A stretch of DNA of 64,000 bases from Methanobrevibacter sp. (GTDB taxonomy: Archaea; Methanobacteriota; Methanobacteria; Methanobacteriales; Methanobacteriaceae): the NCBI GenBank assembly GCA_017434555.1, contig JAFRFB010000016.1, positions 1 through 64,000 of the forward strand. Reading direction: 5' to 3'. The position numbers were made by a program, and so were the translations under genes. Below, in pieces: positions 1 through 64,000 of the stretch. Within the stretch, counting starts at the first letter, position 1. Every line of letters begins with the position of its first letter. The notes beneath the pieces were generated by a model that saw only the letters and a list, made by a program, of their open reading frames with translations, was not told the origin of the DNA and searched no databases.

Positions 1-660
1 GATTACTTCTTCTTTTAATCCGAGTAAACATTTTCTGACAATTTGTCTTACTTTATAAGGAGTTCTTCTTCCTGAAGGACATCCTCCACCACAGGTACCA
101 CATTGGAAACAATGTTTAACAGTTTCAATTCCAGCATCAATAAACTCAGCAGTAAATTCTGGGTCACGATTTGCGTCTGTTAATAATTCTTTATCAGTCA
201 ATAAAGTCATATTATCTCTCTTTTTATCTTCTTTTTCTTTTTCATCGTCATCAACTTTCTCAGCTGATTCGATTTCACCATCAGTGTTAACATCTTCCTC
301 TTCTGAAGAAGTATTTTCTTCAACATCTAAAGATTCTTCTGCAGAAACTTCTTCTGCTTCATCAGGAATTTCTTCATTAGAAGGTTCATCTTCTTCTATT
401 ATAGGAAGAGTTTCTTCAACACTTTCTTCCTTTGTAACGGTTACTTCTTTTTTGAATTTCAATTCTATAGTAGCGGTACTTTTATCCTCTTTTTTAAGAA
501 CATCAGAAATTGGTACTGATGTTTTAGTACCGGAAACTATGGTATCATTCAAATCAGAAGATCCATCAGTGACATCTTTAGAAATTTTCTCTTCGATGTC
601 TTTTTCTATCATTTCCTTTTCTTCTTTGAATAAGGATTTAAGACGATTTATAATAGACAT
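1..660 (-). CDS. hdrC: CoB-CoM heterodisulfide reductase subunit C, N-terminal part, with a long acidic extension (runs off the window)
   Basis: HdrC carries two [4Fe-4S] clusters and passes electrons to HdrB in reduction of the CoM-S-S-CoB heterodisulfide, the last step of methanogenesis. Residues 151-220 match HdrC, with cluster ligands C184, C187, C190 and C194 in a CxxCxxCxxxCPSGRRTP motif. The second cluster and C-terminus lie beyond position 1. The first 150 residues are an extra region rich in Glu, Ser, Asp and Lys, with no recognisable fold, in the same frame and without stops. An internal ATG at 210 (Met151) would give the usual HdrC start, but only a weak AGAGAGAT precedes it. The ATG at 660 has a good GAGGTGTG site, and a TATA box (TTTATATAT) lies at 729-737. 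The fusion is visible directly. Its function is unknown. Confidence 0.9.
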   Translation of the reverse strand, partial: MSIINRLKSLFKEEKEMIEKDIEEKISKDVTDGSSDLNDTIVSGTKTSVPISDVLKKEDKSTATIELKFKKEVTVTKEESVEETLPIIEEDEPSNEEIPDEAEEVSAEESLDVEENTSSEEEDVNTDGEIESAEKVDDDEKEKEDKKRDNMTLLTDKELLTDANRDPEFTAEFIDAGIETVKHCFQCGTCGGGCPSGRRTPYKVRQIVRKCLLGLKEEVI

Positions 661-868
661 TGAAAACACACCTCGGATTTTCATAGGAATATTTCCTCGA
701 ATCCTTAATTATAATTTATCTGAAAATCATATATAAAGCTTACTAAATTTTTGAAAGGTGTAATCAAAAAGGTTACACTTGATTATTTTTTTAGGAAGTC
801 CTAAATTTTTAAAAATTAATAAACAATAATATACAAAATAATTAACAATAGAAAAAAGGAAGCATTAA

Positions 869-1612
869 ATGATAAAAAAATTCGAAATAAAATCCCATGA
901 TGGGCCAGGAAGAATCGGAAAATTAGATGGTGAAAAGACTCCAAAATTATTTTATAAAGACGATTTAAAAATTGCTCCATCACAAGGTTCTGCATATAAC
1001 ATAGATAAAGAAATAGCTAAATTTAACTTAAAAGAAACACTTAAACTTGCTTTAGAAAATGTCAATGAATGTGACACTGCTGTTATCCAGGGATCAAAAT
1101 ATATCGATTTAAGAATTGAATGCTTAAAGCAGCTTGAAGAAATGGGCTATAACATATTTATAATTGCAAACGGTGATGAACTTTTAACCAATCCCAGAGA
1201 ACTAGTGGATATTGTTGTTAATTTAAGAAAAAATGCCCACCCATCAAGCATGTTAATCTTTACTTTTGCAGAAAGTTCATTCATGCCAATTTTAACATAT
1301 ATGGGAATTGATGGATTTTTAACAGATGCAAGCAATTATTATAGTCATTTGAATGTACTTCAAACACCAACCAAAGCCTATGACCTAAATACATATAAAA
1401 TATATGATGAGATTACACAGGAAGAACTTGAAAAAAAGAATGTTGAATGTTTGGAACTCGTTATCCTTGAAATTCAAACGCATATGGACAACAGCTCTTT
1501 AAGAAATTTAGTTGAAGAGCGTTCAACAACATCTCCCCAAAACATTTCCACATTAAAAATATTGAATAAAAAATATATGGATTTCATTTTGGAATACAAT
1601 CAGTTATTCTAA
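869..1612 (+). CDS. Archaeosine tRNA-ribosyltransferase / ArcS N-terminal-domain-like protein, short form
   Basis: This 247-residue protein begins with a FEIKSHDGPGRIGKLDG stretch typical of the tRNA-guanine transglycosylase-like N-terminal domain of archaeal TgtA/ArcS proteins. ArcS converts preQ0-15 in tRNA to archaeosine. A PSQGSAYNI stretch and a TIM-barrel-like alternation of strands and helices follow. Known ArcS proteins are more than twice as long and end in a PUA RNA-binding domain, and none is visible here. It may therefore be a stand-alone domain that works with a separately encoded C-terminal part, or a divergent paralog. AAGGAAG precedes the ATG. The last 9 bases overlap the convergent gene at 1604-2029. 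The family call rests on the N-terminal motif and is moderate. Confidence 0.55.
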   Translation: MIKKFEIKSHDGPGRIGKLDGEKTPKLFYKDDLKIAPSQGSAYNIDKEIAKFNLKETLKLALENVNECDTAVIQGSKYIDLRIECLKQLEEMGYNIFIIANGDELLTNPRELVDIVVNLRKNAHPSSMLIFTFAESSFMPILTYMGIDGFLTDASNYYSHLNVLQTPTKAYDLNTYKIYDEITQEELEKKNVECLELVILEIQTHMDNSSLRNLVEERSTTSPQNISTLKILNKKYMDFILEYNQLF

Positions 1613-2029
1613 TTTGAAAGATGAAATCAAATCATCATATTCCTTTATTGTTTTTGATGAAAAATCTGCCGTTCGCAGTTCAAAAATATAGATGTTTCCA
1701 TCCTCTATGAATACATAGGTATGAATATCAAAAGTAATATCTGGAGTTTTGATGTTTCCGTGAAGTTTGATTGCATCCATTGAAGCAATTTGTATGAACT
1801 CGGAGTTTAAGATTACTCCGCCATCATCGACTATGCATTTTTCCATGAATTCCTTATAGCTGTCCAAGTTGGTTTCAGTTGGAAATGCGACAACATTTAA
1901 AAGATTATTTTCTCCTTTTGATAATGTGGCTATACAATCAGGATTTGAAAAAGTATCTGCCTTTTCAACTTCCCAAGTATCCAAATACTCAAAAATCACA
2001 TTTCCTGATTGAAATACTCTATTTTGCAT
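1604..2029 (-). CDS. Hypothetical protein, PsbP-like beta fold suspected
   Basis: A 141-residue soluble protein without signal peptide or membrane segment. The pattern (FQSGNVIFEYLDTWE near the start, a central KLHGNIKTP stretch, a terminal DDLISSFKLE helix) resembles small PsbP/DUF1795-like proteins common in Methanobrevibacter, but no catalytic motif is visible and I do not assign a function. Its ATG follows directly on the stop codon of the upstream coiled-coil gene (2030-2956), so the two are almost certainly cotranscribed and translationally coupled. Its 3' end overlaps the convergent ArcS-like gene by 9 bases. Confidence 0.7.
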   Translation of the reverse strand: MQNRVFQSGNVIFEYLDTWEVEKADTFSNPDCIATLSKGENNLLNVVAFPTETNLDSYKEFMEKCIVDDGGVILNSEFIQIASMDAIKLHGNIKTPDITFDIHTYVFIEDGNIYIFELRTADFSSKTIKEYDDLISSFKLE

Positions 2030-2956
2030 TTATTCAGCCTCATCCGAATTAGTATCCTCATCATCTTTTGATGACTTGATATCAATAGTTTCTGGAGCCT
2101 CTTCTAAAGTGTCAATATATTTGGAAAATGGTTCTGGAAGTTTAGGCATTACCTCTTTTAATATTTCTCCTGCATCCAACTCCAATGCCTGGCCTGAAAG
2201 CAACTGCTCAACATCAAAGTCAAATTCAAAAGGTTTAAGCAAATCATCAGTAGGTACTCTTAAATTAATCTTGCGTTTGTTGAGAATCATTTTAATGGTG
2301 CTTGTGTTTCTGATTTGCTCATTCATATCATCAATAGTGCTGTTTATATCATATGCTATAGCTTTATTCTTCTCATTTACATCTTGTTTAGCTTTTGAGA
2401 TAGACTTTTCAAGGCCTGAAACCAACTCAGCATTTCTTCTATTAATATTATCTCTGGCCTCATCAATAACAACATTAATGGCATTCAAAATAGATTTGTT
2501 TAACTCAACATTATATGCAAGAATCATCTTGTTTTTATAATCAAGCTCCTTAAAAATAGCAACTCTCTCTTCATCAACGCTGACAAGCTTTTTGTTTAAC
2601 TCATAGATTTCGTCTTTTGCCCTGATTAACTCTTCCTTATCAGACAACTGATCTTTAAGAGAACCGACATCATCGAAAAATGAACCCTTTAAAGTATCCA
2701 GCTGTTCCTGCAATTCAGCTATTTGAGCATCTTTTTCGGCTAAAACATCTTCATCTACAGAGGTATTGCCGAACATTAATTTTTCGTATTCCTCTTTAGG
2801 AATAACTTTTACCAAATCATTATCTTCAAAAGGGTCTTCTTTTTTAAGACTGACCTGTTTTTGTTTAGATTCCTTTTCAATAGAGTTACCGGCTTTATCT
2901 TTACTGGTGTATTTTTTAGTATACACCCGAACTGTTCTGAATTCTTCATTTTCCAT
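2030..2956 (-). CDS. Coiled-coil protein of unknown function
   Basis: About 308 residues. Residues 1-60 are basic and then acidic (a KKYTSKDKAGNS segment, then EDPFEDNDLVKVIP). Residues 75-140 form a predicted coiled coil (AEKDAQIAELQEQLDTL and similar heptads), followed by a long helical region with many Asn and Lys, a more ordered segment (VPTDDLLKPFEFDFDVEQLL) and an acidic tail. No enzyme motif, signal peptide or membrane span is seen. I place the start at the ATG at 2956 because AGGTG sits 7 bases before it. A TTG two codons upstream lies too close to that site. The next gene follows with no gap. The function is not recognisable. A structural or scaffold role is only a guess. Confidence 0.75.
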   Translation of the reverse strand: MENEEFRTVRVYTKKYTSKDKAGNSIEKESKQKQVSLKKEDPFEDNDLVKVIPKEEYEKLMFGNTSVDEDVLAEKDAQIAELQEQLDTLKGSFFDDVGSLKDQLSDKEELIRAKDEIYELNKKLVSVDEERVAIFKELDYKNKMILAYNVELNKSILNAINVVIDEARDNINRRNAELVSGLEKSISKAKQDVNEKNKAIAYDINSTIDDMNEQIRNTSTIKMILNKRKINLRVPTDDLLKPFEFDFDVEQLLSGQALELDAGEILKEVMPKLPEPFSKYIDTLEEAPETIDIKSSKDDEDTNSDEAE

Positions 2957-3049
2957 TTCCAAACACCTACTTAATTATATCTAGATTCGTTTTAATTTAA
3001 ATAGTTTATCTAAAAATGCTTTAAAAAAATAATTATTGAGGAGATATAT

Positions 3050-3205
3050 TCACTTCTCCTCATTTTCAATCCACAACATCATAGCTTCCTCAATAGCTTT
3101 TGAATACCATCCCGTAGTAAACAACAACTTAGAAGAGGCTAATTTACGAAAATACATATCCAAGTCATTATTGACATTAATGGTAACTCTTTTATTTTTA
3201 CTCAT
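3050..3205 (-). CDS. Small ribbon-helix-helix-like protein (51 aa)
   Basis: A short open frame of 51 codons, ATG at 3205 and TGA at 3050-3052. The protein starts with a basic strand (MSKNKRVTINVNNDLDMYF) and continues with two helices (FRKLASSKLL and YSKAIEEAMMLWIENEEK). That order, with the KRVTINV strand, is the layout of CopG/MetJ-type ribbon-helix-helix DNA-binding proteins and small antitoxins. There is no neighbouring toxin gene. Base composition and codon use look like the surrounding genes. The ribosome binding site is weak, so a leaderless or short-leader message is possible. Family assignment is inference from pattern. Confidence 0.65.
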   Translation of the reverse strand: MSKNKRVTINVNNDLDMYFRKLASSKLLFTTGWYSKAIEEAMMLWIENEEK

Positions 3206-3350
3206 ACATAATTATTAGTATACTTCTAGTAAATAAATTATACAGTATTTTTTGAGCTTAATTTCACACTTTGATTATAATAATGACCTTAAACGGTAAA
3301 ATTAAGATAAATAAAAACCTTTTGGTTATAATATTTACCTCAAACAATAA

Positions 3351-3517
3351 TCATAATTCATCATCAAAAGCATCGAAATCATCATCTTTGCTGCTTTTTC
3401 GGCTTCTTTCCAGAGGTCATGATCTTCAATGTCCAGCCGGAATCCGCATCCCTCACATTATAGCTGATTGGCTCTGGACAGATTCTCATCCAGGACATTT
3501 AAATAACCTCCCATCAT
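3351..3517 (-). pseudogene. Remnant of a small zinc-ribbon protein, broken by a stop and a frameshift
   Basis: One frame reads MMGGYLNVLDENLSRANQL, hits TAA, and continues as CEGCGFRLDIEDHDLWKEAE. The frame two bases later then gives an acidic end, DDDFDAFDDEL, before a stop at 3351-3353. The CxxC pair with GFRLD and the acidic C-terminus look like the end of a real zinc-ribbon protein, so one nonsense change plus one frameshift would explain the pieces. A plus-strand frame over the same bases shows no such features. This is either decay after loss of function or an assembly error. The parent family is not identified. Confidence 0.4.
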
Positions 3518-3609
3518 GAATACACATAGTCATTAACACACCAACATAGTTTTAGATTAGGCAAAAAATATGAAAAGATTTATATATTAATAAAACATAA
3601 GTATTAAAC

Positions 3610-3727
3610 GATATGAAAAAAAATTCATGTCTACAATGAACATCAGTCAACCATTTTATAATCTCCAAATGAGTTCATTGGACAAAAAACACGAAGTAGA
3701 TTAAAGATTTCTACTTCTCCCCCTCCC
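3610..3727 (+). ncRNA. Putative structured small RNA, copy 1
   Basis: A TATA box (TTTATATAT, 3579-3587) is followed about 25 bases later by the likely transcript start near 3610. The predicted RNA has a 5' hairpin (ATGAA/TTCAT, 3613-3627), a second stem (CAATGAAC 3634-3641 with GTTCATTG 3673-3680) whose loop holds ATCTCCAAA at 3661-3669, and a 3' hairpin (GAAGTAGA 3693-3700 with TCTACTTC 3710-3717) followed by a TCCCCCTCCCC tail. The same order of elements recurs in copy 2 at 3982-4098. No convincing protein is encoded: the ATG in the first hairpin gives only an 8-residue frame. The ends are estimates. The ATCTCC loop is complementary to Shine-Dalgarno-type sequences, which suggests, but does not prove, regulation of mRNAs. 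Confidence 0.55.
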
Positions 3728-3981
3728 CTATATGTTAAACATCACGAAATCCATTACTAAATTTAATAGATAATCACGATTTTTATTTAAATTAAAAAAC
3801 TGGCAAATTTTCTAATTTTAAATTAAAAAAAGTATATTGGATAGTATTAATTTAATAAATAATCAAAATTCAGTTGATAATACAAAGAAATAATATTATA
3901 ACAAAAATATAACCTAATATTACAGCATTTGAGATTGAATTTTTAAAAACATTTATATACCATAAAAACATAATATTATAC

Positions 3982-4098
3982 GATATGAAGAAAACTTCAT
4001 TTCAAAATAAATGTTGATAATACATTATTATCTCCAAAAAATTATTTCAACTACGTAGAAAGTAGGTCAAGAGGCCTACTTTCGCAATCCCCCTTATT
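3982..4098 (+). ncRNA. Putative structured small RNA, copy 2
   Basis: The layout matches copy 1: TATA box (TTTATATA, 3952-3959), conserved start region ending CGATATGAA, 5' hairpin ATGAAG-AAAA-CTTCAT (3985-4000), and a second stem (GTTGATAAT 4013-4021 with ATTATTTCAAC 4041-4051, two-base bulge). The loop of that stem contains ATCTCCAAA (4030-4038). An 11-bp 3' hairpin follows (4058-4068 with 4073-4083, loop AAGA), then a C/T-rich tail. The stems are kept while their sequences differ from copy 1, which is the expected mark of a structured RNA. It ends just before the stop codon of the convergent dphB gene. Confidence 0.55.
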
Positions 4099-4104
4099 TT
4101 TAAA

Positions 4105-4896
4105 TTAAACATCATCCAATATCTTTGAATCAGCACCAGCAATCTCTACAAGGTATTCAGCTTCAACGATATGTAAGTCGGCGGGTATAACGATGCAATG
4201 AAGGGGACCGCCAAAATCATATTCGATTAACTCAGAAATTTTATCTGCTTTAACAACAACGTCCCTTGAACCGACACGGGCAATGCCTATGGCCAGAGTG
4301 TCCTCAGTTATCAATCCATCATAATCTATTGAATCTTTAATGTTCATCAGATATTCCAAACCCTGATTGACAGTCATGTAACGGTCTTTATGAGCCTGAA
4401 TATCAAGCAAAACAAGAGTATGCATGTTTGATTTTAAATTCTCTTCAATAGCAACATATGGAGATTTAGGATAAAAATTATAATCCGGAAATGGGATGGT
4501 GGTTACCTTACCGAATTTATAGCCCTGAAGTCCTGAAATGGCAGGTGCTGAAGACAAAATTGAAGATCCGTGAATAACTTCATATTCAATTCCTTTTTTA
4601 GCGCATTGAACTAAAAAGTCACTATGTGTAGTTGCAATTAAGGGGTCTCCACCAGTGATTAAAGCAACATCAGCATCTTTAGCCTCATCGATGAATTTAT
4701 GTTCCTCTTCAACTTCACCTCTGATTAAGACCTCAATTTCTTTACCGACAAGCTCTTCAATTTTATCAAAACTTGAGCCGAATAAACGGGAAGTAAAAAA
4801 TTCAGCATAAATCTTATCAACATTTTTTAAACATTCCAAACCTTTTAGAGAAATGTCCTTTTCATCAAATAATCCTAAACCTACTAAATAAAACAT
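4105..4896 (-). CDS. dphB: Diphthine synthase
   Basis: DphB (Dph5) is the SAM-dependent methyltransferase that methylates the modified histidine of elongation factor 2 on the way to diphthamide. The 263-residue length is typical. The N-terminal FYLVGLGLFDEKDISLKGLE, the TGGDPLIATTHSDF motif (around 82-95) and HGSSILSSAPAISGLQGYKFGK (around 109-130) are hallmark segments of this precorrin-methylase-like family. It is divergent from trm5 across a 38-base gap, so the two share a compact promoter region. Its 3' end faces the small RNA copy 2. Confidence 0.95.
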   Translation of the reverse strand: MFYLVGLGLFDEKDISLKGLECLKNVDKIYAEFFTSRLFGSSFDKIEELVGKEIEVLIRGEVEEEHKFIDEAKDADVALITGGDPLIATTHSDFLVQCAKKGIEYEVIHGSSILSSAPAISGLQGYKFGKVTTIPFPDYNFYPKSPYVAIEENLKSNMHTLVLLDIQAHKDRYMTVNQGLEYLMNIKDSIDYDGLITEDTLAIGIARVGSRDVVVKADKISELIEYDFGGPLHCIVIPADLHIVEAEYLVEIAGADSKILDDV

Positions 4897-4934
4897 GATA
4901 TAATATATATGAAATAAAACATAAAAAAGTTATT

Positions 4935-5936
4935 ATGAAATCAGTCAAGGTTCCATTAAAAAAGCTTAATGATGTTAGAATAGAACTAATGAAAAAAGAA
5001 TTAATGAGAATGGATTATAGAATAAAAGCTGAAGCTGATTATGGCTATATTCCTGTAAAAGATGATGTTGAGGGATATGAAATAGTCGATATTGAATTAG
5101 AAGAGCTGAATACCCATCCACACAATTTCTCTGAACTGCTTGAAGGCGAACTTACAGATGAGGAAATTGAGAATTTAAAAACATCATTCGACACAATCGG
5201 AGACATTATCATTTTAGAAATTCCGGATAATCTCGAGTCTAAGAAAAACATTATCGGAAAGGCAACCCTTGACTTTACTAAAAGAAAAGCAATTTACATG
5301 AAAAAAAGTGCCGTTCACGGAACAATAAGAATCAGAGACTTGGAACTTATTGCAGGCAAAGATGATCCGGTAACCATCCACAAGGAACATGGCGCCAGAT
5401 TAAAACTGAATGTCAAGGAAGTCTACTTTTCACCAAGACTCGCAACCGAAAGAAAACGTGTAAGTGACAGCGTTTGTGACGGTGAAAATATTTTAGACAT
5501 GTTTTGTGGAATTGGACCTTTTCCTATTGTCATATCAAGAAACAATGATGTTAATATAACGGGTGTTGACATTAACGAAAATGCAATAAAATATTTCAAT
5601 GAAAACATTAAACTGAACAAGCTTAAAAATGTGGACGCAATATGCGGAGATGTAGGCGAAGTTTCAAAATCATTTAAAACAAAATTCGATAGAATAATTA
5701 TGAACCTTCCAGGTCTTGCCTATGATTTCCTCGATGTTGCAATGAATTTAATTGAAGATGGTGGAACAATCAATTATTATGAATTCTCTGATGGGTATGA
5801 GCAGGGAGAAAAAAGATTAGTTGAAGCAGCTTCAAAAGAAAATAAAAATGTGGAAATAACAAATACTAGAAAAGTCAAATCCACATCACCTGGAGAATGG
5901 CATGTAGCCATTGATGCAAAAGTAACATCTAAATAG
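4935..5936 (+). CDS. trm5: tRNA (guanine37-N1)-methyltransferase Trm5-type
   Basis: This class I SAM methyltransferase makes m1G37 in tRNA, which prevents +1 frameshifting and starts wyosine synthesis. At 333 residues it matches archaeal Trm5. The N-terminal recognition domain is followed by YFSPRLATER (164-173), SAM motif I DMFCGIGPF (188-196), an acidic VDINENA segment, and the NLPG motif (257-260) of the catalytic site. A Taw2-type function is possible but less likely given the NLPG motif. The last 8 bases overlap the end of the convergent mtnA-like gene. Confidence 0.92.
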   Translation: MKSVKVPLKKLNDVRIELMKKELMRMDYRIKAEADYGYIPVKDDVEGYEIVDIELEELNTHPHNFSELLEGELTDEEIENLKTSFDTIGDIIILEIPDNLESKKNIIGKATLDFTKRKAIYMKKSAVHGTIRIRDLELIAGKDDPVTIHKEHGARLKLNVKEVYFSPRLATERKRVSDSVCDGENILDMFCGIGPFPIVISRNNDVNITGVDINENAIKYFNENIKLNKLKNVDAICGDVGEVSKSFKTKFDRIIMNLPGLAYDFLDVAMNLIEDGGTINYYEFSDGYEQGEKRLVEAASKENKNVEITNTRKVKSTSPGEWHVAIDAKVTSK

Positions 5937-6858
5937 GATCAATAATACCATTTTCAGTGATAATTCCTGTAATGAACTCACTAGGAGTGATATCAAAAGC
6001 AGGATTTATTACTTCAGTGCCTTCAGGACAAATTCTAGCCCCGCCATAATATCTGACTTCATCACCACCACGCTCTTCGATAACCGTATCAAAGATAGAT
6101 GCATCAAAATCAAAAGTAGATAATGGAGCAGCCACATAAAATGGAACATCATGCTGTTTAGCAGCCATTGCAACCATGAATGAACCTATTTTATTTACAA
6201 CACCTCCTTTGGCAATCCTGTCCGCACCGATTACAACCTTATCTATTTTACCCTGTGACATTAAAAAACCGGAAGCCACATCAGGAATTAATTTAACCGG
6301 GATTTTTTCCTGTTGCATTTCCCAAACACTTAAACTGGCTCCCTGACCCCTAGGTCTTGTTTCATCACAGATTACATTAATATTTTTACCTGCATCACGA
6401 GCAGCTCTAAAAACTCCAAGTGCAGTTCCATAATCAACACAGGCCAATGCTCCGGCATTACAGTGAGTTAAAACAGTATCGCCATCATCAATTACTTCAG
6501 AACCATATTTACCTATTGCCCTATTGGTATCAATATCTTCCTGATACATCTTTAATGCTTCATCCAAAGGATTATCACTATTCAATACCCTGTCCACTGC
6601 CCAAAACAAGTTAATTGCAGTCGGTCTTGCAGCCTTTATTTCATCTGCAGCTTTTTCTAAATCTTCATCAGCCAAATAGGCAAGTGCCATACCAAAAGCA
6701 GCTGCAACTCCAATAGCTGGAGCCCCACGAACAATCATGTCCTTAATTGCCACAATGACTTCAAGGTAATTTTCACAATAAACGTAAGTTAATTCATCAG
6801 GTAATTTTGTTTGGTCTATTAATTTTAATTTGTTATCTTCCCATTCTATAGTTCTCAT
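5929..6858 (-). CDS. mtnA: S-methyl-5-thioribose-1-phosphate isomerase (MtnA/eIF2B-like family)
   Basis: A 309-residue sugar-phosphate isomerase of the MtnA / eIF2B-alpha family, which interconverts ring aldose-1-phosphates and open ketose-1-phosphates in salvage of methylthioadenosine or 5'-deoxyadenosine. Visible motifs are VRGAPAIGVAAA (43-54), THCNAGALAC (131-140), CDETRPRGQG (164-173) and GADRIAKGGVVNKIG (211-225). Archaeal members may act on more than one substrate, and related ribose-1,5-bisphosphate isomerases share this fold. The motif spacing favours MtnA. It stands alone on this strand, its 3' end overlapping trm5. Confidence 0.88.
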   Translation of the reverse strand: MRTIEWEDNKLKLIDQTKLPDELTYVYCENYLEVIVAIKDMIVRGAPAIGVAAAFGMALAYLADEDLEKAADEIKAARPTAINLFWAVDRVLNSDNPLDEALKMYQEDIDTNRAIGKYGSEVIDDGDTVLTHCNAGALACVDYGTALGVFRAARDAGKNINVICDETRPRGQGASLSVWEMQQEKIPVKLIPDVASGFLMSQGKIDKVVIGADRIAKGGVVNKIGSFMVAMAAKQHDVPFYVAAPLSTFDFDASIFDTVIEERGGDEVRYYGGARICPEGTEVINPAFDITPSEFITGIITENGIIDPI

Positions 6859-6943
6859 AAAATAGAATTTATTTAAAAAATTATATAAAATTTAGCAAAG
6901 ATTTTCATAAATTTTGAAAAGAAAATAGTTTAATTAACTATAA

Positions 6944-7741
6944 TCATTTCTCATTTTTCTTAGCTTTGATTAAATCTTCCATTTCATCAAATTTGTGGTC
7001 AACACGCCTTCGTATAATTGAAACGGCTAAAGTAGCAGTACCTACACTAGATAAGAGAAATCCACCCCATGCCAAGACCAATGAATCAAGTTTTCCGACA
7101 ACTGAATTTCCTGAAGCATCAAAACTGTTACTTGTAAATGCATTTGAAACCATTACTATTGAATCCAAAGGAGAAACTCTTTCAACCAGGATAGTAAATA
7201 AGAAACTGACCAATACAATTGTAAATAAAAGCAATATAGTTATTCCCAAACCATAATTTTGAGTGTATTTGACAAATTTGCGGTAGTAAACCTGAATAAA
7301 GTATAGGTATGCGAATATGTGGAAAAGATCTAAGAAAGCAATCATACCATCTCCAAATATCAATCTTGCAATAGATGTAAATGGAATTAATAAAAACAAT
7401 ATAACTTTCCCTTTTAAAGAGTCCGTACTCATTTTAAGAGCAAGGTATATTGAAATTAAAATATCAAGAACAGTGATGAAAATTACACCATCATCCCATT
7501 CGAAAAATAGGTATAAAACAATCACGATAAAGATAATTACCATCACAAGGTAAAAGATTTGTTTAAATGAATATATCTTTTCAATAGGGAAATACTCCAA
7601 AATATTAAAAAATCTTGAATTTTTAAGAGTGGAAGATGATTTAACCTTATTAATAACAAATTTGCTAACATATACTAAAACGGCAAAAATTCCAACTGCA
7701 ATTAATAATTGAATAATAAACAACAACAACCAATTATCCAT
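6944..7741 (-). CDS. Multi-pass membrane protein, ion-channel-like, paralog of the upstream gene
   Basis: A 265-residue protein with about six hydrophobic helices (near 5-30, 60-82, 88-108, 114-134, 138-158, 172-196). A hydrophobic re-entrant-looking stretch and a last helix (VLAWGGFLLSSVGTATLAV) follow, with a short basic/acidic tail. The segment SNAFTSNSFDASGNSVVGKLDSLVLAWGG sits where a pore helix, filter and inner helix would be in a six-helix cation channel, but the canonical TVGYG is replaced by TSNSFD. Its ATG shares a base with the stop of the paralog at 7741-8532 (TAATG), so the pair is coupled and may form a heteromeric complex. The channel role is inference. Confidence 0.6.
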   Translation of the reverse strand: MDNWLLLFIIQLLIAVGIFAVLVYVSKFVINKVKSSSTLKNSRFFNILEYFPIEKIYSFKQIFYLVMVIIFIVIVLYLFFEWDDGVIFITVLDILISIYLALKMSTDSLKGKVILFLLIPFTSIARLIFGDGMIAFLDLFHIFAYLYFIQVYYRKFVKYTQNYGLGITILLLFTIVLVSFLFTILVERVSPLDSIVMVSNAFTSNSFDASGNSVVGKLDSLVLAWGGFLLSSVGTATLAVSIIRRRVDHKFDEMEDLIKAKKNEK

Positions 7742-8532
7742 TATTCATCATCTCCTTCAATCAATCTTTCCAATTCCCTAAATCTTTTATTAAAATGCTT
7801 TGTTAAAATAGCTGCAGTTAGTGTTGAAGCACTTACTCCCGAAATGACATATCCTCCCCAAACAAGTAATAGACTGTTGAGTTTGCCAGGAATTGAATTA
7901 CCAAAAACAGCAAATCCATTACCGGTAAATTCGTTAGAAATCATTACAAGTGAATCCAATGCATTTACATTTTCTGCATATTGAGTTACAAAAAAACTAA
8001 CGAAAATTATTACAAACAACAATATGATGGTTAAACCCAAATCGTTTGAGTTGGTATATTCCATAAACTTGTCGAAATTGAGTTTTGCAAAGTAAATAAA
8101 TATTAAAACATGTATTAAATCTAAAATAAATGCTAAAACATTAACATTGAATAAGGAGTAGAATAATGCTCCATATGGAACCAATAACAGCCATAAAACC
8201 TTATTTTTTGTGGAACCCATATCCAACGTGATTGCAAAATACAGCGAAAGTGCAAGATCAAATATTACAAAATGAATTAAATTCATTTCAAAACTTGTGA
8301 GAGAATAAAAAACATTTACAATACACAATGCCATCATAATTAAATAAAAAATCTGTCTTAAAGAATGAACTTCATCTACAGGAAGTAAACTATTAATATC
8401 AATAGATTTACCAAATTTAGCTTTTAATTTTTTATATATGAATCCTACCAAAAGGGTTAAAACTAAAAAAATAACAATTACAATAGCCAATTGAAATAAT
8501 GTATTATTCAATATTTCCACAATGTTCACCAT
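7741..8532 (-). CDS. Multi-pass membrane protein, ion-channel-like, first of a tandem pair
   Basis: A 263-residue paralog of the next gene with the same layout: N-terminal helix (QLAIVIVIFLVLTLLVGFIY), the shared PVDEVHSLRQIFYLIMMALC segment, further helices, then ISNEFTGNGFAVFGNSIPGK followed by LNSLLLVWGGYVISGVSAST and a charged tail. FTGNGFAVFG occupies the place of a channel selectivity filter. The match to the T-x-G-x-G pattern plus the PxGKL-like ending supports a remote relation to the voltage-gated-like channel superfamily, but I cannot verify this without a profile search. It heads a two-gene operon starting at the ATG at 8532. Confidence 0.6.
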   Translation of the reverse strand: MVNIVEILNNTLFQLAIVIVIFLVLTLLVGFIYKKLKAKFGKSIDINSLLPVDEVHSLRQIFYLIMMALCIVNVFYSLTSFEMNLIHFVIFDLALSLYFAITLDMGSTKNKVLWLLLVPYGALFYSLFNVNVLAFILDLIHVLIFIYFAKLNFDKFMEYTNSNDLGLTIILLFVIIFVSFFVTQYAENVNALDSLVMISNEFTGNGFAVFGNSIPGKLNSLLLVWGGYVISGVSASTLTAAILTKHFNKRFRELERLIEGDDE

Positions 8533-8621
8533 ATAATATTTTATAGTTACTCATTATTAACATTTAAGGATTGAAAAAATAATAGAATTATTTAATAGGC
8601 AAATTATTCAAATAATAATTT

Positions 8622-9335
8622 ATGCGATTGTCAAAATCAAAGATTAACACCTATCTTAAGTGTCCCCGTGAATTCAAATACCGATATATTGATGAAATTG
8701 AAGTTCCACCTAATGAATATATGGCTCTTGGAAGTGACGTTCACTTGATAGCTGAAAATTATGCAAAAATTTACGGCGATAATCCTCAGGAAAATCCAAG
8801 ATACTATCTTGATTTAATAGCCAAGGAATCTGATATTGATATTGAAGAGATTGAGATTCATTTGGATAGTTTGGCATCTTTTTTTGAAGAAATATTCATT
8901 GAAAAGGACTATAAACTCTTCAGTCAGGAAGAATATTTGACTAATGAAACCCATAATTTTACTGGAATTACAGACATTATTCTGGAAAATCCTGATGGAG
9001 ATTTAATCGTTATTGACTATAAAACAGGATCATCATCATACTTTAGCAAATACCGTTTGGAATTGGGCTATTACAAAATGCTTGTTGAAAACGCATATGA
9101 TAAGAATGTTGTAGGTGCAGGAATATTTTTTACCAAAAACAATAAATTAAGGCTTTTAAAATTTGAAGATGATGACAATAAAAGAAAATACATGTGTCCG
9201 GATGAAATTGAAGAGGGCCTTGATACATTATACGAAGTCAGAAAAAAAGTAAATGCCGGAAAATTTCCAAAAAATAGGCAGTACATCTGCAGATTCTGCA
9301 CTTATGAAGAAATCTGCTATAAAGATGTTGATTAA
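8622..9335 (+). CDS. RecB/Cas4-like PD-(D/E)XK nuclease with iron-sulfur cysteines
   Basis: A 237-residue nuclease of the PD-(D/E)XK superfamily (PDDEXK_1, Cas4/RecB-C type). It has the LSKSKINTYLKCPREFKYRY start with C14, H41, metal ligands D118 (GITD) and D132-x-K134 (VIDYKTG), and a C-terminal cluster C223, C226 and C232 (YICRFCTYEEIC). With C14 these make the four-cysteine [4Fe-4S] set of Cas4-like exonucleases. No cas genes or repeats are nearby, so it is a solo nuclease, probably for DNA repair or end processing. It is transcribed alone, divergent from the channel-like pair. Confidence 0.85.
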   Translation: MRLSKSKINTYLKCPREFKYRYIDEIEVPPNEYMALGSDVHLIAENYAKIYGDNPQENPRYYLDLIAKESDIDIEEIEIHLDSLASFFEEIFIEKDYKLFSQEEYLTNETHNFTGITDIILENPDGDLIVIDYKTGSSSYFSKYRLELGYYKMLVENAYDKNVVGAGIFFTKNNKLRLLKFEDDDNKRKYMCPDEIEEGLDTLYEVRKKVNAGKFPKNRQYICRFCTYEEICYKDVD

Positions 9336-9356
9336 AAAAAGAAAGTTAAAAAGTGA

Positions 9357-10346
9357 TTATTTTTCAATTACATAACCACTGTTTTGACCTTTAGTTATAA
9401 ATATAGGTGCATCTTCTCCTAAAAATTCTCGGGTTGCTTTTAAAACTCTTTCCCTGTTGTTGTCATCAACTATAGAATAAATAGTAGGTCCAAAAGAACT
9501 CATACCGACACCATATGCACCATTGTCACGTAAATGCTGCATTAAATTATGCATCCTTTCATCATATAGAGTCAATTCAGCTTTCTGGAATCCTCTTTTA
9601 TGGATTTCATCGATGCATTTTCCAAACTCTTCAATATCCTTTTCAAGCATTGAAGGAATCAAATTCATGAATACAATGTGGGATAATTGTTCTACTTCCC
9701 TTTGTGGAAGCGGACAGAATCTTTGGAACAAATTAATTTCCTCACCATCATGAATGGATAATCCATATGGCGGTACAGCTACCATTACATCCCATTCTTC
9801 AGGAAATTCATATCTTCCAATAAGTGGCGGTGGACATGCGCTTGAAGCTGAAGAAGGTAAAAATGTTGCCTTTTCCTTTAGACTGTGTCCCCCATCAGCA
9901 ATGAATCCGCCATCTTCAAAACCATAAGTTCCAATACCGGAAGTTCCTCCCCTTCCAACAATAGAAGATAATTCCACAGATGATTTTTCAATTCCAACGG
10001 TTTCACAAATTAACTTTGCAGCTGCAAGAGCAATCTGTGTTCCTGATCCAAAACCGGAATGTGCTGAAAATGCATTGTGAACTTTAAAATTAAAACCGAT
10101 ATCCAGATCAAAATGATTGCAAATATCTTCATAAGCCTGTTTTATTTTTAAATTACATTCTTCAATTGCTTCTTCATCAGTGATACTATCATCAAATTCT
10201 ACATTTACTCCACTTTCTGTTTGAGTGCTTTCTAAAATGAATTGTGGGTTTTGTAAAGAAAATCCGATTCCCCCATCAATTCTTCCATATGAACCGTTTA
10301 AATCAAGTAAGGTTATATGGATTCTAGCAGGTGTTCTAATTATCAT
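9357..10346 (-). CDS. mptG: Beta-ribofuranosylaminobenzene 5'-phosphate synthase (first of two paralogs)
   Basis: Beta-RFAP synthase condenses 4-hydroxybenzoate or p-aminobenzoate with PRPP, releasing CO2 in the aminobenzoate case, as the first committed step to the arylamine part of tetrahydromethanopterin. The 329-residue GHMP-kinase-like protein shows RTPARIHITLLDLNGSYGR at the start, the glycine-rich SGFGSGTQIALA loop (around 113-124) and GRGGTSGIG. The GMSSFGPTIYS segment lies near the C-terminus. A full-length paralog with the same motifs lies at 54430-55419. A TATA box (TTTATATATAAT on the minus strand) lies near 10390-10404. Either copy could carry the main activity. Confidence 0.9.
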   Translation of the reverse strand: MIIRTPARIHITLLDLNGSYGRIDGGIGFSLQNPQFILESTQTESGVNVEFDDSITDEEAIEECNLKIKQAYEDICNHFDLDIGFNFKVHNAFSAHSGFGSGTQIALAAAKLICETVGIEKSSVELSSIVGRGGTSGIGTYGFEDGGFIADGGHSLKEKATFLPSSASSACPPPLIGRYEFPEEWDVMVAVPPYGLSIHDGEEINLFQRFCPLPQREVEQLSHIVFMNLIPSMLEKDIEEFGKCIDEIHKRGFQKAELTLYDERMHNLMQHLRDNGAYGVGMSSFGPTIYSIVDDNNRERVLKATREFLGEDAPIFITKGQNSGYVIEK

Positions 10347-10626
10347 TTTATATCGCCCATATTTAATTAATACAATATATTTTATTTAACTTTATTATAT
10401 ATAAACAGTTGTAAGATTATTGAAAATTTTTAGTAAAAAATCTATTTTGTAGGCAAATCAACACAATTATACAGTAATAATGCCCAGAATTTGTTTTAAG
10501 GAAATATTTCCCTATAAATTAATTATAAACAATAAAAAACTGTATTTTCATGTTTTAAAATAAAAATAAAGATAGCTGCACAATATAACATAAATGCAAA
10601 TTACTGATTTTGTAAGTTGATTTGCT
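10347..10626. other. Non-coding AT-rich region with a long-spaced inverted repeat
   Basis: No convincing gene is seen. The region holds the mptG promoter near 10390-10404. It also has a perfect 10-bp inverted repeat, GCAAATCAAC at 10453-10462 and GTTGATTTGC at 10616-10625, which could close a stem around roughly 150 bases. A smaller GCAAAT/ATTTGC hairpin lies at its right end, and GGAAATATTTCC forms a 12-bp palindrome near 10500. It may be chance in AT-rich DNA. Confidence 0.35.
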
Positions 10627-10651
10627 AATAATACCATATTGTCGTATTATT
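10627..10651 (-). terminator. Hairpin overlapping the xseB stop codon
   Basis: AATAATAC (10627-10634) pairs with GTATTATT (10644-10651), eight base pairs around a nine-base loop, lying across the stop codon of xseB. No strong U-run follows, so it may protect the 3' end instead of terminating. Confidence 0.4.
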
Positions 10652-10868
10652 CAACATCAAAGTCTACAATTTCGCCATTATCTTCAACTATCTTTGCAAT
10701 AGTATCCTGTGCATTATTTAGTTTTTCATCACAAGCTTTAACTAAATCCATAGCTTTTTTAAACTCTTCTATTGCATTATCAAGTGGAACATCACCTTTT
10801 TCCAATTTTGCAACGATTTCTTCCAATTCCTTTAAATTATCTTCAAAACTTGCATTTTCATCTACCAT
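10647..10868 (-). CDS. xseB: Exodeoxyribonuclease VII small subunit
   Basis: XseB is the small helical subunit that joins several-to-one with XseA to form exonuclease VII, which degrades single-stranded DNA from both ends. The 73-residue protein has the family signature SFEDNLKELEEIVAKLEKGD followed by PLDNAIEEFKKAMDLVKAC. It starts one base after xseA ends, so the two are one operon with the large subunit first. The length is normal. The enzyme is mainly bacterial, and its presence in a methanogen suggests an old transfer. Confidence 0.93.
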   Translation of the reverse strand: MVDENASFEDNLKELEEIVAKLEKGDVPLDNAIEEFKKAMDLVKACDEKLNNAQDTIAKIVEDNGEIVDFDVE

Positions 10869-10869
10869 A

Positions 10870-12123
10870 TTAAATCACCTTTGTATTAACATTACCATCA
10901 TCAAATTCTATTTCAAGTTCATCACCAGATTTTAAATCCTTGGAACTTGAAATGACTTTACCTTCACTTTTCGCTAAAGTATAACCTCTTTTTAAAGTAT
11001 TAAGAGGGTTTAAAATTTCCAATTTTGAAATTTGCAATAAATAGTTTTCCTGTTTATCTTTAATAATCTCATCGGGATTTTTAAAAATATTTGAATGCTT
11101 TATCAAATCCAATCTAGACTTACTTTTCATTATCAATGATTGTGAAGAATGTTCTAACCTATTTACCAAATTATCCAGCATCATTTCCTTAGGAGCATAG
11201 ATTTCTGAAGGATTGGTAAATAGTTTTTTAGAAACAATAGCATCAAACTTCGATTTGTTGTCACCAAATTGCTTGTTAATGGCCATATTTGCCCTTAACT
11301 TAAGTTGACTAACTCCATTTTTAATTTCACCATATGGCGGAACTGCAATTTCAGCTGCGGCTGTTGGAGTTGCTGCCCTTAAATCAGCCACAAAGTCAGC
11401 TATTGTAAAATCTATTTCATGACCGACTGCGCTGATTACTGGAGTATTACAGTCATAAATGGCTCTTGCAACAATCTCTTCATTAAAAGCCCATAAATCT
11501 TCAATGCTTCCCCCACCTCTTCCAACAATTAGTGTGTCCAAATCAAAGTCCTCAGACCGTTTGATCTGATAAACAATATTTTCGCCAGCTTTATCTCCCT
11601 GAACCAATGAAGGAAATAATACTACTTCACATAACGGCCAACGTCTTTTGATTGTCGTTATGATATCCCGAATGGCCGCACCGTTTTGGGCCGTTACAAC
11701 ACCGATTCTTTTTGGAAAATTAGGGATTTTCTTTTTGTGGGACTCATCGAACAATCCTTCCTTGTTGAGCTTTTCTTTAAGCTCCAGGTAACGCTGATGC
11801 AAATCACCAACACCATCTTTAGAGATTTTATCAGCATATAACTGATACACACCGTTCTTTTTATAAACATCGATTTTACCCTCGATAAGCACTTTCATAC
11901 CATCTTTCGGCTTTAAATCCTTAAGTTTATAACGAGCTCCAAACATAACTCCCTTAATTTGGCTTTCATCATCCTTTAAAGTGAAATACAGATGTCCGCT
12001 TCGATATAAGTTAACGTTGGACATTTCACCTTTAATGAAAATATGTCTTAAATTCAAATCACCCGCTATAAGACTACCGATATAATCAGTAACTTCAGAT
12101 ACAGTGATATACGTCTCTTCCAT
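10870..12123 (-). CDS. xseA: Exodeoxyribonuclease VII large subunit
   Basis: The catalytic subunit of exonuclease VII. Residues 1-100 form the OB-fold (VSEVTDYIGSLIAGD, IFIKGEMSN, SGHLYFTLKDDESQIKGVMF). The catalytic region follows with VVTAQNGAAIRDI, a GRGGGSIEDLWAFNEE motif near 190-205, and SAVGHEIDFTIADFVADLRA near 225-245. The C-terminal half is a long helix expected to bind XseB, and the last segment has RGYTLAKSEGKV. At 417 residues it is close to the bacterial length. All recognisable motifs are intact, so the enzyme is probably active. Confidence 0.95.
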   Translation of the reverse strand: MEETYITVSEVTDYIGSLIAGDLNLRHIFIKGEMSNVNLYRSGHLYFTLKDDESQIKGVMFGARYKLKDLKPKDGMKVLIEGKIDVYKKNGVYQLYADKISKDGVGDLHQRYLELKEKLNKEGLFDESHKKKIPNFPKRIGVVTAQNGAAIRDIITTIKRRWPLCEVVLFPSLVQGDKAGENIVYQIKRSEDFDLDTLIVGRGGGSIEDLWAFNEEIVARAIYDCNTPVISAVGHEIDFTIADFVADLRAATPTAAAEIAVPPYGEIKNGVSQLKLRANMAINKQFGDNKSKFDAIVSKKLFTNPSEIYAPKEMMLDNLVNRLEHSSQSLIMKSKSRLDLIKHSNIFKNPDEIIKDKQENYLLQISKLEILNPLNTLKRGYTLAKSEGKVISSSKDLKSGDELEIEFDDGNVNTKVI

Positions 12124-12212
12124 AAAATATCCCCTTAGATATTAATTTGTTAGTATTATGTAAATAATTTTTCATGAAAACTTTAAATATTTAACCCAGA
12201 TTAAATAATATC

Positions 12213-12863
12213 ATGGCAGACAAAGACTTAAAACTTGAAAGCAAATGCTATGACGCAAATGAATATGGATATCTCTATGGTCTCAACAAAAGAATTCCCG
12301 ATGAAGAATTTGAAAAAGTAAAACCTTATATGAGAAACTTTAGAAGAAAAGACTTTTTAGACGGGATAATTAAAGTTACCGGAAGACCTGAAGGATATAG
12401 ATGTCTTGAAAAAGATGTTGCAAAGGTTGAAGAGATTTTGGGAATAGAAAATACTCTTGAAAAAAGACAGGCAAAAATCAAAAAGGCATTTGCAGATCCG
12501 ATTCAAAAGGCAAATCTCAAGGACAAATCCTATGAATGGCTGAATACACTATTTAAAAATGGAGGAACAAGACCAAAGCAGGATTTGAGCCGTTTAGTGA
12601 TTCATTCCACTAAAATATACGATCCTGAAGACAGCTTTAAAAATGGAGCCGAAGATGGTGAAGGGACACTTTTCATATACACACCTCACGGAATGTGGTA
12701 TATTATCAACAATTGTGGAGAATTCAGTGATTTGAGCTTGAACAATGTTGTAACAAATGATGGCGGGGCAATCGGATACAGATTAATGTATGATGATACT
12801 CTAGATACATTAATTAGAATATACACTGAAGAAAATGAATATAGTGGTAAAAAATTGTATTAA
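12213..12863 (+). CDS. Hypothetical protein
   Basis: A 216-residue soluble protein with no family I recognise. The N-terminal half is basic and helical (KRIPDEEFEKVKPYMRNFRRKD, then KRQAKIKKAFADPIQKA). The C-terminal half looks like beta strands (GEGTLFIYTPHGMWYIINNC, NDGGAIGYRLMYDDTL). No signal peptide, membrane span or cysteine cluster is seen. It is a single gene divergent from xseA across 89 bases, with its 3' end five bases from the convergent flavin reductase gene. The protein looks intact and codon use matches its neighbours. Confidence 0.75.
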   Translation: MADKDLKLESKCYDANEYGYLYGLNKRIPDEEFEKVKPYMRNFRRKDFLDGIIKVTGRPEGYRCLEKDVAKVEEILGIENTLEKRQAKIKKAFADPIQKANLKDKSYEWLNTLFKNGGTRPKQDLSRLVIHSTKIYDPEDSFKNGAEDGEGTLFIYTPHGMWYIINNCGEFSDLSLNNVVTNDGGAIGYRLMYDDTLDTLIRIYTEENEYSGKKLY

Positions 12864-12868
12864 GAAGT

Positions 12869-13438
12869 TTAGAACTTCTTTAATACATCAGCATTGAATG
12901 CTTTTCCGACTACGTCGCCAAGAACCCTATAAGTTTTAGTGTTTCCATCATATGAAATGAATTCTATGGCTGTGGTATCAACATTACCATCATCATCAAC
13001 TAAATCATCGCTGACAACAGTATTGATGACTTTACCAACAACAAGACACCTGTCAGGAACAATTTCATGAATATCCATGAGTTCACATTCCAAAGTAATC
13101 GGGAACTCTTCTACAATCGGTGCATTGATATTTTCTGATTTTTTAACAGTAACGCCAGTTCTTTTAACTTTATCTTCATCTTTTGATGCGGAAACCAGAC
13201 CAAAGAAATCAGCAACATCAAGAGTATCTTTTGTTGCATAAGCTACAGTGAATTCCTTATTGTTTTGAATATTTTTAAGGGTTTGGCGAGAAAGAGCAAA
13301 GGTAATAGCTACATTTTCAGGACCGCACTGACCTGCCCATGCAGCATTCATTACATCAACAACACCATTTTCGTCATAACTGCCTACCATAAAAACCGGT
13401 AAAGGCTGTACTATTGTTTTATTAATATTTTTACTCAT
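12869..13438 (-). CDS. Flavin reductase-like, FMN-binding protein
   Basis: A 189-residue protein of the flavin reductase / split-barrel FMN-binding family. Typical segments are PLPVFMVGSYDENGVVDVMNAAW near the start, ITFALSRQTLKNIQNNKEFTV, and LECELMDIHEIVPDRCLVVGKV in the second half. These proteins bind FMN and reduce flavin or act as small oxidoreductases. The natural partner is not evident from the neighbours. It is a single gene with a TATA-like AAATATAAATAC upstream of the ATG at 13438. Confidence 0.85.
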   Translation of the reverse strand: MSKNINKTIVQPLPVFMVGSYDENGVVDVMNAAWAGQCGPENVAITFALSRQTLKNIQNNKEFTVAYATKDTLDVADFFGLVSASKDEDKVKRTGVTVKKSENINAPIVEEFPITLECELMDIHEIVPDRCLVVGKVINTVVSDDLVDDDGNVDTTAIEFISYDGNTKTYRVLGDVVGKAFNADVLKKF

Positions 13439-13491
13439 ATTATCACATTAAATATTATTTCAGACGAAGTATTTATATTTAATTTAAAACA

Positions 13492-14130
13492 CTACTTTGA
13501 AGAATTATTTGTAGGGGCAGACGAGCTACTTTGAGTTAATTTGTTAGTATTCATATTTGCCGTAAATTCGTTTAAAACGTTACCATCCTTGATTATCTGA
13601 ACCTTAACATGGTCAACATCCAAATAGTTAGGTGTAGAATAAGATGAAATCATGGTATCATACTTACTATCTTTAGAGCTTTCAAAGTAAGACAATTTTT
13701 CTGTAGTTGAAACCAGTTCTTTGTCTTCCTTATCACAATATAATGTTTTTACAGTATAACCATCCATATCCTCAGGGAAATTATTGAAAAACCCATTTAC
13801 GTAATAATAATAGTAGAATATACCACTAATGGAATTACCACTGGAAACATAAACATCACTAAATGTTACAGTGATATTTTTTTGTGTCTCTTCACCACTG
13901 CCAGAATTAAAAATAAATGCGGCCGCCGCAACAACAATAATAACAACAATTATTATACCAATTATGCAAGGAATAACAGATCCATTATCATCAGATGAAG
14001 AAGTGGATGGAGCTTTCTTAACAGTTTCCTCTTTATTAATTGGTACACCTTCCAAACTCTCAGCACATTCAATACAAAACTTTGCATTATCCGGAGAGTT
14101 TACTCCACAATTGGGACAAGTTTTACTCAT
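13492..14130 (-). CDS. Zinc-ribbon protein with one membrane anchor
   Basis: A 212-residue protein with an N-terminal zinc ribbon (CPNCG at 5-9, CIEC at 19-22), a charged Ser/Thr/Lys linker, and one membrane helix (near 52-72: VIPCIIGIIIVVIIVVAAAAF). A C-terminal domain of about 130 residues with many Tyr, Ser and Asp follows, probably exposed outside the cell. This zinc-ribbon / single helix / outer beta domain layout is common in Methanobrevibacter and related methanogens. Function is unknown. Confidence 0.75.
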   Translation of the reverse strand: MSKTCPNCGVNSPDNAKFCIECAESLEGVPINKEETVKKAPSTSSSDDNGSVIPCIIGIIIVVIIVVAAAAFIFNSGSGEETQKNITVTFSDVYVSSGNSISGIFYYYYYVNGFFNNFPEDMDGYTVKTLYCDKEDKELVSTTEKLSYFESSKDSKYDTMISSYSTPNYLDVDHVKVQIIKDGNVLNEFTANMNTNKLTQSSSSAPTNNSSK

Positions 14131-14181
14131 AAAATCACCACAAGTTTGTTATAATAATATATGTAACTTACTATTAAAATA

Positions 14182-14910
14182 TTATATGATTCTTTTTAAA
14201 AAAGTAAACATTACTTTTGAAAATATCTTTTTAACAAATCCTAATTTAACGTCAGGTGAAAAATCATGATTGACCAAACCAGTATCAAACCAAAATTTCT
14301 TATCTGCAGGTATTGGGTCATCTTTTAAAGCCATAACCTTCCAAACATCAAAAAATATAATATCGCCCCATTTTGGAGAATGAATTTTTCCGGATTTCAC
14401 ATCAAAGCCAAACTTTTTAGCAGTTTTATCAATTTTATCTGTTTCAAGTGAGTCTTTTTCCCCACAGGCAACAGATAGTTTATAAACCTTATTTACACCC
14501 CAATGCCTCAAGGTTTCATCCAGATAATTTGCCACCTTTTTGTGACCTGCCCCTGCTGTAGAAACAACTACAATAGCCTTTTTAGTGAAAAATTCAGGCC
14601 GGTGATAAAAGTAAGCAGTATGGTCTATGAAATTTTTCAAAAGAGCAGAAACATTCAACGCATAGACTGGCGAAGTCATTATTATAGAATCACAATCCCT
14701 CAATTTTTCTACAATCGGCTTAATGTAATCCCTATGGGGACAGTACTCCTCACCGTTCATAAAACAGTTAAAACAACCTTTGCAAATGGGAATATCACAT
14801 TCTGATAAATTTATTTCATCAAAATCCCCTTCCAGATTATTTTTTATTCTATTAACAATAGCCCATGTGTTTTTCTTTCTTGGAGAACCGTTAATTATTA
14901 AGTATTTCAT
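14182..14910 (-). CDS. Iron-sulfur flavoprotein / NADPH-dependent FMN reductase family
   Basis: A flavodoxin-fold protein of 242 residues. The N-terminal LIINGSPRKKNTW is the FMN phosphate loop. The cysteine-rich CKGCFNCFMNGEEYCPH segment (near 44-60) resembles the iron-sulfur flavoprotein cluster motif, and TSPVYALNVSALLKNFIDH is the isoalloxazine-binding region. The C-terminal third is specific to this subfamily. It lies two bases after the broken GNAT gene and in the same orientation as the TetR regulator, so all three probably form one TetR-controlled operon, perhaps for stress or xenobiotic response (inference). Confidence 0.85.
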   Translation of the reverse strand: MKYLIINGSPRKKNTWAIVNRIKNNLEGDFDEINLSECDIPICKGCFNCFMNGEEYCPHRDYIKPIVEKLRDCDSIIMTSPVYALNVSALLKNFIDHTAYFYHRPEFFTKKAIVVVSTAGAGHKKVANYLDETLRHWGVNKVYKLSVACGEKDSLETDKIDKTAKKFGFDVKSGKIHSPKWGDIIFFDVWKVMALKDDPIPADKKFWFDTGLVNHDFSPDVKLGFVKKIFSKVMFTFLKRII

Positions 14911-14912
14911 TT

Positions 14913-15523
14913 TTAAACCCCTAACTGATTTTCATTAACTTCCTTTTGCCTGAATCCAAATTTCTTATCAAATTCATCAACATCATTTTCATTAACATCA
15001 AATACATCAGGATTTGAAAAAATTCCTTTTTTAAATGCAATTTCATCCATATTAAATATTTTTATCATGAAAAATGGACATTCACCCTCCAAATCACATC
15101 CGTTTAAGTAGATATCATATTTGGATGCACTTTCAAATCCAAATCGGGAATAGTAATTTTCATCACCTATCACAAAAACAAAGGCATATTCTTATCATCT
15201 ATTAATTTTAAGGTATATTCAATGAGTTTAGTTCCATAGCCCTGATTTTGATACCTTTTATCTATTGAAATCGGACCCAATACAACAGCTTCTTTTGAAT
15301 TAGCGTCACCGTAATCAATTTGGCCTTTTGAATAATTGATGTGTCCTATAATTTTGCCGTCCTTTTCTATGACATATGCCAAATCCTTAATGAAACTTGG
15401 ATGATTTCTTAAGTTATGTACGATATAGTGCTCATATGCTCCAGGACGATATACATTCCAGAAGGAATCCCTTACAAGATTTTCCACTTCCAAATAATCT
15501 TTCTCATTTTCCAGTCTTATCAT
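14913..15523 (-). pseudogene. GNAT-family N-acetyltransferase split by a one-base frameshift
   Basis: Two frames make one acetyltransferase. The first (15523 to 15170) has the acceptor region and the acetyl-CoA loop KRYQNQGYGTKLIEYTLKL. It ends NMPLFL with a TGA. The second, from about 15173, continues with VIGDENYYSRFGFESASKYDI, the usual next part of the fold. Restoring one T in the CCTTTG run (CCTTTTG) would join them as MPLFVFVIGDENYY. Either a recent inactivating deletion in a short homopolymer, a sequencing error or programmed slippage could explain this. The gene sits four bases after the TetR gene. Confidence 0.75.
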
Positions 15524-15527
15524 ATTA

Positions 15528-16136
15528 TCACACTATTTTAACAGAATCAAAAATCAATTGCATGTGATTCCTGGATTTATGTCCCAATTCCTCTAAGAAT
15601 TTTTCGTCATCTTCAGGATAGTTAATGATAAAGTGCTCAATTAACAAAAACAATCCATAATAATAGAATGATTCTGCAAGCTGTTTTGAATCACAATCCT
15701 TCCGAATTAATCCTTTTTCTTTCATCAAGTCAAATAAATCAATCCATCCATTAACTGCATATTCAATTATCAGTCTTTGGATAAATTCCTTAATTTTTTC
15801 ATTGTGATATGACTCAATCAAAAAGATTCGAGTTATTTTCATCATATCCGGCTCGCCCAACTTGGATTTATAGACTTCCAGCCCTGCATTATAGAAATAT
15901 TCAAATCCAACATCCAAATTCTGGCTTGCTTGGGACAATGGAATGTCTTCTTTGGTCATTTCAGATATATAATAATCAAGTATTGTTTCTAAAATTGATT
16001 CCTTACTTTTATAATGGTTATATATCGAACTTTCCTTTATTCCAACTTCTCTGGCAATTTGGCGCATAGATACATTATCATAACCAAATTCTGAAAACAA
16101 ATCAATCGATACTTCTAAAATTTTATTTTTTGTCAT
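15528..16136 (-). CDS. TetR-family transcriptional regulator
   Basis: A one-component regulator with the TetR N-terminal helix-turn-helix: ILEVSIDLFSEFGYDNVSMRQIAREVGIKESSIYNHYKSKESIL covers residues 6-49, split here only to show the motif. The all-helical ligand domain (150 residues) is ordinary. The ATG at 16136 is chosen because AGGTG lies nine bases upstream. A GTG four codons earlier is part of that site. It heads the operon with the GNAT and flavoprotein genes. An inverted repeat at 16188-16207 next to its TATA box is the probable autoregulatory operator. The inducer is not predictable. Confidence 0.9.
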   Translation of the reverse strand: MTKNKILEVSIDLFSEFGYDNVSMRQIAREVGIKESSIYNHYKSKESILETILDYYISEMTKEDIPLSQASQNLDVGFEYFYNAGLEVYKSKLGEPDMMKITRIFLIESYHNEKIKEFIQRLIIEYAVNGWIDLFDLMKEKGLIRKDCDSKQLAESFYYYGLFLLIEHFIINYPEDDEKFLEELGHKSRNHMQLIFDSVKIV

Positions 16137-16187
16137 TTTAACGAACACCTGTTAGTTACAATATGACATTGATTTTTTAAATATATA

Positions 16188-16207
16188 AAACTAATGAGCG
16201 TTAGTTT
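16188..16207. promoter_or_regulatory. Probable TetR operator
   Basis: AAACTAA and TTAGTTT form a perfect 7-bp inverted repeat with a 6-base spacer. It abuts the minus-strand TATA box (TTTTATATATTTAAA, about 16175-16190). A related half-site, TTAGTTA, lies at 16152-16158 near the expected transcript start. The position suits repression of the TetR operon. Confidence 0.6.
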
Positions 16208-16258
16208 AATTGAAAAATAAGAAATGAAAAAAACAGGCTAAAAATAAAAAAAATAGAT

Positions 16259-17125
16259 TTAGTAATGACTTTGTGGAGTCATTCCTAAATGATGATCTTC
16301 GCTTTTTTTACCTGGAATTCCATAAGCATCTGCTCTGCATTGAGTACATGCCCTGAATACAGGTATTATCTCTTCTACTTGTTCACGAACACTTTCCATC
16401 ATTGAACAGTCCGGGCGTGAATAATTCTTCATTTTACCTAATGGTATTAACGGTAAAATGTTCATTAAAGAAGCACCACGTTTTTTAACTTCCTTAGCAA
16501 TTTCAACAATGTGTTCGTCGTTTAATCCAGGAATCAATACTGAATTAACTTTAACAACCATACCATTGGCTGCTGCTTTTTCAACACCATCCAATTGGTT
16601 TTTGATTAAGATTTTAACAGCCTCATAATCTTTGTATACTTTGCCCTCATATTTAATGAATGAGTAGATATCCACTGCAATGTCTGGATCAATTGCATTA
16701 ATAGTAACGGTAACGGAGTTTACTCCAAGTTCTGCAAGCCTATCTGCATATTTTGGAAGTAAGAGTCCATTTGTACTCATACATTTGATTAAATCCGGAT
16801 GTTTTTCAGCCATTTTTTCAAAGAATTCAAATGTTTCTTCGTTAGCAAGTGAATCTCCAGGACCTGCTACCCCTACGACTGAAATTGGACCATCAGCAGT
16901 TACATCATCAATATGTGCTATTGCATCATCAGGATTCATTATACAACTGGTTACGCCAGGTCTGTCTTCTTCGTTATTAATATCTCTTGTACAGAAGTTA
17001 CAGAAGATATTACACTTTGGTGCAACTGGCACATGAGCCCTACCAACTTTATCATGCATTTTTTCATTAAAGCAAGGATGTGCTTTAGTTATATGAGCAA
17101 ATCTTGAACCTTTATGTTCATTCAT
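16259..17125 (-). CDS. nifB: NifB-type radical SAM protein
   Basis: NifB fuses two [4Fe-4S] clusters and inserts a SAM-derived carbon to make the [8Fe-9S-C] core (NifB-co) of nitrogenase. The 289-residue stand-alone form here has HPCFNEKMHDK (16-26), the radical SAM cysteines C38, C42 and C45 (CNIFCNFC), GPGDSLANEETFEF, and the CTQCRADAYG motif near the C-terminus. It lacks the fused NifX domain, as is usual in archaea. The ATG at 17125 is preferred to a GTG three codons earlier. It lies 60 bases downstream of the MCR-activation operon but has its own TATA box at 17171-17180 and an inverted repeat at 17161-17176. Confidence 0.92.
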   Translation of the reverse strand: MNEHKGSRFAHITKAHPCFNEKMHDKVGRAHVPVAPKCNIFCNFCTRDINNEEDRPGVTSCIMNPDDAIAHIDDVTADGPISVVGVAGPGDSLANEETFEFFEKMAEKHPDLIKCMSTNGLLLPKYADRLAELGVNSVTVTINAIDPDIAVDIYSFIKYEGKVYKDYEAVKILIKNQLDGVEKAAANGMVVKVNSVLIPGLNDEHIVEIAKEVKKRGASLMNILPLIPLGKMKNYSRPDCSMMESVREQVEEIIPVFRACTQCRADAYGIPGKKSEDHHLGMTPQSHY

Positions 17126-17160
17126 AATAACCACTTCTCCCTTTTTATTTATAGTAGTTT

Positions 17161-17176
17161 TATAACAAGTGTTATA
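17161..17176. promoter_or_regulatory. Palindrome in the nifB promoter
   Basis: TATAACA-AG-TGTTATA is a 7+2+7 inverted repeat between the TATA box (17171-17180 on the minus strand, partly overlapping) and the likely start near 17149. The site suits a repressor. It does not match the GGAA-N6-TTCC or GGTA-N6-TACC boxes known for NrpR. Confidence 0.5.
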
Positions 17177-17185
17177 TATACTTTT

Positions 17186-17746
17186 CTACATTCCATTTTC
17201 TAACTCAGCAATATATTCCTCTGCTTTTTCAACCCAAGCATCCATAATTAACTCGTCAGTAGCTACAACAGCAATGACATCCTTAGTGGACATATCCTTA
17301 ATAATTTTAAAGCCTTCAGGTAAAATCCTGAAAATTGCATCATAAATTCTTCTTTGAAGATTGGAATGTGGGTCATCAATAACCAAAGTTTCCAGATCCA
17401 TCTGATTGCCGTCCAAATCAATGTTGTATCTTGTCGGCTGGTAAATTTCATCTCTTGAAAACCTTCTCCACAATCTCTTTAAGATATTTGGCAAGTAATT
17501 TTCATCTTCAACAAAGATATGTGTTACATCATCAGCTTTATCGTAAGTGAAGTTAGCTACATCATTAAATTTGACAACTGTAGAAGTTTTTTTCATTTTA
17601 ATAGCTATTATAAATACAGGATCATCAGGATTGACAAAAGCTTTTAAATCATCAACAGAAGCACCTAAAACCAAATCCTGAAAGATTTGCTTTATGATGA
17701 TTTCATAAACTTCAGCGCCTTTCTTATCATAGCATTCAACTAACAT
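17186..17746 (-). CDS. mmp17: Methanogenesis marker protein 17
   Basis: Mmp17 is conserved only in methanogens and related methane oxidisers and belongs to the set of proteins found with the ATP-dependent MCR activation complex. The 186-residue protein starts MLVECYDKKGAEVYE, with the family segment DEIYQPTRYNID in the middle and DVIAVVATDELIMDAW near the end. It is the last gene of mmp3-mmp6-mmp5-mmp15-mmp17. An ATG at 17746 is preferred to a TTG one codon earlier, with GAGTGG before it. mmp7 and mcrC are not in the window. Confidence 0.9.
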   Translation of the reverse strand: MLVECYDKKGAEVYEIIIKQIFQDLVLGASVDDLKAFVNPDDPVFIIAIKMKKTSTVVKFNDVANFTYDKADDVTHIFVEDENYLPNILKRLWRRFSRDEIYQPTRYNIDLDGNQMDLETLVIDDPHSNLQRRIYDAIFRILPEGFKIIKDMSTKDVIAVVATDELIMDAWVEKAEEYIAELENGM

Positions 17747-17757
17747 CAAACCACTCT

Positions 17758-18999
17758 TTATTTTTCATCATGTCTGTTTCCCATTCCAGATACAAGAAGA
17801 GCTGCACCTACAGCACCAATGTGTTGGGAATATTCAGGAACAATTACTTCAATTCCGCCTAAAGTCTCACTTACAGCTTCCACAAGACCTGAAATCAAAC
17901 TTGTTCCTCCTACTTGTATCAATGGTTCACGGATATCAATTTCTTGAAGTTGTTGTTCATAAACTTGTTCTGATACTGAGTGACATGCAGCTGCTGCAAC
18001 ATCCGCTTTAGATCCTCCTGCTGCAAGAGTAGTAACAAGGTCCTGAATACCGAATACAATACAGTATGAATTTAACATTGCTTTTCTCCAGTCACCCTGA
18101 ACAGCTAAAGGACCAAGCTCTGTAATGTCAACATCCAATCTACGGGAAGTCATGTCTAAGAATCTTCCGGACGCACCTGCACAGATACCACCCATAGTAA
18201 AGTTATCTGGAATACCGTTATTAACGGTAATTACCTTGTTATCCATACCACCAATATCCAATACGGTAGCTTCGCCTTTTTGACGGTCTGCCAAGTATAC
18301 TGCACCTTTTGCATTAACTGACAATTCTTCCTGAATAAGTTCAGCACCAAATTCCTGACCCATAGTAAATCTACCGTAACCGGTGGTTCCGATACCATCC
18401 AAATCATCCCAGTCATAATCAGTTTGACCGAATGCTTCGGCAGCTGCTGTTTTAGCAGATTCTATGATATCTTTGGTTGATGTCCAACCGGTCCCAATAA
18501 CCTGATTGTTTTCCATCAATACAGCTTTTGTAGTGGTTGAACCGGAGTCTAAACCAAGAGTAAGACCTTCCTGTTTTTCACGAGCAAGAATGCTTCTACG
18601 AGTTACAGTAGTAGCCAATGCTTCCATACGGATAAACAATTCATCAGCTTTTGTCCTTTCCGTAAATGAATATGTAACTACAGGAATACGAGTATTGTTT
18701 TGAATAAAACGTCTTACTTCATTTCTTACAAGAGCTGCTTCTGCACATCTAAAGCAAGTAGCAATAAATACTGCATCAGGTTTTGATTTACCTTCAACAA
18801 TAGCCATAGCTCTTGCAATCATTAATTTTAAACTTGAACTTTGAGCAGAAAAACCAAATTTCTCATAAGCTTCATCAATGTAATCCAAATCAATTTCTGG
18901 AAGAATAATTTCTGCACCAAATTTATTAGCTGCTTTTTCAATTTCCTTTTGAATTCCACTATATTCAGTTCCGCATGAAACTAAAGCAATTTTTACCAT
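17758..18999 (-). CDS. mmp15: Methanogenesis marker protein 15, BadF/BcrA-type ATPase
   Basis: A 413-residue member of the BadF/BadG/BcrA/BcrD ATPase fold, which couples ATP hydrolysis to low-potential electron transfer. An N-terminal CoA-reductase-like region with [11 protein letters not shown] is followed by the ATPase core: [16 protein letters not shown] (phosphate 1), [11 protein letters not shown] (phosphate 2), the [19 protein letters not shown] region with a cluster-ligand cysteine, and IQVGGTSL. In the MCR activation machinery it is expected to drive or gate electrons to Ni of F430. It starts three bases after mmp5. Confidence 0.92.
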
Positions 19000-19002
19000 T
19001 TT

Positions 19003-19455
19003 TTATTCCTCCCCTGATTCTTCTAATGAGTCAACAAAATCATTTATCTCATTTACCATAAGATAAGTTTCATCCTGATTTGTTGGATAAGTTACTTCTA
19101 AAACAGGAATGTCTCTGTTTCTGAGTAAGAATATTGATAATTCATTAGTTCTTGCACATCCAATACAACCAAAACCAAACGGTGCACCATCAACAATGAT
19201 TGCTGCTTCAGCTTCATCTATTAACGGTCCGATAATAGACATTCTACCACGAACACCTGATGGAACCTCAATAGCTGCATATTTAAGACCTTTAATTGGG
19301 TCATCTTCTGTTATGTTCATTGGAGGAGAATCAATCTCCGGATCTTTAATTTTTTGCCTAATCTGTTTTTGAAGAACTAAAGGAGTGTGACCTTTCCTTT
19401 CAATTAAATCTGCCAAGATTAATGAATTTGGAGGATAAATAGCTACTTTCACCAT
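19003..19455 (-). CDS. mmp5: Methanogenesis marker protein 5
   Basis: A 150-residue protein found only in methanogens. It has a recognisable N-terminus [24 protein letters not shown], a middle [20 protein letters not shown] segment and [14 protein letters not shown] with a CxxC pair near 106-110. Its role is tied to MCR activation by gene context and by its phylogenetic range. No catalytic mechanism is established from sequence. It lies 16 bases after mmp6 and three before mmp15, so it is inside the operon. Confidence 0.9.
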
Positions 19456-19471
19456 ATTTTCACCTATAATT

Positions 19472-19939
19472 TTATTTGTTTTCTAAACATTCATTCATAA
19501 TTTCTTTAAAATCATCAACTTTCACTGGTTTTTTCTCTTCAACTGTTACGCGCTTAGGATTTTCCAAAGCTTCAGCAACATAACCAAGGATTGTATATTC
19601 TTTTTCCATTTGGTGGAATCCTTCTCTAGGTCCAAATCTATGACCTCTGCATCTTCTAGGATCACCCGGAGCAAAACCTCTTTCCTTTGTAAATATGTGT
19701 GCGGGATCGAGTTTTCTAATCTCTTCAATAGCTTTGTATACATCTTCCTTTTTTCCACTAATCATTGATCCATAACAGGTGTTTTTAATTGTTAAAGGAA
19801 GATCAAGCATGTGGAATTCCCCTACAATTTCACTTTCACTTACACGAGCTCCCGGTCCAAGAATAATCATACGAGTAATTACTTCGGGGTCCCAGTCTTC
19901 ACTACTCATGTTTACTTTAGGACATAGATTCTCTGACAT
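19472..19939 (-). CDS. mmp6: Methanogenesis marker protein 6
   Basis: A 155-residue methanogen-only protein. The family traits visible are [37 protein letters not shown] and a conserved [21 protein letters not shown] segment. It begins 23 bases inside the end of mmp3, which implies translational coupling. The function is known only by association with MCR and its activation proteins. Confidence 0.9.
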
Positions 19940-21458
19940 AAACTACAACTCCTTCTTTTAAATCTTCTAAACCTTCAGTATTAGCAACCATTTTACCAAT
20001 AATGTTTGTTGCATTGAATGATTCTGCAGTTGGTCCAAATTCACTATTCGGTTCAAATCTGACACCAATTAAACCGGCAGTTTTTGCAGCCATATTTGTA
20101 ATACCTATTTCACATTCATTTACAATGTCAACAGGATTATTTTCAGGAACAAGCCCTTTGGCCAATTTTTTATCTCCTTCAAAGATAGTTATGTGCATTC
20201 CAGGCACTGCAAAGTGAATTTTGATTTTACCGACAGGGTTTTCTAAAAGACCAGAAATTAACTTGAAGTATTTGACTGATCTTGGTGCGTTATCAACAAA
20301 TTCAATTTCACACAACTCATTAGGTTCAATTGCTCTTGTTACAACTTTTCCTTCTTTTAAAATATCAATAGTATGTCTAGGAGATTGTTCAACAATCATT
20401 GCATCGTCGTCAGTTACACCTTCACGAACATGTTCAACGCCGGCTTCGGCCAGGATTTTACCTGCATCACCCTGTGATTTGCCGAGCAGAAGCAATCTTT
20501 GCTGTTCAGATTTAACTGTAATAAAATCATCTTTTTTAGCGATGTCTATTATTTCCATTCCGGCAGTGATTTTTCCAACGGTAGTATGATTCGGAGTTAA
20601 AACCCTGTTTTCACGATAAACATACATTCTGCCTACACCGCTGCCTTCATTTCTAATAGTAATAGTTCCTCTAACTCTCTGAGTAGTATTTTCTTTAGGT
20701 TTATCGATACCTTCTAATTCATAAAATCCTACAAAAGAATTGGAGTCAAAATTAACCTTAATCCTATTGTCTTTAATGATTGAAAACAAGTGTTCAACAC
20801 ATACTGGTGATTTTTCATCAATTTCAAAGGAAATATATGTAAACAATTCATTTCCTTCTTCCAAAACTGTGCTTAAATCAGAAACAGATGCGCTGTCTGT
20901 TGTTGTACTTCTTTCAATAATCGGTTCAATAGAAGTTACAATATCATCATCAGTTAATTCATTTAAAGTTTTTTTACCACCAATAATACGTGCAAAAATA
21001 CCTTTGTTGAAAGGAGGTACACTATATACGTTGGTAGTGTTTTCTTTAAGAAGAATCAAGTGCGTTGACTCATTACTAAAACTAGATAAACTTAAAACAA
21101 CATCCCCCTCATAATATTTGAATTCATCATGAGTTGGTTCCAAATCGGTTACAATCGGTCCGATAGCAACTTCCGTTGAAGTAGACCACCTGATGGACAA
21201 ATCAGCAAAATCCTCATATTGATTTTTCCACACATCAATGATAGGATTTGCTTCTTCACTATCGACAAGCTCGATAATGATAGAACCTTTGGTAGTTTTA
21301 ATTTTATACTTAGTAATATTCTTTTCCAGTTCTTTTTTACCTTTAATTAGACAAATAATACTACCAGGAGTATATGGAGCATTGGTTTGTGCAATTACGT
21401 CCTGAATTGTAGAACCCTCTGCCACATCAATCTCTTTGCCATTAACTTTAATTAACAT
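19917..21458 (-). CDS. mmp3: Methanogenesis marker protein 3
   Basis: A 513-residue protein, first gene of the operon. It opens with a ubiquitin-like segment ([21 protein letters not shown]) and continues with cyclophilin-like regions resembling peptidyl-prolyl isomerases ([40 protein letters not shown]) and a terminal [14 protein letters not shown]. Mmp3 has been found with purified MCR activation components. The start has an AGGAGATT site five bases before the ATG. A TATA-like TATATTAAAAAA lies upstream. The operon order 3-6-5-15-17 is conserved in related methanogens. Confidence 0.92.
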
Positions 21459-21788
21459 ACAATCTCCTAATATATTGTTTAATATGATTACTATATTTTT
21501 TAATATAAAAATAGTTATTCATTTGATTTCAAAATTCTAAAATTTATGAAATAGTATAAATTTAACTGTTTTTTAAGAATTGGATTAATAATCGAAAATG
21601 TCGTAATATGGTTTTATAAGTATTTAGGGTTAATCAATGAGAAACCTTCAAAAAGGGATTTATGATTATGTCTAGAGAATTATTACAGTTTTACTGCAAT
21701 AATAATTATTTTACGCCATATTTTAATAATGTCAAAACTAAATAGTATTAATATTAATCTAATTTTAAAAAAAAGAGAAAAAATCCAG
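21459..21788. other. Intergenic region between mmp3 and mmp2 with a hairpin
   Basis: It holds the mmp3 promoter at the left. A nearly perfect hairpin lies at 21679-21703 (ATTATTACAG/CTGCAATAAT arms, loop TTTTA), and a T-run on the minus strand follows the mmp2 stop near 21770. No credible gene is seen. A 12-codon plus-strand frame near 21637 is too short to support. Confidence 0.45.
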
Positions 21789-22772
21789 TTATAATTTAAA
21801 AACAGGATTTTTATTTTGATTGAATACTTCGATTGTCTGGTCGTTATAGGTAACATTTAAAACATTTTCATCAGTTACCTCACCAACAACACTTGCTTCA
21901 ATTGAATATTTTGATAAATACTTAATGATAAAATCGCATTTATCTTCACTTGCAGTAAAAACAAAACCTGAACCCGGGTATGATTTCAGCCAATCCGCCC
22001 AATCCATATTTTCATTTTTTGGAATATCCATTAAATTAACATTGGCACCTTTTTGTGAAGTTTCCAAAAGCATTTCAAGGGTTCCCAAAATTCCGGGATT
22101 TGAAATGTCCTTTCCAGCCTTTATATAATCATTTTCTGCCAGGTATTGGACTGCAGTAATCTGATCCTGCACAAGTTGTGCATCCTTATCATAAGTAGTA
22201 TCCCAGTTTAAACTGAACATCTCATGAGGCTTACCATCCAAATCAATAGCTACGATAACTTTATCACCTACTTTAGCATCAAAACTGGTGATTAATTTAT
22301 CTTTTTGTGCAATTCCAACAATAGCAACTCCCAAAGAGTCACATTCAGCATCAGGATGCAGGTGTCCTCCAACCATCGGAACACCGAACTTCAAACAGCC
22401 ATCCTTTATCCCAGTTAATAATTCTTCATAGATTTCATCATTATTGATGGACATGATATTAACCATAGCCAATGGCTTTCCTCCCATTGCAGCTATATCA
22501 TTAACGTTGACAAGTACAGAACAATAACCTGCCCAGTATGGGTTTACATTCATTATCTGACCCCATATACCGTCAGCAGCAACCAACATTACCTGATTGT
22601 TTCCTATATCAACGGCTGATGCATCGTCACCTATATCAATGATTACATCACCAGAGACATTATAGGCTTCACCTAAAAGATTTACCACATTGTCAATAGA
22701 GCTTTTACGTGAAACCCCTTCAAATTCTTGTACTTCCTTTATGAGTTTTTCAAAGTCTAAAATAAACCCCAC
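21789..22772 (-). CDS. mmp2: Methanogenesis marker protein 2 (AIR synthase / ThiL-like)
   Basis: A 327-residue AIR-synthase-related protein (PurM/ThiL/SelD/HypE fold). It has the ATP-grip GDDASAVDI (near 48-56), MNVNPYWAGYCSVLVNVNDIAAMGG with the conserved VNDIAAMGG motif (near 88-96), and GGHLHPDAECDSLGVAIVG in the second domain. Mmp2 is found in methanogens and probably activates a substrate by phosphorylation or adenylation, but the substrate is unknown. The GTG start at 22772 is uncertain: TTA-rich codons follow and no ATG is close. It is the last gene in the nob1-DUF2117-mmp2 operon. Confidence 0.88.
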   Translation of the reverse strand: MGFILDFEKLIKEVQEFEGVSRKSSIDNVVNLLGEAYNVSGDVIIDIGDDASAVDIGNNQVMLVAADGIWGQIMNVNPYWAGYCSVLVNVNDIAAMGGKPLAMVNIMSINNDEIYEELLTGIKDGCLKFGVPMVGGHLHPDAECDSLGVAIVGIAQKDKLITSFDAKVGDKVIVAIDLDGKPHEMFSLNWDTTYDKDAQLVQDQITAVQYLAENDYIKAGKDISNPGILGTLEMLLETSQKGANVNLMDIPKNENMDWADWLKSYPGSGFVFTASEDKCDFIIKYLSKYSIEASVVGEVTDENVLNVTYNDQTIEVFNQNKNPVFKL

Positions 22773-22776
22773 ATCC

Positions 22777-23889
22777 TTAAATTCTATTAATTGTATATTT
22801 AATCTTTCTATTATTTATTATTTCAATAATTTCTTTTTCAACTTCGTCGATTGATTCGAAATTATTGGAATATTCTTTATTTTTAAACAGTTCCTCATGA
22901 ATTATTGCACCAATAATATCATCATTTCCACTTTCAACTTCAAATATTACTGAATTTTTGGATTTAAAACCACTTTCAACAACTTTATCCAAATCCCCAT
23001 CAGTAATGCCGATTATTGGAATGTTAAACCTGTATAATATATCAGATGAAATCAATGTTGTATCATCACCTATCGTTATTACGGCAGAGGAGTCTTTAAA
23101 CCTGTAGACATCCTCACCGGCATGGTCTAGAAAAGCTACTTTAAATTCAACAGATTTTGTGGTGTTTAATACTCTTGGAGTTACTTTGGCTTTTCTTAAA
23201 AGTCCTGTCTTCACAATAGCTGAGTTTAAGTCTATTTCACCTAATTTTTCAACACCATGAGGCTTTATATCACCACCAACAATATCAACCAAATGATTAT
23301 CTTCTGCCACCAAAACAAGTTTATCGGAGGTTGATTTTCCAACGACAACACTGTTGACCATTATGTTTTCGCCCGGACTGACTCCATGAATTATCCTTTG
23401 TGTACTGGTGTCATTGTCATTTTTGATGTGCGTTTCATAAACCTCTTCGGGAGTTACAATTCCCAGATTTAATTTTTTTGCAAATTCCTCTGCCAGATTG
23501 CTTTTAAAAGCCCAGTTAATGACACTACCATCAGCTTCACCCGGCCTTTCAATCTGAATTATCGGTATGTTATTGTCAACTATTTTATTTTTATAATGAT
23601 TATAAACCTTATATCCAAAAACCTGGCCTGTAACTGCAGATTTTCCATAATTTAAAAGAAAAATGACATCAACACCATCGTCATGGAAAATTTTAAGTGA
23701 ATCGCTTGGCACGAGTTTACGGGAAATGTCAATGATGTCTTCCAGAGCATTATCAATAACTGCCGTACGACCCATTGTTCCACCAAGCCTTACAGAAACA
23801 TCCCCATATTCTTTTATTAAATTAATTAATGTTAATGCATAACCTGAATCGATTATATTCGGACCATGAACAACTATACCAATATTCAT
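22777..23889 (-). CDS. DUF2117 protein
   Basis: A 370-residue archaeal protein of unknown function. The N-terminus MNIGIVVHGPNIIDSGYALTL and RLGGTMGRTAVIDNALED are typical of DUF2117. The middle has ERPGEADGSVINWAF and a GVSPGENIMVNSVVVGKS segment, the latter looking like a small beta domain. The C-terminal part has TIGDDTTLISSDILYRFNIP and may bind nucleotides. Its ATG overlaps the nob1 stop by four bases and mmp2 follows four bases later. The function is not known, but its place between a ribosome-maturation nuclease and a methanogenesis marker is noted. Confidence 0.82.
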   Translation of the reverse strand: MNIGIVVHGPNIIDSGYALTLINLIKEYGDVSVRLGGTMGRTAVIDNALEDIIDISRKLVPSDSLKIFHDDGVDVIFLLNYGKSAVTGQVFGYKVYNHYKNKIVDNNIPIIQIERPGEADGSVINWAFKSNLAEEFAKKLNLGIVTPEEVYETHIKNDNDTSTQRIIHGVSPGENIMVNSVVVGKSTSDKLVLVAEDNHLVDIVGGDIKPHGVEKLGEIDLNSAIVKTGLLRKAKVTPRVLNTTKSVEFKVAFLDHAGEDVYRFKDSSAVITIGDDTTLISSDILYRFNIPIIGITDGDLDKVVESGFKSKNSVIFEVESGNDDIIGAIIHEELFKNKEYSNNFESIDEVEKEIIEIINNRKIKYTINRI

Positions 23890-24392
23890 TTGTTCACCTT
23901 AATTCTTTTTTTATATATTTTAGATCCGCATACTTCACAATCGTCAAAAGGATAATCTTCCCCAAATTCCTTTTTGCATCCTTGGCAAACCTTTTTCCAA
24001 TTATAAATCTCCTTTATTCCTTCCATAATTATTCCGCCATAGGCAATTCCCATTATTTTCAGGGCGTTTTGTATCGTATAATCATCACTAATCACCTTTA
24101 CTGATTTTCCTTCATCTTTAAGCATCAGTGCAAGGGCAATTATTTTTTTATCAGGAATGGAAAGTCTTAAGACATCCCCTGATTTTGAAATGATTTCATC
24201 AGTTCTGTCAACATATTCTTGTGTAACATCCTGGACGGTCAGTATTCCATCATCCACTGCACTGTCATAAACAAGACGGGATTCAAAATCCTTGATTTCG
24301 GCAGTGATTTCTGGAACTGTGAAATTATTTTTGGACGTGGGTTTAAAGCCGTTAATGAATGCCGATGCATCTAAAATATAGTAAATTTCCAT
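23886..24392 (-). CDS. nob1: Ribosome maturation endonuclease Nob1
   Basis: Nob1 cuts the 3' end of pre-16S rRNA. The 168-residue protein has the PIN domain (LDASAFINGF with D8, TVPEITAEI with an acidic residue, and SDDYTIQNALKIMG near 100-113) followed by a zinc ribbon (CQGC near 135-138, CEVC near 152-155). Length and order match archaeal Nob1. The ATG at 24392 follows a TATA-like TTTATATT closely, so translation may be leaderless or nearly so. First gene of the operon with DUF2117 and mmp2. Confidence 0.92.
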   Translation of the reverse strand: MEIYYILDASAFINGFKPTSKNNFTVPEITAEIKDFESRLVYDSAVDDGILTVQDVTQEYVDRTDEIISKSGDVLRLSIPDKKIIALALMLKDEGKSVKVISDDYTIQNALKIMGIAYGGIIMEGIKEIYNWKKVCQGCKKEFGEDYPFDDCEVCGSKIYKKRIKVNK

Positions 24393-24750
24393 AATATAAA
24401 TATGATTTATAAATTTATAAACGTTTTTACTTTGATATTTTAAATCATTAAGTTAAATAATTTTAAAAAACAAAATAATAATCAATGCCTAAATCAAACA
24501 AAAATGTGATTTAAACAATTATAAATGATTAAATTTTTTCACTGCATATGAATATAATTAAAAATTCTGATTAAATCCGCATTTATATTATCTCATAAAT
24601 GGCCCAGTTAAATCAATGAAGTAATATTGATTCATATTATAAAAATATAAGAAATATTACCCAATATATAATCAAATTATCAAATATAATAAATCATATC
24701 CCGTTAAAAAACATTATTATTGTTTTTCTTCTCACCGAAAGAGACTTTCA
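24393..24750. other. Non-coding AT-rich region upstream of the regulator operon
   Basis: It carries the nob1 promoter on the left. The rest is over three-quarters A+T without a supported gene. A small GAAAG/CTTTC hairpin lies at 24737-24749 just before the repeat array. Confidence 0.4.
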
Positions 24751-24803
24751 GGGAAGTTTAAGGGAAGTTTAAGGGAAGTTTAAGGGAAGTTTAAGGGAAT
24801 TTT
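24751..24803 (+). repeat. Tandem 11-bp repeat array (probable operator)
   Basis: Four perfect copies of GGGAAGTTTAA occupy 24751-24794, followed by a partial fifth, GGGAATTTT, to 24803. The period of 11 bp is about one turn of the helix, so every unit faces the same side. The array ends directly at a TATA box (about 24805-24819). This is the expected place for activator or repressor sites of the winged-helix operon that follows. Confidence 0.9.
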
Positions 24804-24870
24804 CATATATTTATTTAAAGTTGGCAGTTAAAAATAATAATAAACAACAATTCCAACGAGATGCAAAAAA

Positions 24871-25698
24871 ATGATTGAGGCAATAAAAACTAATGCAGTG
24901 ATTACAATGAAACTGGAAGAAAACTACATGAAGAATGATATGATGTTTATAGTGAAATCAGAAATAAGATTAAAAATCTTAACAGAGCTAATTGATAAAC
25001 CACAGACAATCAGACAAATTGTAGACAATACCAAAATGGCATACAGCTCCGTATCGAATAATTTAAACAAATTAGAGTATAAAAATCATGTTATAAAGGA
25101 GAATAGAATCTATACAATCACTCCAATGACTAAAATTTATTTCAACCAGTTAATGGAGTTTAAAAAAAGCATTGATGTTGTTGAAAATTTCGACAGTTTC
25201 TGGTATAAACATAATATCGCATACATTAACGATGAATTAATAGAAAACATAACACAATTATACGAATCGAAATTAATAGAAACAAATCCTATTGACATCT
25301 ACAAAACCCATGACAATATTAAAAGACAGTTAAAAATCTCAAAAAATATCCGGGGAATACTTCCATATATTCATCCGGATTATCCTCAATTAATTGAAAA
25401 TATTATGAAAAATAATGGCAAAGTTGAACTGATAATGCAAAAAAATATTTTTCAGGGATTAATTTCCCAAATCAGCCCTGAATTGAAAAATAAATGCATT
25501 AAAAATGGATCTTTAAAAATCCATATCATGAAAAATCATTTGAACATTTATCTTTTGATTTGTGATGAATCAATGAATTTAGGGTTATTTAAAAATGATG
25601 GAAGCTACGACCAAAATAGAATACTGAATTCAAATACAAAGGATTCGTTGATTTGGGCGAATAATTTATTTGAAAACATAAAAATGGAGGTGGTCTGA
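24871..25698 (+). CDS. Winged-helix transcriptional regulator, FilR1-like
   Basis: A 275-residue regulator with an ArsR-type winged helix near residues 28-90 (SEIRLKILTELIDKPQTIRQIVDNT, then YSSVSNNLNKLEYKNHVIKE, HTH recognition helix). A C-terminal ligand-like domain seen in methanogen FilR1/DUF1724 proteins follows (GILPYIHPDYPQLIENIMKN, VELIMQKNIFQGLISQ). GAGATG lies seven bases before the ATG. Its stop shares a base with the next gene (TGATG). The 11-bp array upstream suggests that this protein or a partner regulates its own operon. Confidence 0.85.
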   Translation: MIEAIKTNAVITMKLEENYMKNDMMFIVKSEIRLKILTELIDKPQTIRQIVDNTKMAYSSVSNNLNKLEYKNHVIKENRIYTITPMTKIYFNQLMEFKKSIDVVENFDSFWYKHNIAYINDELIENITQLYESKLIETNPIDIYKTHDNIKRQLKISKNIRGILPYIHPDYPQLIENIMKNNGKVELIMQKNIFQGLISQISPELKNKCIKNGSLKIHIMKNHLNIYLLICDESMNLGLFKNDGSYDQNRILNSNTKDSLIWANNLFENIKMEVV

Positions 25699-26510
25699 TG
25701 GCCACAAGAGCCATAAAAAATGAAACACGGGAATTTAAAAATGTCAAATATCTTTTGACTTCATCAATGCGAACATTAATCCTTGTTGTTTTATACAACA
25801 ACAGAAAAAACCTTAATGAAATTAGAGACGAATTGAAAAAACCTTCTGCAACAATATTGCATGGGTTGAAGGAATTAGAAGAGAATAACTTAGTAAAAAA
25901 AGATAAGAAATATTATACGTTAACATCAAACGGATATTTACTTGCAACAAATGTCATTAAATTAATTGATAATTGGTATACGATTGAAAAAAACAAATAC
26001 TTCTGGAATAACCACGATCTGCAGGGCATTCCAGAAAATTTCTTAAATAAATTATATCTCTTAAAGGATGCGGAATTTATTTCATCATCGACAAGTGATT
26101 TATCAAATGCATTTAATAGATATATACAATTAATTTCAACATCAAAGGAATTGAAAATTATATTACCTATATACTCAGAGAATCACTTCAAACATTTCAT
26201 TAAATTATTAAAAAATAATCAGCTAGAAAAGCTGACAATAATATTAAATACAAAAATCTTAAAGATGATGAAAAGAAGCAGGTATTTAAAGAAATCTTTG
26301 CTTGAAGATAAAAGAGTAGATATAATTGAGATTTACGATGACCCCAAATTATTCTTAACTTTTTCAAAAGATTTTATGACTTTGACGCTATTTTTTAAAG
26401 ATGAGCATTACGATGATTCGCAAATTATAGTGGATAAGCATAAAAGTGCAATAAGATGGGGTCAAGACTTATTTAATTATTATAAAGGTGATAAAAATAA
26501 AACAAAATAA
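25698..26510 (+). CDS. Winged-helix transcriptional regulator, FilR1-like paralog
   Basis: A 270-residue relative of the preceding protein. The winged helix lies near residues 18-80 (LTSSMRTLILVVLYNNRKNLNEI, ATILHGLKELEENNLVKKDKKYYTL). The C-terminal part resembles the FilR1 middle domain (KELKIILPIYSENHFKHFIKLL, and a DDPKLFLTFSKDFMTLTLFF strand near the end). A GGAGGTGGT site precedes it. It overlaps the first gene by one base and the third by 23. Confidence 0.85.
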   Translation: MATRAIKNETREFKNVKYLLTSSMRTLILVVLYNNRKNLNEIRDELKKPSATILHGLKELEENNLVKKDKKYYTLTSNGYLLATNVIKLIDNWYTIEKNKYFWNNHDLQGIPENFLNKLYLLKDAEFISSSTSDLSNAFNRYIQLISTSKELKIILPIYSENHFKHFIKLLKNNQLEKLTIILNTKILKMMKRSRYLKKSLLEDKRVDIIEIYDDPKLFLTFSKDFMTLTLFFKDEHYDDSQIIVDKHKSAIRWGQDLFNYYKGDKNKTK

Positions 26511-26790
26511 TACAGATCCAAACAAATCTCTAGAGAGAATATTATTGCAGAAAAAAGGCGGAAAAACTACCGCAAGAATGATTGAACTATTATTGGTTAG
26601 ACCATATAATTCTAATCAAATAGCGAAAAATCTAGATATAAGCTACAATACAGCATATTATCATTTTCAATTAATGTTGAAACTGGGTTTAGTTGAAAAA
26701 GAAGAGACTAAATACGGAACATATTATATGGCAAATGATAATTTAATTAATGCAAAAGAAAAATTTGAACAAATAAAAAAATTAATATAA
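26488..26790 (+). CDS. Short winged-helix DNA-binding protein
   Basis: A 100-residue protein that is almost only a winged helix: KTTARMIELLLVRPYNSNQIAKN and ISYNTAYYHFQLMLKLGLVEKEET, with a YGTYYMANDN wing. It lacks the effector domain of the two upstream genes and starts inside the end of the second. The GTG at 26488 lies in an AAAGGTG element, and a downstream TTG is an alternative. It may form mixed complexes with, or inhibit, the other two regulators (inference). moaB follows 47 bases later. Confidence 0.8.
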   Translation: MIKIKQNNTDPNKSLERILLQKKGGKTTARMIELLLVRPYNSNQIAKNLDISYNTAYYHFQLMLKLGLVEKEETKYGTYYMANDNLINAKEKFEQIKKLI

Positions 26791-26837
26791 ACATTAATTA
26801 AATAATAATGTTGTATATGTAAATTTTAGGTGGTTCT

Positions 26838-27341
26838 ATGGAAAGTAAAACAACAAAACAACATCAAAAAGAATCTTCAAATGATATATGTTGCGGAATT
26901 ATTACATTAAGCGACAGCAGAAATATTAAAGAAGATTTATCTGGAGATTATATTGAAAAAGAAATTAAAAGTAGATATAATTTAAAATCAAGAGAAATCA
27001 TTAAAGATGAAAAAGACGAACTTTTGAAATCTATAAATGATATGATTGATAAGGACATTGATGTAATCCTCACGAATGGAGGAACCGGATTAAGCAAACG
27101 AGACATAACGGTTGAAAGCGTTGAAGAATTGTTTGAAAAAAAAATTGACGGTTTTGGGGAAATTTTTAGACACGAATCCTATTTAGAAATAGGTTCAGGA
27201 GCACTACTTTCACGTGCAACTGCAGGTGTTTATAAAAATTGTTGCATATTTTCCATGCCAGGATCACCTAATGCGGTAAAAACAGCCTTAAACATAATAA
27301 TTGATGAACTTCCACATATAGTTCATCATGCAAAAAAATAA
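26838..27341 (+). CDS. moaB: Molybdenum cofactor biosynthesis protein MoaB/MogA family
   Basis: A 167-residue molybdopterin adenylyltransferase-like protein. The family motifs are GIITLSDSRNIKEDLSGDYIE (20-40), the DVILTNGGTGLSKRDITVE region (75-93), SRATAGVYKNCCIFSMPGSPNAVKTALN (near 128-155). The last step of molybdopterin or tungstopterin assembly uses this fold. The reading start at 26838 has AGGTGGTTCT upstream. It may be cotranscribed with the regulators. A strong terminator follows at 27347. Confidence 0.9.
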   Translation: MESKTTKQHQKESSNDICCGIITLSDSRNIKEDLSGDYIEKEIKSRYNLKSREIIKDEKDELLKSINDMIDKDIDVILTNGGTGLSKRDITVESVEELFEKKIDGFGEIFRHESYLEIGSGALLSRATAGVYKNCCIFSMPGSPNAVKTALNIIIDELPHIVHHAKK

Positions 27342-27346
27342 ATTTT

Positions 27347-27378
27347 GATGGATTTAATTATCCATCATTTCTTTTTTT
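27347..27378 (+). terminator. Hairpin terminator after moaB
   Basis: GATGGAT (27347-27353) pairs with ATCCATC (27360-27366) around TTAATT, followed by ATTTCTTTTTTT. This has the look of an intrinsic terminator. Confidence 0.7.
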
Positions 27379-27484
27379 AAAACATTACATGATTATTGAG
27401 AGTAATTGCTTAAAAATAAAGTAATATGTAAAAAAATAAGGATATATTTCTTATATGGTAAAAACCTCTTAAGAAATATTTTAC

Positions 27485-28006
27485 TTAAAATTCATCAACT
27501 TTGATTAATGGTTCTAATGTAATTCCTTCTTCATTAAACGCTTCAATAGCTCCTTCTTGTCTGTCGACAACAACAAAAGCTCTTGTTACATTACCACCAT
27601 TATCTTGAATTGCTTTAATTGCTTTTAAAAGTGATCCTCCAGTAGTCGTTACATCCTCAACGACAATGACATTATCTCCGGAGTTTAATTCACCTTCAAT
27701 TAGTTTTGAAGTTCCATATCCTTTCTTTTCCTTTCTTATCATAAGCAAAGGAATTTTACTTTCAAGAGATACAGCGGTAGCTATTGGAACCGCACCTAAA
27801 GCAGGACCAGCCACTTTATCAACACCATCATCAGAGATAATTTCGGTAATTAATTTTGCTATTGTAGACAATATTTCAGGTTCTGTAATAGCTTTTTTCA
27901 TGTTAATGTAGTAATCACTTTTTTTACCTGAAGATAAAGTGAAATCTCCTCTAAGGAATACTTCATTTTCTTTTAATAGATTTATTAAATATTCTTTGGA
28001 TGGCAT
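27485..28006 (-). CDS. pyrE: Orotate phosphoribosyltransferase
   Basis: PyrE joins orotate and PRPP to OMP in pyrimidine synthesis. The 173-residue protein has [18 protein letters not shown] near residue 22-39, [18 protein letters not shown] (near 66-83), the [17 protein letters not shown] flexible loop and the PRPP motif [13 protein letters not shown] (113-125). Length is typical for archaea. It begins one base into the stop of the PRC-barrel gene, so the two are cotranscribed. Confidence 0.95.
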
Positions 28007-28233
28007 TATATATCATCATCACTTTTAAGTAATACTTTATCACCAATAGCCTTTACAACATCTACCGGCACGACATTTTCACTTTCACGGAATTGTTCTG
28101 AAATTCCAGTCTTTTTAATTACCAAATCTGTAATTTCAAAGGTATCTTCATCAAAAACAATTTCATGAACCTTACCTATGATTTTTACATTTCCATCCAA
28201 TACTTCTTTGTTAATTAATTCTTTACTTCTCAT
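28006..28233 (-). CDS. PRC-barrel domain protein
   Basis: A 75-residue protein made of one PRC-barrel ([24 protein letters not shown], then [22 protein letters not shown] and [15 protein letters not shown]). PRC-barrels bind partner proteins or RNA and occur in ribosome maturation and other complexes. Archaeal versions like this are usually of unknown role. It is the first gene of the operon with pyrE. A second PRC-barrel gene lies at 44464-44730. Confidence 0.9.
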
Positions 28234-28288
28234 TTAAAATCACCTATTAATATAAGATATTTAATTATTAACTTAAATAAGTTTAGTT

Positions 28289-29302
28289 TCAATCTAAGAA
28301 TTTTTTAATCCAGAACGACAACAGGATATTAACAGTATTATCCTTACAATAAGTTAAAAGCTCATTAGATAAATCGCAAGCAACTTCTTTTTTTATGATT
28401 CCCTTTTTGACGTCATCTATCAAGTTTAGAATTGATGAAGTAATTGCAATATTTTCGGGAATTTTCGAATCAATTTTCAGCCGGGAAATGAAGTCATGTT
28501 TATCTTGATTTAAGCCATCATAAAATTGATTGATATCTAACTTGTATCGATTTAATAATACCAAAACATTAGATTGTGAACGTGGTGTAATCCAAACCTG
28601 CTTTTTAATTGCTACATGTATAGACTCAATGATACTTTTAGCAATTACTTCACCTAACTTAGAATGTTTGCCGGCATTAGTTATTATATTGCGTGATTCA
28701 ATATCAGATGCAATTATCAACCCATCAGTACCTGTTCCTGTTGCAAAATTATTGGAAAACTGGGAAGGAATCTTTAAATTGTTTAAAGCAACACTTTTAG
28801 CTTCACTGGCCACCATAAACGCTTCAGCCAATACATTCTCATCCAATTTGGAGTTGATTAATAATATTGTATTAATGGTTCCCGGTTTAAACTCACCATT
28901 TTCCTCATAAAAGCCCGCATCATCTCCGGCACAAACAGCATTGACACGAACTCCCGCCGTAGTAATGGCTGTTACTTCAAGCTGCTTATATCTTTTTGAA
29001 ACAATGAATAAATTTTTCATTAAAGCCAGAGTTACAAGCCCTGAAGCTTTCTGAGGATTGAATTTGAAATCCTTACATAACTTTACCAGATAATCCCTTA
29101 AATCATGATTTTCCAAATAATTGATGTTTTCCTGAGAGAGATGATGGTTGAATACAAATTCCAAATTGTCCTGAATTCCACCATTTAAAACAGAATTTGA
29201 AATACAATTTCGTTTGTGATTAAACTTAATAAAAATAGAGTCTTTTAAATAATATACTTCATCATTGGTTGAAGTTTTAAAAATAAGTCTTTTACTATAC
29301 AT
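28289..29302 (-). CDS. cbiZ: Adenosylcobinamide amidohydrolase
   Basis: CbiZ removes the aminopropanol tail of adenosylcobinamide to give adenosylcobyric acid, letting the cell salvage incomplete corrinoids. The 337-residue protein has the CbiZ core near residues 105-205: TTAGVRVNAVCAGDDAGFY, GTINTILLINSKLDENVLAEAF and NNFATGTGTDGLIIAS. A large N-terminal region and a helical C-terminus flank it. It complements cbiD elsewhere in the window. Single gene. Confidence 0.9.
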   Translation of the reverse strand: MYSKRLIFKTSTNDEVYYLKDSIFIKFNHKRNCISNSVLNGGIQDNLEFVFNHHLSQENINYLENHDLRDYLVKLCKDFKFNPQKASGLVTLALMKNLFIVSKRYKQLEVTAITTAGVRVNAVCAGDDAGFYEENGEFKPGTINTILLINSKLDENVLAEAFMVASEAKSVALNNLKIPSQFSNNFATGTGTDGLIIASDIESRNIITNAGKHSKLGEVIAKSIIESIHVAIKKQVWITPRSQSNVLVLLNRYKLDINQFYDGLNQDKHDFISRLKIDSKIPENIAITSSILNLIDDVKKGIIKKEVACDLSNELLTYCKDNTVNILLSFWIKKFLD

Positions 29303-29334
29303 AAAATAAAAAAAAGAAAAGATGTAAATTGAAT

Positions 29335-30945
29335 TTACATCATTGGAGGCATACCGCCCATACCAGGATCCATTGGCATGTCGTCTGCTCCACCAGTAGA
29401 TGCAATTACATCATCGATTCTTAAAATCATTTCAGCTGCTTCAGATGCAGATTGGATAGCTTGTTTTTTGACACGTTTAGGTTCAATTACACCAGCTTCT
29501 TTCATATCTGCTACTTCACCAGTAAATACATCTAATCCCATGTAGAATGAGTCTTCTTGAGCAGCTCTTAAGTCTACTAAGGAGTCGATGCTGTCTAAAC
29601 CTGCGTTTTCAGCTAAGGTTTTAGGTACAATTTCTAAAGCTTCTGCAAATGCGTTTACAGCTAATTGTTCTCTTCCAGAAATAGATTCTGCGTAATCTTT
29701 GAGTTTTTTAGCCATAGCGATTTCAGGTGCACCTCCACCAGCTACAACTTGGTCATCTTCAACAGTAGCTGCAACTACACCGATTGCGTCTTCAATAGCT
29801 CTTACGATTTCATCAACGATGTGTTTGGTACTACCTCTTACGAATAAGGTTACGGATTTAGCTGCACTGCATTCTTCAACAAAGATCATGTCTTCACCGG
29901 AGATTTTTCTTTCTTCAACGATTCCAGCTTGACCTAAATCTTCTGGAGTTAAATCATCTAAGTTGGAAATTACAGTAGCACCGGTAGCTCTGGATAATTT
30001 TTCAATGTCAGATTTTTTAACTCTTCTTACAGCCATGATTCCTGCTTTGGATAAGTAGTGTTGTGCTAAGTCATCAATACCTTTTTGTGCGAACAATACT
30101 GTAGCTCCAGAATCAGCAACTTTTTGAACCATTTCTTTAATCATGTTTTCTTCTTGTTCAATGAATGCTTGCATTTGAGCAGGGTCAGTTATTCTGATTT
30201 CAGCGTCAACTTCAGTTTCTTTAACTTCTAATGGAGTGTTGACAAGAGCGATTTTTGCATCTTTGAGTTCAGATGGCATACCAGGATGTACTTTTTCTTT
30301 GTCAACGATGACTCCTTCAACTAAGTTTGATTCTTCGACAACAGCACCATCTTTCTTCTCAATTTTAATGTTGTCAGTGTCTACAACGTTATCATCAGCA
30401 ACTTTTTGTACTGCTTCTACGATTAATTTTGCTAATGGTTCACGTGCTGCTTCGGTTCCTTTACCAGTCATAGCAGTCATAGCTACTTTAGTTAACATTT
30501 CAGTATCAACATTATCGATTGCAATTTCATCTAAGATAGCTTGTGCTTTTTCAGCTGCTTTTCTGTATCCCATTGCAATGATAGTTGGGTGAATGTCTGA
30601 GTCTAATAAGCTTTCTGATTTTTTTAATAATTCACCAGCAATAATAACTGCAGTAGTAGTTCCATCACCAACTTCGTCTTCTTGGGTTTTTGCTACTTCT
30701 ACGAGCATTTTTGCTGCAGGATGTTCAATATCCATTTCTTTTAAGATTGTTACACCATCGTTAGTTACTACAATGTCTCCAAGACCGTCTACTAACATTT
30801 TGTCCATTCCTTTTGGACCTAAAGTAGTTCTTACAGTTTCAGCTAATACTTTACCAGCTAAAATGTTATTTCTTTGTGCGTCTCTACCGATGGATCTGTT
30901 AGTTCCTTCAGGTAAAATAAAAATTGGTTGTCCACCTTGTGCCAT
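29335..30945 (-). CDS. thsA: Thermosome subunit (group II chaperonin)
   Basis: A 536-residue chaperonin subunit. N-terminal [28 protein letters not shown] (30-57) with the GPKGMDKM nucleotide loop, [15 protein letters not shown] (near 94-108), the [12 protein letters not shown] region (around 405) and a flexible GGMPPMM tail are typical. It folds proteins in a double-ring assembly. The promoter has TATTTATATAACC at about 31053-31065 and an inverted repeat directly upstream at 31067-31082. No second subunit gene lies in the window. Confidence 0.97.
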
Positions 30946-31066
30946 TTAATCACCTTTAATTAATTTTTATAAATAATTAGATCAGTTTAATAATCAACGA
31001 AAAAATAAGTTATATTGTTGAATAAACCTTTCTACATATAACATGAGTTTAAGGTTATATAAATAC

Positions 31067-31082
31067 TTTACTATTTAGTAAA
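31067..31082. promoter_or_regulatory. Inverted repeat upstream of the thermosome TATA box
   Basis: TTTACTA-TT-TAGTAAA, arms of seven with a two-base centre, lies immediately upstream of the minus-strand TATA element. This is where the B recognition element or an activator would bind. Confidence 0.5.
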
Positions 31083-31175
31083 TTTTTGTAAGAAAAAGTT
31101 TATAGCATATTAAACACAGTACTGTCTAAACTTAAAAATGTAATTCAATATGCTTTAAAAAAAAATAGAAAAAAT

Positions 31176-31194
31176 AGATAAAAAATATTTATCT
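31176..31194 (-). terminator. Hairpin across the stop of the coiled-coil gene
   Basis: AGATAAA (31176-31182) and TTTATCT (31188-31194) form a 7-bp hairpin overlapping the stop codon, followed on the minus strand by two T-runs. A likely intrinsic terminator. Confidence 0.6.
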
Positions 31195-32439
31195 ATGTTG
31201 CTTTTTCTCTAATTTGAAAGGAGGTGTCCTTTCAATAGTTTCATAAGAATCTTGTTCCTCTTGGAGTTCATTAAAGAATGCATTAATCTCTTCCAATCTT
31301 TTAATCTTATCGTTTTTACGGATTAATTCATTTTGAAGGTTGATGAACTCTTCACGTGAAACAGTCTGTTCTTTCAAATATCTTAATTCATTATCTTTTG
31401 CAGTGATTTCATTTTGAAGCTGATTTTGCAAGTTGACATAATCTGCTTTTGGAACACTTTGTTCTTTTAGATATTTCAATTCACTGTCACGGACTGAAAT
31501 TTCGCTTTCAAGATAATTTTGAAGACTGGTATATTCTTCACGAGGAACTGAATTTTCTTTCAAGTTATTGATTTCAATATCCATTGCTGCAACTTCATTT
31601 TCCAATAACTTTTTAAGATTGTTATAATCTTCTTTAGGGATAGATTTTTCTTTTAAAGCGTTAATTTCATTATCCAATGCAGCAACTTCATTTTCAAATC
31701 TAGCTTGCAAGTTTTCATAATCCTGTTTTGGGATAGATTCTTGTTTTAACAAGGTCATTTCATTATCCAATGCAGCAACTTCATTTTCAAATCTTGCTTG
31801 CAAGTTTTCATAATCCTGTTTTGGGATAGTCTGTTGTTTTAACAGGATCATTTCATTATCAATAGCAGTGATTTCATTATCTTTTTGCTGGAGTTCTCTG
31901 TTTTTGAACTCTAACTGCTTTTCAAGCTCCATTATTTCTTGCTGAGCACCGGCATCATTTTCTAACTTGATAACCTGAATCTTATAGTCATCAATAGTTC
32001 TTGAAAGAGTGTTGATTTGAGCATCTTTTTCAGCTATGCTTCTATAAGATTCATTTAATCTTTCATTAACTTCAGCCAATTCATTTTTCTTATAATCTTT
32101 CAGTTGCTCTGCAAAATAAGTTTTAATTTCATCTAAAGAGTTATTAACATAATCTAGTTCGTATATTCTATCTTCTTGATTTTTAATCAACAAATCTTTT
32201 TCATCCAATTGGCCTTTGAGTTGATTAACTTCTTCTTCTGCTTTAAATTTAATAACTGAAACTTCTTTTTCTTTGTCAACAATATCTTGTTCGAGCTCTC
32301 GAATCCTTGAAGCAGAATTATCATTGGCTTTTTCCACTTCCAACTGTGTTAAATCGAATTTAAGTTTATTAAGCTCTAATAAACAAGACCTGACTAAAGA
32401 CTGTAAAGTCTCTTTTTCAGCGTCTATTCCATTTACCAT
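31189..32439 (-). CDS. Long coiled-coil protein with 31-residue tandem repeats
   Basis: A 416-residue protein, nearly all predicted coiled coil, rich in Glu, Leu, Lys and Asn and lacking Cys in the repeats. After about 190 residues of irregular heptads, a 31-residue unit beginning (I/V)PK-x-DY-x-NLQ and ending ALDNE-x-x-LKE is repeated about six times. Two adjacent units are nearly identical in DNA (about 31680-31860), showing recent duplication. The C-terminus is TPPFKLEKKQHR. No signal peptide or membrane anchor is seen. The repeated P-K-x-D-Y breaks mark hinge points. The function is unknown, and a structural scaffold is inferred only. Confidence 0.8.
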   Translation of the reverse strand: MVNGIDAEKETLQSLVRSCLLELNKLKFDLTQLEVEKANDNSASRIRELEQDIVDKEKEVSVIKFKAEEEVNQLKGQLDEKDLLIKNQEDRIYELDYVNNSLDEIKTYFAEQLKDYKKNELAEVNERLNESYRSIAEKDAQINTLSRTIDDYKIQVIKLENDAGAQQEIMELEKQLEFKNRELQQKDNEITAIDNEMILLKQQTIPKQDYENLQARFENEVAALDNEMTLLKQESIPKQDYENLQARFENEVAALDNEINALKEKSIPKEDYNNLKKLLENEVAAMDIEINNLKENSVPREEYTSLQNYLESEISVRDSELKYLKEQSVPKADYVNLQNQLQNEITAKDNELRYLKEQTVSREEFINLQNELIRKNDKIKRLEEINAFFNELQEEQDSYETIERTPPFKLEKKQHR

Positions 32440-32670
32440 TTCTATCCCTTAACTTAAAATTTATCTCAATATTGAAATTTGCATATGATTAATTTTTAAA
32501 TTTAAAAATTATGTTATACCATACACTATATTTATCTAATATTAAATATTGTTGTCATACTATTTAAATTAAACCCTCAAATTAACCAAAAATAGAAACA
32601 AAAAAGATATAGAAACCAGTTGAAAAATATAGAAAAAAATAGAAAAAATAAAAAAAATAAATGAGTTAAA

Positions 32671-33720
32671 TTAGAGTATTTTATCATTAATTAACTCTGC
32701 ATTTAACACTGATGCTCCAGCAGCACCACGAATAGTATTATGTCCAACAAGAACATATTTAAAACTATTATCGAAAGCTTGGTCTTTTCTTAATCTACCA
32801 ACACTAACAGACATACCATTGCCTGCATTTCTGTCCATTCTTGGCTGAGGCCTGTCCATTTCTTCTTTGATAATAACAGGATTTTCCGGTGCTGAGAATA
32901 AATTTAATTCTTGAGGCAAAGCTTTGAAATTTGCCATTTTATCTTTCACATCTTCAATGTCAAAGTCATCATCCAACTCAACAAATACCGCTTCGGTATG
33001 GCCATCAATTACAGGAACCCTATGACATGAAGCACTTAACTTGAAGTCAGCATCAACAACTTTTTCGCCGTCATAAGAACCTAATAAGTGTAAAGTCTCT
33101 GATTCCATCTTTTCTTCTTCACTACCAATGTATGGAACAAGATTATCAACAATAGCCATTGATGGAACACCATTATAACCTGCACCAGATACTGCCTGCA
33201 TGGTTGATACCCTAATTGAGTTAATATTGAAATTATCAACAATAGGTTTTAATGTTAAAGTTAAAGCAATAGTGGAACAATTAGGATTGGTTACAATAAA
33301 TCCGTCCCAATTATTTTCCTTTTGCTGTGCATCAATCATGTCTAAGAACTCAGGATTAACTTCAGGAATTACTAAAGGAATATTCTTTTTCATTCTGTGA
33401 GCACTAGCATTACTTGCAACAACATAATCCTTTGCAAAGTCTTTTTCAACTTTTGCTGCAAATTCTGTTGGAAGTGATGAAAATACAATATCTACATCAT
33501 TATCCATATCGTCAGGATTGGTTTCACAAACAACAATATCTTTTACGGACTCAGGCATGGCATCATCAAGATACCAAGTAGTAGCATCCTCATATCTTTT
33601 ACCTGCAGAACGTGAAGAAGCTGCAAGAGCAGTAAGTTCAAAATCAGGATGTTTATCCAATAATTGAATAAATCTTTGACCAACCATTCCTGTAGCACCA
33701 AGTACACCAACTTTTACCAT
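32671..33720 (-). CDS. asd: Aspartate-semialdehyde dehydrogenase
   Basis: Asd reduces aspartyl phosphate to aspartate semialdehyde with NADPH. The 349-residue archaeal-type enzyme has GATGMVGQRFIQLL (NADP loop, 8-21), TNPNCSTI with the catalytic Cys near residue 148, and a HRVPVIDGHTEAVFVEL segment holding the active His. It is last in the lysine operon lysC-dapA-dapB-asd, eight bases after dapB. Confidence 0.96.
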   Translation of the reverse strand: MVKVGVLGATGMVGQRFIQLLDKHPDFELTALAASSRSAGKRYEDATTWYLDDAMPESVKDIVVCETNPDDMDNDVDIVFSSLPTEFAAKVEKDFAKDYVVASNASAHRMKKNIPLVIPEVNPEFLDMIDAQQKENNWDGFIVTNPNCSTIALTLTLKPIVDNFNINSIRVSTMQAVSGAGYNGVPSMAIVDNLVPYIGSEEEKMESETLHLLGSYDGEKVVDADFKLSASCHRVPVIDGHTEAVFVELDDDFDIEDVKDKMANFKALPQELNLFSAPENPVIIKEEMDRPQPRMDRNAGNGMSVSVGRLRKDQAFDNSFKYVLVGHNTIRGAAGASVLNAELINDKIL

Positions 33721-33728
33721 AATAACAC

Positions 33729-34550
33729 CTATTCTAATCCTAAAACATCATTCATACTGCTAACAACACCTTTTTCAGCAGTAGGAGCGTATCTAATAGC
33801 TCTAATTACACCGGCTATGAAAACTTCTCTGGTATGGGCCTGATGTTTTACTTCTAATCTTTCACCGTCACCGACAAACATTACAGTATGGTCTCCAACA
33901 ATGTCTCCGCCACGTACGGCATGAATACCAATTTCTTCAGGAGTTCTTTTACCAACCATACCATTTCTTCCATAAACTCCAACTTCTGCAGGATCACGTT
34001 CAAGTGATTCGGCAATCACTTCAAATGCAGTTACAGCAGTTCCAGATGGAGCATCCTTTTTTTGATTGTGGTGAGCTTCTATAATCTCAATATCATAATC
34101 ATATAACAATGGAGCCAATTTCTTTAAAGTATTGAAGAATACATTTACACCAATAGCCATATTTGATGAAATTACAGCACCAACGTTATTGTCTTCAACA
34201 TTCTTAATATTGGAAGCCATTTGCTCTTCATTAAATCCAGTTGTTCCAACAACTATATTAACACCACAAGCTGTAGCAGTTTTAATTGTTTCTACAGCCG
34301 CATGAGCAATAGTAAAGTCAACCAATACATCAGGATTTGTTGCTTTTAAGGTTTCTTCTAATTTTTCAGCACCTACAATTTCAACACCCAACTCATCGAT
34401 ACCTGCCTGAAGGCCTGCATCTTTTCCAGCTAATGGAGAGTTTGGAATTTCAATAGCTGCAACAACTTCCATATCATCTTGTTCTGTGATTTTTCTAATA
34501 ATACCAGAGCCCATTCTTCCAGCAGCCCCAGTTACAGCAACTTTAATCAT
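33729..34550 (-). CDS. dapB: 4-hydroxy-tetrahydrodipicolinate reductase
   Basis: DapB makes tetrahydrodipicolinate in the diaminopimelate route to lysine. The 273-residue protein has GAAGRMGSGIIRKI (nucleotide loop, 8-21), VVGTTGFNEEQM near 100, and EIIEAHHNQKKDAPSGTA (around 155-172), the substrate region with the catalytic His pair and Lys. Length is normal. It follows dapA after nine bases. Confidence 0.96.
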   Translation of the reverse strand: MIKVAVTGAAGRMGSGIIRKITEQDDMEVVAAIEIPNSPLAGKDAGLQAGIDELGVEIVGAEKLEETLKATNPDVLVDFTIAHAAVETIKTATACGVNIVVGTTGFNEEQMASNIKNVEDNNVGAVISSNMAIGVNVFFNTLKKLAPLLYDYDIEIIEAHHNQKKDAPSGTAVTAFEVIAESLERDPAEVGVYGRNGMVGKRTPEEIGIHAVRGGDIVGDHTVMFVGDGERLEVKHQAHTREVFIAGVIRAIRYAPTAEKGVVSSMNDVLGLE

Positions 34551-34559
34551 ATAAACACC

Positions 34560-35450
34560 TTAAATTAATTGTGAATCTTTTAATGCTTTTTTGAGTAATT
34601 CGACATTTTCTTCTTTCATTGGAGCTAATGGTTGTCTAAATGGTCCAGAAGGAAGTCCCATAATATCCATAGCTGTTTTAACAGGGACAGGATTACTTTC
34701 TATGAATAATACTCTAATTAATTCGAGCATTTCATAATGAAGTTCCATAGCACGAGTATAATCATCATTTAAAATACTGTCAACCATTAAAACCATTCTT
34801 TTTGCATCGATATTTGCAGATGCACTGATTACACCGGTTCCTCCAACAGCCATAATCGGGAATGTTAAGGAGTCTTCACCGGACAATATGTTGAAATCAT
34901 CTTCAAGACCTTCACGGGCAAGAGCATTGTAAATGTCAGAAACTTTATCAACACTTCCGCTAGCTTCTTTAATTGCATCTATATTATCGATTTTTGCTAT
35001 TTCAACAATAGTTTCAACATCCATATTTATTCCAGTACGGGAAGGTACATTATAAGCTATTATTGGAATGTCACAAGCACTAAGAGCTCTGTAATGCTCT
35101 ACAAGCGCATGCTGTTGAGGTTTATTATAATATGGAGTGATAACTAATGCGGCATCAGCACCAGCATCCTGAGCAAAACGTGTCAAATCAATTGCCTCTA
35201 CAGTAGAATTACTACCTGTACCTGCTATAGTTTCTACCCTGCCATCAACTTCATCAACTAAAATTTCTATAATTTGTCTGTGCTCGTCATGATTAAGAGT
35301 AGCTGATTCACCAGTAGTTCCAGCCCCCACCAATCCATTGACACCTTTTTCAATCAAATAGTTTATATTTGATCTAAAACCTTCTTCATCTATATTCCTT
35401 TCTTCATCAAAAGGAGTTACCATTGCAACGTAAGTTCCTTCAAAATTCAT
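34560..35450 (-). CDS. dapA: 4-hydroxy-tetrahydrodipicolinate synthase
   Basis: DapA condenses pyruvate with aspartate semialdehyde. The 296-residue TIM-barrel protein has [16 protein letters not shown] (near 42-57), a Tyr in [11 protein letters not shown] (around 133-143), [11 protein letters not shown] and the Schiff-base lysine in [10 protein letters not shown] (near 160). Its ATG overlaps the lysC stop by four bases, so it is coupled to aspartokinase. Confidence 0.96.
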
Positions 35451-36670
35451 TCTAAAACCTCTTCAAGTAATTCATAAGCTTTTTTACCATCCTCTAAATC
35501 CACGAAAACAACTATAGCAGTTTGGGAAGAAGATATTTCAACGATATTAATATGATTTTTTCTTAATGGTTCTGTAATTTTTGAAATTATTCCTGGAGTC
35601 TCATCAGTAAAGTCCGGACTGACTACTGTAATCATTGCTGTATCGCCAGCCAATGACAATGAACTGAATACGTCATCTTCAATTACTAAAGTATGCAATA
35701 AGCGATAAGCACTTTCTGAATCTGATTTTTCAACAAATACAGTCATTGAATTTTGTCCTGCTGAAATACCGAATACATTAATGTTATTGCTAGCAAGACA
35801 TGCTGTGATTTTAGCCAAAAGACCTACTTTTTTAAGCATACCATCTCCGACTAAAGCTATAAGAGAAATAGGATTTTTATACATGGTTACAGATTTCATC
35901 ATGTCTCCTTCAAAAGGACCTGTAATACGTGTTCCTTTTACGGATAAATCACCATGATCGAAATTGATAATTTTTGCACTGATTAATGGATCTTTATATT
36001 TCAATGCATGAGGATGCAAGACCTGAGCTCCATGAGTAGCCAAATCCCACATTTCTTCAACACTTATTTCATCCAATAACTCAGCTTCTTCAATTTTATT
36101 CGGATCAGTTGACATTACACCTTCAACATCAGTTACAATAACAACTTCAGTTGCATCTAAACAATGCCCAATTAAAAATGCGGAAACATCACTTCCACCA
36201 CGACCGAGAGTTGTAATTTCTCCACTTGGACCTTTTCCTAAGAATCCACAAACAACAGGAATAATGCCCTGATTTAAAAGATTTTCGATTCCTTTAATCT
36301 TTTCATCAGTAGTGGCAAAATTTATTTTTGCTTCTAATGCATTAGAATCTGTCATGATAGGCCATAACTCATTATATGGATCAATAAATTGTGATTTTAC
36401 TCCTAAAGATTCAACAGTTGCAGAGAATAATCTAGCACTAGTTAATTCACCCATAGCCATAATTTCTGCCTTCTGATTATCAGTTAAACTACCACCAATT
36501 GCATCATTGGATAATCCAATAAGTTCATCAGTAGTTTTATTTACTGCAGAAACTACAACCACTATTTGTTTGCCTTTCATATACTCATTTACTACGGACT
36601 GTGCCGCTTTTCTAATTCTGGAGCCATCTCCAACCGATGTTCCTCCAAATTTTGCTACTATTAAATCCAT
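35447..36670 (-). CDS. lysC: Aspartate kinase
   Basis: First gene of the lysine operon: aspartokinase phosphorylates aspartate. The 407-residue protein has [15 protein letters not shown] (5-19), [20 protein letters not shown] (around 175-194) and a pair of C-terminal ACT domains ([41 protein letters not shown]) for feedback control by amino acids. A TATA-like ATTTATAAAAC lies upstream near 36700. I see no riboswitch in the leader. Confidence 0.96.
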
Positions 36671-36849
36671 TAAAATTCACACCTATTTCTTAATTTTTAA
36701 TAGTTTTATAAATTTTTGATAAAACAAAAATATGATTTATATTTTTATAAATAGATATTAATAAACTTTTAACCTTATATTTAAAAAGAAATGAAAATTT
36801 GAAAATTATATAAAAAAATAGTAAAAAAAAGAATAGTATGTTATAAAAC

Positions 36850-37047
36850 TTATTCTTGAGTTTGTTCTAATCTAACAAGTCTTGTAACATATCCAGCGAT
36901 TTTATTTCTTAAATGTTTAGTACTTACAGTTGAGTACTCAGAAACTAATTTTTTGTTTTCTTCAAAATCAGTAGTGAAAACACCTTTGTGAGTGTCTATA
37001 AGTTCTCTTGCTAAACGTTTAACAAATGAAGTTCTAATATTACCCAT
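36850..37047 (-). CDS. rps17e: 30S ribosomal protein S17e
   Basis: A small archaeal/eukaryotic ribosomal protein, about 65 residues: [19 protein letters not shown] near the start and [21 protein letters not shown] in the middle. The ATG at 37047 is chosen because GGAGG lies seven bases upstream. An earlier ATG is too close to it. The start lies inside the end of the chorismate mutase gene, so the two are coupled. Confidence 0.95.
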
Positions 37048-37375
37048 CAACATTCCTCCTCAATAGTTCTTTCTGCTCATTTTTACTTAATATAGTTAGC
37101 ATATTAACGATTTGATCTATTATTTCAATATCAATACCGTTTTCTTCAGACAACTTTTCAACTTTTGCATAAATTGCATCTTCCCTAGTTTTGTCATAAA
37201 TTGGCATGCCCAAATAATCTTTTGCAAGTGCAATATCTTTTGCAATTGAAGTTCTCTGGCAAATTAAATCAAATAAATCATTATCAATCTCATCAATGCG
37301 ATTTCTGGACTCTTTTAAAAGATTTTCAGCTTCTTCTTTATTATTCAAAGATTTAATCTCATTTTCATTTCTCAA
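37040..37375 (-). CDS. Chorismate mutase (AroQ type)
   Basis: A 111-residue helical chorismate mutase, catalysing chorismate to prephenate for Phe and Tyr. The AroQ pattern [28 protein letters not shown] (residues 24-51) and [21 protein letters not shown] (near 59-79) with the active Arg and Lys residues is clear. A C-terminal helix ends LLRRNVDG. It overlaps rps17e by eight bases. No prephenate dehydratase is fused. Confidence 0.92.
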
Positions 37376-37585
37376 AAAATCACCTAAATTTGATAATAAT
37401 GATAATAATATAATTTATAATAATCATAGTATATAAACTATGCCATAAATCAATGAAATCCCTCCGATTCCAGATTTTTTATGCTTTTTTCATGGGGAAA
37501 TATTGTTCATTTTTAAAAATAATAACCTGTTAAAAAATTACCTTTTCATATAAATATTAATATTATCAAGTAAAATTCCAATATG

Positions 37586-37601
37586 AAAGCAATATTGCTT
37601 T
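37586..37601. promoter_or_regulatory. Perfect 16-bp palindrome upstream of the nuclease-like gene
   Basis: AAAGCAATATTGCTTT reads the same on both strands and lies about 16 bases before a TATA-like TATTTATACTA (near 37618-37628). A regulatory protein site or a hairpin, role unknown. Confidence 0.45.
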
Positions 37602-37656
37602 AATAGAACATAATAAGTATTTATACTACCTTAAACAATATATTACTATCGAAATA

Positions 37657-38562
37657 ATGGTTGTGATAATCGTGTATCAAATAAAAAATCATATGGATTT
37701 GTGTATGAAATATGCTTTTTTGAACCTGGGAAAATACGTTCATGATTTTTTTGAACTGCCTGGAAATTATAATTTTAATGCTGGAACCGAAGTTATAACA
37801 TGTGAAAAAAGAAATCTTAGAATGGACGTAGCCTATTTTTCAGACAAAAATTTAATAAATAATATTGAAAATCAAAGTAAACCTGTTGATTTTGAAAAAT
37901 TAAGTGCAATTGCAGAGTATGCAAAATTTATTTTGATATATAACAATGCATTGGTCAATACAATTGTAATAACAAAAGTTGATCCCAAATATTGTCTAAA
38001 GGAAATCAGCCTAACAAGAAGCTTAATATTAAGGCCATATTACATTTACATGAGTCCAGAAGAAATTCTAAAACTATTAAATATGATAAAAGACAAAATA
38101 GATAACAATGAAAAATTAACCTATCGCGATACAATAGCATTGGCGCTAATACCAACACTAGCACAGGACCATATTGCCGAAAAAGTCACCGAAGAAGTCT
38201 GCCACCTAATAGAAAAATATCAATTTAATGATAATAATCTAAGAAGCAATATCTGTTTCATCATTGACGTGATGATTGATAGGAATATTCGAGACAAAAA
38301 TAAACAAAAAGAAGTAAGGAAGGAGTTGAACATGGAAGAAACCAGAACAATAATAAGAAAACTTATAGAAGAAGAAAACAAAGATGCCTTAAAAGAAAAA
38401 GATAGAATAATAGAAGAAAAAAACAAAGAACTAGAAGAAAAGGACAGAAAACTAGAAGAAAAGGACAGAAAACTAGAAAACATCAACAGTATAATAAATA
38501 ATAAAAATATTGATGAAAAAGCTAAAGTAAATGTTTTATCATCATTAATAATAGCAAAATAA
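37657..38562 (+). CDS. Rpn/PD-(D/E)XK nuclease-like protein with a C-terminal coiled coil
   Basis: A 301-residue protein resembling Rpn-type transposase-derived nucleases. RMDVAYF (residues 55-61) and NIENQSKPVDFEKLSAIAEYAKF give a D...E-x-Q active site like that of Rpn proteins, where Q often replaces K. A helical middle follows, then a coiled coil with heptads such as EEKDRKLEEKDRKLEN near 250-280. 21-bp DNA repeats underlie it. The start is unsure: no ribosome binding site precedes 37657, but the TATA spacing suits a leaderless message. Such proteins are often numerous in Methanobrevibacter. Single gene, low-GC, flanked by non-coding DNA. Confidence 0.7.
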   Translation: MVVIIVYQIKNHMDLCMKYAFLNLGKYVHDFFELPGNYNFNAGTEVITCEKRNLRMDVAYFSDKNLINNIENQSKPVDFEKLSAIAEYAKFILIYNNALVNTIVITKVDPKYCLKEISLTRSLILRPYYIYMSPEEILKLLNMIKDKIDNNEKLTYRDTIALALIPTLAQDHIAEKVTEEVCHLIEKYQFNDNNLRSNICFIIDVMIDRNIRDKNKQKEVRKELNMEETRTIIRKLIEEENKDALKEKDRIIEEKNKELEEKDRKLEEKDRKLENINSIINNKNIDEKAKVNVLSSLIIAK

Positions 38563-38641
38563 TCCAAACTCCCACATTATTAACTATCACCATAATTTAA
38601 CACAAAAAATATCTCAAAGGAAAATAAAAAGATAATAAAGT

Positions 38642-39508
38642 CTAAAAAAAGCTACAGCCTTCATTATCCACATTAGTTTCAATGACTCTTCCTTCCAAAT
38701 TACTCCAGGCATCCTTAACATCATCTATTGTATTATCCTCACAGACGGCCACAAATGATGAACCTGTTCCGGAAAGACCTGATGCAATAGCACCAGATTG
38801 TAAAGCATCAATTGCAATAGCTGAATCAAAGCCTAAAGTAGATGCATAAATCAAACCATTCAAATTAAGAGCCTTGAAATATTCTTTATTTTTAGCAAAA
38901 TCAAATGCAGTTTCCACAAGCGGCGCCAATACGCGCATACGGTTAACATCACTATCTCCAGACTTTGCAATAAAATTGGGCATGTAAACCAATATCTTAT
39001 AATCATCCATCTTTTCTTTTATTATGAATTCACGGTTTTTATTGTCAGTTACTACAACACCACCAAAATAAGATGCAGTGGCATCATCAAATGAACCCGT
39101 AATCGTAACGCCCGCTTCAATAGATGCATCAATAGCTAAATTAATGATTTCCAAATCAGTTAATGGAGTCAAATTAAATTCTTCACTGATTATTTTAGAA
39201 GAAATTGCAACAATTGCATTTGATGAAGCGCTACTGCTTGAAAGGCCTGATGCCATAGGCAATGTTGATTCGGTTTTTATTTCCAAACCGAAATCATCTT
39301 CATTCATTTCATATTTATCAAAAACCTTTCTAACACATAAATCCATTAAATCCGTACTTGCACCAACATCATTGAAGCATTTTATTCCGGAATCTATTGA
39401 TTTAACCTGACATTTAATATTAAGACCAATTCCAAAAGCAGACCCGAAACCTGTTGCTATTGCATTAATTATTGTTGCAGAACCTGGACATCTAACATTT
39501 TCAATCAT
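38642..39508 (-). CDS. aroK: Archaeal shikimate kinase (GHMP type)
   Basis: Archaea replace bacterial AroK with this GHMP-family shikimate kinase. The 288-residue protein begins with CPGSATIINAIATGFGSAFGI, its most diagnostic segment, and has the ATP loop LPMASGLSSSSASSNA (near 83-98) and a GLSGTGSSFVAV segment (near 250). It phosphorylates shikimate on the path to chorismate. Its ATG shares the last base of the glycosyltransferase stop. Confidence 0.92.
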   Translation of the reverse strand: MIENVRCPGSATIINAIATGFGSAFGIGLNIKCQVKSIDSGIKCFNDVGASTDLMDLCVRKVFDKYEMNEDDFGLEIKTESTLPMASGLSSSSASSNAIVAISSKIISEEFNLTPLTDLEIINLAIDASIEAGVTITGSFDDATASYFGGVVVTDNKNREFIIKEKMDDYKILVYMPNFIAKSGDSDVNRMRVLAPLVETAFDFAKNKEYFKALNLNGLIYASTLGFDSAIAIDALQSGAIASGLSGTGSSFVAVCEDNTIDDVKDAWSNLEGRVIETNVDNEGCSFF

Positions 39509-40578
39509 TATTTCATCTCATCATAAGGAATTTCAACTTTACTAAAATCAACAGCCCTTTTCCTGGCATTTGAAGCTAAATTTTGTCTGAATTCATCATC
39601 ACCAATTACTTTATCAATTGCAGCAGCAAGAGTTGATGAATCATTAGGATTTATCAACAATCCAACATCATCAGTGATGATTTCAGATATGCCTCCGACA
39701 TTACTTCCAATTACCGGTTTTTCACATGCCAAGGCTTCAATTAACACCAAACCGAAACTTTCAGAAAATGAAGGTAAAACCAGAACGTCACAGCCGGGAA
39801 TTATGTTTTCCACATCATCTCGAGATCCCAAAAACCTTACATCGGAAATATTTTCATTTTCAACCTTATTTTCCAATTCCTTTTTAAGTGGACCGTCACC
39901 GACAATAACCAATTCATAATCTTGTGAAGACTCTTTTTTAGCTTCTAAAATTAAATTAACATTTTTACGCTTAATAATATTACCTACAAATAACACTATA
40001 GGTTTTCCATTACTTTCAAGTACATTTTTATTATCTGGAGAAAATTTATCTATGTCAACGGAATTCCAGTATAGTCTTGTTTTGGATTCAATTCCATTAA
40101 CTCCTGTGGCCAATATTTCTTTTTTTAATGCATTGCTTACTGCAAAAACAACATCTGCCTTTTTCAATACTTTTTTAATGAATGGCCTCATAAATGACTG
40201 TTTTTTATACATTTCAAACATGTCAGATCCATGTGCGGTTACATAGGTTTTAATTTTATGTTTGGATCCGATTTCACAGGCTGCCGCACCAGCAGGGAAT
40301 AAGTAATGGCCATGAATAATATCGATATCAACTTCTTTTAATAAATTATTTAAAGCCTTTTTAGCATTTATCTTGAACATCAACCCTCTGATTCCAGGAA
40401 TATTTAATCCACTTGTACCTATAACATGAATTCCGTCAATATCCTTTAAGTTTGAATGAGGGTAAGTTATAACATAAACTTCATGTCCCTGCTTTATAAG
40501 CTCTTTTGATAATGTGTGAATATGAACACCAACACCACCAACATGGGGCGGAAATTGGCCAACCATTGCTATTTTCAT
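39508..40578 (-). CDS. Glycosyltransferase family 4
   Basis: A 356-residue GT-B glycosyltransferase with an N-terminal PPHVGGVGVHIHTLSKELIKQGHEV segment (Rossmann fold for the acceptor) and the C-terminal donor-binding motif SFSESFGLVLIEALACEKPVIGSN (E-x7-E pattern, near 260-285). No signal or membrane helix. It probably makes a polysaccharide or glycolipid. The acceptor cannot be read from sequence. It overlaps cbiD by four bases, an odd operon mate. Confidence 0.9.
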   Translation of the reverse strand: MKIAMVGQFPPHVGGVGVHIHTLSKELIKQGHEVYVITYPHSNLKDIDGIHVIGTSGLNIPGIRGLMFKINAKKALNNLLKEVDIDIIHGHYLFPAGAAACEIGSKHKIKTYVTAHGSDMFEMYKKQSFMRPFIKKVLKKADVVFAVSNALKKEILATGVNGIESKTRLYWNSVDIDKFSPDNKNVLESNGKPIVLFVGNIIKRKNVNLILEAKKESSQDYELVIVGDGPLKKELENKVENENISDVRFLGSRDDVENIIPGCDVLVLPSFSESFGLVLIEALACEKPVIGSNVGGISEIITDDVGLLINPNDSSTLAAAIDKVIGDDEFRQNLASNARKRAVDFSKVEIPYDEMK

Positions 40579-41651
40579 AAAAATCTTTCCATATTATCGT
40601 TCAAATAATTTCCTTCCATATCTACTAGAATAACATCCAAATCCAATTCAAAACGCTGCATACAACGTTGTTTAATTGCTGTTGCAATACTATTGACTAC
40701 TTCTCTTTGAAGGTTAATTTCGTTTAATATGTCCATCATGTCATCAGTCGTTGCCGAATCATATAATTTCAGCAATGTCTCTTTTTCAGCTCCGCAGATA
40801 CCTGCGTGAGTAATCATTATTTCGCGTCTGCCGTCAGCAACCGCATGTTTTGTGTTAAATATTCCTCCGGCAACCTTTATTAATTTACCAATGTGTCCAA
40901 AGAATGTGAACTTGTCAATTCCACGTTTTTTTGCTTCTTCAAACATAAACCCCACATAGTTACCTGTCTGAATGATTTGTTCTTTAGTAACGTCCAGTCG
41001 TTTCAGTGCCAGTTTTTCACCGATATTTCCCGGAACAAAAACCAAATCGTCCAGGTTAGATGCTATTGCAACATCAATTTGAGTAACAATGGAATTTTTA
41101 TAGGCTTCACTAGACATTGACCTTGCAATTCCAGTTGTTCCCAAAACGGAAATTCCATCAATAATTCCCAATTTAGGATTCATTGTCTTTTTAGCAATTT
41201 CACGACCCTTCGGAATAGAAATAGTGACTTTGGCAGATTTGCCATTAGGCACCTTATCTTCCAGATTCTTTTTAATCATTTTGCGAGGAACAGGATTGAT
41301 TGCATAATCGCCGACAGGAATCTGAAGACCAGGCTTAGTTATTATGCCAACGCCTTCACCACCAGTGATAATAACTTTTTCACCATCAAAATCAATTAAT
41401 TCAACATGAGCAACAATAGCCAGATTAACTGTAACATCAGGATCGTTATAGGGATTTTTATGAGCCACTGCACAGGCTGAATTATCGGATAATTTGTGAC
41501 ATTCATCAATCAGAATGTCTAAAGACTTTTTGGGAGTTTCGACATTAACACAAACAATATCCGGTGAATCAAGAATAGCATCAATAGCTGCAAGAGAACA
41601 AGCGGTAGCTACAGTGCCGGTTGTAACACCAGAATAACCTTCACTAGTCAT
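40575..41651 (-). CDS. cbiD: Cobalt-precorrin-5B C1-methyltransferase
   Basis: CbiD methylates C1 of the corrin ring in anaerobic cobalamin synthesis. The 358-residue protein has VTTGTVATACSLAAIDAIL at the start (ATG at 41651), VGIITKPGLQIPVGDYAINPVPRKMI near 110-135, GTTGIARSMSSEAYK and a FFGHIGKLIKVAGGIFNTKHAVADGR segment. No other cbi synthesis genes are adjacent. First gene of the cbiD-glycosyltransferase-aroK run. Confidence 0.95.
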   Translation of the reverse strand: MTSEGYSGVTTGTVATACSLAAIDAILDSPDIVCVNVETPKKSLDILIDECHKLSDNSACAVAHKNPYNDPDVTVNLAIVAHVELIDFDGEKVIITGGEGVGIITKPGLQIPVGDYAINPVPRKMIKKNLEDKVPNGKSAKVTISIPKGREIAKKTMNPKLGIIDGISVLGTTGIARSMSSEAYKNSIVTQIDVAIASNLDDLVFVPGNIGEKLALKRLDVTKEQIIQTGNYVGFMFEEAKKRGIDKFTFFGHIGKLIKVAGGIFNTKHAVADGRREIMITHAGICGAEKETLLKLYDSATTDDMMDILNEINLQREVVNSIATAIKQRCMQRFELDLDVILVDMEGNYLNDNMERFL

Positions 41652-41678
41652 TTTTACAAAAATAAAAAAAGAGAGAAT

Positions 41679-41939
41679 CTATAATAAAGATTCGAGTTTT
41701 TCAATTAAGTCACTGTCACTAGGTGCACCAATAAATTCTACATTACCATCAATTACAACAGTAGGTACAGCCATAATTTGGTATTCTCTGGCCCTATCAA
41801 TATTTGCAGGATCATTTGCATTTACAATTTCAACATCAATTTGATCGCCTAATTTGGCTTTAGCACTTTCAGCAGCACTAACTGCGGCTGGACAGTGTGG
41901 ACATGAGTCAGTTTTGAATACTTCAACTTTAATTACCAT
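41679..41939 (-). CDS. Thioredoxin/glutaredoxin-like protein
   Basis: An 86-residue redox protein with FKTDSCPHCPAAVSA, active site C13-P-H-C16, and a cis-proline AVPTVVIDG (near 58-66). It resembles small methanogen thioredoxins that reduce disulfides in methanogenesis enzymes. It stands 27 bases upstream of cbiD and may or may not be cotranscribed. TATA-like sequence lies upstream of 41939. Confidence 0.9.
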   Translation of the reverse strand: MVIKVEVFKTDSCPHCPAAVSAAESAKAKLGDQIDVEIVNANDPANIDRAREYQIMAVPTVVIDGNVEFIGAPSDSDLIEKLESLL

Positions 41940-42067
41940 ATTATCAAAACACCTATAAATTTTTTATTTTGTAACTATTTTATAAATTATAGTATTTAAA
42001 ATATTTGTTGTCAAATGCTCTCTCATAATATATTAATATATAGAAAAACAATATTTAATTGATTAAA

Positions 42068-44140
42068 ATGGAAAATTTACCTGAAGATATTAAAAAAATA
42101 ATTAACAGTGCCTACCCCTATATTGAAGATTTTAATCCAGCACAAAAAGCAGTTATTGAATCCGGATATTTGGATGATAAATCCAATTACATTATTTGTA
42201 TTCCAACAGCAAGTGGAAAAACTGTTTTAGGAGTATTGCCTGCACTTAAAACCATATTAAACAAAGGAAAAGCAGTTTATGCTGCACCCCTTTTATCAAT
42301 TCAAAATGAAAAGGTACAGGAGTTTAAAGCCTTTGAAGAACATGGAATCAGCGTTGGCAAACATCCGTCAAGTGCAGATTTATCAGTGATGGTTTTTGAA
42401 TCATTTGATGCATTGACTCGTTTTTCATGGGATACACTTCGAGATGTTGACACATTAATCATCGATGAGTTTCATATGATTGGAGAATATACTAGGGGAC
42501 CGACACTAGAAGCAGCCATTACCCGAGCCAAAATAATCAACCCTTCAATGAGAATAATTGCATTATCAGCCACACTTCGAAATATTGAAGAGATTGAAGG
42601 CTGGCTTGAAGGAAAATGCGTTGAACACGACTACAGACCGGTACCGCTAAACAAAGAAGTTTTGGATGGTGAGATGTTTAACACGAAAAATAAAAATGAC
42701 GTAATCGTTAAAATCGTTGAAAAGGCAATGCAAGACAATTCACAAGCACTGTCCTTTGTATCAACTAGACGATTTACTGAAAGTCTTGCCACATACGTTG
42801 CTAAAAAGATTAATAAAAAACTCTCCAAAAGCCAAAAACAAAACTTTAACGAAGTTGCAAACAAATTGCTTGAAGTTCCTAAAAATAAAGGATCACTTCC
42901 AACTACGACCTGTGTAAAATTAGCCGACGCTGCAGAAAAGGGAGTGGCATTCCACCATGCAGGACTTTTCAATGAACAGAAAGAAATAATTGAAGATGAA
43001 TTTAGGAAAGGAAACATATTAATGATTAGTGCAACGCCAAGTTTAATGTATGGTGTTAATTTACCTTCAAAATCCGTTGCAATAAGGGATACAACACGCT
43101 GGACAAGCAATGGCCCTCAGCCAATACCTGTTTTTGACTATGAACAGATGTCCGGTCGTGCCGGAAGACCACAATACGATGATGTAGGTTACTCTTACCT
43201 TATTGCCAAAACGGCTGATGAAGCAATTAATCTGGAAGATTACTACATCAACGGAGAGATTGAACTTACGAATTCCAAACTGATAGATAATAAAGATGCG
43301 GTCTATAAACAGATTATAGCTCAAATCGCATCAACATTATCCAAAGATTTGGATGAATTGGTTGATTTCTTTGAAAAGACATTATACGGATATCAGATGA
43401 GCAATAATCCGTCAATGTCACTTTTTGCATCCGACAGCCTAAAATGGGAACTTGAAAACGGACTGCAATTCTTACTTCAAAATGGAATAATAAGGGCAAC
43501 TCCAGAAGGTCTTAAGACAACAAAATTCGGTAATTTAATAGCTAAATCAAATTACACTGTAGAGACTGCTGTTAAAATCAAAGAATACATAAGTACAATG
43601 GATACATTCAATATTCCTGAATTTATTTATGCACTTGCCGAAACACCCGATTTGCCATTAATCACATTTAAAGGCAAGAAAAATAAGGATCCTGTTCGTG
43701 AAAAAATGTCTGAAATGGGCCTTTTTGCTGTTGATATTGGAAATCCCGAAGCAACAGCTGTGTCACTGATTGAATGGATTAATGAAAGAAACGAATTTGA
43801 AATAGAAAATAAATACAGCGTTTATTCAGCATCAACCAGAAGAACCGCTTATGAAGCATCCAGACTCATAAGATTTGCCAAAAACACCGCAGAAGTATTA
43901 GGGGATTATTCAAACCTTAAAGATTATGATTATTTATCTGCAAGACTTTATTATGGCGTGAAAGAAGACATTATTCCTCTTGTAGTTGGTGTAAAACGTC
44001 TTGGAAGAAAAAGAGCAAGAAATGTCGTAGACATATTTGGTCTAGATTTAAAATCAGTCAGCGAAAAGGAATTACAAAAAATAGATGGTATCGGTGAAAC
44101 GTTATCTAAAAAAATAAAACAATTTGCAGATAGTTATTGA
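42068..44140 (+). CDS. hel308: Hel308-type ATP-dependent DNA helicase
   Basis: A Ski2-like 3'-5' helicase for restart of stalled replication forks. From the ATG at 42068 it is 690 residues. Motif I PTASGKT (46-52), motif II DEFH (133-136), motif III LSATLRN (near 165) and motif VI QMSGRAGRP (around 362-370) are present, with a winged helix, a ratchet domain and a C-terminal helix-hairpin-helix GLDLKSVSEKELQKIDGIGE. I prefer this ATG to a TTG nine bases earlier: the TATA box (TTAATATATAG, near 42033-42043) is so close that the message is nearly leaderless. Confidence 0.93.
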   Translation: MENLPEDIKKIINSAYPYIEDFNPAQKAVIESGYLDDKSNYIICIPTASGKTVLGVLPALKTILNKGKAVYAAPLLSIQNEKVQEFKAFEEHGISVGKHPSSADLSVMVFESFDALTRFSWDTLRDVDTLIIDEFHMIGEYTRGPTLEAAITRAKIINPSMRIIALSATLRNIEEIEGWLEGKCVEHDYRPVPLNKEVLDGEMFNTKNKNDVIVKIVEKAMQDNSQALSFVSTRRFTESLATYVAKKINKKLSKSQKQNFNEVANKLLEVPKNKGSLPTTTCVKLADAAEKGVAFHHAGLFNEQKEIIEDEFRKGNILMISATPSLMYGVNLPSKSVAIRDTTRWTSNGPQPIPVFDYEQMSGRAGRPQYDDVGYSYLIAKTADEAINLEDYYINGEIELTNSKLIDNKDAVYKQIIAQIASTLSKDLDELVDFFEKTLYGYQMSNNPSMSLFASDSLKWELENGLQFLLQNGIIRATPEGLKTTKFGNLIAKSNYTVETAVKIKEYISTMDTFNIPEFIYALAETPDLPLITFKGKKNKDPVREKMSEMGLFAVDIGNPEATAVSLIEWINERNEFEIENKYSVYSASTRRTAYEASRLIRFAKNTAEVLGDYSNLKDYDYLSARLYYGVKEDIIPLVVGVKRLGRKRARNVVDIFGLDLKSVSEKELQKIDGIGETLSKKIKQFADSY

Positions 44141-44148
44141 AGGGAGGA

Positions 44149-44445
44149 CTATCCTCCACCTTCAGCAACACTGGAATCCATTTCCATGTTTTCCATTTCT
44201 GCAACTTTTTCCTTGAGTTCTTCGACATCAAATTCACGACCAGTCGGTGTGAATTTAACTTTGATATCTTTTTCATCAAGTACTTCAACTAATTTTGATT
44301 TGTACCATAAATTAGTTTTATCGAGTAAAACCCAATCAATTTCATCTTCAGTTTTGATATCAAGAACTTTACCTATCGTTCCTGTATCAACATAACGAAC
44401 ATAATCGTCAACTGAAATTTCTTTATCACGAGCATCAGATGCCAT
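44149..44445 (-). CDS. DUF2098 protein
   Basis: A 98-residue methanogen protein. VDDYVRYVDTGTIGKVLDIKTEDEIDWVLLDKTNLWYKSKLVEVLDE is a family-typical SH3-like strand set. An acidic C-terminus follows (KEKVAEMENMEMDSSVAEGGG). Function unknown. Eight bases separate its stop from hel308's. It is 18 bases downstream of the PRC-barrel gene, so they may be cotranscribed. Confidence 0.85.
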   Translation of the reverse strand: MASDARDKEISVDDYVRYVDTGTIGKVLDIKTEDEIDWVLLDKTNLWYKSKLVEVLDEKDIKVKFTPTGREFDVEELKEKVAEMENMEMDSSVAEGGG

Positions 44446-44463
44446 GATATAACCTCTTAAAAT

Positions 44464-44730
44464 TTATTCTTCGTCTTCTACTTCAATAGTAACTTCTTCA
44501 GCTTTTTCTTCAGCTTCAATTTCTTCACTTAAAAGAACGTAGTCACCAATGGTTTGGATTTTTTCAAATTCAACTTCAATAAAATCATTGGAAAAAATAC
44601 CTTTATTTAATGAAATAACGAGATTAGTTATAGCACCAGTTTCGGTGTCAAAGTCTACATCTTCAATTTTACCAACAGATTTTACGTTTTTATCTAATAC
44701 TGTAATACCAAAAAGTTCTTTTGCACGCAT
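44464..44730 (-). CDS. PRC-barrel domain protein (second in the window)
   Basis: An 88-residue PRC-barrel protein: MRAKELFGITVLDKNVKSVG then IEDVDFDTETGAITNLVISLNKGIFS and IGDYVLLSEEI, with an acidic tail (EAEEKAEEVTIEVEDEE). It resembles the 75-residue protein at 28006-28233 in the first 60 residues but has its own tail. It is divergent from elp3 across 87 bases, which hold both promoters. Confidence 0.9.
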   Translation of the reverse strand: MRAKELFGITVLDKNVKSVGKIEDVDFDTETGAITNLVISLNKGIFSNDFIEVEFEKIQTIGDYVLLSEEIEAEEKAEEVTIEVEDEE

Positions 44731-44817
44731 TATATCGCCTCATAAAATTATTTTATTATATTATTAAAACATACCAATATATAAAATTAACTATATATAA
44801 TATAAAAGGTGAAATTA

Positions 44818-46473
44818 ATGAAAAATGCATGTCGAATTATCATTGACGATATTATTGAAGGAAAAATATCCACTCGACGTGACCTGGAAGTTCGAAAAAG
44901 GCAACTTTGCCGTGAGTTAAAGTTAGAAAGATTCATGAGCAATGCAGATATACTTGAATGCGCTACTGCTGAAGAAAAAGAACTTGTTTCGGATACACTT
45001 AAAAAAAAGCCAACCCGAACAAAATCAGGCGTGGCAATTGTAGCGGTAATGTGTCATCCGCACAAATGTCCTCATGGAAGATGCCTATACTGTCCTGAAA
45101 GCGATATTGCACCTCCAAGCTATACTGGTGAAGAACCTGCAGCATTAAGGGGTAGAATGTTTGAATATCATCCATACGTTCAATGTTTCAATCGTTTAGC
45201 ACAGCTTAAAAAAATAGGACATCCGATTGATAAAGTTGAATTAATTATAATGGGCGGAACATTTCCATCAAGGGATTTATGTTATCAGGAATGGTTTGTA
45301 TCACAATGCCTGAAGGCAATGACCGATTTCGGATTAATATTGGAAAATGATGCTGAGTTTGAAATAGATAAAGCATTAATTAGGGAATTTGAAAAAGATG
45401 TGGTAAAAACATACCCTCCTAATGATTATGTATTAATAGATGATGTTCAGCTGGCAAATGAAAATTCAAAGGTAAGATGTGTCGGAATGACCTTTGAAAC
45501 ACGTCCGGACTACTGTAAAAAAGAGCATATAAACAGAATGCTCAATTTTGGCGTTACTAGAGTCGAGTTAGGTGTTCAAACATTATCCGATGAAATATAC
45601 ACAAAAGTAAAAAGAGGCCATACAATTGCCGATGTTATTGAATCTAATCAACTTTTAAGAGATTCTGCAATTAAAGTAGCAATGCATATGATGCCTGGGT
45701 TATTTGTAGATGAGAAAGAAGATTTGAAAATGTTCAAGCAATTATTCAGTGATGATAACTTTAAACCGGACATGCTTAAGATTTATCCCTGCCTCGTTAC
45801 GAAAGGCAGTGAACTGTATGACATGTGGAATGAAGGCACTTACAGCCCATATACCGATGAGGAAGCAGTTGATTTGATTGTTAAGATTAAAAAAATACTT
45901 CCGAAATGGGTTAGGACCATGAGAATCCAAAGAGACATTCCATCCACGTTAATTGAAGCAGGTGTTCAAAAATCAAACCTTGGAGAACTTGTATATAATA
46001 AACTGGATGAAAATCATATTAACTGCCAATGCATCAGATGCCGTGAAATCGGCCATAAAAAAACCAATGAAAATTATACTTTAGATGATTTTAAATTATT
46101 TAAAGAATCCTACAATGCATGTGGTGGTGAAGAAACCTTTATTTCAATAGAAGATAAAAATGAAGAAAGTATTGCTGGATTTTTAAGGTTCAGAATACCT
46201 TCTGAAAATATATTTAGGCCGGAAATTACTGATAAAACCGCACTTATCCGTGAACTTCATGTTTATGGAAATATGATACAAATTGGTGATAAAAATCCAT
46301 CGATCGGCCAACATACTGGATTTGGTGAAAAATTACTTATGGAAGCTGAAAATTTAGCTATTGATAATGGTAAAGATGAAATAGCCATCATTAGTGGCAT
46401 AGGAACCAGAAATTATTATCGTAAATTCTGTTATGATAGAAAAGGACCATATATGGCAAAAAAATTAATCTAA
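44818..46473 (+). CDS. elp3: Elp3-type tRNA uridine(34) modification enzyme (radical SAM / GNAT)
   Basis: Elp3 makes 5-carboxymethyluridine at the wobble position of tRNA. The 551-residue protein has the radical SAM cysteines in [19 protein letters not shown] (near 84-102), a radical SAM barrel with [20 protein letters not shown], a zinc ligand region ([14 protein letters not shown]) and a C-terminal GNAT domain ([18 protein letters not shown]). Archaea use it without the other Elongator subunits. The ATG at 44818 is preferred to a GTG at 44809 because the GGTG of the latter is the ribosome binding site. Confidence 0.95.
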
Positions 46474-46546
46474 AAAATCAAGACAAAAGTTATATATAGT
46501 TTCATTCGTATATTAACTAACAATTGAAAAAAAATAGAGTGGTAAT

Positions 46547-47272
46547 ATGTACAGAGTAAAAAATTCAAAACACTTAGCTAGTGTTATTAACTACACAAAC
46601 CTAAATAATATGATTAGTGAAGCTGAAATGACCGAATTCTTAAATCAGGCAAAAGAATTAGGTTTCAATGCAGTTACTATCAATCCCACATACGTCCCAT
46701 TAGCTAAAGAAATACTGGCTGATAGTGACGTGAGAGTCGGAAGTGTAGTTGGATTTCCGTTAGGTTGTGAAAATAAAGAATCAAAAATCGCCGAAGCACT
46801 GACATTAATAGAAAAAGGTGCAGATGAAATTAATGTGGTAATTAACTTAAATCATGTTGTGAATGAAAAATATGAATTAATAGAAGAAGAAGCCAAAGAA
46901 CTAAAAGAAGCAATTGGCGATACAACTTTAAAAATAATCATAGAAAGTAAAATTCTTGAAGATGAACAGAAAGCAAATATTGTTATGAGACTCGAAAAAG
47001 CTAAAGTTGATTACATTAAGACTTCCAGTGGATTTTTAACTCCAAACCACATCTATGAAATCGTGAATGACATCAATATCTTCCAGAAATATGCTCCAAA
47101 AACCAAAATTGAGGTTTATGACGGAATTGACATTTGGAAAATGGCCCACCAGGTATTAACTGGAGGTGCCGATTTAATCGCATCAAACAATGGATACAAT
47201 ATTGTTTCCAAATACAAGGAATTAAGGGAAAACACACAGGTTAAACCTAAACCGATCACATTAACTAAATAG
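46547..47272 (+). CDS. deoC: Deoxyribose-phosphate aldolase
   Basis: DeoC splits 2-deoxyribose-5-phosphate to glyceraldehyde-3-phosphate and acetaldehyde. The 241-residue TIM barrel has GFNAVTINPTYVPLA near 40-54, VGSVVGFPLG (near 64-73), ADEINVVINLNHV (near 93-105) and the Schiff-base lysine in DYIKTSSGF (near 159-167). Expressed from a TATA box GTTATATATAG at 46488-46498. A T-rich stretch after the stop probably ends the transcript. Confidence 0.94.
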   Translation: MYRVKNSKHLASVINYTNLNNMISEAEMTEFLNQAKELGFNAVTINPTYVPLAKEILADSDVRVGSVVGFPLGCENKESKIAEALTLIEKGADEINVVINLNHVVNEKYELIEEEAKELKEAIGDTTLKIIIESKILEDEQKANIVMRLEKAKVDYIKTSSGFLTPNHIYEIVNDINIFQKYAPKTKIEVYDGIDIWKMAHQVLTGGADLIASNNGYNIVSKYKELRENTQVKPKPITLTK

Positions 47273-47575
47273 ATTAAACCTCATCACCATTAATTTTTTT
47301 ATTTTTTTATCAAGTTGTTATAGATATGTTACAAATGTTAAAAATATTTTCTTCATATATAAATATATCGATTTTAATTTTTTTATATTAACTATTTTAT
47401 AATTAATTTTATAGTAATTTAAGATATTATAATAATTTAAAAATATAAATAATAAAAATATAGTTTATTTAAGTAAAATAACCTAAAATAAATAATTTTT
47501 AATTAATTTAAATTGATATTATAAATATTTTTCTAAATAGTTAAATTTATATACTATGTAATATAACATTAACAT
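47273..47575. other. Very AT-rich non-coding region
   Basis: It holds the T-run after deoC and, near 47543-47556, the TATA box (TTTATATACTA) of the regulator gene. No gene or RNA structure can be supported between. The stretch from about 47340 to 47540 is more than 85 percent A+T. Confidence 0.5.
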
Positions 47576-47612
47576 AAGTAATTAAATTTTAACATAATTA
47601 CTTGAAGTACTT
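47576..47612 (+). promoter_or_regulatory. Three-part operator in the leader of the Xre-like gene
   Basis: AAGTAATT (47576-47583), AATTACTT (47596-47603) and AAGTACTT (47605-47612) are related half-sites or palindromes covering the expected transcript start, about 40-75 bases before the ATG. This suits autoregulation by the protein encoded next. Confidence 0.55.
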
Positions 47613-47651
47613 AAATACTTTTTGCAAAATGAGAATTATTTATGGGATACT

Positions 47652-47891
47652 ATGAAAACCATGATTAAATATTTAAGACAAGAGCTCAAAATGAGCCAAC
47701 AGGAACTTGGGGACAAGGTTGGTGTTACCCGACAAACCATTAATGCGCTGGAAAATGGTAGGTATAACCCATCTTTATTCTTAGCTTATGATATAACCCA
47801 GGTTTTTAATAAAATGATGTTCAAAGGGGATAGGGAAAAATATTTTGTTATGGAAGAAATATTCCTCTTTGATGATGATTACTACAGGTGA
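47652..47891 (+). CDS. Xre-like helix-turn-helix regulator
   Basis: A 79-residue regulator. Residues 5-35 are the HTH, YLRQELKMSQQELGDKVGV then TRQTINALENGRYNPSLFL, a YgzD/YozG-like family that commonly controls membrane-protein and transporter operons. The ATG at 47652 fits known family starts. A TTG 30 bases earlier gives an odd extension. It lies six bases before the first DUF4013 gene and after a probable operator. Confidence 0.9.
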   Translation: MKTMIKYLRQELKMSQQELGDKVGVTRQTINALENGRYNPSLFLAYDITQVFNKMMFKGDREKYFVMEEIFLFDDDYYR

Positions 47892-47897
47892 TAAAAG

Positions 47898-48656
47898 ATG
47901 ATTTTGGATATTTATAAAGATTCATTCGAATATGCTGCAAAAGACTGGAAAACATTAATAGTTTTAGGAGTATTCTGTTTATTAAGTTTTTTATTAATTC
48001 CAATTTTCTTGATAACAGGATACATTTACAGAGTTGTAGATAACGCAGTTCATGGAGTCATAAATGGAAGAGATCCCCTACCAGAATTTAATGACATTGT
48101 AGACATGTTCATTGATGGAGTTAAAGTTGTAATAGTACAAATTGTCTATTTGATTGTGCCAATTATTATATTTTTAATATTTGCGGCTATTGCAAGCAGT
48201 CTCAATAATGCTATTGGGGCTGTAATAATGATGCTGGGATGTTTAATATCAATAATTGTTGGAATAATATGCTGTTTGATGACACAAATGGGAATATGTC
48301 ATATGGCTTATAATGATGGTGCATTTTCAAAAGCGTTTGAAATAAGAGAAATAAAAGAAGTGATTGATGAAATCGGTTGGTTTAACTGCATCATAACCTA
48401 CCTCGGATTAATAATCATAACTGTATCCATAGCAAGTGTTGTGACAATAATTATAGGATTAATATTCACTATATTAGGATTTTCAGGAGCTATTTTAGGA
48501 TCAGCTACTGCCGGAGGAATGATGGCTGCCGCTACTGGAGGAATATTCATTTTAGGAATGTTAATGAATATATTTGTTTCAATGTTTATTGTTGGACCGT
48601 ATTTAAGCATATTCAATTACAGATCAATAGGACTATTATACACTATGCAAATTTAG
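47898..48656 (+). CDS. DUF4013 multi-pass membrane protein
   Basis: A 252-residue membrane protein with about six helices. The N-terminal signature DIYKDSFEYAAKDWKTLIVLG precedes the first helix. Others lie near 24-45, 74-100, 109-134, 164-190 and 206-230. DUF4013 proteins are abundant in Methanobrevibacter, often in pairs with an Xre-type regulator and an ABC transporter, as here. Function unknown. GTGATAAAAG precedes the ATG. Confidence 0.85.
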   Translation: MILDIYKDSFEYAAKDWKTLIVLGVFCLLSFLLIPIFLITGYIYRVVDNAVHGVINGRDPLPEFNDIVDMFIDGVKVVIVQIVYLIVPIIIFLIFAAIASSLNNAIGAVIMMLGCLISIIVGIICCLMTQMGICHMAYNDGAFSKAFEIREIKEVIDEIGWFNCIITYLGLIIITVSIASVVTIIIGLIFTILGFSGAILGSATAGGMMAAATGGIFILGMLMNIFVSMFIVGPYLSIFNYRSIGLLYTMQI

Positions 48657-48664
48657 ATGATAAT

Positions 48665-49483
48665 ATGGCAAGCATAACCGATTGCGTAAGTGAAGGATTA
48701 AAATACCCATTAAATGATGTAAAAAAGCTTTTAATCTTAGGAGTGTTTTTTACCATTAGTAATATAATCCTATTTGGAATATTTGAAGAAAATCTTCATG
48801 TCTTTAGAGTATTAGCCCTTGTAAAAGGGACTCTGTCATTTAGATTTTCACAAATTCCACCAAATGATATTTACATCATTGCTGCTTTGACTGTAATAAG
48901 CTTTATTATATCATTAATAATTTTGGGATATCAATATATAGTGATTAAGTTTTCTATCGATGCAAATAATAATCTCCCGGAATTTGGAGATATTGCCAAT
49001 CTTTTAGTGAATGGTTTGAAATATTTTGCAGTGAGCTTAATCTACAATATTATTCCGACTATAGTATTAATTGCAGGTGTTGAATTAATTCAAGATGTGG
49101 ATTATATAATGTCAATAATTTCCTTCATATTATTCTTAATATGCAATTTCCTCCTTATTATGGCACTTGCAAATATGATTGATAGCAACGAGTTCAAAAA
49201 AGCATTTGATTTAAAAGAAATAACAGATAAAATATCAAAATTAGGATGGGTTAAGTATATTAGCATTATACTTTTTACCATTATCATTTACGGTATTATT
49301 ATGCTTGCTTTAGGCATCATACTGATGTTTATATCAATGTTTATTGCAGTTGCCATCAATCAAGCAATGATAATAGCATCAATCCTATTAATTATTGATG
49401 GACTATTCATAATGCCTTATATCAGCGTATTTTTCAATAAGGTTTATGGATCGATTTATAGAGAAGCAATAAAGAATGCTTAA
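48665..49483 (+). CDS. DUF4013 multi-pass membrane protein, second copy
   Basis: A 272-residue paralog of the preceding gene with CVSEGLKYPLNDVKKLLILGVFF at the start and about seven helices. The two share the conserved F-x-KAF-x-LKE-I segment just after the fourth helix. It lies eight bases downstream. A hairpin terminator spans its stop codon. The pair may form one complex. A role in membrane stress or peptide tolerance is possible but not shown. Confidence 0.85.
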   Translation: MASITDCVSEGLKYPLNDVKKLLILGVFFTISNIILFGIFEENLHVFRVLALVKGTLSFRFSQIPPNDIYIIAALTVISFIISLIILGYQYIVIKFSIDANNNLPEFGDIANLLVNGLKYFAVSLIYNIIPTIVLIAGVELIQDVDYIMSIISFILFLICNFLLIMALANMIDSNEFKKAFDLKEITDKISKLGWVKYISIILFTIIIYGIIMLALGIILMFISMFIAVAINQAMIIASILLIIDGLFIMPYISVFFNKVYGSIYREAIKNA

Positions 49484-49506
49484 AGCATTCTTTTATTTAA
49501 TTTTTT
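49471..49506 (+). terminator. Hairpin terminator overlapping the second DUF4013 gene's stop
   Basis: AAAGAATGCTT (49471-49481) and AAGCATTCTTT (49483-49493) form an 11-bp stem around a single A, followed by TATTTAATTTTTT. Clear intrinsic-terminator pattern. Confidence 0.7.
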
Positions 49507-49589
49507 AATAATCATTAATTTATAAGATTATTTTTTCAAAATTTACTGTTAATGTTAATAACTTGTGTTTAAAAATTATGGGTGAAAAG

Positions 49590-50510
49590 ATGAATGACTA
49601 TGTAATAGAAACAAGAAACTTATCAAAAAAATATTCAAAAAATACAGTTGTAAATTCCATTAATATGCATGTTGAAAAAGGAAAAATATACGGACTTTTA
49701 GGAAAAAATGGAGCCGGAAAAACCACAACAATGTGCATGCTGTTAAATATGGTATCTCCAAGCGACGGTGAAATATTTCTCTTTGGAAAAAATCCAAAAA
49801 AATATCCTACAGAAATTTATTCTAAAATAGGATCCATTATTGAAACTCCAGGATTTTACGAAAATTTAACCGCATATGAAAACTTAAAGGTCATTTCAAA
49901 ATTAAGGGGAAATTACAATCCACAGGATATCAATCTGATTCTTGAAATGGTTAATCTTGAAAATGCAAAATCAAAGAAATTTAAAGATTTTTCATTAGGT
50001 ATGAAACAGCGCCTGGGAATAGCAGCCGCTATTATGCATACACCAGAATTATTAATACTAGATGAACCAATTAACGGCCTTGATCCCATTGGAATCAAAG
50101 AAATTAGAACATTGCTTAAACGATTAACACACGAATTCGGAATAACAATTCTAATTTCAAGCCATATCCTAAGTGAAATAGAAAATATTGCAGATGTTAT
50201 CGGCTTTATGGATGAAGGCATTTTAATTGAAGAAATCTCAAAAGAAGATTTATTAAAAAGATTGAATAAATTTGTCGAATTTGAAGTGTCAAATATTGAT
50301 TTGGCTTGTGAAATTTTAAAAAAATTAGAACTTAAAGAGAATTATGATTTCACTATTGAAAATAATGGAATAATACGCTTATATTCCAAATTGGAATTAA
50401 GAGACCAATTCAATGCATTATTCGTTAATTCTGGAATCAATGTTAAAAAAGTGAATTTATGTGAAGAAAACTTGGAAAATTTCTTTTTAAGAATGATTCA
50501 AAATAATTAA
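49590..50510 (+). CDS. ABC transporter ATP-binding protein (bacitracin/lantibiotic-type)
   Basis: A 306-residue ATPase. Walker A GKNGAGKTT (38-46), signature SLGMKQRL (near 130), Walker B LLILDEPINGLDP (near 152-164) and switch HILSEIENIADVIG. A C-terminal region of about 90 residues resembles that of antimicrobial-peptide export or immunity ATPases. The ATG at 49590 is chosen because GGTGA lies five bases upstream. An ATG four codons earlier and a TTG at 49563 are less likely. The permease follows after 16 bases. Confidence 0.92.
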   Translation: MNDYVIETRNLSKKYSKNTVVNSINMHVEKGKIYGLLGKNGAGKTTTMCMLLNMVSPSDGEIFLFGKNPKKYPTEIYSKIGSIIETPGFYENLTAYENLKVISKLRGNYNPQDINLILEMVNLENAKSKKFKDFSLGMKQRLGIAAAIMHTPELLILDEPINGLDPIGIKEIRTLLKRLTHEFGITILISSHILSEIENIADVIGFMDEGILIEEISKEDLLKRLNKFVEFEVSNIDLACEILKKLELKENYDFTIENNGIIRLYSKLELRDQFNALFVNSGINVKKVNLCEENLENFFLRMIQNN

Positions 50511-50526
50511 AGAAAAGGTGAGTATC

Positions 50527-51252
50527 ATGTTAACATTTATTCAGATGGAATTTTTAAAACTTAAAAGATCAAATATTTTTCTACTAAGCATAATAGGAAG
50601 TATTCTTCCTCCATTATTGATGTTTATTGCTGTAATCGGTTTTAATGAAGCAAACAGTTTTGACACGTTATTTGCAAATGTGAATATGTACATGTCCGCA
50701 GTATTTGCAGTGCTTCTATTTGCAATAATCCTGTCATATCTTTTTGGAAGAGAATACAATGAACATACATTAAAAACTATACTAACAATCCCAATATCTA
50801 GAGAAAAATTCTTATTAACAAAATACCTAATGTTTTTAGTATGGATTTTGATTTTAACAGTAGTTACAAGCATATCAACTCTTATCTTTGGTTTTATTGC
50901 CGGACTCGAAGGATTCACATTAAAACTATTTATTGATAGCTTTGTCGAACTTCTCTATGCAAATGTATTATTGTTTTTAACATTTTCTCCATTTGTATTT
51001 CTTTCATTATTCATTACGAATATGGTTCCGGCAATGATTGGTGGAGCTACTTTAACATTAGTTAATTTGATGATATATGGTCAAAATTGGGCACCATTGG
51101 TTCCTTGGGTATGTCCATATTTAATTGCTTCCGGAGAAATAGCTGAATACAGTACAAGCATCAGTATCTCTTATGCTGTCATTATAGTTACTTTCTTAAT
51201 TGGATTAGCAATTTCTTATATTTACTTTACTAAAAAAGATGTTTCTCTATAA
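50527..51252 (+). CDS. ABC-2 family permease
   Basis: A 241-residue permease of the lantibiotic-immunity/ABC-2 type. It has LTFIQMEFLKLKRSNIFLLSII at the start and six predicted helices (near 15-37, 55-78, 98-124, 138-164, 171-190, 216-236). FGREYNEHTLKTILTIPISREKFLLTKY between helices 2 and 3 is the family-typical cytoplasmic loop. The ATG at 50527 follows AAGGTGAG. With the ATPase it should form an exporter. A terminator overlaps its end. Confidence 0.88.
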   Translation: MLTFIQMEFLKLKRSNIFLLSIIGSILPPLLMFIAVIGFNEANSFDTLFANVNMYMSAVFAVLLFAIILSYLFGREYNEHTLKTILTIPISREKFLLTKYLMFLVWILILTVVTSISTLIFGFIAGLEGFTLKLFIDSFVELLYANVLLFLTFSPFVFLSLFITNMVPAMIGGATLTLVNLMIYGQNWAPLVPWVCPYLIASGEIAEYSTSISISYAVIIVTFLIGLAISYIYFTKKDVSL

Positions 51253-51267
51253 CATCTTCTTTTTTTA
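51236..51267 (+). terminator. Hairpin terminator after the ABC permease
   Basis: AAGATGTT (51236-51243) pairs with AACATCTT (51251-51258) around TCTCTAT, followed by CTTTTTTT. The hairpin overlaps the stop codon. Confidence 0.7.
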
Positions 51268-51328
51268 TATTAAAAACACCACAAAATAAGTTTAAATAAT
51301 AATTTTTGAAAAAAAAGAAAATTAGTAA

Positions 51329-51401
51329 TGCCATGGGCCGGACTTGAACCAGCGACATCTAGATCTTCAGTCTAGCGTTCTCCCATCTGAACTACCATGG
51401 C
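51329..51401 (-). tRNA. tRNA-Phe (anticodon GAA)
   Basis: 73 bases with a 7-bp acceptor (GCCATGG with CCATGGC), GTTCAAGTC T-arm, and an anticodon loop CTGAAGA in a CTAGA/TCTAG stem, so the anticodon is GAA (Phe). CCA is not encoded, as in many archaeal tRNAs. It starts three bases after the tRNA-Val 3' end, so both come from one precursor. Confidence 0.95.
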
Positions 51402-51404
51402 ACA

Positions 51405-51476
51405 TGGACCGAACGAGATTCGAACTCGTGATCTCCTCCACGTCAAAGAGGAATCATACCCCTAGACCACCGGTCC
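51405..51476 (-). tRNA. tRNA-Val (anticodon GAC)
   Basis: 72 bases: acceptor GGACCGG with TCGGTCC plus discriminator A, D-arm with TCTAGGGGTA, T-arm GAGTTCGAATCTC, and anticodon loop TTGACGT closed by CCTCT/GGAGG with a terminal T-G pair, anticodon GAC (Val). CCA is not encoded. First of a two-tRNA transcript. A TATA box (TTTTATATATTAC) lies at about 51505-51517. Confidence 0.95.
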
Positions 51477-51482
51477 TGCACA

Positions 51483-51498
51483 ACATAGTATACTATGT
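51483..51498. promoter_or_regulatory. Perfect palindrome at the tRNA transcript start
   Basis: ACATAGTATACTATGT lies between the tRNA-Val TATA box and the mature 5' end, where the precursor begins. It could be an operator or a leader hairpin. A related TATACTATGTG sequence is in the nearby histone promoter. Confidence 0.45.
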
Positions 51499-51599
51499 GA
51501 AAAGTAATATATAAAACTTTCCAATTACAGAACCTGTTTAAAAAATTAAAAATATTGACCAAGAAAATAGCCAATAGATTCAAATAACAAGTAAAAAGC

Positions 51600-51800
51600 C
51601 TATTTGATAGCTAATTTGATATCTTCAGCTTTTACAGTTTTTCTACCAGCGTGGCGTGCGAAATTAACTGCTTTTTTAGCGATTTCGTCACCTTTTTCTT
51701 CTAATGCTTCAGCAAATGCAATTTTAGCTTCATCACTAATTCTTTGAGCTCCAGCATTTTTTAAGATACGACCTACTGGTGCGATTGCTAATTCACTCAT
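51600..51800 (-). CDS. Archaeal histone
   Basis: A 66-residue histone-fold protein that wraps DNA as dimers and longer filaments. [25 protein letters not shown], then the long helix with [20 protein letters not shown] and [18 protein letters not shown] at the end are typical. The ATG at 51800 follows GGAGGTGAAATA. An upstream extension to 51833 lacks support. Promoter TTTATATAC at 51835-51843. Confidence 0.97.
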
Positions 51801-52007
51801 TATTTCACCTCCAAATAAAAGATAGTAACACATAGTATATAAATGTTTTGGAAAAAAAAGGCTAAATTTAACCCAATCAATAAACTATAAAGCCATTACG
51901 TAATGATTTTAATTATACAAAAAATATAGTGAAAAAATTAAAAATTTAAGGCAAAAATTATATATAAATTATAAAAATAAGAACATTAAAAAATTAAAAA
52001 AAATAAA

Positions 52008-53282
52008 CTACTCAACAATCCCCTTTAAGTAAGTGGCTGTTGCATGAGTAATTTTAACACAAATAAAGTCTCCCAAATTAACATCATCAACTATGACTGG
52101 AATATAAGAATCAGTTTTAGCAATAAAACCTCCTTTAGAGCCTTTTTCAAGAACCAAAACGTTTTGATATGAATCAAGCAGTACTTCGTTTTCTTTCATT
52201 GTTATTTCACTCTTAATTTCGGATAAAAATTTTGAACGTTTCTTCATAATTTTGGGAGGAATTTCTTTAAGTGATGAAGAAATTGCACCTTTCCTATGTT
52301 GGTATTTTGACAAATGAATCAAACTAGGTTTTACTTCATTAAGTAACTCAACGGTTTTTGTAAAATCATCATCACTTTCTGTAGGATATCCGACAATAAT
52401 ATCTGTTGCCAAAGTCAAATCCGGAATCTGGCTTTTGAATTTATTAACTATATCAACATACTGATCAACACTGTGGCCACGCCTCATTTCTTTTAGGACC
52501 TTATCACTGCCACTTTGTATAGGTAAATGAATGAAATTATATACCTTCGGGTGTTTAATTGCATCAACAATTTCATCAACATCGCCCAAAATGTTTTTAG
52601 GATGCATCATTCCAACACGAACTCTGAAATCTCCTTTTAAATTTGCGACTTCTTTAATTAAATCAGATAGTTTTTCACCAGTATCTTTTCCAAAAGCTGC
52701 AGTATCCTGGGCAGTGAGCTGAATTTCACAGGCCCCATTTTCAATAGCCTGCCTTGCTTCTTCAACAATATCTGCAATAGGATAACTGTTAAGCGGTCCA
52801 CGAGCAAAACGAGTACAGCAAAAAGTACATGCACCCAAACAGCCTTCACAGATTTGAATAATATGTATTAAACTATCGTCAGTGACCTTTGCAACACCGA
52901 CCTTGCTTTCTTTAGAAAGGCCGTACTCACGTACAACATCACCGCAATAAGTTTGAGTGACAACATCAGCCGCTTTGTTTAATTGATGAGGGCCAATCCA
53001 GCTGCAATTTGGTCCGATAGCATCAAGTTTTTCAGGATCTATTTCGACCATACATCCTCCAACAATTATTTTCTTTTCAGGAAACTTTTCTTGAAGCTGC
53101 TGGATTTTATAAACAATCTTATTTTCGGTCGGTAATTTAACATAACAGGTATTTACGATAATAACGTCGGCATCTTCAACATTATCAACCAGATCAATGT
53201 TATTTTCATTTAAAACACCAGCCATGATTTGACCATCAGCCTTGTTAAATGTACAACCATAAGAATCAATATAAACTTTCAT
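52008..53282 (-). CDS. tRNA t6A37 methylthiotransferase (MtaB/CDKAL1-like)
   Basis: A 424-residue radical SAM enzyme that converts t6A37 to ms2t6A in tRNAs. It has the N-terminal UPF0004 domain (MKVYIDSYGCTFNKADG with a cluster Cys, VNTCYVKLPTENK, GGCMVEIDP), the radical SAM motif CEGCLGACTFCCTRFARG (near 143-160), and a C-terminal TRAM domain for RNA binding (LEKGSKGGFIAKTDSYIPVIV). The ATG at 53282 is used in place of a TTG two codons earlier. It follows the zinc-finger gene after 17 bases. Confidence 0.93.
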   Translation of the reverse strand: MKVYIDSYGCTFNKADGQIMAGVLNENNIDLVDNVEDADVIIVNTCYVKLPTENKIVYKIQQLQEKFPEKKIIVGGCMVEIDPEKLDAIGPNCSWIGPHQLNKAADVVTQTYCGDVVREYGLSKESKVGVAKVTDDSLIHIIQICEGCLGACTFCCTRFARGPLNSYPIADIVEEARQAIENGACEIQLTAQDTAAFGKDTGEKLSDLIKEVANLKGDFRVRVGMMHPKNILGDVDEIVDAIKHPKVYNFIHLPIQSGSDKVLKEMRRGHSVDQYVDIVNKFKSQIPDLTLATDIIVGYPTESDDDFTKTVELLNEVKPSLIHLSKYQHRKGAISSSLKEIPPKIMKKRSKFLSEIKSEITMKENEVLLDSYQNVLVLEKGSKGGFIAKTDSYIPVIVDDVNLGDFICVKITHATATYLKGIVE

Positions 53283-53299
53283 GGACAATTCTCGCTAAT

Positions 53300-53917
53300 T
53301 TAAGTTTTTTTGAAAATATTGCTTGTTAAATCATAATCATAATTATTGAATTTAACAGGTTTTGAATAAACTCTTTTTATTACTCCTGCCTTTGCAAATC
53401 CTGAAGTAAGTTTTCTTTCATTAGTTTTAATAACATGGACTTTGACAATACGATTTTCAATTTTTACAACATCACCTGGAGCAATTTCAAAATCCCTTTC
53501 CAAATCCAATTTATATGAATCGACTTTTCCATGTAAATCTACAGAAAAGCCAATACGGGCAGGAATTTCAATGGATGTTGCCCATATCGTTTCAACATCA
53601 TCAAGCAATGCTTTTTTAACTCTAGTATCATTTACTTCGATACTTGACACCTCTACCTGACCCAAATCTGAAAGCAAAATATCTCCAACCTTTAATTCAT
53701 CACTTGGAGATAATTCAATTGTAGTTTTATGTGATTTATTTTGCTCAGATATGATAAGTCTATAATCTCTAGGTTTTTTAGCGGAAACAACATCTTTAAA
53801 AACATGACCGCAGTCAAAACATTTCAAAAGATATTCTTCCATGAATTTCTTTTTTGATTCTTTCTTTTTTGAATTTAAAATCTCAATATCATCAGAACCG
53901 CAAATTGGACATTCCAT
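53300..53917 (-). CDS. HVO_0476-type zinc-finger protein
   Basis: A 205-residue archaeal protein. The N-terminal zinc ribbon has CPICG at 3-7 and CFDCG at 33-37. The rest is probably two small beta domains (ELSPSDELKVGDILLSDLGQVEV, ERDFEIAPGDVVKIENRIVKVHVI). Homologs occur throughout euryarchaea without a known function. It is just upstream of the methylthiotransferase and may act on RNA (inference from context only). Confidence 0.85.
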   Translation of the reverse strand: MECPICGSDDIEILNSKKKESKKKFMEEYLLKCFDCGHVFKDVVSAKKPRDYRLIISEQNKSHKTTIELSPSDELKVGDILLSDLGQVEVSSIEVNDTRVKKALLDDVETIWATSIEIPARIGFSVDLHGKVDSYKLDLERDFEIAPGDVVKIENRIVKVHVIKTNERKLTSGFAKAGVIKRVYSKPVKFNNYDYDLTSNIFKKT

Positions 53918-53938
53918 AATTTGCCTCCTTAAAAAAAA

Positions 53939-54421
53939 TTAATCATCTTTAAGATAATGATTTACTAAACCACCATCTTCCAAAATATTTAACATGAAAT
54001 CTTTAAATGGTTCAAAGCTTACGGATTCACCGGAAGTTTCATTAACCAAACTTCCTTTAGATAAGTCAATTTTAATTGTGTCTCCGTCTTTTGCTTCTAT
54101 ATCACTTACAATAACTGGTAAACCAATATTGATTGCATTTCTATAAAAAATTCTTGCAAATGATTTGGCAACAATTGCATCTACCCCTGCAGTTTTAATA
54201 GCTACAGGAGCCTGTTCACGGGAAGAACCGCAGCCGAAGTTTTCACCAGCAACAATAACATCACCTTTTTGAACATTTTTGGTGAAATCTGGCCTTTCCC
54301 CTTCAAGAACATGATCCGCCAAATCCTGAGGATTGAAAGTTCTTAAATATCTTCCGGGAATGATAACGTCAGTATCAATATTTTCTCCAAATATCCAAGT
54401 CTTTCCAGAAATAATATCCAT
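53939..54421 (-). CDS. 3-isopropylmalate / homoaconitate dehydratase small subunit
   Basis: A 160-residue swivelling-domain subunit of the aconitase superfamily, for leucine or for the 2-oxosuberate (coenzyme B) pathway. [19 protein letters not shown] includes the YLRT loop that helps to choose the substrate, and [18 protein letters not shown] (near 60-77) is the signature. The large subunit is not in the window, so I cannot tell LeuD from HacB. The ATG at 54421 is preferred to a GTG at 54430 that touches the upstream gene. Confidence 0.92.
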
Positions 54422-54429
54422 AATAATCA

Positions 54430-55419
54430 CTATTTTGTAATAACATGGCCATGATTTTGAGCTTTAGTTGTTATAACAATCCCATCATCGCCAACATAAT
54501 CTTTAATTTCTTGTACTATATGTTCGTTAGTTTTATCATAAAATGAATAAACCGTTGGTCCAAAAGAACTCATTCCAACTGCATAAGCACCAATTTCAGT
54601 TAATTTAGCCATTAACTGTTTAATATTATCTGATTGAAGCTCAACTTCAATTTTTTTAAATCCTATTGTTTGTATTTTATTTATTATGTTTCCAAAGCAA
54701 GGTAAATCTTTTTCAAGTAAAAATGGTATCATATTCATAAATATTAAATGAGAATATAATTCCACTTCATTACGGTCAATAGGACAGTATTCTTGGAAGA
54801 TGTTAACTTCTTTTTGACCATTAACGCTAACATCTGAGTTCAATATGACCAAAAGCACTCCCCATTCATCAGGAAAATCATAATGCCCAAATAATTGTGG
54901 AGGGCTGGCTTTTGAAGCTGAAGAAGGTAAAAAAGAGGATTTTTCTTTTACACTATGACCACCATCAACAATAAAACCACCATGATCAAAGGCAAAAACT
55001 CCAATACCTGAAGTTCCACCACGACCGGTAATTTTACCAAGTTCATAGCCGTTAGCTTCCTGACCGATATGTTCAGTGATGAGTTTTCCTGTGGCTAATG
55101 CTATTTGAGTACCTGACCCCAAACCTGAATGTGAAGGATATCCTCTGTCAACCCTGAAATAAAATCCATCATCAACATCATAAAAATCAATGACTTCTGT
55201 AGCAGCTTTAGTAATTTTTTTAACATATTCATTTCGAATATCATCATTCAAGTCAAAGTTATCACCGAAATCAACAGTGATTCCTTTTTCTGCACTTTCA
55301 CCATATAGAATAAGATTTGGATCTTGGATTGTGAGTCCAATTCCTCCATCAAGTCTGCCGTAAGATCCATTCATGTCAATGAGCCCCAAATGAAGCCTTG
55401 AAGGTGATTTAATATACAT
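54430..55419 (-). CDS. Beta-ribofuranosylaminobenzene 5'-phosphate synthase paralog (second copy)
   Basis: Same 329-residue length and fold as mptG at 9357-10346. Motifs shared: HLGLIDMNGSYGRLDGGIG near the start, SGLGSGTQIALATGK (near 113-127), GRGGTSGIG, FLPSSAS, and GMSSFGPTVYS near the C-terminus. Overall identity looks clearly below that of recent duplicates. It could use a different aromatic amine or a different sugar phosphate, or it could be the true enzyme with the other copy altered. It lies between the leuD-type gene and tetraether lipid synthase. Confidence 0.88.
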   Translation of the reverse strand: MYIKSPSRLHLGLIDMNGSYGRLDGGIGLTIQDPNLILYGESAEKGITVDFGDNFDLNDDIRNEYVKKITKAATEVIDFYDVDDGFYFRVDRGYPSHSGLGSGTQIALATGKLITEHIGQEANGYELGKITGRGGTSGIGVFAFDHGGFIVDGGHSVKEKSSFLPSSASKASPPQLFGHYDFPDEWGVLLVILNSDVSVNGQKEVNIFQEYCPIDRNEVELYSHLIFMNMIPFLLEKDLPCFGNIINKIQTIGFKKIEVELQSDNIKQLMAKLTEIGAYAVGMSSFGPTVYSFYDKTNEHIVQEIKDYVGDDGIVITTKAQNHGHVITK

Positions 55420-55441
55420 TGTAGAAAGCTCCGGAAATTAA

Positions 55442-56947
55442 CTATTCTTTAGATTTTTTTAAAGCAGTTGAAAATTCTTCTTCGACACCTTCACGGTACA
55501 TGGAATTATAAGTACAGAACGGAATAATTCTACCATCTGGAGTTGCATAATGAATAACACATTTTTTAACTCTATCTTCATCGAAGTTAAAAGGATCCAT
55601 GAAGTGCATACATGAAATAAGCATTGCATCTTTAGAAAAATCACCTAATGCATCATATGACCTTTTTGTGAATACATTAAGCAAAATCTTTTTGATATCA
55701 ACATTTTCAGGTGATTCTTTACTATGAACTACTTTTGGAATAGCAGTTGCTGCACTGGCTAAAACCCTTTTTCTTTTTGCAAAACCGTCTCCTTTTAATC
55801 TTTCGGTTAATTCATCCAGTTTTTCAAATAACATATCAACATCGATGAATTTGGTAATCGGGATTAATTTGTCCTTTCCAGGACCTTCAGTTTTTTCTCT
55901 GAATACATAAGTAGCTATACCACAGTGTTGATGACAATTTAAAGTAACACTAGGTTGTTCTCCATCTAAAGCACCCATGAAATTAGCTATAGATTCAACT
56001 GAAGAAGGAGGGTAGAAATCAGATGTTTTAACTTCACCGTCAGTCTGATCTTCTATGATTTTAACAAAATCAGGAATGGTAATTCTTTGTTCTTCTACCT
56101 GGTCAGCAGGAGTTCTTCCTGCAAATGAAACAGGCTGGAAGTTAACACCATAAATGTTTTCACTGTGGTCTAATGCAAATTTGATTATTTCTCCAACTTG
56201 GTGGTCATTAACTCCTTTAATTAAAGTAGGAACCAATACAACACCTAAATTTGCTTTTCTACAGTTTTCAATTGCATCCAATTTATATTGAAGCAAATCT
56301 CTTCCCCTATTATTGATATATGGCTCTGAAGTTACACCATCAAATGCCAAGTATACGGTGTTCAAACCAGCATCTTTTAATTCTTGAGCCAAATTCTCTT
56401 TCATAGCCAATTTTAAACCGTTGGTAGCTATTTGAACGTGAGTGAAACCTTCTTCCTTAGCCATTTTTACTAATTCTACAATGTCTTTTCTGACAGTAGG
56501 TTCTCCACCGGCATATTGAATAGCTGGAGTTGGATTAGGCTTAAGGTTTCTTAAATTTTTAAGCATTTGTCTAATTTCATCTTGTGTAGGTTCAAATAAA
56601 CGTCCTGATGCTGCTGCATTAGCAAAACAAACCGGACATCTTAAATTACACCTATTTGTCACATCAATTAATCCTAATACCGTAGAAGTTTCGTGTTTGG
56701 AACAAAGCCCGCAATTGGAAGGGCATGGCCCTACATTATCAACACAGGGATTTTCTACTGAAGTAATTGATGGTTCATAATTATTTACTCTATCATATAT
56801 TTCAGCATCACTCCAATAAGTGTTTACAAACTCCCCATGCTCATCACAAGTTTTTTTAATATAAACTTTTCCTCCCTCTTCAAAAACTTCAGCATCAAGA
56901 GGTTTTCCACACTCTGGACATAAACTTTTAGTATTTTTAATTTTCAA
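55442..56947 (-). CDS. tes: Tetraether lipid synthase (radical SAM)
   Basis: Tes joins two archaeol chains by C-C bonds to form membrane-spanning tetraether lipids. The protein of about 501 residues has an N-terminal metal-binding part (SLCPECGKPLDAEVF, CDEHGEF), an extra cysteine set (NPCVDNVGPCPSNCGLCSKH), the radical SAM motif CNLRCPVCFANA (near 100-111), YAGGEPTVRKD, and the C-terminal FCTYNSMYREG typical of MJ0619-like enzymes. The TTG at 56947 has GGTGA six bases upstream. An ATG at 56971 lacks such a site but would be the conventional start. Confidence 0.9.
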   Translation of the reverse strand: MKIKNTKSLCPECGKPLDAEVFEEGGKVYIKKTCDEHGEFVNTYWSDAEIYDRVNNYEPSITSVENPCVDNVGPCPSNCGLCSKHETSTVLGLIDVTNRCNLRCPVCFANAAASGRLFEPTQDEIRQMLKNLRNLKPNPTPAIQYAGGEPTVRKDIVELVKMAKEEGFTHVQIATNGLKLAMKENLAQELKDAGLNTVYLAFDGVTSEPYINNRGRDLLQYKLDAIENCRKANLGVVLVPTLIKGVNDHQVGEIIKFALDHSENIYGVNFQPVSFAGRTPADQVEEQRITIPDFVKIIEDQTDGEVKTSDFYPPSSVESIANFMGALDGEQPSVTLNCHQHCGIATYVFREKTEGPGKDKLIPITKFIDVDMLFEKLDELTERLKGDGFAKRKRVLASAATAIPKVVHSKESPENVDIKKILLNVFTKRSYDALGDFSKDAMLISCMHFMDPFNFDEDRVKKCVIHYATPDGRIIPFCTYNSMYREGVEEEFSTALKKSKE

Positions 56948-57096
56948 AAAAATCACCTTACTAACAAACATAACTCATTAATACAAACATAATATATTAA
57001 ATTATAGATAATTAACTATTTATAGTTATTTAAAAACATAAGTACATTAATGATAATAAACATATACTAAATATAAATTATATTGGAGTAAATTTT

Positions 57097-57663
57097 ATGA
57101 ATATCGACTTTTCAATGTTAGGAATTGTTTGTGTTACCGTATTATATTTCTTACTTCCAGCATACATCTCCAATAGTGGAGGACTAATATTTGGTGGTGG
57201 AAAACCATTAGATTTTGGAAAAACCGATTCTAAAGGCAACCGTTGGATAGGAGATGGTGTAACATGGAGAGGTTTGATCGGAGGTACACTTTTAGGAACA
57301 TTAGTCGGAGCAATACAAGGATATTTTGGATTGGACTTATTATCCATGTTTGGACAATACATAATTACCCCAATACCTGTCGGAGTTATAAATGGAGTAA
57401 TAATCGGATTTTTACTTGCATTTGGAGCATTAGTAGGTGATGCATTAGGCAGTTTTATAAAAAGAAGATTAGGAATCGGTCGTGGAAAACCTGCACCCAT
57501 ACTTGATCAGCTTGATTTTTTAATAGTGGCTTTACTGTTCGCATCATTAGTTATTAAGTTTGATTTAGGATTTATTTTAATAGCTATTGTATTAACATTA
57601 ATTATTCATTTAATAGCAAATACCGGCGCATATTTGCTTGGAATAAAAGACGTGTGGTATTAA
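57097..57663 (+). CDS. carS: CDP-archaeol synthase
   Basis: CarS uses CTP to activate unsaturated archaetidic acid (digeranylgeranylglycerol phosphate) to CDP-archaeol for polar lipid synthesis. The 188-residue membrane protein has FLLPAYISNSGGLIFGGGKPLDFGK near 15-40, RWIGDGVTWRGLIGG with the catalytic DG region, five membrane helices, and GDALGSFIKRRLGIGRGKPAPILDQLD in the middle. The 4-base 3' overlap with the convergent RNase HI gene is noted. It is divergent from tes across about 150 bases. Confidence 0.95.
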   Translation: MNIDFSMLGIVCVTVLYFLLPAYISNSGGLIFGGGKPLDFGKTDSKGNRWIGDGVTWRGLIGGTLLGTLVGAIQGYFGLDLLSMFGQYIITPIPVGVINGVIIGFLLAFGALVGDALGSFIKRRLGIGRGKPAPILDQLDFLIVALLFASLVIKFDLGFILIAIVLTLIIHLIANTGAYLLGIKDVWY

Positions 57664-58214
57664 TTGGAATATTTTGATTTGCCACCTAAAAGACCATCAT
57701 TTTCATTAAAATAAGTAGTTTTTCCAGTTTTAAATGCATCCATTTTAGCATTGACCGCTAATTCATCAGCTTTATTGTTATATTCATTTGATGAATGGCC
57801 TTTAACTTTGATAAATTTTAATATGCAAGGCTTTTGATTGATTTTATCCATCAATCCCCAAATGCTTTTAATTATTTTTAGATTTTTAATTGGCTTATTG
57901 TCTGATTTTTTCCATCCTCTTTTCTGCCAATTTTTAGCCCATTTGGTAAATATGTCAATACAGTAACCTGAATCAGAACAGATTTCCACAATATCACCTG
58001 ATTCACACTTGGATATGAAATCCTTCATGGAAGCATAGATTGCATATAGCTCCATTTCATTGTTGGTAGTTAAAGGACATCCTCCTGAGTGAGATGAATC
58101 CTCAGCATTATCTATTAACAATACAAAAGCCCAGCCACCAGCTTCCCTTACATATTTACCGTTTTTATAATTCATTGTGGCTGCGCCATCAGTATAATAA
58201 GTATATTTAGCCAT
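57660..58214 (-). CDS. rnhA: Ribonuclease HI
   Basis: A 184-residue type 1 RNase H that cuts RNA in RNA-DNA hybrids. YYTDGAATMNY carries the first Asp, TTNNEMELYAIYASM the catalytic Glu, and EICSDSGYCIDIFTKWAKNW the next Asp. FIKVKGHSSNEYNNKADELA near residue 145 has the flexible His and the last Asp. The ATG at 58214 follows GGATGAT. An ATG nine bases earlier is an alternative. It starts one base from mfnF's end. Confidence 0.93.
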   Translation of the reverse strand: MAKYTYYTDGAATMNYKNGKYVREAGGWAFVLLIDNAEDSSHSGGCPLTTNNEMELYAIYASMKDFISKCESGDIVEICSDSGYCIDIFTKWAKNWQKRGWKKSDNKPIKNLKIIKSIWGLMDKINQKPCILKFIKVKGHSSNEYNNKADELAVNAKMDAFKTGKTTYFNENDGLLGGKSKYSN

Positions 58215-58215
58215 A

Positions 58216-59241
58216 TTAATCATCCAGGTATTTGTTCATCATTACGGAAGTTCCTACTGCAGGTGCTACAACACACTCTTCATCAGTTAAGATATCACCC
58301 ATGGATTTAACTTCAAGACCCAATAATTCAGCAGCAGGCCTGTCCAGAATATCTTTTCCCAAACCAGTTGTGATAATTAAATCCAAACCCTGAGTTTCAT
58401 GAACCTGTTTTAAACCGTCAGCAATCTGTTCAATCTGCTTTTGATGGATGAACTTAGAAATTTCAACGATATCTGCTTCAGACAACATTTCCAAGTCTGC
58501 ACAAACAACACGGGCGATTCTTTTAGCACAGTCAACTTTTGATTTTGATTCACCGTCAAATGTATCACAGACATAATCTTCAGGAGTTATCAAATCCAAT
58601 ACGGTATAAACATCAGCAGTTTGGGCAAATAATTCACTGGCAACACGATACTCTTTTCCATTAAATTCAATTTTATCTAAAAAACTGGCAAGATTTGTTC
58701 TTAAAGTACCTGTATAGACCAATTCACCAGTAGCAGACCTATCAAAATCAGATTTACCTATGGCACATTCCTTACCATCCTTAATAGGTATGATATCAGT
58801 TGTTGTACTTCCAGTATCGATGAAAATACAATTATCAGAGATTAATGTTGCAATTTGAGCTGTTGCAATCCAATTAGCAGCCGCTGCTTTAAGAGGAGCT
58901 TTTTCAATCTCTTCTTTAGACATCATCCCATCAATACCTACATAAGCAATCGGACATGAAAAAGTCTTTTCACATTTATTTACAACATCTAGAACTCCAT
59001 CCTTTTTTGTATCGTAAGCATCGACAAGCTCAGCAGTCATTGATATGCCCACAGCATCAATTTCTGATAAAGGACAAATCTTTTCTATTAATTCCACCAA
59101 CACTCTTGATAAGTCATCATTATTACTCCACATTGGAAGATAAGCAAAATCGACTTCAATATTTTTTATTTCACCATTTTCAAAGTCTATAACAGCCAAA
59201 TCAGTATTTGCTCCACCAATATCAAAACCTGCAATTTTCAT
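58216..59241 (-). CDS. mfnF: MfnF, methanofuran-core synthase
   Basis: MfnF joins the aminomethylfuran phosphate and gamma-glutamyltyramine to build the core of methanofuran, the first C1 carrier of methanogenesis. The 341-residue protein has the ASKHA-like hydantoinase pattern GFDIGGANTDLAVID (4-18), AVGISMTAELVDAYDTKKDGV, IFIDTGSTTTDIIPI and AVGTSVMMNK near the end. It lies two bases after mfnD. It is followed by rnhA. Confidence 0.93.
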   Translation of the reverse strand: MKIAGFDIGGANTDLAVIDFENGEIKNIEVDFAYLPMWSNNDDLSRVLVELIEKICPLSEIDAVGISMTAELVDAYDTKKDGVLDVVNKCEKTFSCPIAYVGIDGMMSKEEIEKAPLKAAAANWIATAQIATLISDNCIFIDTGSTTTDIIPIKDGKECAIGKSDFDRSATGELVYTGTLRTNLASFLDKIEFNGKEYRVASELFAQTADVYTVLDLITPEDYVCDTFDGESKSKVDCAKRIARVVCADLEMLSEADIVEISKFIHQKQIEQIADGLKQVHETQGLDLIITTGLGKDILDRPAAELLGLEVKSMGDILTDEECVVAPAVGTSVMMNKYLDD

Positions 59242-59243
59242 TA

Positions 59244-60314
59244 TTAAATTCTCCTGATATTTAAGTTATTGTCCTCTTTTTTGAATTCAACTTCACCGTT
59301 TAAAGATAAATCAATGTCTGCAATATTTCCTTCAATTATTGTCTTAGTTATATTGAAATCCGCTATCTTTTTAAGTCCAACGTAAGGGGTTGTAAATCTT
59401 GAATTTATCTCAAGCAGATAAACCGGATAAATGCTATCCTCATTGCTTATAAGCAAATCAACACCGACAAAACCATTTAAACCTTCAATGGCTTCACATG
59501 CGTTTACAGCCACGTCAAAAGCATCTTGCCTGAATTCACTTTCAAAAGGTATTTTACCTCCAAGATAGGTTCCTTTATCATTTTTAAGTTCTACAAATTG
59601 TTCATTAAGACTTATTGGATAAGCTTTTCCTTCAAAGCATATTAAACTGACGCTGACATCAGTTCCATCAATAAATTCCTGTACAATTATTCTGGAACCT
59701 GGAGGGAATATTTTCTCCAAATCATAAGATAAATCTTCAATATTTTCAATTATTACTATATCTTCACAATCAACACCAACCAATGGCTTGATTATTAGTT
59801 TAAGTGGAGTTAAGGGATCTTCAGCCTGCCATTTTTCATGCAAATTCGTGATTGCCCTTTTCCAATATCCCTTAGAATCTATTTTAAATCGAAAACTTCT
59901 TGGCTGAGGAATGGTATTTGGAAGAGATTCATAAGTTAAAAACTTATCTGAAGAAACCAGACAAGCTTCACTTGATGAAGTGAATATTGTAACGTCATTA
60001 TCCTCCAAAATCTTTGTGATATTGTATAAATTATTATTATTTTCAGCGGCTATAAAAATTGCTTTTTTAAAATTTGAAGCATTTTCCTCAAGCCATGATA
60101 TAATATCTGTATCAATTAATATGGGATTAACATTATCATAACCTGAAACAATATCTGCATAGGAAGTATTGACAACAACATCCAATTTATAATCTTTTAA
60201 ATCATCAATTAATGTGAACAACAATGCTTCGGCTTCTGAAATAATACATTTATCCTTTTTACCTGAAGCAGTAAAATACTCAAATACTAATATGGATTCA
60301 CTGGAATTCATCAT
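59244..60314 (-). CDS. mfnD: MfnD, tyramine-L-glutamate ligase
   Basis: MfnD is an ATP-grasp ligase that joins glutamate to tyramine for methanofuran. The protein of about 356 residues has [13 protein letters not shown] at its start, a [15 protein letters not shown] segment, [17 protein letters not shown] and the metal-binding [14 protein letters not shown]. The start is uncertain between ATGs at 60314 and 60311 and a GTG at 60323. Any choice overlaps wecB by some 14-26 bases. GAGATG lies ten bases before the first ATG. Confidence 0.92.
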
Positions 60315-61620
60315 AAGTAACACACATCTCTTTTAAGTTTAATTCATCACTTGGAAAACGCATTTTTTCTCCGTCAAATACCATATGGATTAAAGCATTA
60401 TTCTTTTCTTCAAAGTCTTTGACAGTGACATCTTCATTGATTAATGCCATTTTTCGCTCAAATGACGTCATGATATCTTCAGGAGCTTCTATATTCAACA
60501 ATCCCCCATCATAGAATTCCTGTATTGCATCAACAGTTTTTTCGGCAGCATCTCCTTGTCCATACGGATTAACTGCATTTTTCATTTTTTGTGCAAATTC
60601 TTCATCATTAAGGATTTTATTTGCATTTTCCAAAATTACATCCTTATCTGAACCTACAAGAATATTTCCACCTGCAGTCACTGTTTCCGGCCTTTCTGTA
60701 TTGTACCTTAATGTTAATGCAGGCACATCAAGAGTGATTGCTTCTTCCTGAAGACCTCCGGAATCAGTTAAAATCAGAGTAGACTTGGATGTTAACTGTA
60801 AAAAGTCCAAGTATCCTATTGGCTTAATGATATGGATATGGTCTAAACTGTTTAACTCATCAAAGAGTCCAAAATCCTGTAATGTTTTTTTAGTTCTAGG
60901 ATGTATTGGAAAAATGATATTCATATCACTTAACTCTTTTAAAGCAGAGATAATGTTTGTAACCCTGGTTTTATCATCAACATTTTCTGCCCTATGCATT
61001 GTTAACGTTAAAATGTTATCCATATTATCAATATCAAGATCTGCCAGAGATTCTTCTTCAAATCCACGTTTTTTAGCTATTTCCAAGTGCCTGAAACAAG
61101 CATCAACAACAGTATTTCCCGTGATAATCAGATTTTTTCTTGAATAACCTTCTGCTAAAAGATTAATAGCTGATTCTTCAGTCGGTATAAAATACATTGA
61201 GGACGTAACATCACAAACTCTTCTGTTAACCTCTTCAGGCATGGTCATATCAAATGATCTAAGACCTGCTTCGACATGGCCTACAGCAATATGCAGTTTA
61301 GAAGCGACAATAGCTCCTGCAAGAACAGCATTGGTATCCCCCTGAACCAAAACGATATCTGGCTTTTCATCCATTAAAACTTCTTCAATACCCCTCATCA
61401 TCAAACCGGTTTGTTTACCATGAGAACCTGATCCTACATTAATGTTATAATCCGGAGCAGGGATTTCAAGATCCCTAAAGAAGTTATCAGACATTTCCTT
61501 ATCATAATGCTGACCTGTATGAATTAGACATAACTCAATATCACGATTTACAATTTCATCAATGATTGGAGCCATTTTAATAATTTCTGGACGTGTTCCA
61601 AGTACTACAGCAATTTTCAT
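60298..61620 (-). CDS. wecB: UDP-N-acetylglucosamine 2-epimerase, with C-terminal extension
   Basis: WecB epimerises UDP-GlcNAc to UDP-ManNAc, for surface glycans or pseudomurein-related sugars. The core (residues 1-370) has [37 protein letters not shown] and DSGGLQEEA. The protein is 440 residues, about 65 longer than usual. The extra end ([20 protein letters not shown] and [20 protein letters not shown]) is not a known domain. The 3' end overlaps mfnD. A divergent, intact, unfused core would stop near residue 375. Confidence 0.93.
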
Positions 61621-61721
61621 AATAATCCTCCAATAACTTAACTTAATTAGTATAATGTTTATATGATTAAAAATTTAAATAAGATGGTTAATTAAATTTG
61701 TGGAGTTAAGCTAGAAAAAAT

Positions 61722-62060
61722 TCACTTGAATAATTTACCATTATCTGCTATGTAATTATCAACGACAAATGAACCGATAACAAAACCGAATATTAACGGT
61801 ACAACAGTCATTGCAAGATTAAGTATAAATGCTTCAATAAGAGCCCTTATGGATATCTTTTTAGAATATTTGTATTTATCATAAATTGAAACTATAACCG
61901 GAATTAATGTCATGATTATTGAAAATATAATCACTATCTGAATCGCTAAAAACCACAACTCTGAATCATTATGGTATATGGCCAAGTAAAAGCCTAAAAG
62001 AAATCCAAAAATAATATCAATAACACAATATTTATCAAAAACCTGATAAACCTTACTCAT
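61722..62060 (-). CDS. Small membrane protein
   Basis: A 112-residue membrane protein with about three helices: IDIIFGFLLGFYLAIYH near 14-30, LAIQIVIIFSIIMTLIPVIVSIY near 39-61, and FILNLAMTVVPLIFGFVIGSFV near 78-99. The start has many charged residues (SKVYQVFDKY) and the end is DNYIADNGKLFK. No family recognised. Single gene. Confidence 0.7.
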   Translation of the reverse strand: MSKVYQVFDKYCVIDIIFGFLLGFYLAIYHNDSELWFLAIQIVIIFSIIMTLIPVIVSIYDKYKYSKKISIRALIEAFILNLAMTVVPLIFGFVIGSFVVDNYIADNGKLFK

Positions 62061-62225
62061 TATAAAACCCCATATAAATATTTCATTTTAATCTTTAAAA
62101 TATTTATTGTAATTAAATGATTACTCATCACCATTAATTTTAATATAATTAAAAAATAATCTTTAATACTTAAAAATCCCATAAATAATAACATCGAAAC
62201 AAATAAGTTTTGATGAGAGGATTAT

Positions 62226-63563
62226 ATGTTGGACAATTTTTTCAATTTTAAGGAAAATGGTACAGATTTTAAAACAGAGATTTTAGCAGGGATTACGACA
62301 TTTCTTGCTATGGCTTATATTTTAGGTGTTAACCCTACAATGCTGGCTGAAGGAGGAATGCCTGTAACCGGAGTGTTTTTTGCAACAGCACTTTCATCAG
62401 GAATTGCATGTATAATAATGGGACTCGTTGCCAAATACCCTGTTGGTCTTGCACCAGGAATGGGACTTAACGCGCTGTTTACCTACACAATTATTTTAGA
62501 AATGGGAAATTCATGGGAAACGGCTCTAGCAGCAGTATTTGTCTCAAGCATAGTATTTTTAATAATAACCATTTCTGGATTAAGGGAAAAAATATTAAAT
62601 ATTATTCCTATTGATTTGAAGTTAGGTATAGGTGCAGGGATAGGATTTTTCTTAGCATTCTTAGGACTAAAAAATTGTGGAATCATTATTTCTGATCCAT
62701 CAACATTTGTTACAATGGGAATACTTCTAAATCCACCAACACTTCTTGCATTGACAGGTATTTTAATTACTTTAATATTTTACATTCAAAAAGTGCCTGC
62801 CGCAGTATTTTTCGGTTTACTTGCAACAGCAGTTCTTGGAGTAATATTAACACTATTTGGATATGGTGCTGGAGATGCATTAATGCCTACTATCCCAAAA
62901 CAGATTATAACAACAAATATTGATACATCACTATTTTTCGGATTTTCCAAAGGATTTACACAATTATTCTCAAATATCCCGAATTTAATAATGATGGTAT
63001 TTTCATTGGTATTTGTTACGTTCTTTGATACAACAGGAACCTTAATGACTGTTGGAAGACAATGCGGTTTTGTTGATAAAGATGGAAATGCTAATGGAAT
63101 TGAAAAAGCATTTTTAAGCGATGCTGTAGGTGGAATAATTGGTTCTATCTGTGGTACAAGTACTGTAACTGCTTATGTAGAAAGTGCAACAGGTATTGGT
63201 ATTGGCGGAAGAACCGGACTAACGGCAATTGTAACTGGAATTTTATTCCTATTATCCGTATTTATTTCCCCATTAATACTTTCATTATTTACCTCATCCG
63301 TAACTGCTGCTGCATTAGTTATTGTTGGAATTCTAATGGTAGCACAGCTAAACGAAGTAAACTGGGAAAGTAAAATTGTTTCCGCATCCGTATTTATGAC
63401 TGTAATAATTATGGTTTTAAGCTATTCAATATCCATTGGTATTGCATGGGGATTCTTAACATACTCCCTTGGAACAATAGCTAAAGGAAAATACAAAGAA
63501 ATGGGAATAGGAATTTGGATTCTTGCAATAATCTTTTTAGCATATCTGTTCTTCGGACTATAG
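62226..63563 (+). CDS. NCS2-family nucleobase permease
   Basis: A 445-residue permease of the AzgA/PbuG type, which imports adenine, guanine or hypoxanthine by proton symport. The motifs are GITTFLAMAYILGVNPTML near 20-38, GLAPGMGLNALFTY near 76-89, a FDTTGTLMTVGRQCGF segment (near 270-285), and CGTSTVTAYVESATGIGIGGRTGLTAIV (near 304-331), part of the substrate site. About 12-14 helices. GAGAGGATTAT precedes the ATG. A terminator follows. No purine riboswitch is seen in the leader. Confidence 0.93.
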   Translation: MLDNFFNFKENGTDFKTEILAGITTFLAMAYILGVNPTMLAEGGMPVTGVFFATALSSGIACIIMGLVAKYPVGLAPGMGLNALFTYTIILEMGNSWETALAAVFVSSIVFLIITISGLREKILNIIPIDLKLGIGAGIGFFLAFLGLKNCGIIISDPSTFVTMGILLNPPTLLALTGILITLIFYIQKVPAAVFFGLLATAVLGVILTLFGYGAGDALMPTIPKQIITTNIDTSLFFGFSKGFTQLFSNIPNLIMMVFSLVFVTFFDTTGTLMTVGRQCGFVDKDGNANGIEKAFLSDAVGGIIGSICGTSTVTAYVESATGIGIGGRTGLTAIVTGILFLLSVFISPLILSLFTSSVTAAALVIVGILMVAQLNEVNWESKIVSASVFMTVIIMVLSYSISIGIAWGFLTYSLGTIAKGKYKEMGIGIWILAIIFLAYLFFGL

Positions 63564-63600
63564 TTGTATGATTTAATTCATACAACTTTTTAACTTTTTT
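63562..63600 (+). terminator. Hairpin terminator after the NCS2 permease
   Basis: AGTTGTATGA (63562-63571) and TCATACAACT (63578-63587) form a 10-bp stem around TTTAAT, followed by TTTTTAACTTTTTT. It overlaps the stop codon. Confidence 0.75.
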
Positions 63601-63610
63601 AGTGATTAAA

Positions 63611-64000
63611 ATGATTAAAAAAATAGCATTAACATTAATGATACTTTTATTTTGTGTAAGTGTGGCTTACTCGGCGAATATAAATGATTTGGAAATACCT
63701 CATGATTTTTCAGGCAAAAAATCTGATGGGCATTACTTTATGCCGAAAGCCTATGATAATCCGAGATTCATCATAGAGGAATTTAACACAAGTGCACACA
63801 ACTTTGAAAATAACTCATTATACGGATTTTGGCCTAGCGGCGAGGAAAACATATTTTTCTTTTCAAATCGCCAAATCAGTGATATGGGCGGAATGGAATT
63901 GGTTGAAATTGATGGGAAAAAATACACAGTTTCAGTACTCTATGCAAGTACACTGATTGATGATGATTATTTAGCAGATTCACTGAAATATTTAAAAGAA
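63611..64000 (+). CDS. Secreted or lipid-anchored protein, N-terminal part (runs off the window)
   Basis: The frame from the ATG at 63611 stays open for 130 codons to the end. Residues 1-21 are a signal peptide (KKIALTLMILLFCVSVAYSA), with cleavage likely after SA. The exported part begins NINDLEIPHDFSGKKSDGHYF and is rich in Asp, Phe and Asn, with a FNTSAHNFENN segment. AAATGATT precedes it. This kind of small exported protein is common in Methanobrevibacter. Function unknown. Confidence 0.75.
   Translation, partial: MIKKIALTLMILLFCVSVAYSANINDLEIPHDFSGKKSDGHYFMPKAYDNPRFIIEEFNTSAHNFENNSLYGFWPSGEENIFFFSNRQISDMGGMELVEIDGKKYTVSVLYASTLIDDDYLADSLKYLKE

Follow-up and report, generated by a model that had tools for sequence, protein, structure and literature searches.

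The 64,000-nucleotide stretch of Methanobrevibacter DNA analysed here (the window) carries two similar structured regions next to a convergent diphthine synthase gene, which raises the question of whether they encode small RNAs (sRNAs) and, if so, which mRNA such RNAs would act on. An initial annotation, made from the letters alone, had proposed two copies of a regulatory RNA directed at Shine-Dalgarno (SD) sites. The two copies do align over their whole length, and all the elements assigned to them (boxes, shared start, hairpins, loops and C/T-rich tails) are present at the positions given. The features of the locus, in window coordinates, are:

3579 to 3586, plus strand: copy 1 TATA box, TTTATATA, placed 22 nt ahead of the putative 5' end; an A-rich BRE lies upstream
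3608 to 3735, plus strand: sRNA copy 1, the fdhA-antisense copy (match to covariance model R1 at 3608-3736, E = 1.7e-16; folding z = -5.6)
3609 to 3631, plus strand: 5' hairpin, GATATGAA...TTCATGTC (98% of cells paired; one-sided wobble changes)
3634 to 3641, plus strand: second stem, left arm, CAATGAAC (z = -6.4 for copy 1 when compared with shuffles of the right arm)
3647 to 3669, plus strand: antisense loop TCAACCATTTTATAATCTCCAAA of copy 1, fully complementary to fdhA from the SD across spacer and AUG to codons 2-3
3673 to 3680, plus strand: right arm of the second stem, GTTCATTG (predicted fold; shuffle test)
3693 to 3717, plus strand: 3' hairpin GAAGTAGA...TCTACTTC, a probable terminator stem (both-sided changes in 5 of 7 pairs)
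3718 to 3730, plus strand: C-rich tail, in most members of the genus CUCCCCCC and then U-rich (alignment A2)
3952 to 3959, plus strand: TATA box TTTATATA of copy 2 (sequence; comparison of upstream regions)
3980 to 4102, plus strand: sRNA copy 2, a tandem paralog with a diverged loop (R1 match at 3980-4101, E = 1e-10; folding z = -5.1)
4018 to 4040, plus strand: copy 2 loop region, surrounding ATTATTATCTCCAAAA (fits fdhA of its own genome weakly, at -18.2 kcal/mol)
4105 to 4896, minus strand: dph5/dphB (diphthine synthase), a convergent neighbour and not part of the RNA (NCBIfam TIGR00522; synteny)

The copies share the start (A)CGATATGAA, at 3608-3617 in copy 1 and 3980-3989 in copy 2, and ATCTCCAAA is common to both loops. 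The folding scores listed above are relative to dinucleotide shuffles, of which 0 of 200 equalled either copy. Kept pairing, which had been proposed from the window's two copies, is borne out by the relatives: pairing in the 5' and 3' hairpins amounts to 96.8% over 41 members, with changes on both sides in five pairs, a result that 0 of 500 shuffles attain; doubly changed cells number 13, the shuffles giving 1.8. The middle stem differs in sequence between species; of 64 members tested, 31 have a stem that outperforms shuffled flanks (p<0.05). The second stems originally drawn for the two copies fared differently, as CAATGAAC/GTTCATTG forms in the minimum-energy fold of copy 1, while GTTGATAAT/ATTATTTCAAC in copy 2 is possible but not preferred, its place being taken in the favoured fold by a local hairpin, GATAAT...ATTATC.

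Covariance model R1, built after the 41-sequence alignment (A2), has matches in 59 of 139 genomes of the family, with E values down to 1e-20. Homologs with the pairing kept, on which the initial annotation had made its proposal hinge, thus occur across related genomes. The true carriers comprise 57 genomes in the window's genus and one in another genus (G089). The match in G022 (contig C173) is not counted as an sRNA because it is the fdhA start read backwards; the match in G009 (contig C14) and the third match of G014 likewise correspond to the fdhA start on the other strand. Within the genus the gene commonly occurs twice, a few hundred bases separating the copies; in the 57 genomes it adjoins that of diphthine synthase as a single copy or a tandem pair. 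A blastn search with copy 1 recovered relatives in most genomes of the genus and none in 24 genomes outside it; shorter orthologs lie at the same dph5 locus in two further genera, dph5 marking the locus in all three by synteny. The hosts include Methanobrevibacter millerae, M. thaueri and many uncultured Methanobrevibacter of the rumen and gut. No Rfam 15 family exceeded its gathering threshold in the window except for two tRNAs, and between 3500 and 4200 the sole match with E<1 was a 14-bit, opposite-strand hit to the model of the lncRNA GHRLOS. C/D box guide RNAs were considered as well; inspection of the 41-sequence alignment revealed no conserved CUGA or RUGAUGA, and Rfam gave no snoRNA match.

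The arrangement of the gene is itself conserved. An A-rich BRE, a TATA box and a conserved TATA-to-start spacer lead to a start at (A/T)CGATRTG, followed by the 5' hairpin, the large-loop second hairpin, the 3' hairpin GGAAGTAG...CTACTTCC, CUCCCCCC and a U-rich end. TATA box, BRE and spacer are kept across 77 upstream regions; together with the conserved 3' hairpin and the C/U tail they are sequence signals of the kind that a separate transcription unit would carry.

The loop of copy 1 points to a single target. Its sequence, 5'-TCAACCATTTTATAATCTCCAAA-3', pairs with 5'-TTTGGAGATTATAAAATGGTTGA-3' of fdhA over 23 nt with zero mismatches; about 1e-6 such matches would be expected by chance in the genome. 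In blastn searches nearly every genome of the genus has one extra exact match to query bases 68-90 beyond the sRNA loci, which in the window's own genome is the reverse complement of the fdhA start, and the fdhA start is the best non-sRNA match of the loop in most relatives. The gene is identified as fdhA by its match to TIGR01591 (Fdh-alpha, 912 bits) and by its neighbours, a gene for an Fnt-family (formate/nitrite) transporter upstream, one for an FrhB-like F420 subunit downstream and an adjacent moaA. The sRNA and its target are unlinked, lying on different contigs (C117 and C65) in the window's own genome and at 1,907,459 and 2,382,885, respectively, in the single-contig genome G014. The calculated duplex energy is -36.3 kcal/mol, compared with a mean of -13.4 (sd 4.3) for 301 start regions from approximately 331 kb of the same genome (about 267 kb of three contigs, plus the window), giving z = -5.3; the best start region other than fdhA reaches -28.5 kcal/mol, roughly 8 weaker. 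Where a genome of the genus has both sRNA and fdhA, the duplex nearly always falls between -27 and -42 kcal/mol. The loop, which is AU-rich with one CUCC, is mostly unpaired in predicted sRNA ensembles (0.88 for AUCUCC, 0.63 for the core); for the fdhA start region the prediction is of moderate openness (0.41). For copy 1, therefore, the proposal of an SD-pairing RNA family can be narrowed to a single gene on the strength of a perfect 23-nt duplex and comparative data; the suggested kinship with the 'CU-rich-loop' RNAs of other methanogens is an analogy only.

We consider it likely that copy 1 encodes a trans-acting structured sRNA that blocks translation of fdhA, its loop pairing over the start region. 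A short, structured, independent transcript, often from a tandem gene pair, would expose the 23-nt antisense stretch in the second hairpin, whose large loop would pair in trans with the fdhA cistron of the fdhC-fdhA-fdhB mRNA, the duplex covering the SD (GGAG), the spacer, the AUG and the first codons. With SD, spacer, AUG and codons 2-3 buried by pairing, blocked initiation would be the simplest outcome: ribosome entry would be prevented, and less FdhA, the alpha subunit of the F420-dependent formate dehydrogenase, would be made. As the loop exactly complements the ribosome start site of fdhA, the sRNA most likely shuts off the formate-using enzyme; since fdhA follows fdhC, it could lower FdhA separately and spare the formate transporter FdhC encoded upstream. 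The trigger might be formate or H2 supply, or limitation for Mo, W or Fe, all of which are guesses.

The complementarity between loop and fdhA has been conserved through evolution, with some exceptions, as seen from the co-occurrence and joint loss of the two partners. Positions -17 to -1 of fdhA are 87% identical between genomes of the genus, against 49% for -45 to -21 and 50-75% for four other SD-led genes in the same comparison, from which dphB and trm5 were left out as RBS comparators because they have no SD. The string GGAGATTATAAA precedes fdhA in 15 of 17 genomes compared directly and the next-best matching gene, which encodes a 253-aa membrane protein, in 10 of the 17. Changes in the loop are often neutral for pairing, as in TCAAYCAT, where U replaces C opposite G; since neither loop nor target varies much, there is little base-by-base covariation between them. 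Scoring the presence of the loop core TTTATAATCT against a canonical fdhA start region, at assembled loci only, gave 45/2 versus 4/9 (Fisher p = 2.3e-6, by hand tally and with phylogeny ignored). G005 and G032 were omitted from the tally, and a loss of the sRNA there was withdrawn, since their dph5 locus is unassembled.

Where the fdhA start has changed, the RNA has changed as well in several genomes: the loop has diverged in G013, the RNA is degenerate in G008, and no sRNA is present at the assembled dph5 locus of G030. On the FdhA tree these departures in the fdhA start fall in at least three separate lineages. Genus g20 is split, G069 having both the sRNA and the fdhA start and G067 and G068 neither; the sampled genomes of g22, g21 and g17 have neither sRNA nor canonical fdhA start. 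In genus g23, GGAGATTATAAAATGG is kept and a shorter ortholog lies at dph5 in most assembled cases, with most of the loops complementing mainly the SD and spacer (-19.5 to -24 kcal/mol). The exceptions to co-occurrence are G086, which has a canonical fdhA start and no sRNA found within 1.5 kb of dph5, G097, in which the sRNA is degenerate, G028 and G116, which keep the core loop despite a changed fdhA start, and G010 and G021.

These observations bear on several other accounts of the locus. The loop could belong to a general anti-SD RNA that masks many GGAGAUUAUAAAAUG-type leaders, with fdhA as one member of a regulon, an account that we regard as possible, if rather unlikely. GGAGAT occurs in 5% of sampled leaders, GGAGATTATAAAATG doubles as a local consensus RBS (the string occurs in a further gene family, in 10 of 17 genomes), and the gene for the 253-aa membrane protein, with its -28.5 kcal/mol in the window's own genome, shares TTTGGAGATTATAAAATG in many genomes; the core loops that G028 and G116 keep without an fdhA match would also fit a broader role. 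What distinguishes fdhA from such leaders is that the loop complements its codons 2-3 besides the RBS, that its duplex energy stands well beyond that of every other sampled start region, and that the spacer of the 253-aa protein gene varies more, as the counts of canonical starts given above indicate. On another account, pairing would activate or stabilise the fdh mRNA, or the fdhA leader would act as a sponge that titrates the sRNA. There is precedent in Methanosarcina, whose sRNA154 stabilises some mRNAs and masks the RBS of another (PMC5867862), but a duplex over both SD and AUG makes pairing and initiation mutually exclusive uses of one site, and we consider activation or titration improbable.

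It has also to be asked whether an RNA is involved at all. The conserved parts might be DNA operators for a transcription factor. On this reading the 5' 'hairpin' would be an inverted repeat (GATATGAA-N-TTCATRTC) located at the start site, and the loop match would be what is left of an inverted fdhA fragment. The ACGATRTG of the sRNA start does recur, conserved, approximately 205 nt upstream of fdhC in most genomes; however, the antisense loop and the 3' hairpin, the latter with compensatory changes, lie 40-110 nt downstream, and with its flanks turning over, such a remnant should not have remained almost perfect in several genera; we consider this account very improbable. That two AT-rich hairpin regions merely resemble each other by chance, or that the locus encodes a small protein, has a negligible probability: the low complexity of the region is all that speaks for either, and both are refuted by the 57 genomes of the genus with the E values given above, the kept hairpin pairing and the lack of a conserved frame. 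From member to member the longest ATG frame varies between 2 and 41 aa; with no frame conserved, a small ORF within the sRNA was ruled out.

Masking of the fdhA start, which we favour for the loop of copy 1, is not supported for copy 2. The initial annotation had treated the latter as an equal partner, but its loop no longer fits fdhA, and a duplex scan of the 301 start regions of its own genome gave no convincing outlier as a target. A blastn search with this loop, covering G000 and G014, returned a match in G014 (88% over 38 nt, E = 3.6e-6), which was treated as chance because the matching stretch is part of a coding sequence in a different species and has no counterpart in the window's own genome. 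The fdhA loop is kept in both copies in, for example, G023, G035, G101 and G110, while in other genomes, including that of the window, the second copy has drifted from fdhA; copy 2 may be decaying or may have been re-aimed. The recurrence of ACGATRTG may reflect a regulator common to the sRNA and fdhC. A more speculative extension, which we consider possible but less likely than not, is that sRNA and fdhCAB operon form one circuit with ACGATRTG as a shared operator, in which the RNA uncouples FdhA from FdhC and tandem second copies are being re-aimed at new start regions, providing a visible series of archaeal sRNA retargeting.

RBS masking as a principle is already known, while the sRNA family, its host group and the archaeal target pair appear new. 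In Methanosarcina mazei, the glnA2 RBS is covered by loop 2 of sRNA154, and sRNA41 does the same to RBSs within polycistronic ACDS mRNAs, the described targets of the two being nif/gln and ACDS mRNAs (PMC5867862). Without being assigned to their families, the present sRNA resembles them in being trans-encoded in an archaeal methanogen and in carrying an anti-RBS sequence, and would resemble them in repressing translation; it shares the placement of that sequence in a hairpin loop with sRNA154 and an RBS inside a polycistronic mRNA with sRNA41. By their descriptions it is set apart from both in order, locus and targets, theirs lying in nitrogen and ACDS metabolism, as well as in its single, perfect 23-nt duplex reaching into fdhA codons 2-3 and its often tandem gene. 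In staphylococci, IsrR covers the SD and AUG of an fdhA mRNA with a duplex of about 31 bp and impairs its translation (PMC9410917). The present sRNA would likewise cover SD and AUG of an fdhA mRNA for formate dehydrogenase with a long duplex. IsrR is bacterial, regulated by iron through Fur and equipped with C-rich pairing regions for several targets in nitrate respiration, whereas in the present sRNA only the 3' tail, and not the pairing loop, is C-rich; we found no evidence of common ancestry between them.

Methanobrevibacter is the dominant methane producer of the rumen and the human gut and draws its electrons mainly from two sources, one of them formate. A review describes formate methanogenesis in the rumen as a largely untapped area and discusses the low fdh transcripts reported (PMC10658910). 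Our literature search found no sRNA for Methanobrevibacter and no archaeal sRNA for fdhA, and as far as the literature searched shows, a target would here be assigned for the first time to a regulatory sRNA of the Methanobrevibacter group. One implication is that the level of fdh mRNA may not report that of FdhA protein.

A number of further observations were made around these genes. Before fdhC, a non-coding block from about -205 to -80 is highly conserved (L055, L063 and others), with ACGATRTG, TATCATGATTTATCAT, GTATTTAAATATTTCTTTT, the promoter CCTTTTTATATATA and CATAATAC; these are probably transcription-factor sites, and one motif is common to the sRNA start. The fdhC-fdhA gap (L002, 1540-1575) contains a hairpin, AAGAAGC...GCTTCTT, which recurs with varied sequence in relatives and may set differential levels of fdhC and fdhA. 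The 253-aa membrane protein family that shares the RBS TTTGGAGATTATAAAATG (L033, at G000:C71:23202-23501, and L038, L163, L170, L177, L192 and L228) has no Pfam or NCBIfam match; it may be a second target of the sRNA, or TTTGGAGATTATAAAATG may be just a local consensus RBS. At 3050-3205 on the minus strand of the window lies a 51-aa ORF, MSKNKRVTINVNNDLDMYFRK..., which is ribbon-helix-helix-like by eye and has no Pfam match, and a similar ORF adjoins dph5 in G012 and G062. Finally, a contig labelled Cellulosilyticum sp. (L204, JAGAVZ010000229.1) carries a Methanobrevibacter-type fdhA start and is probably a mis-binned archaeal contig.
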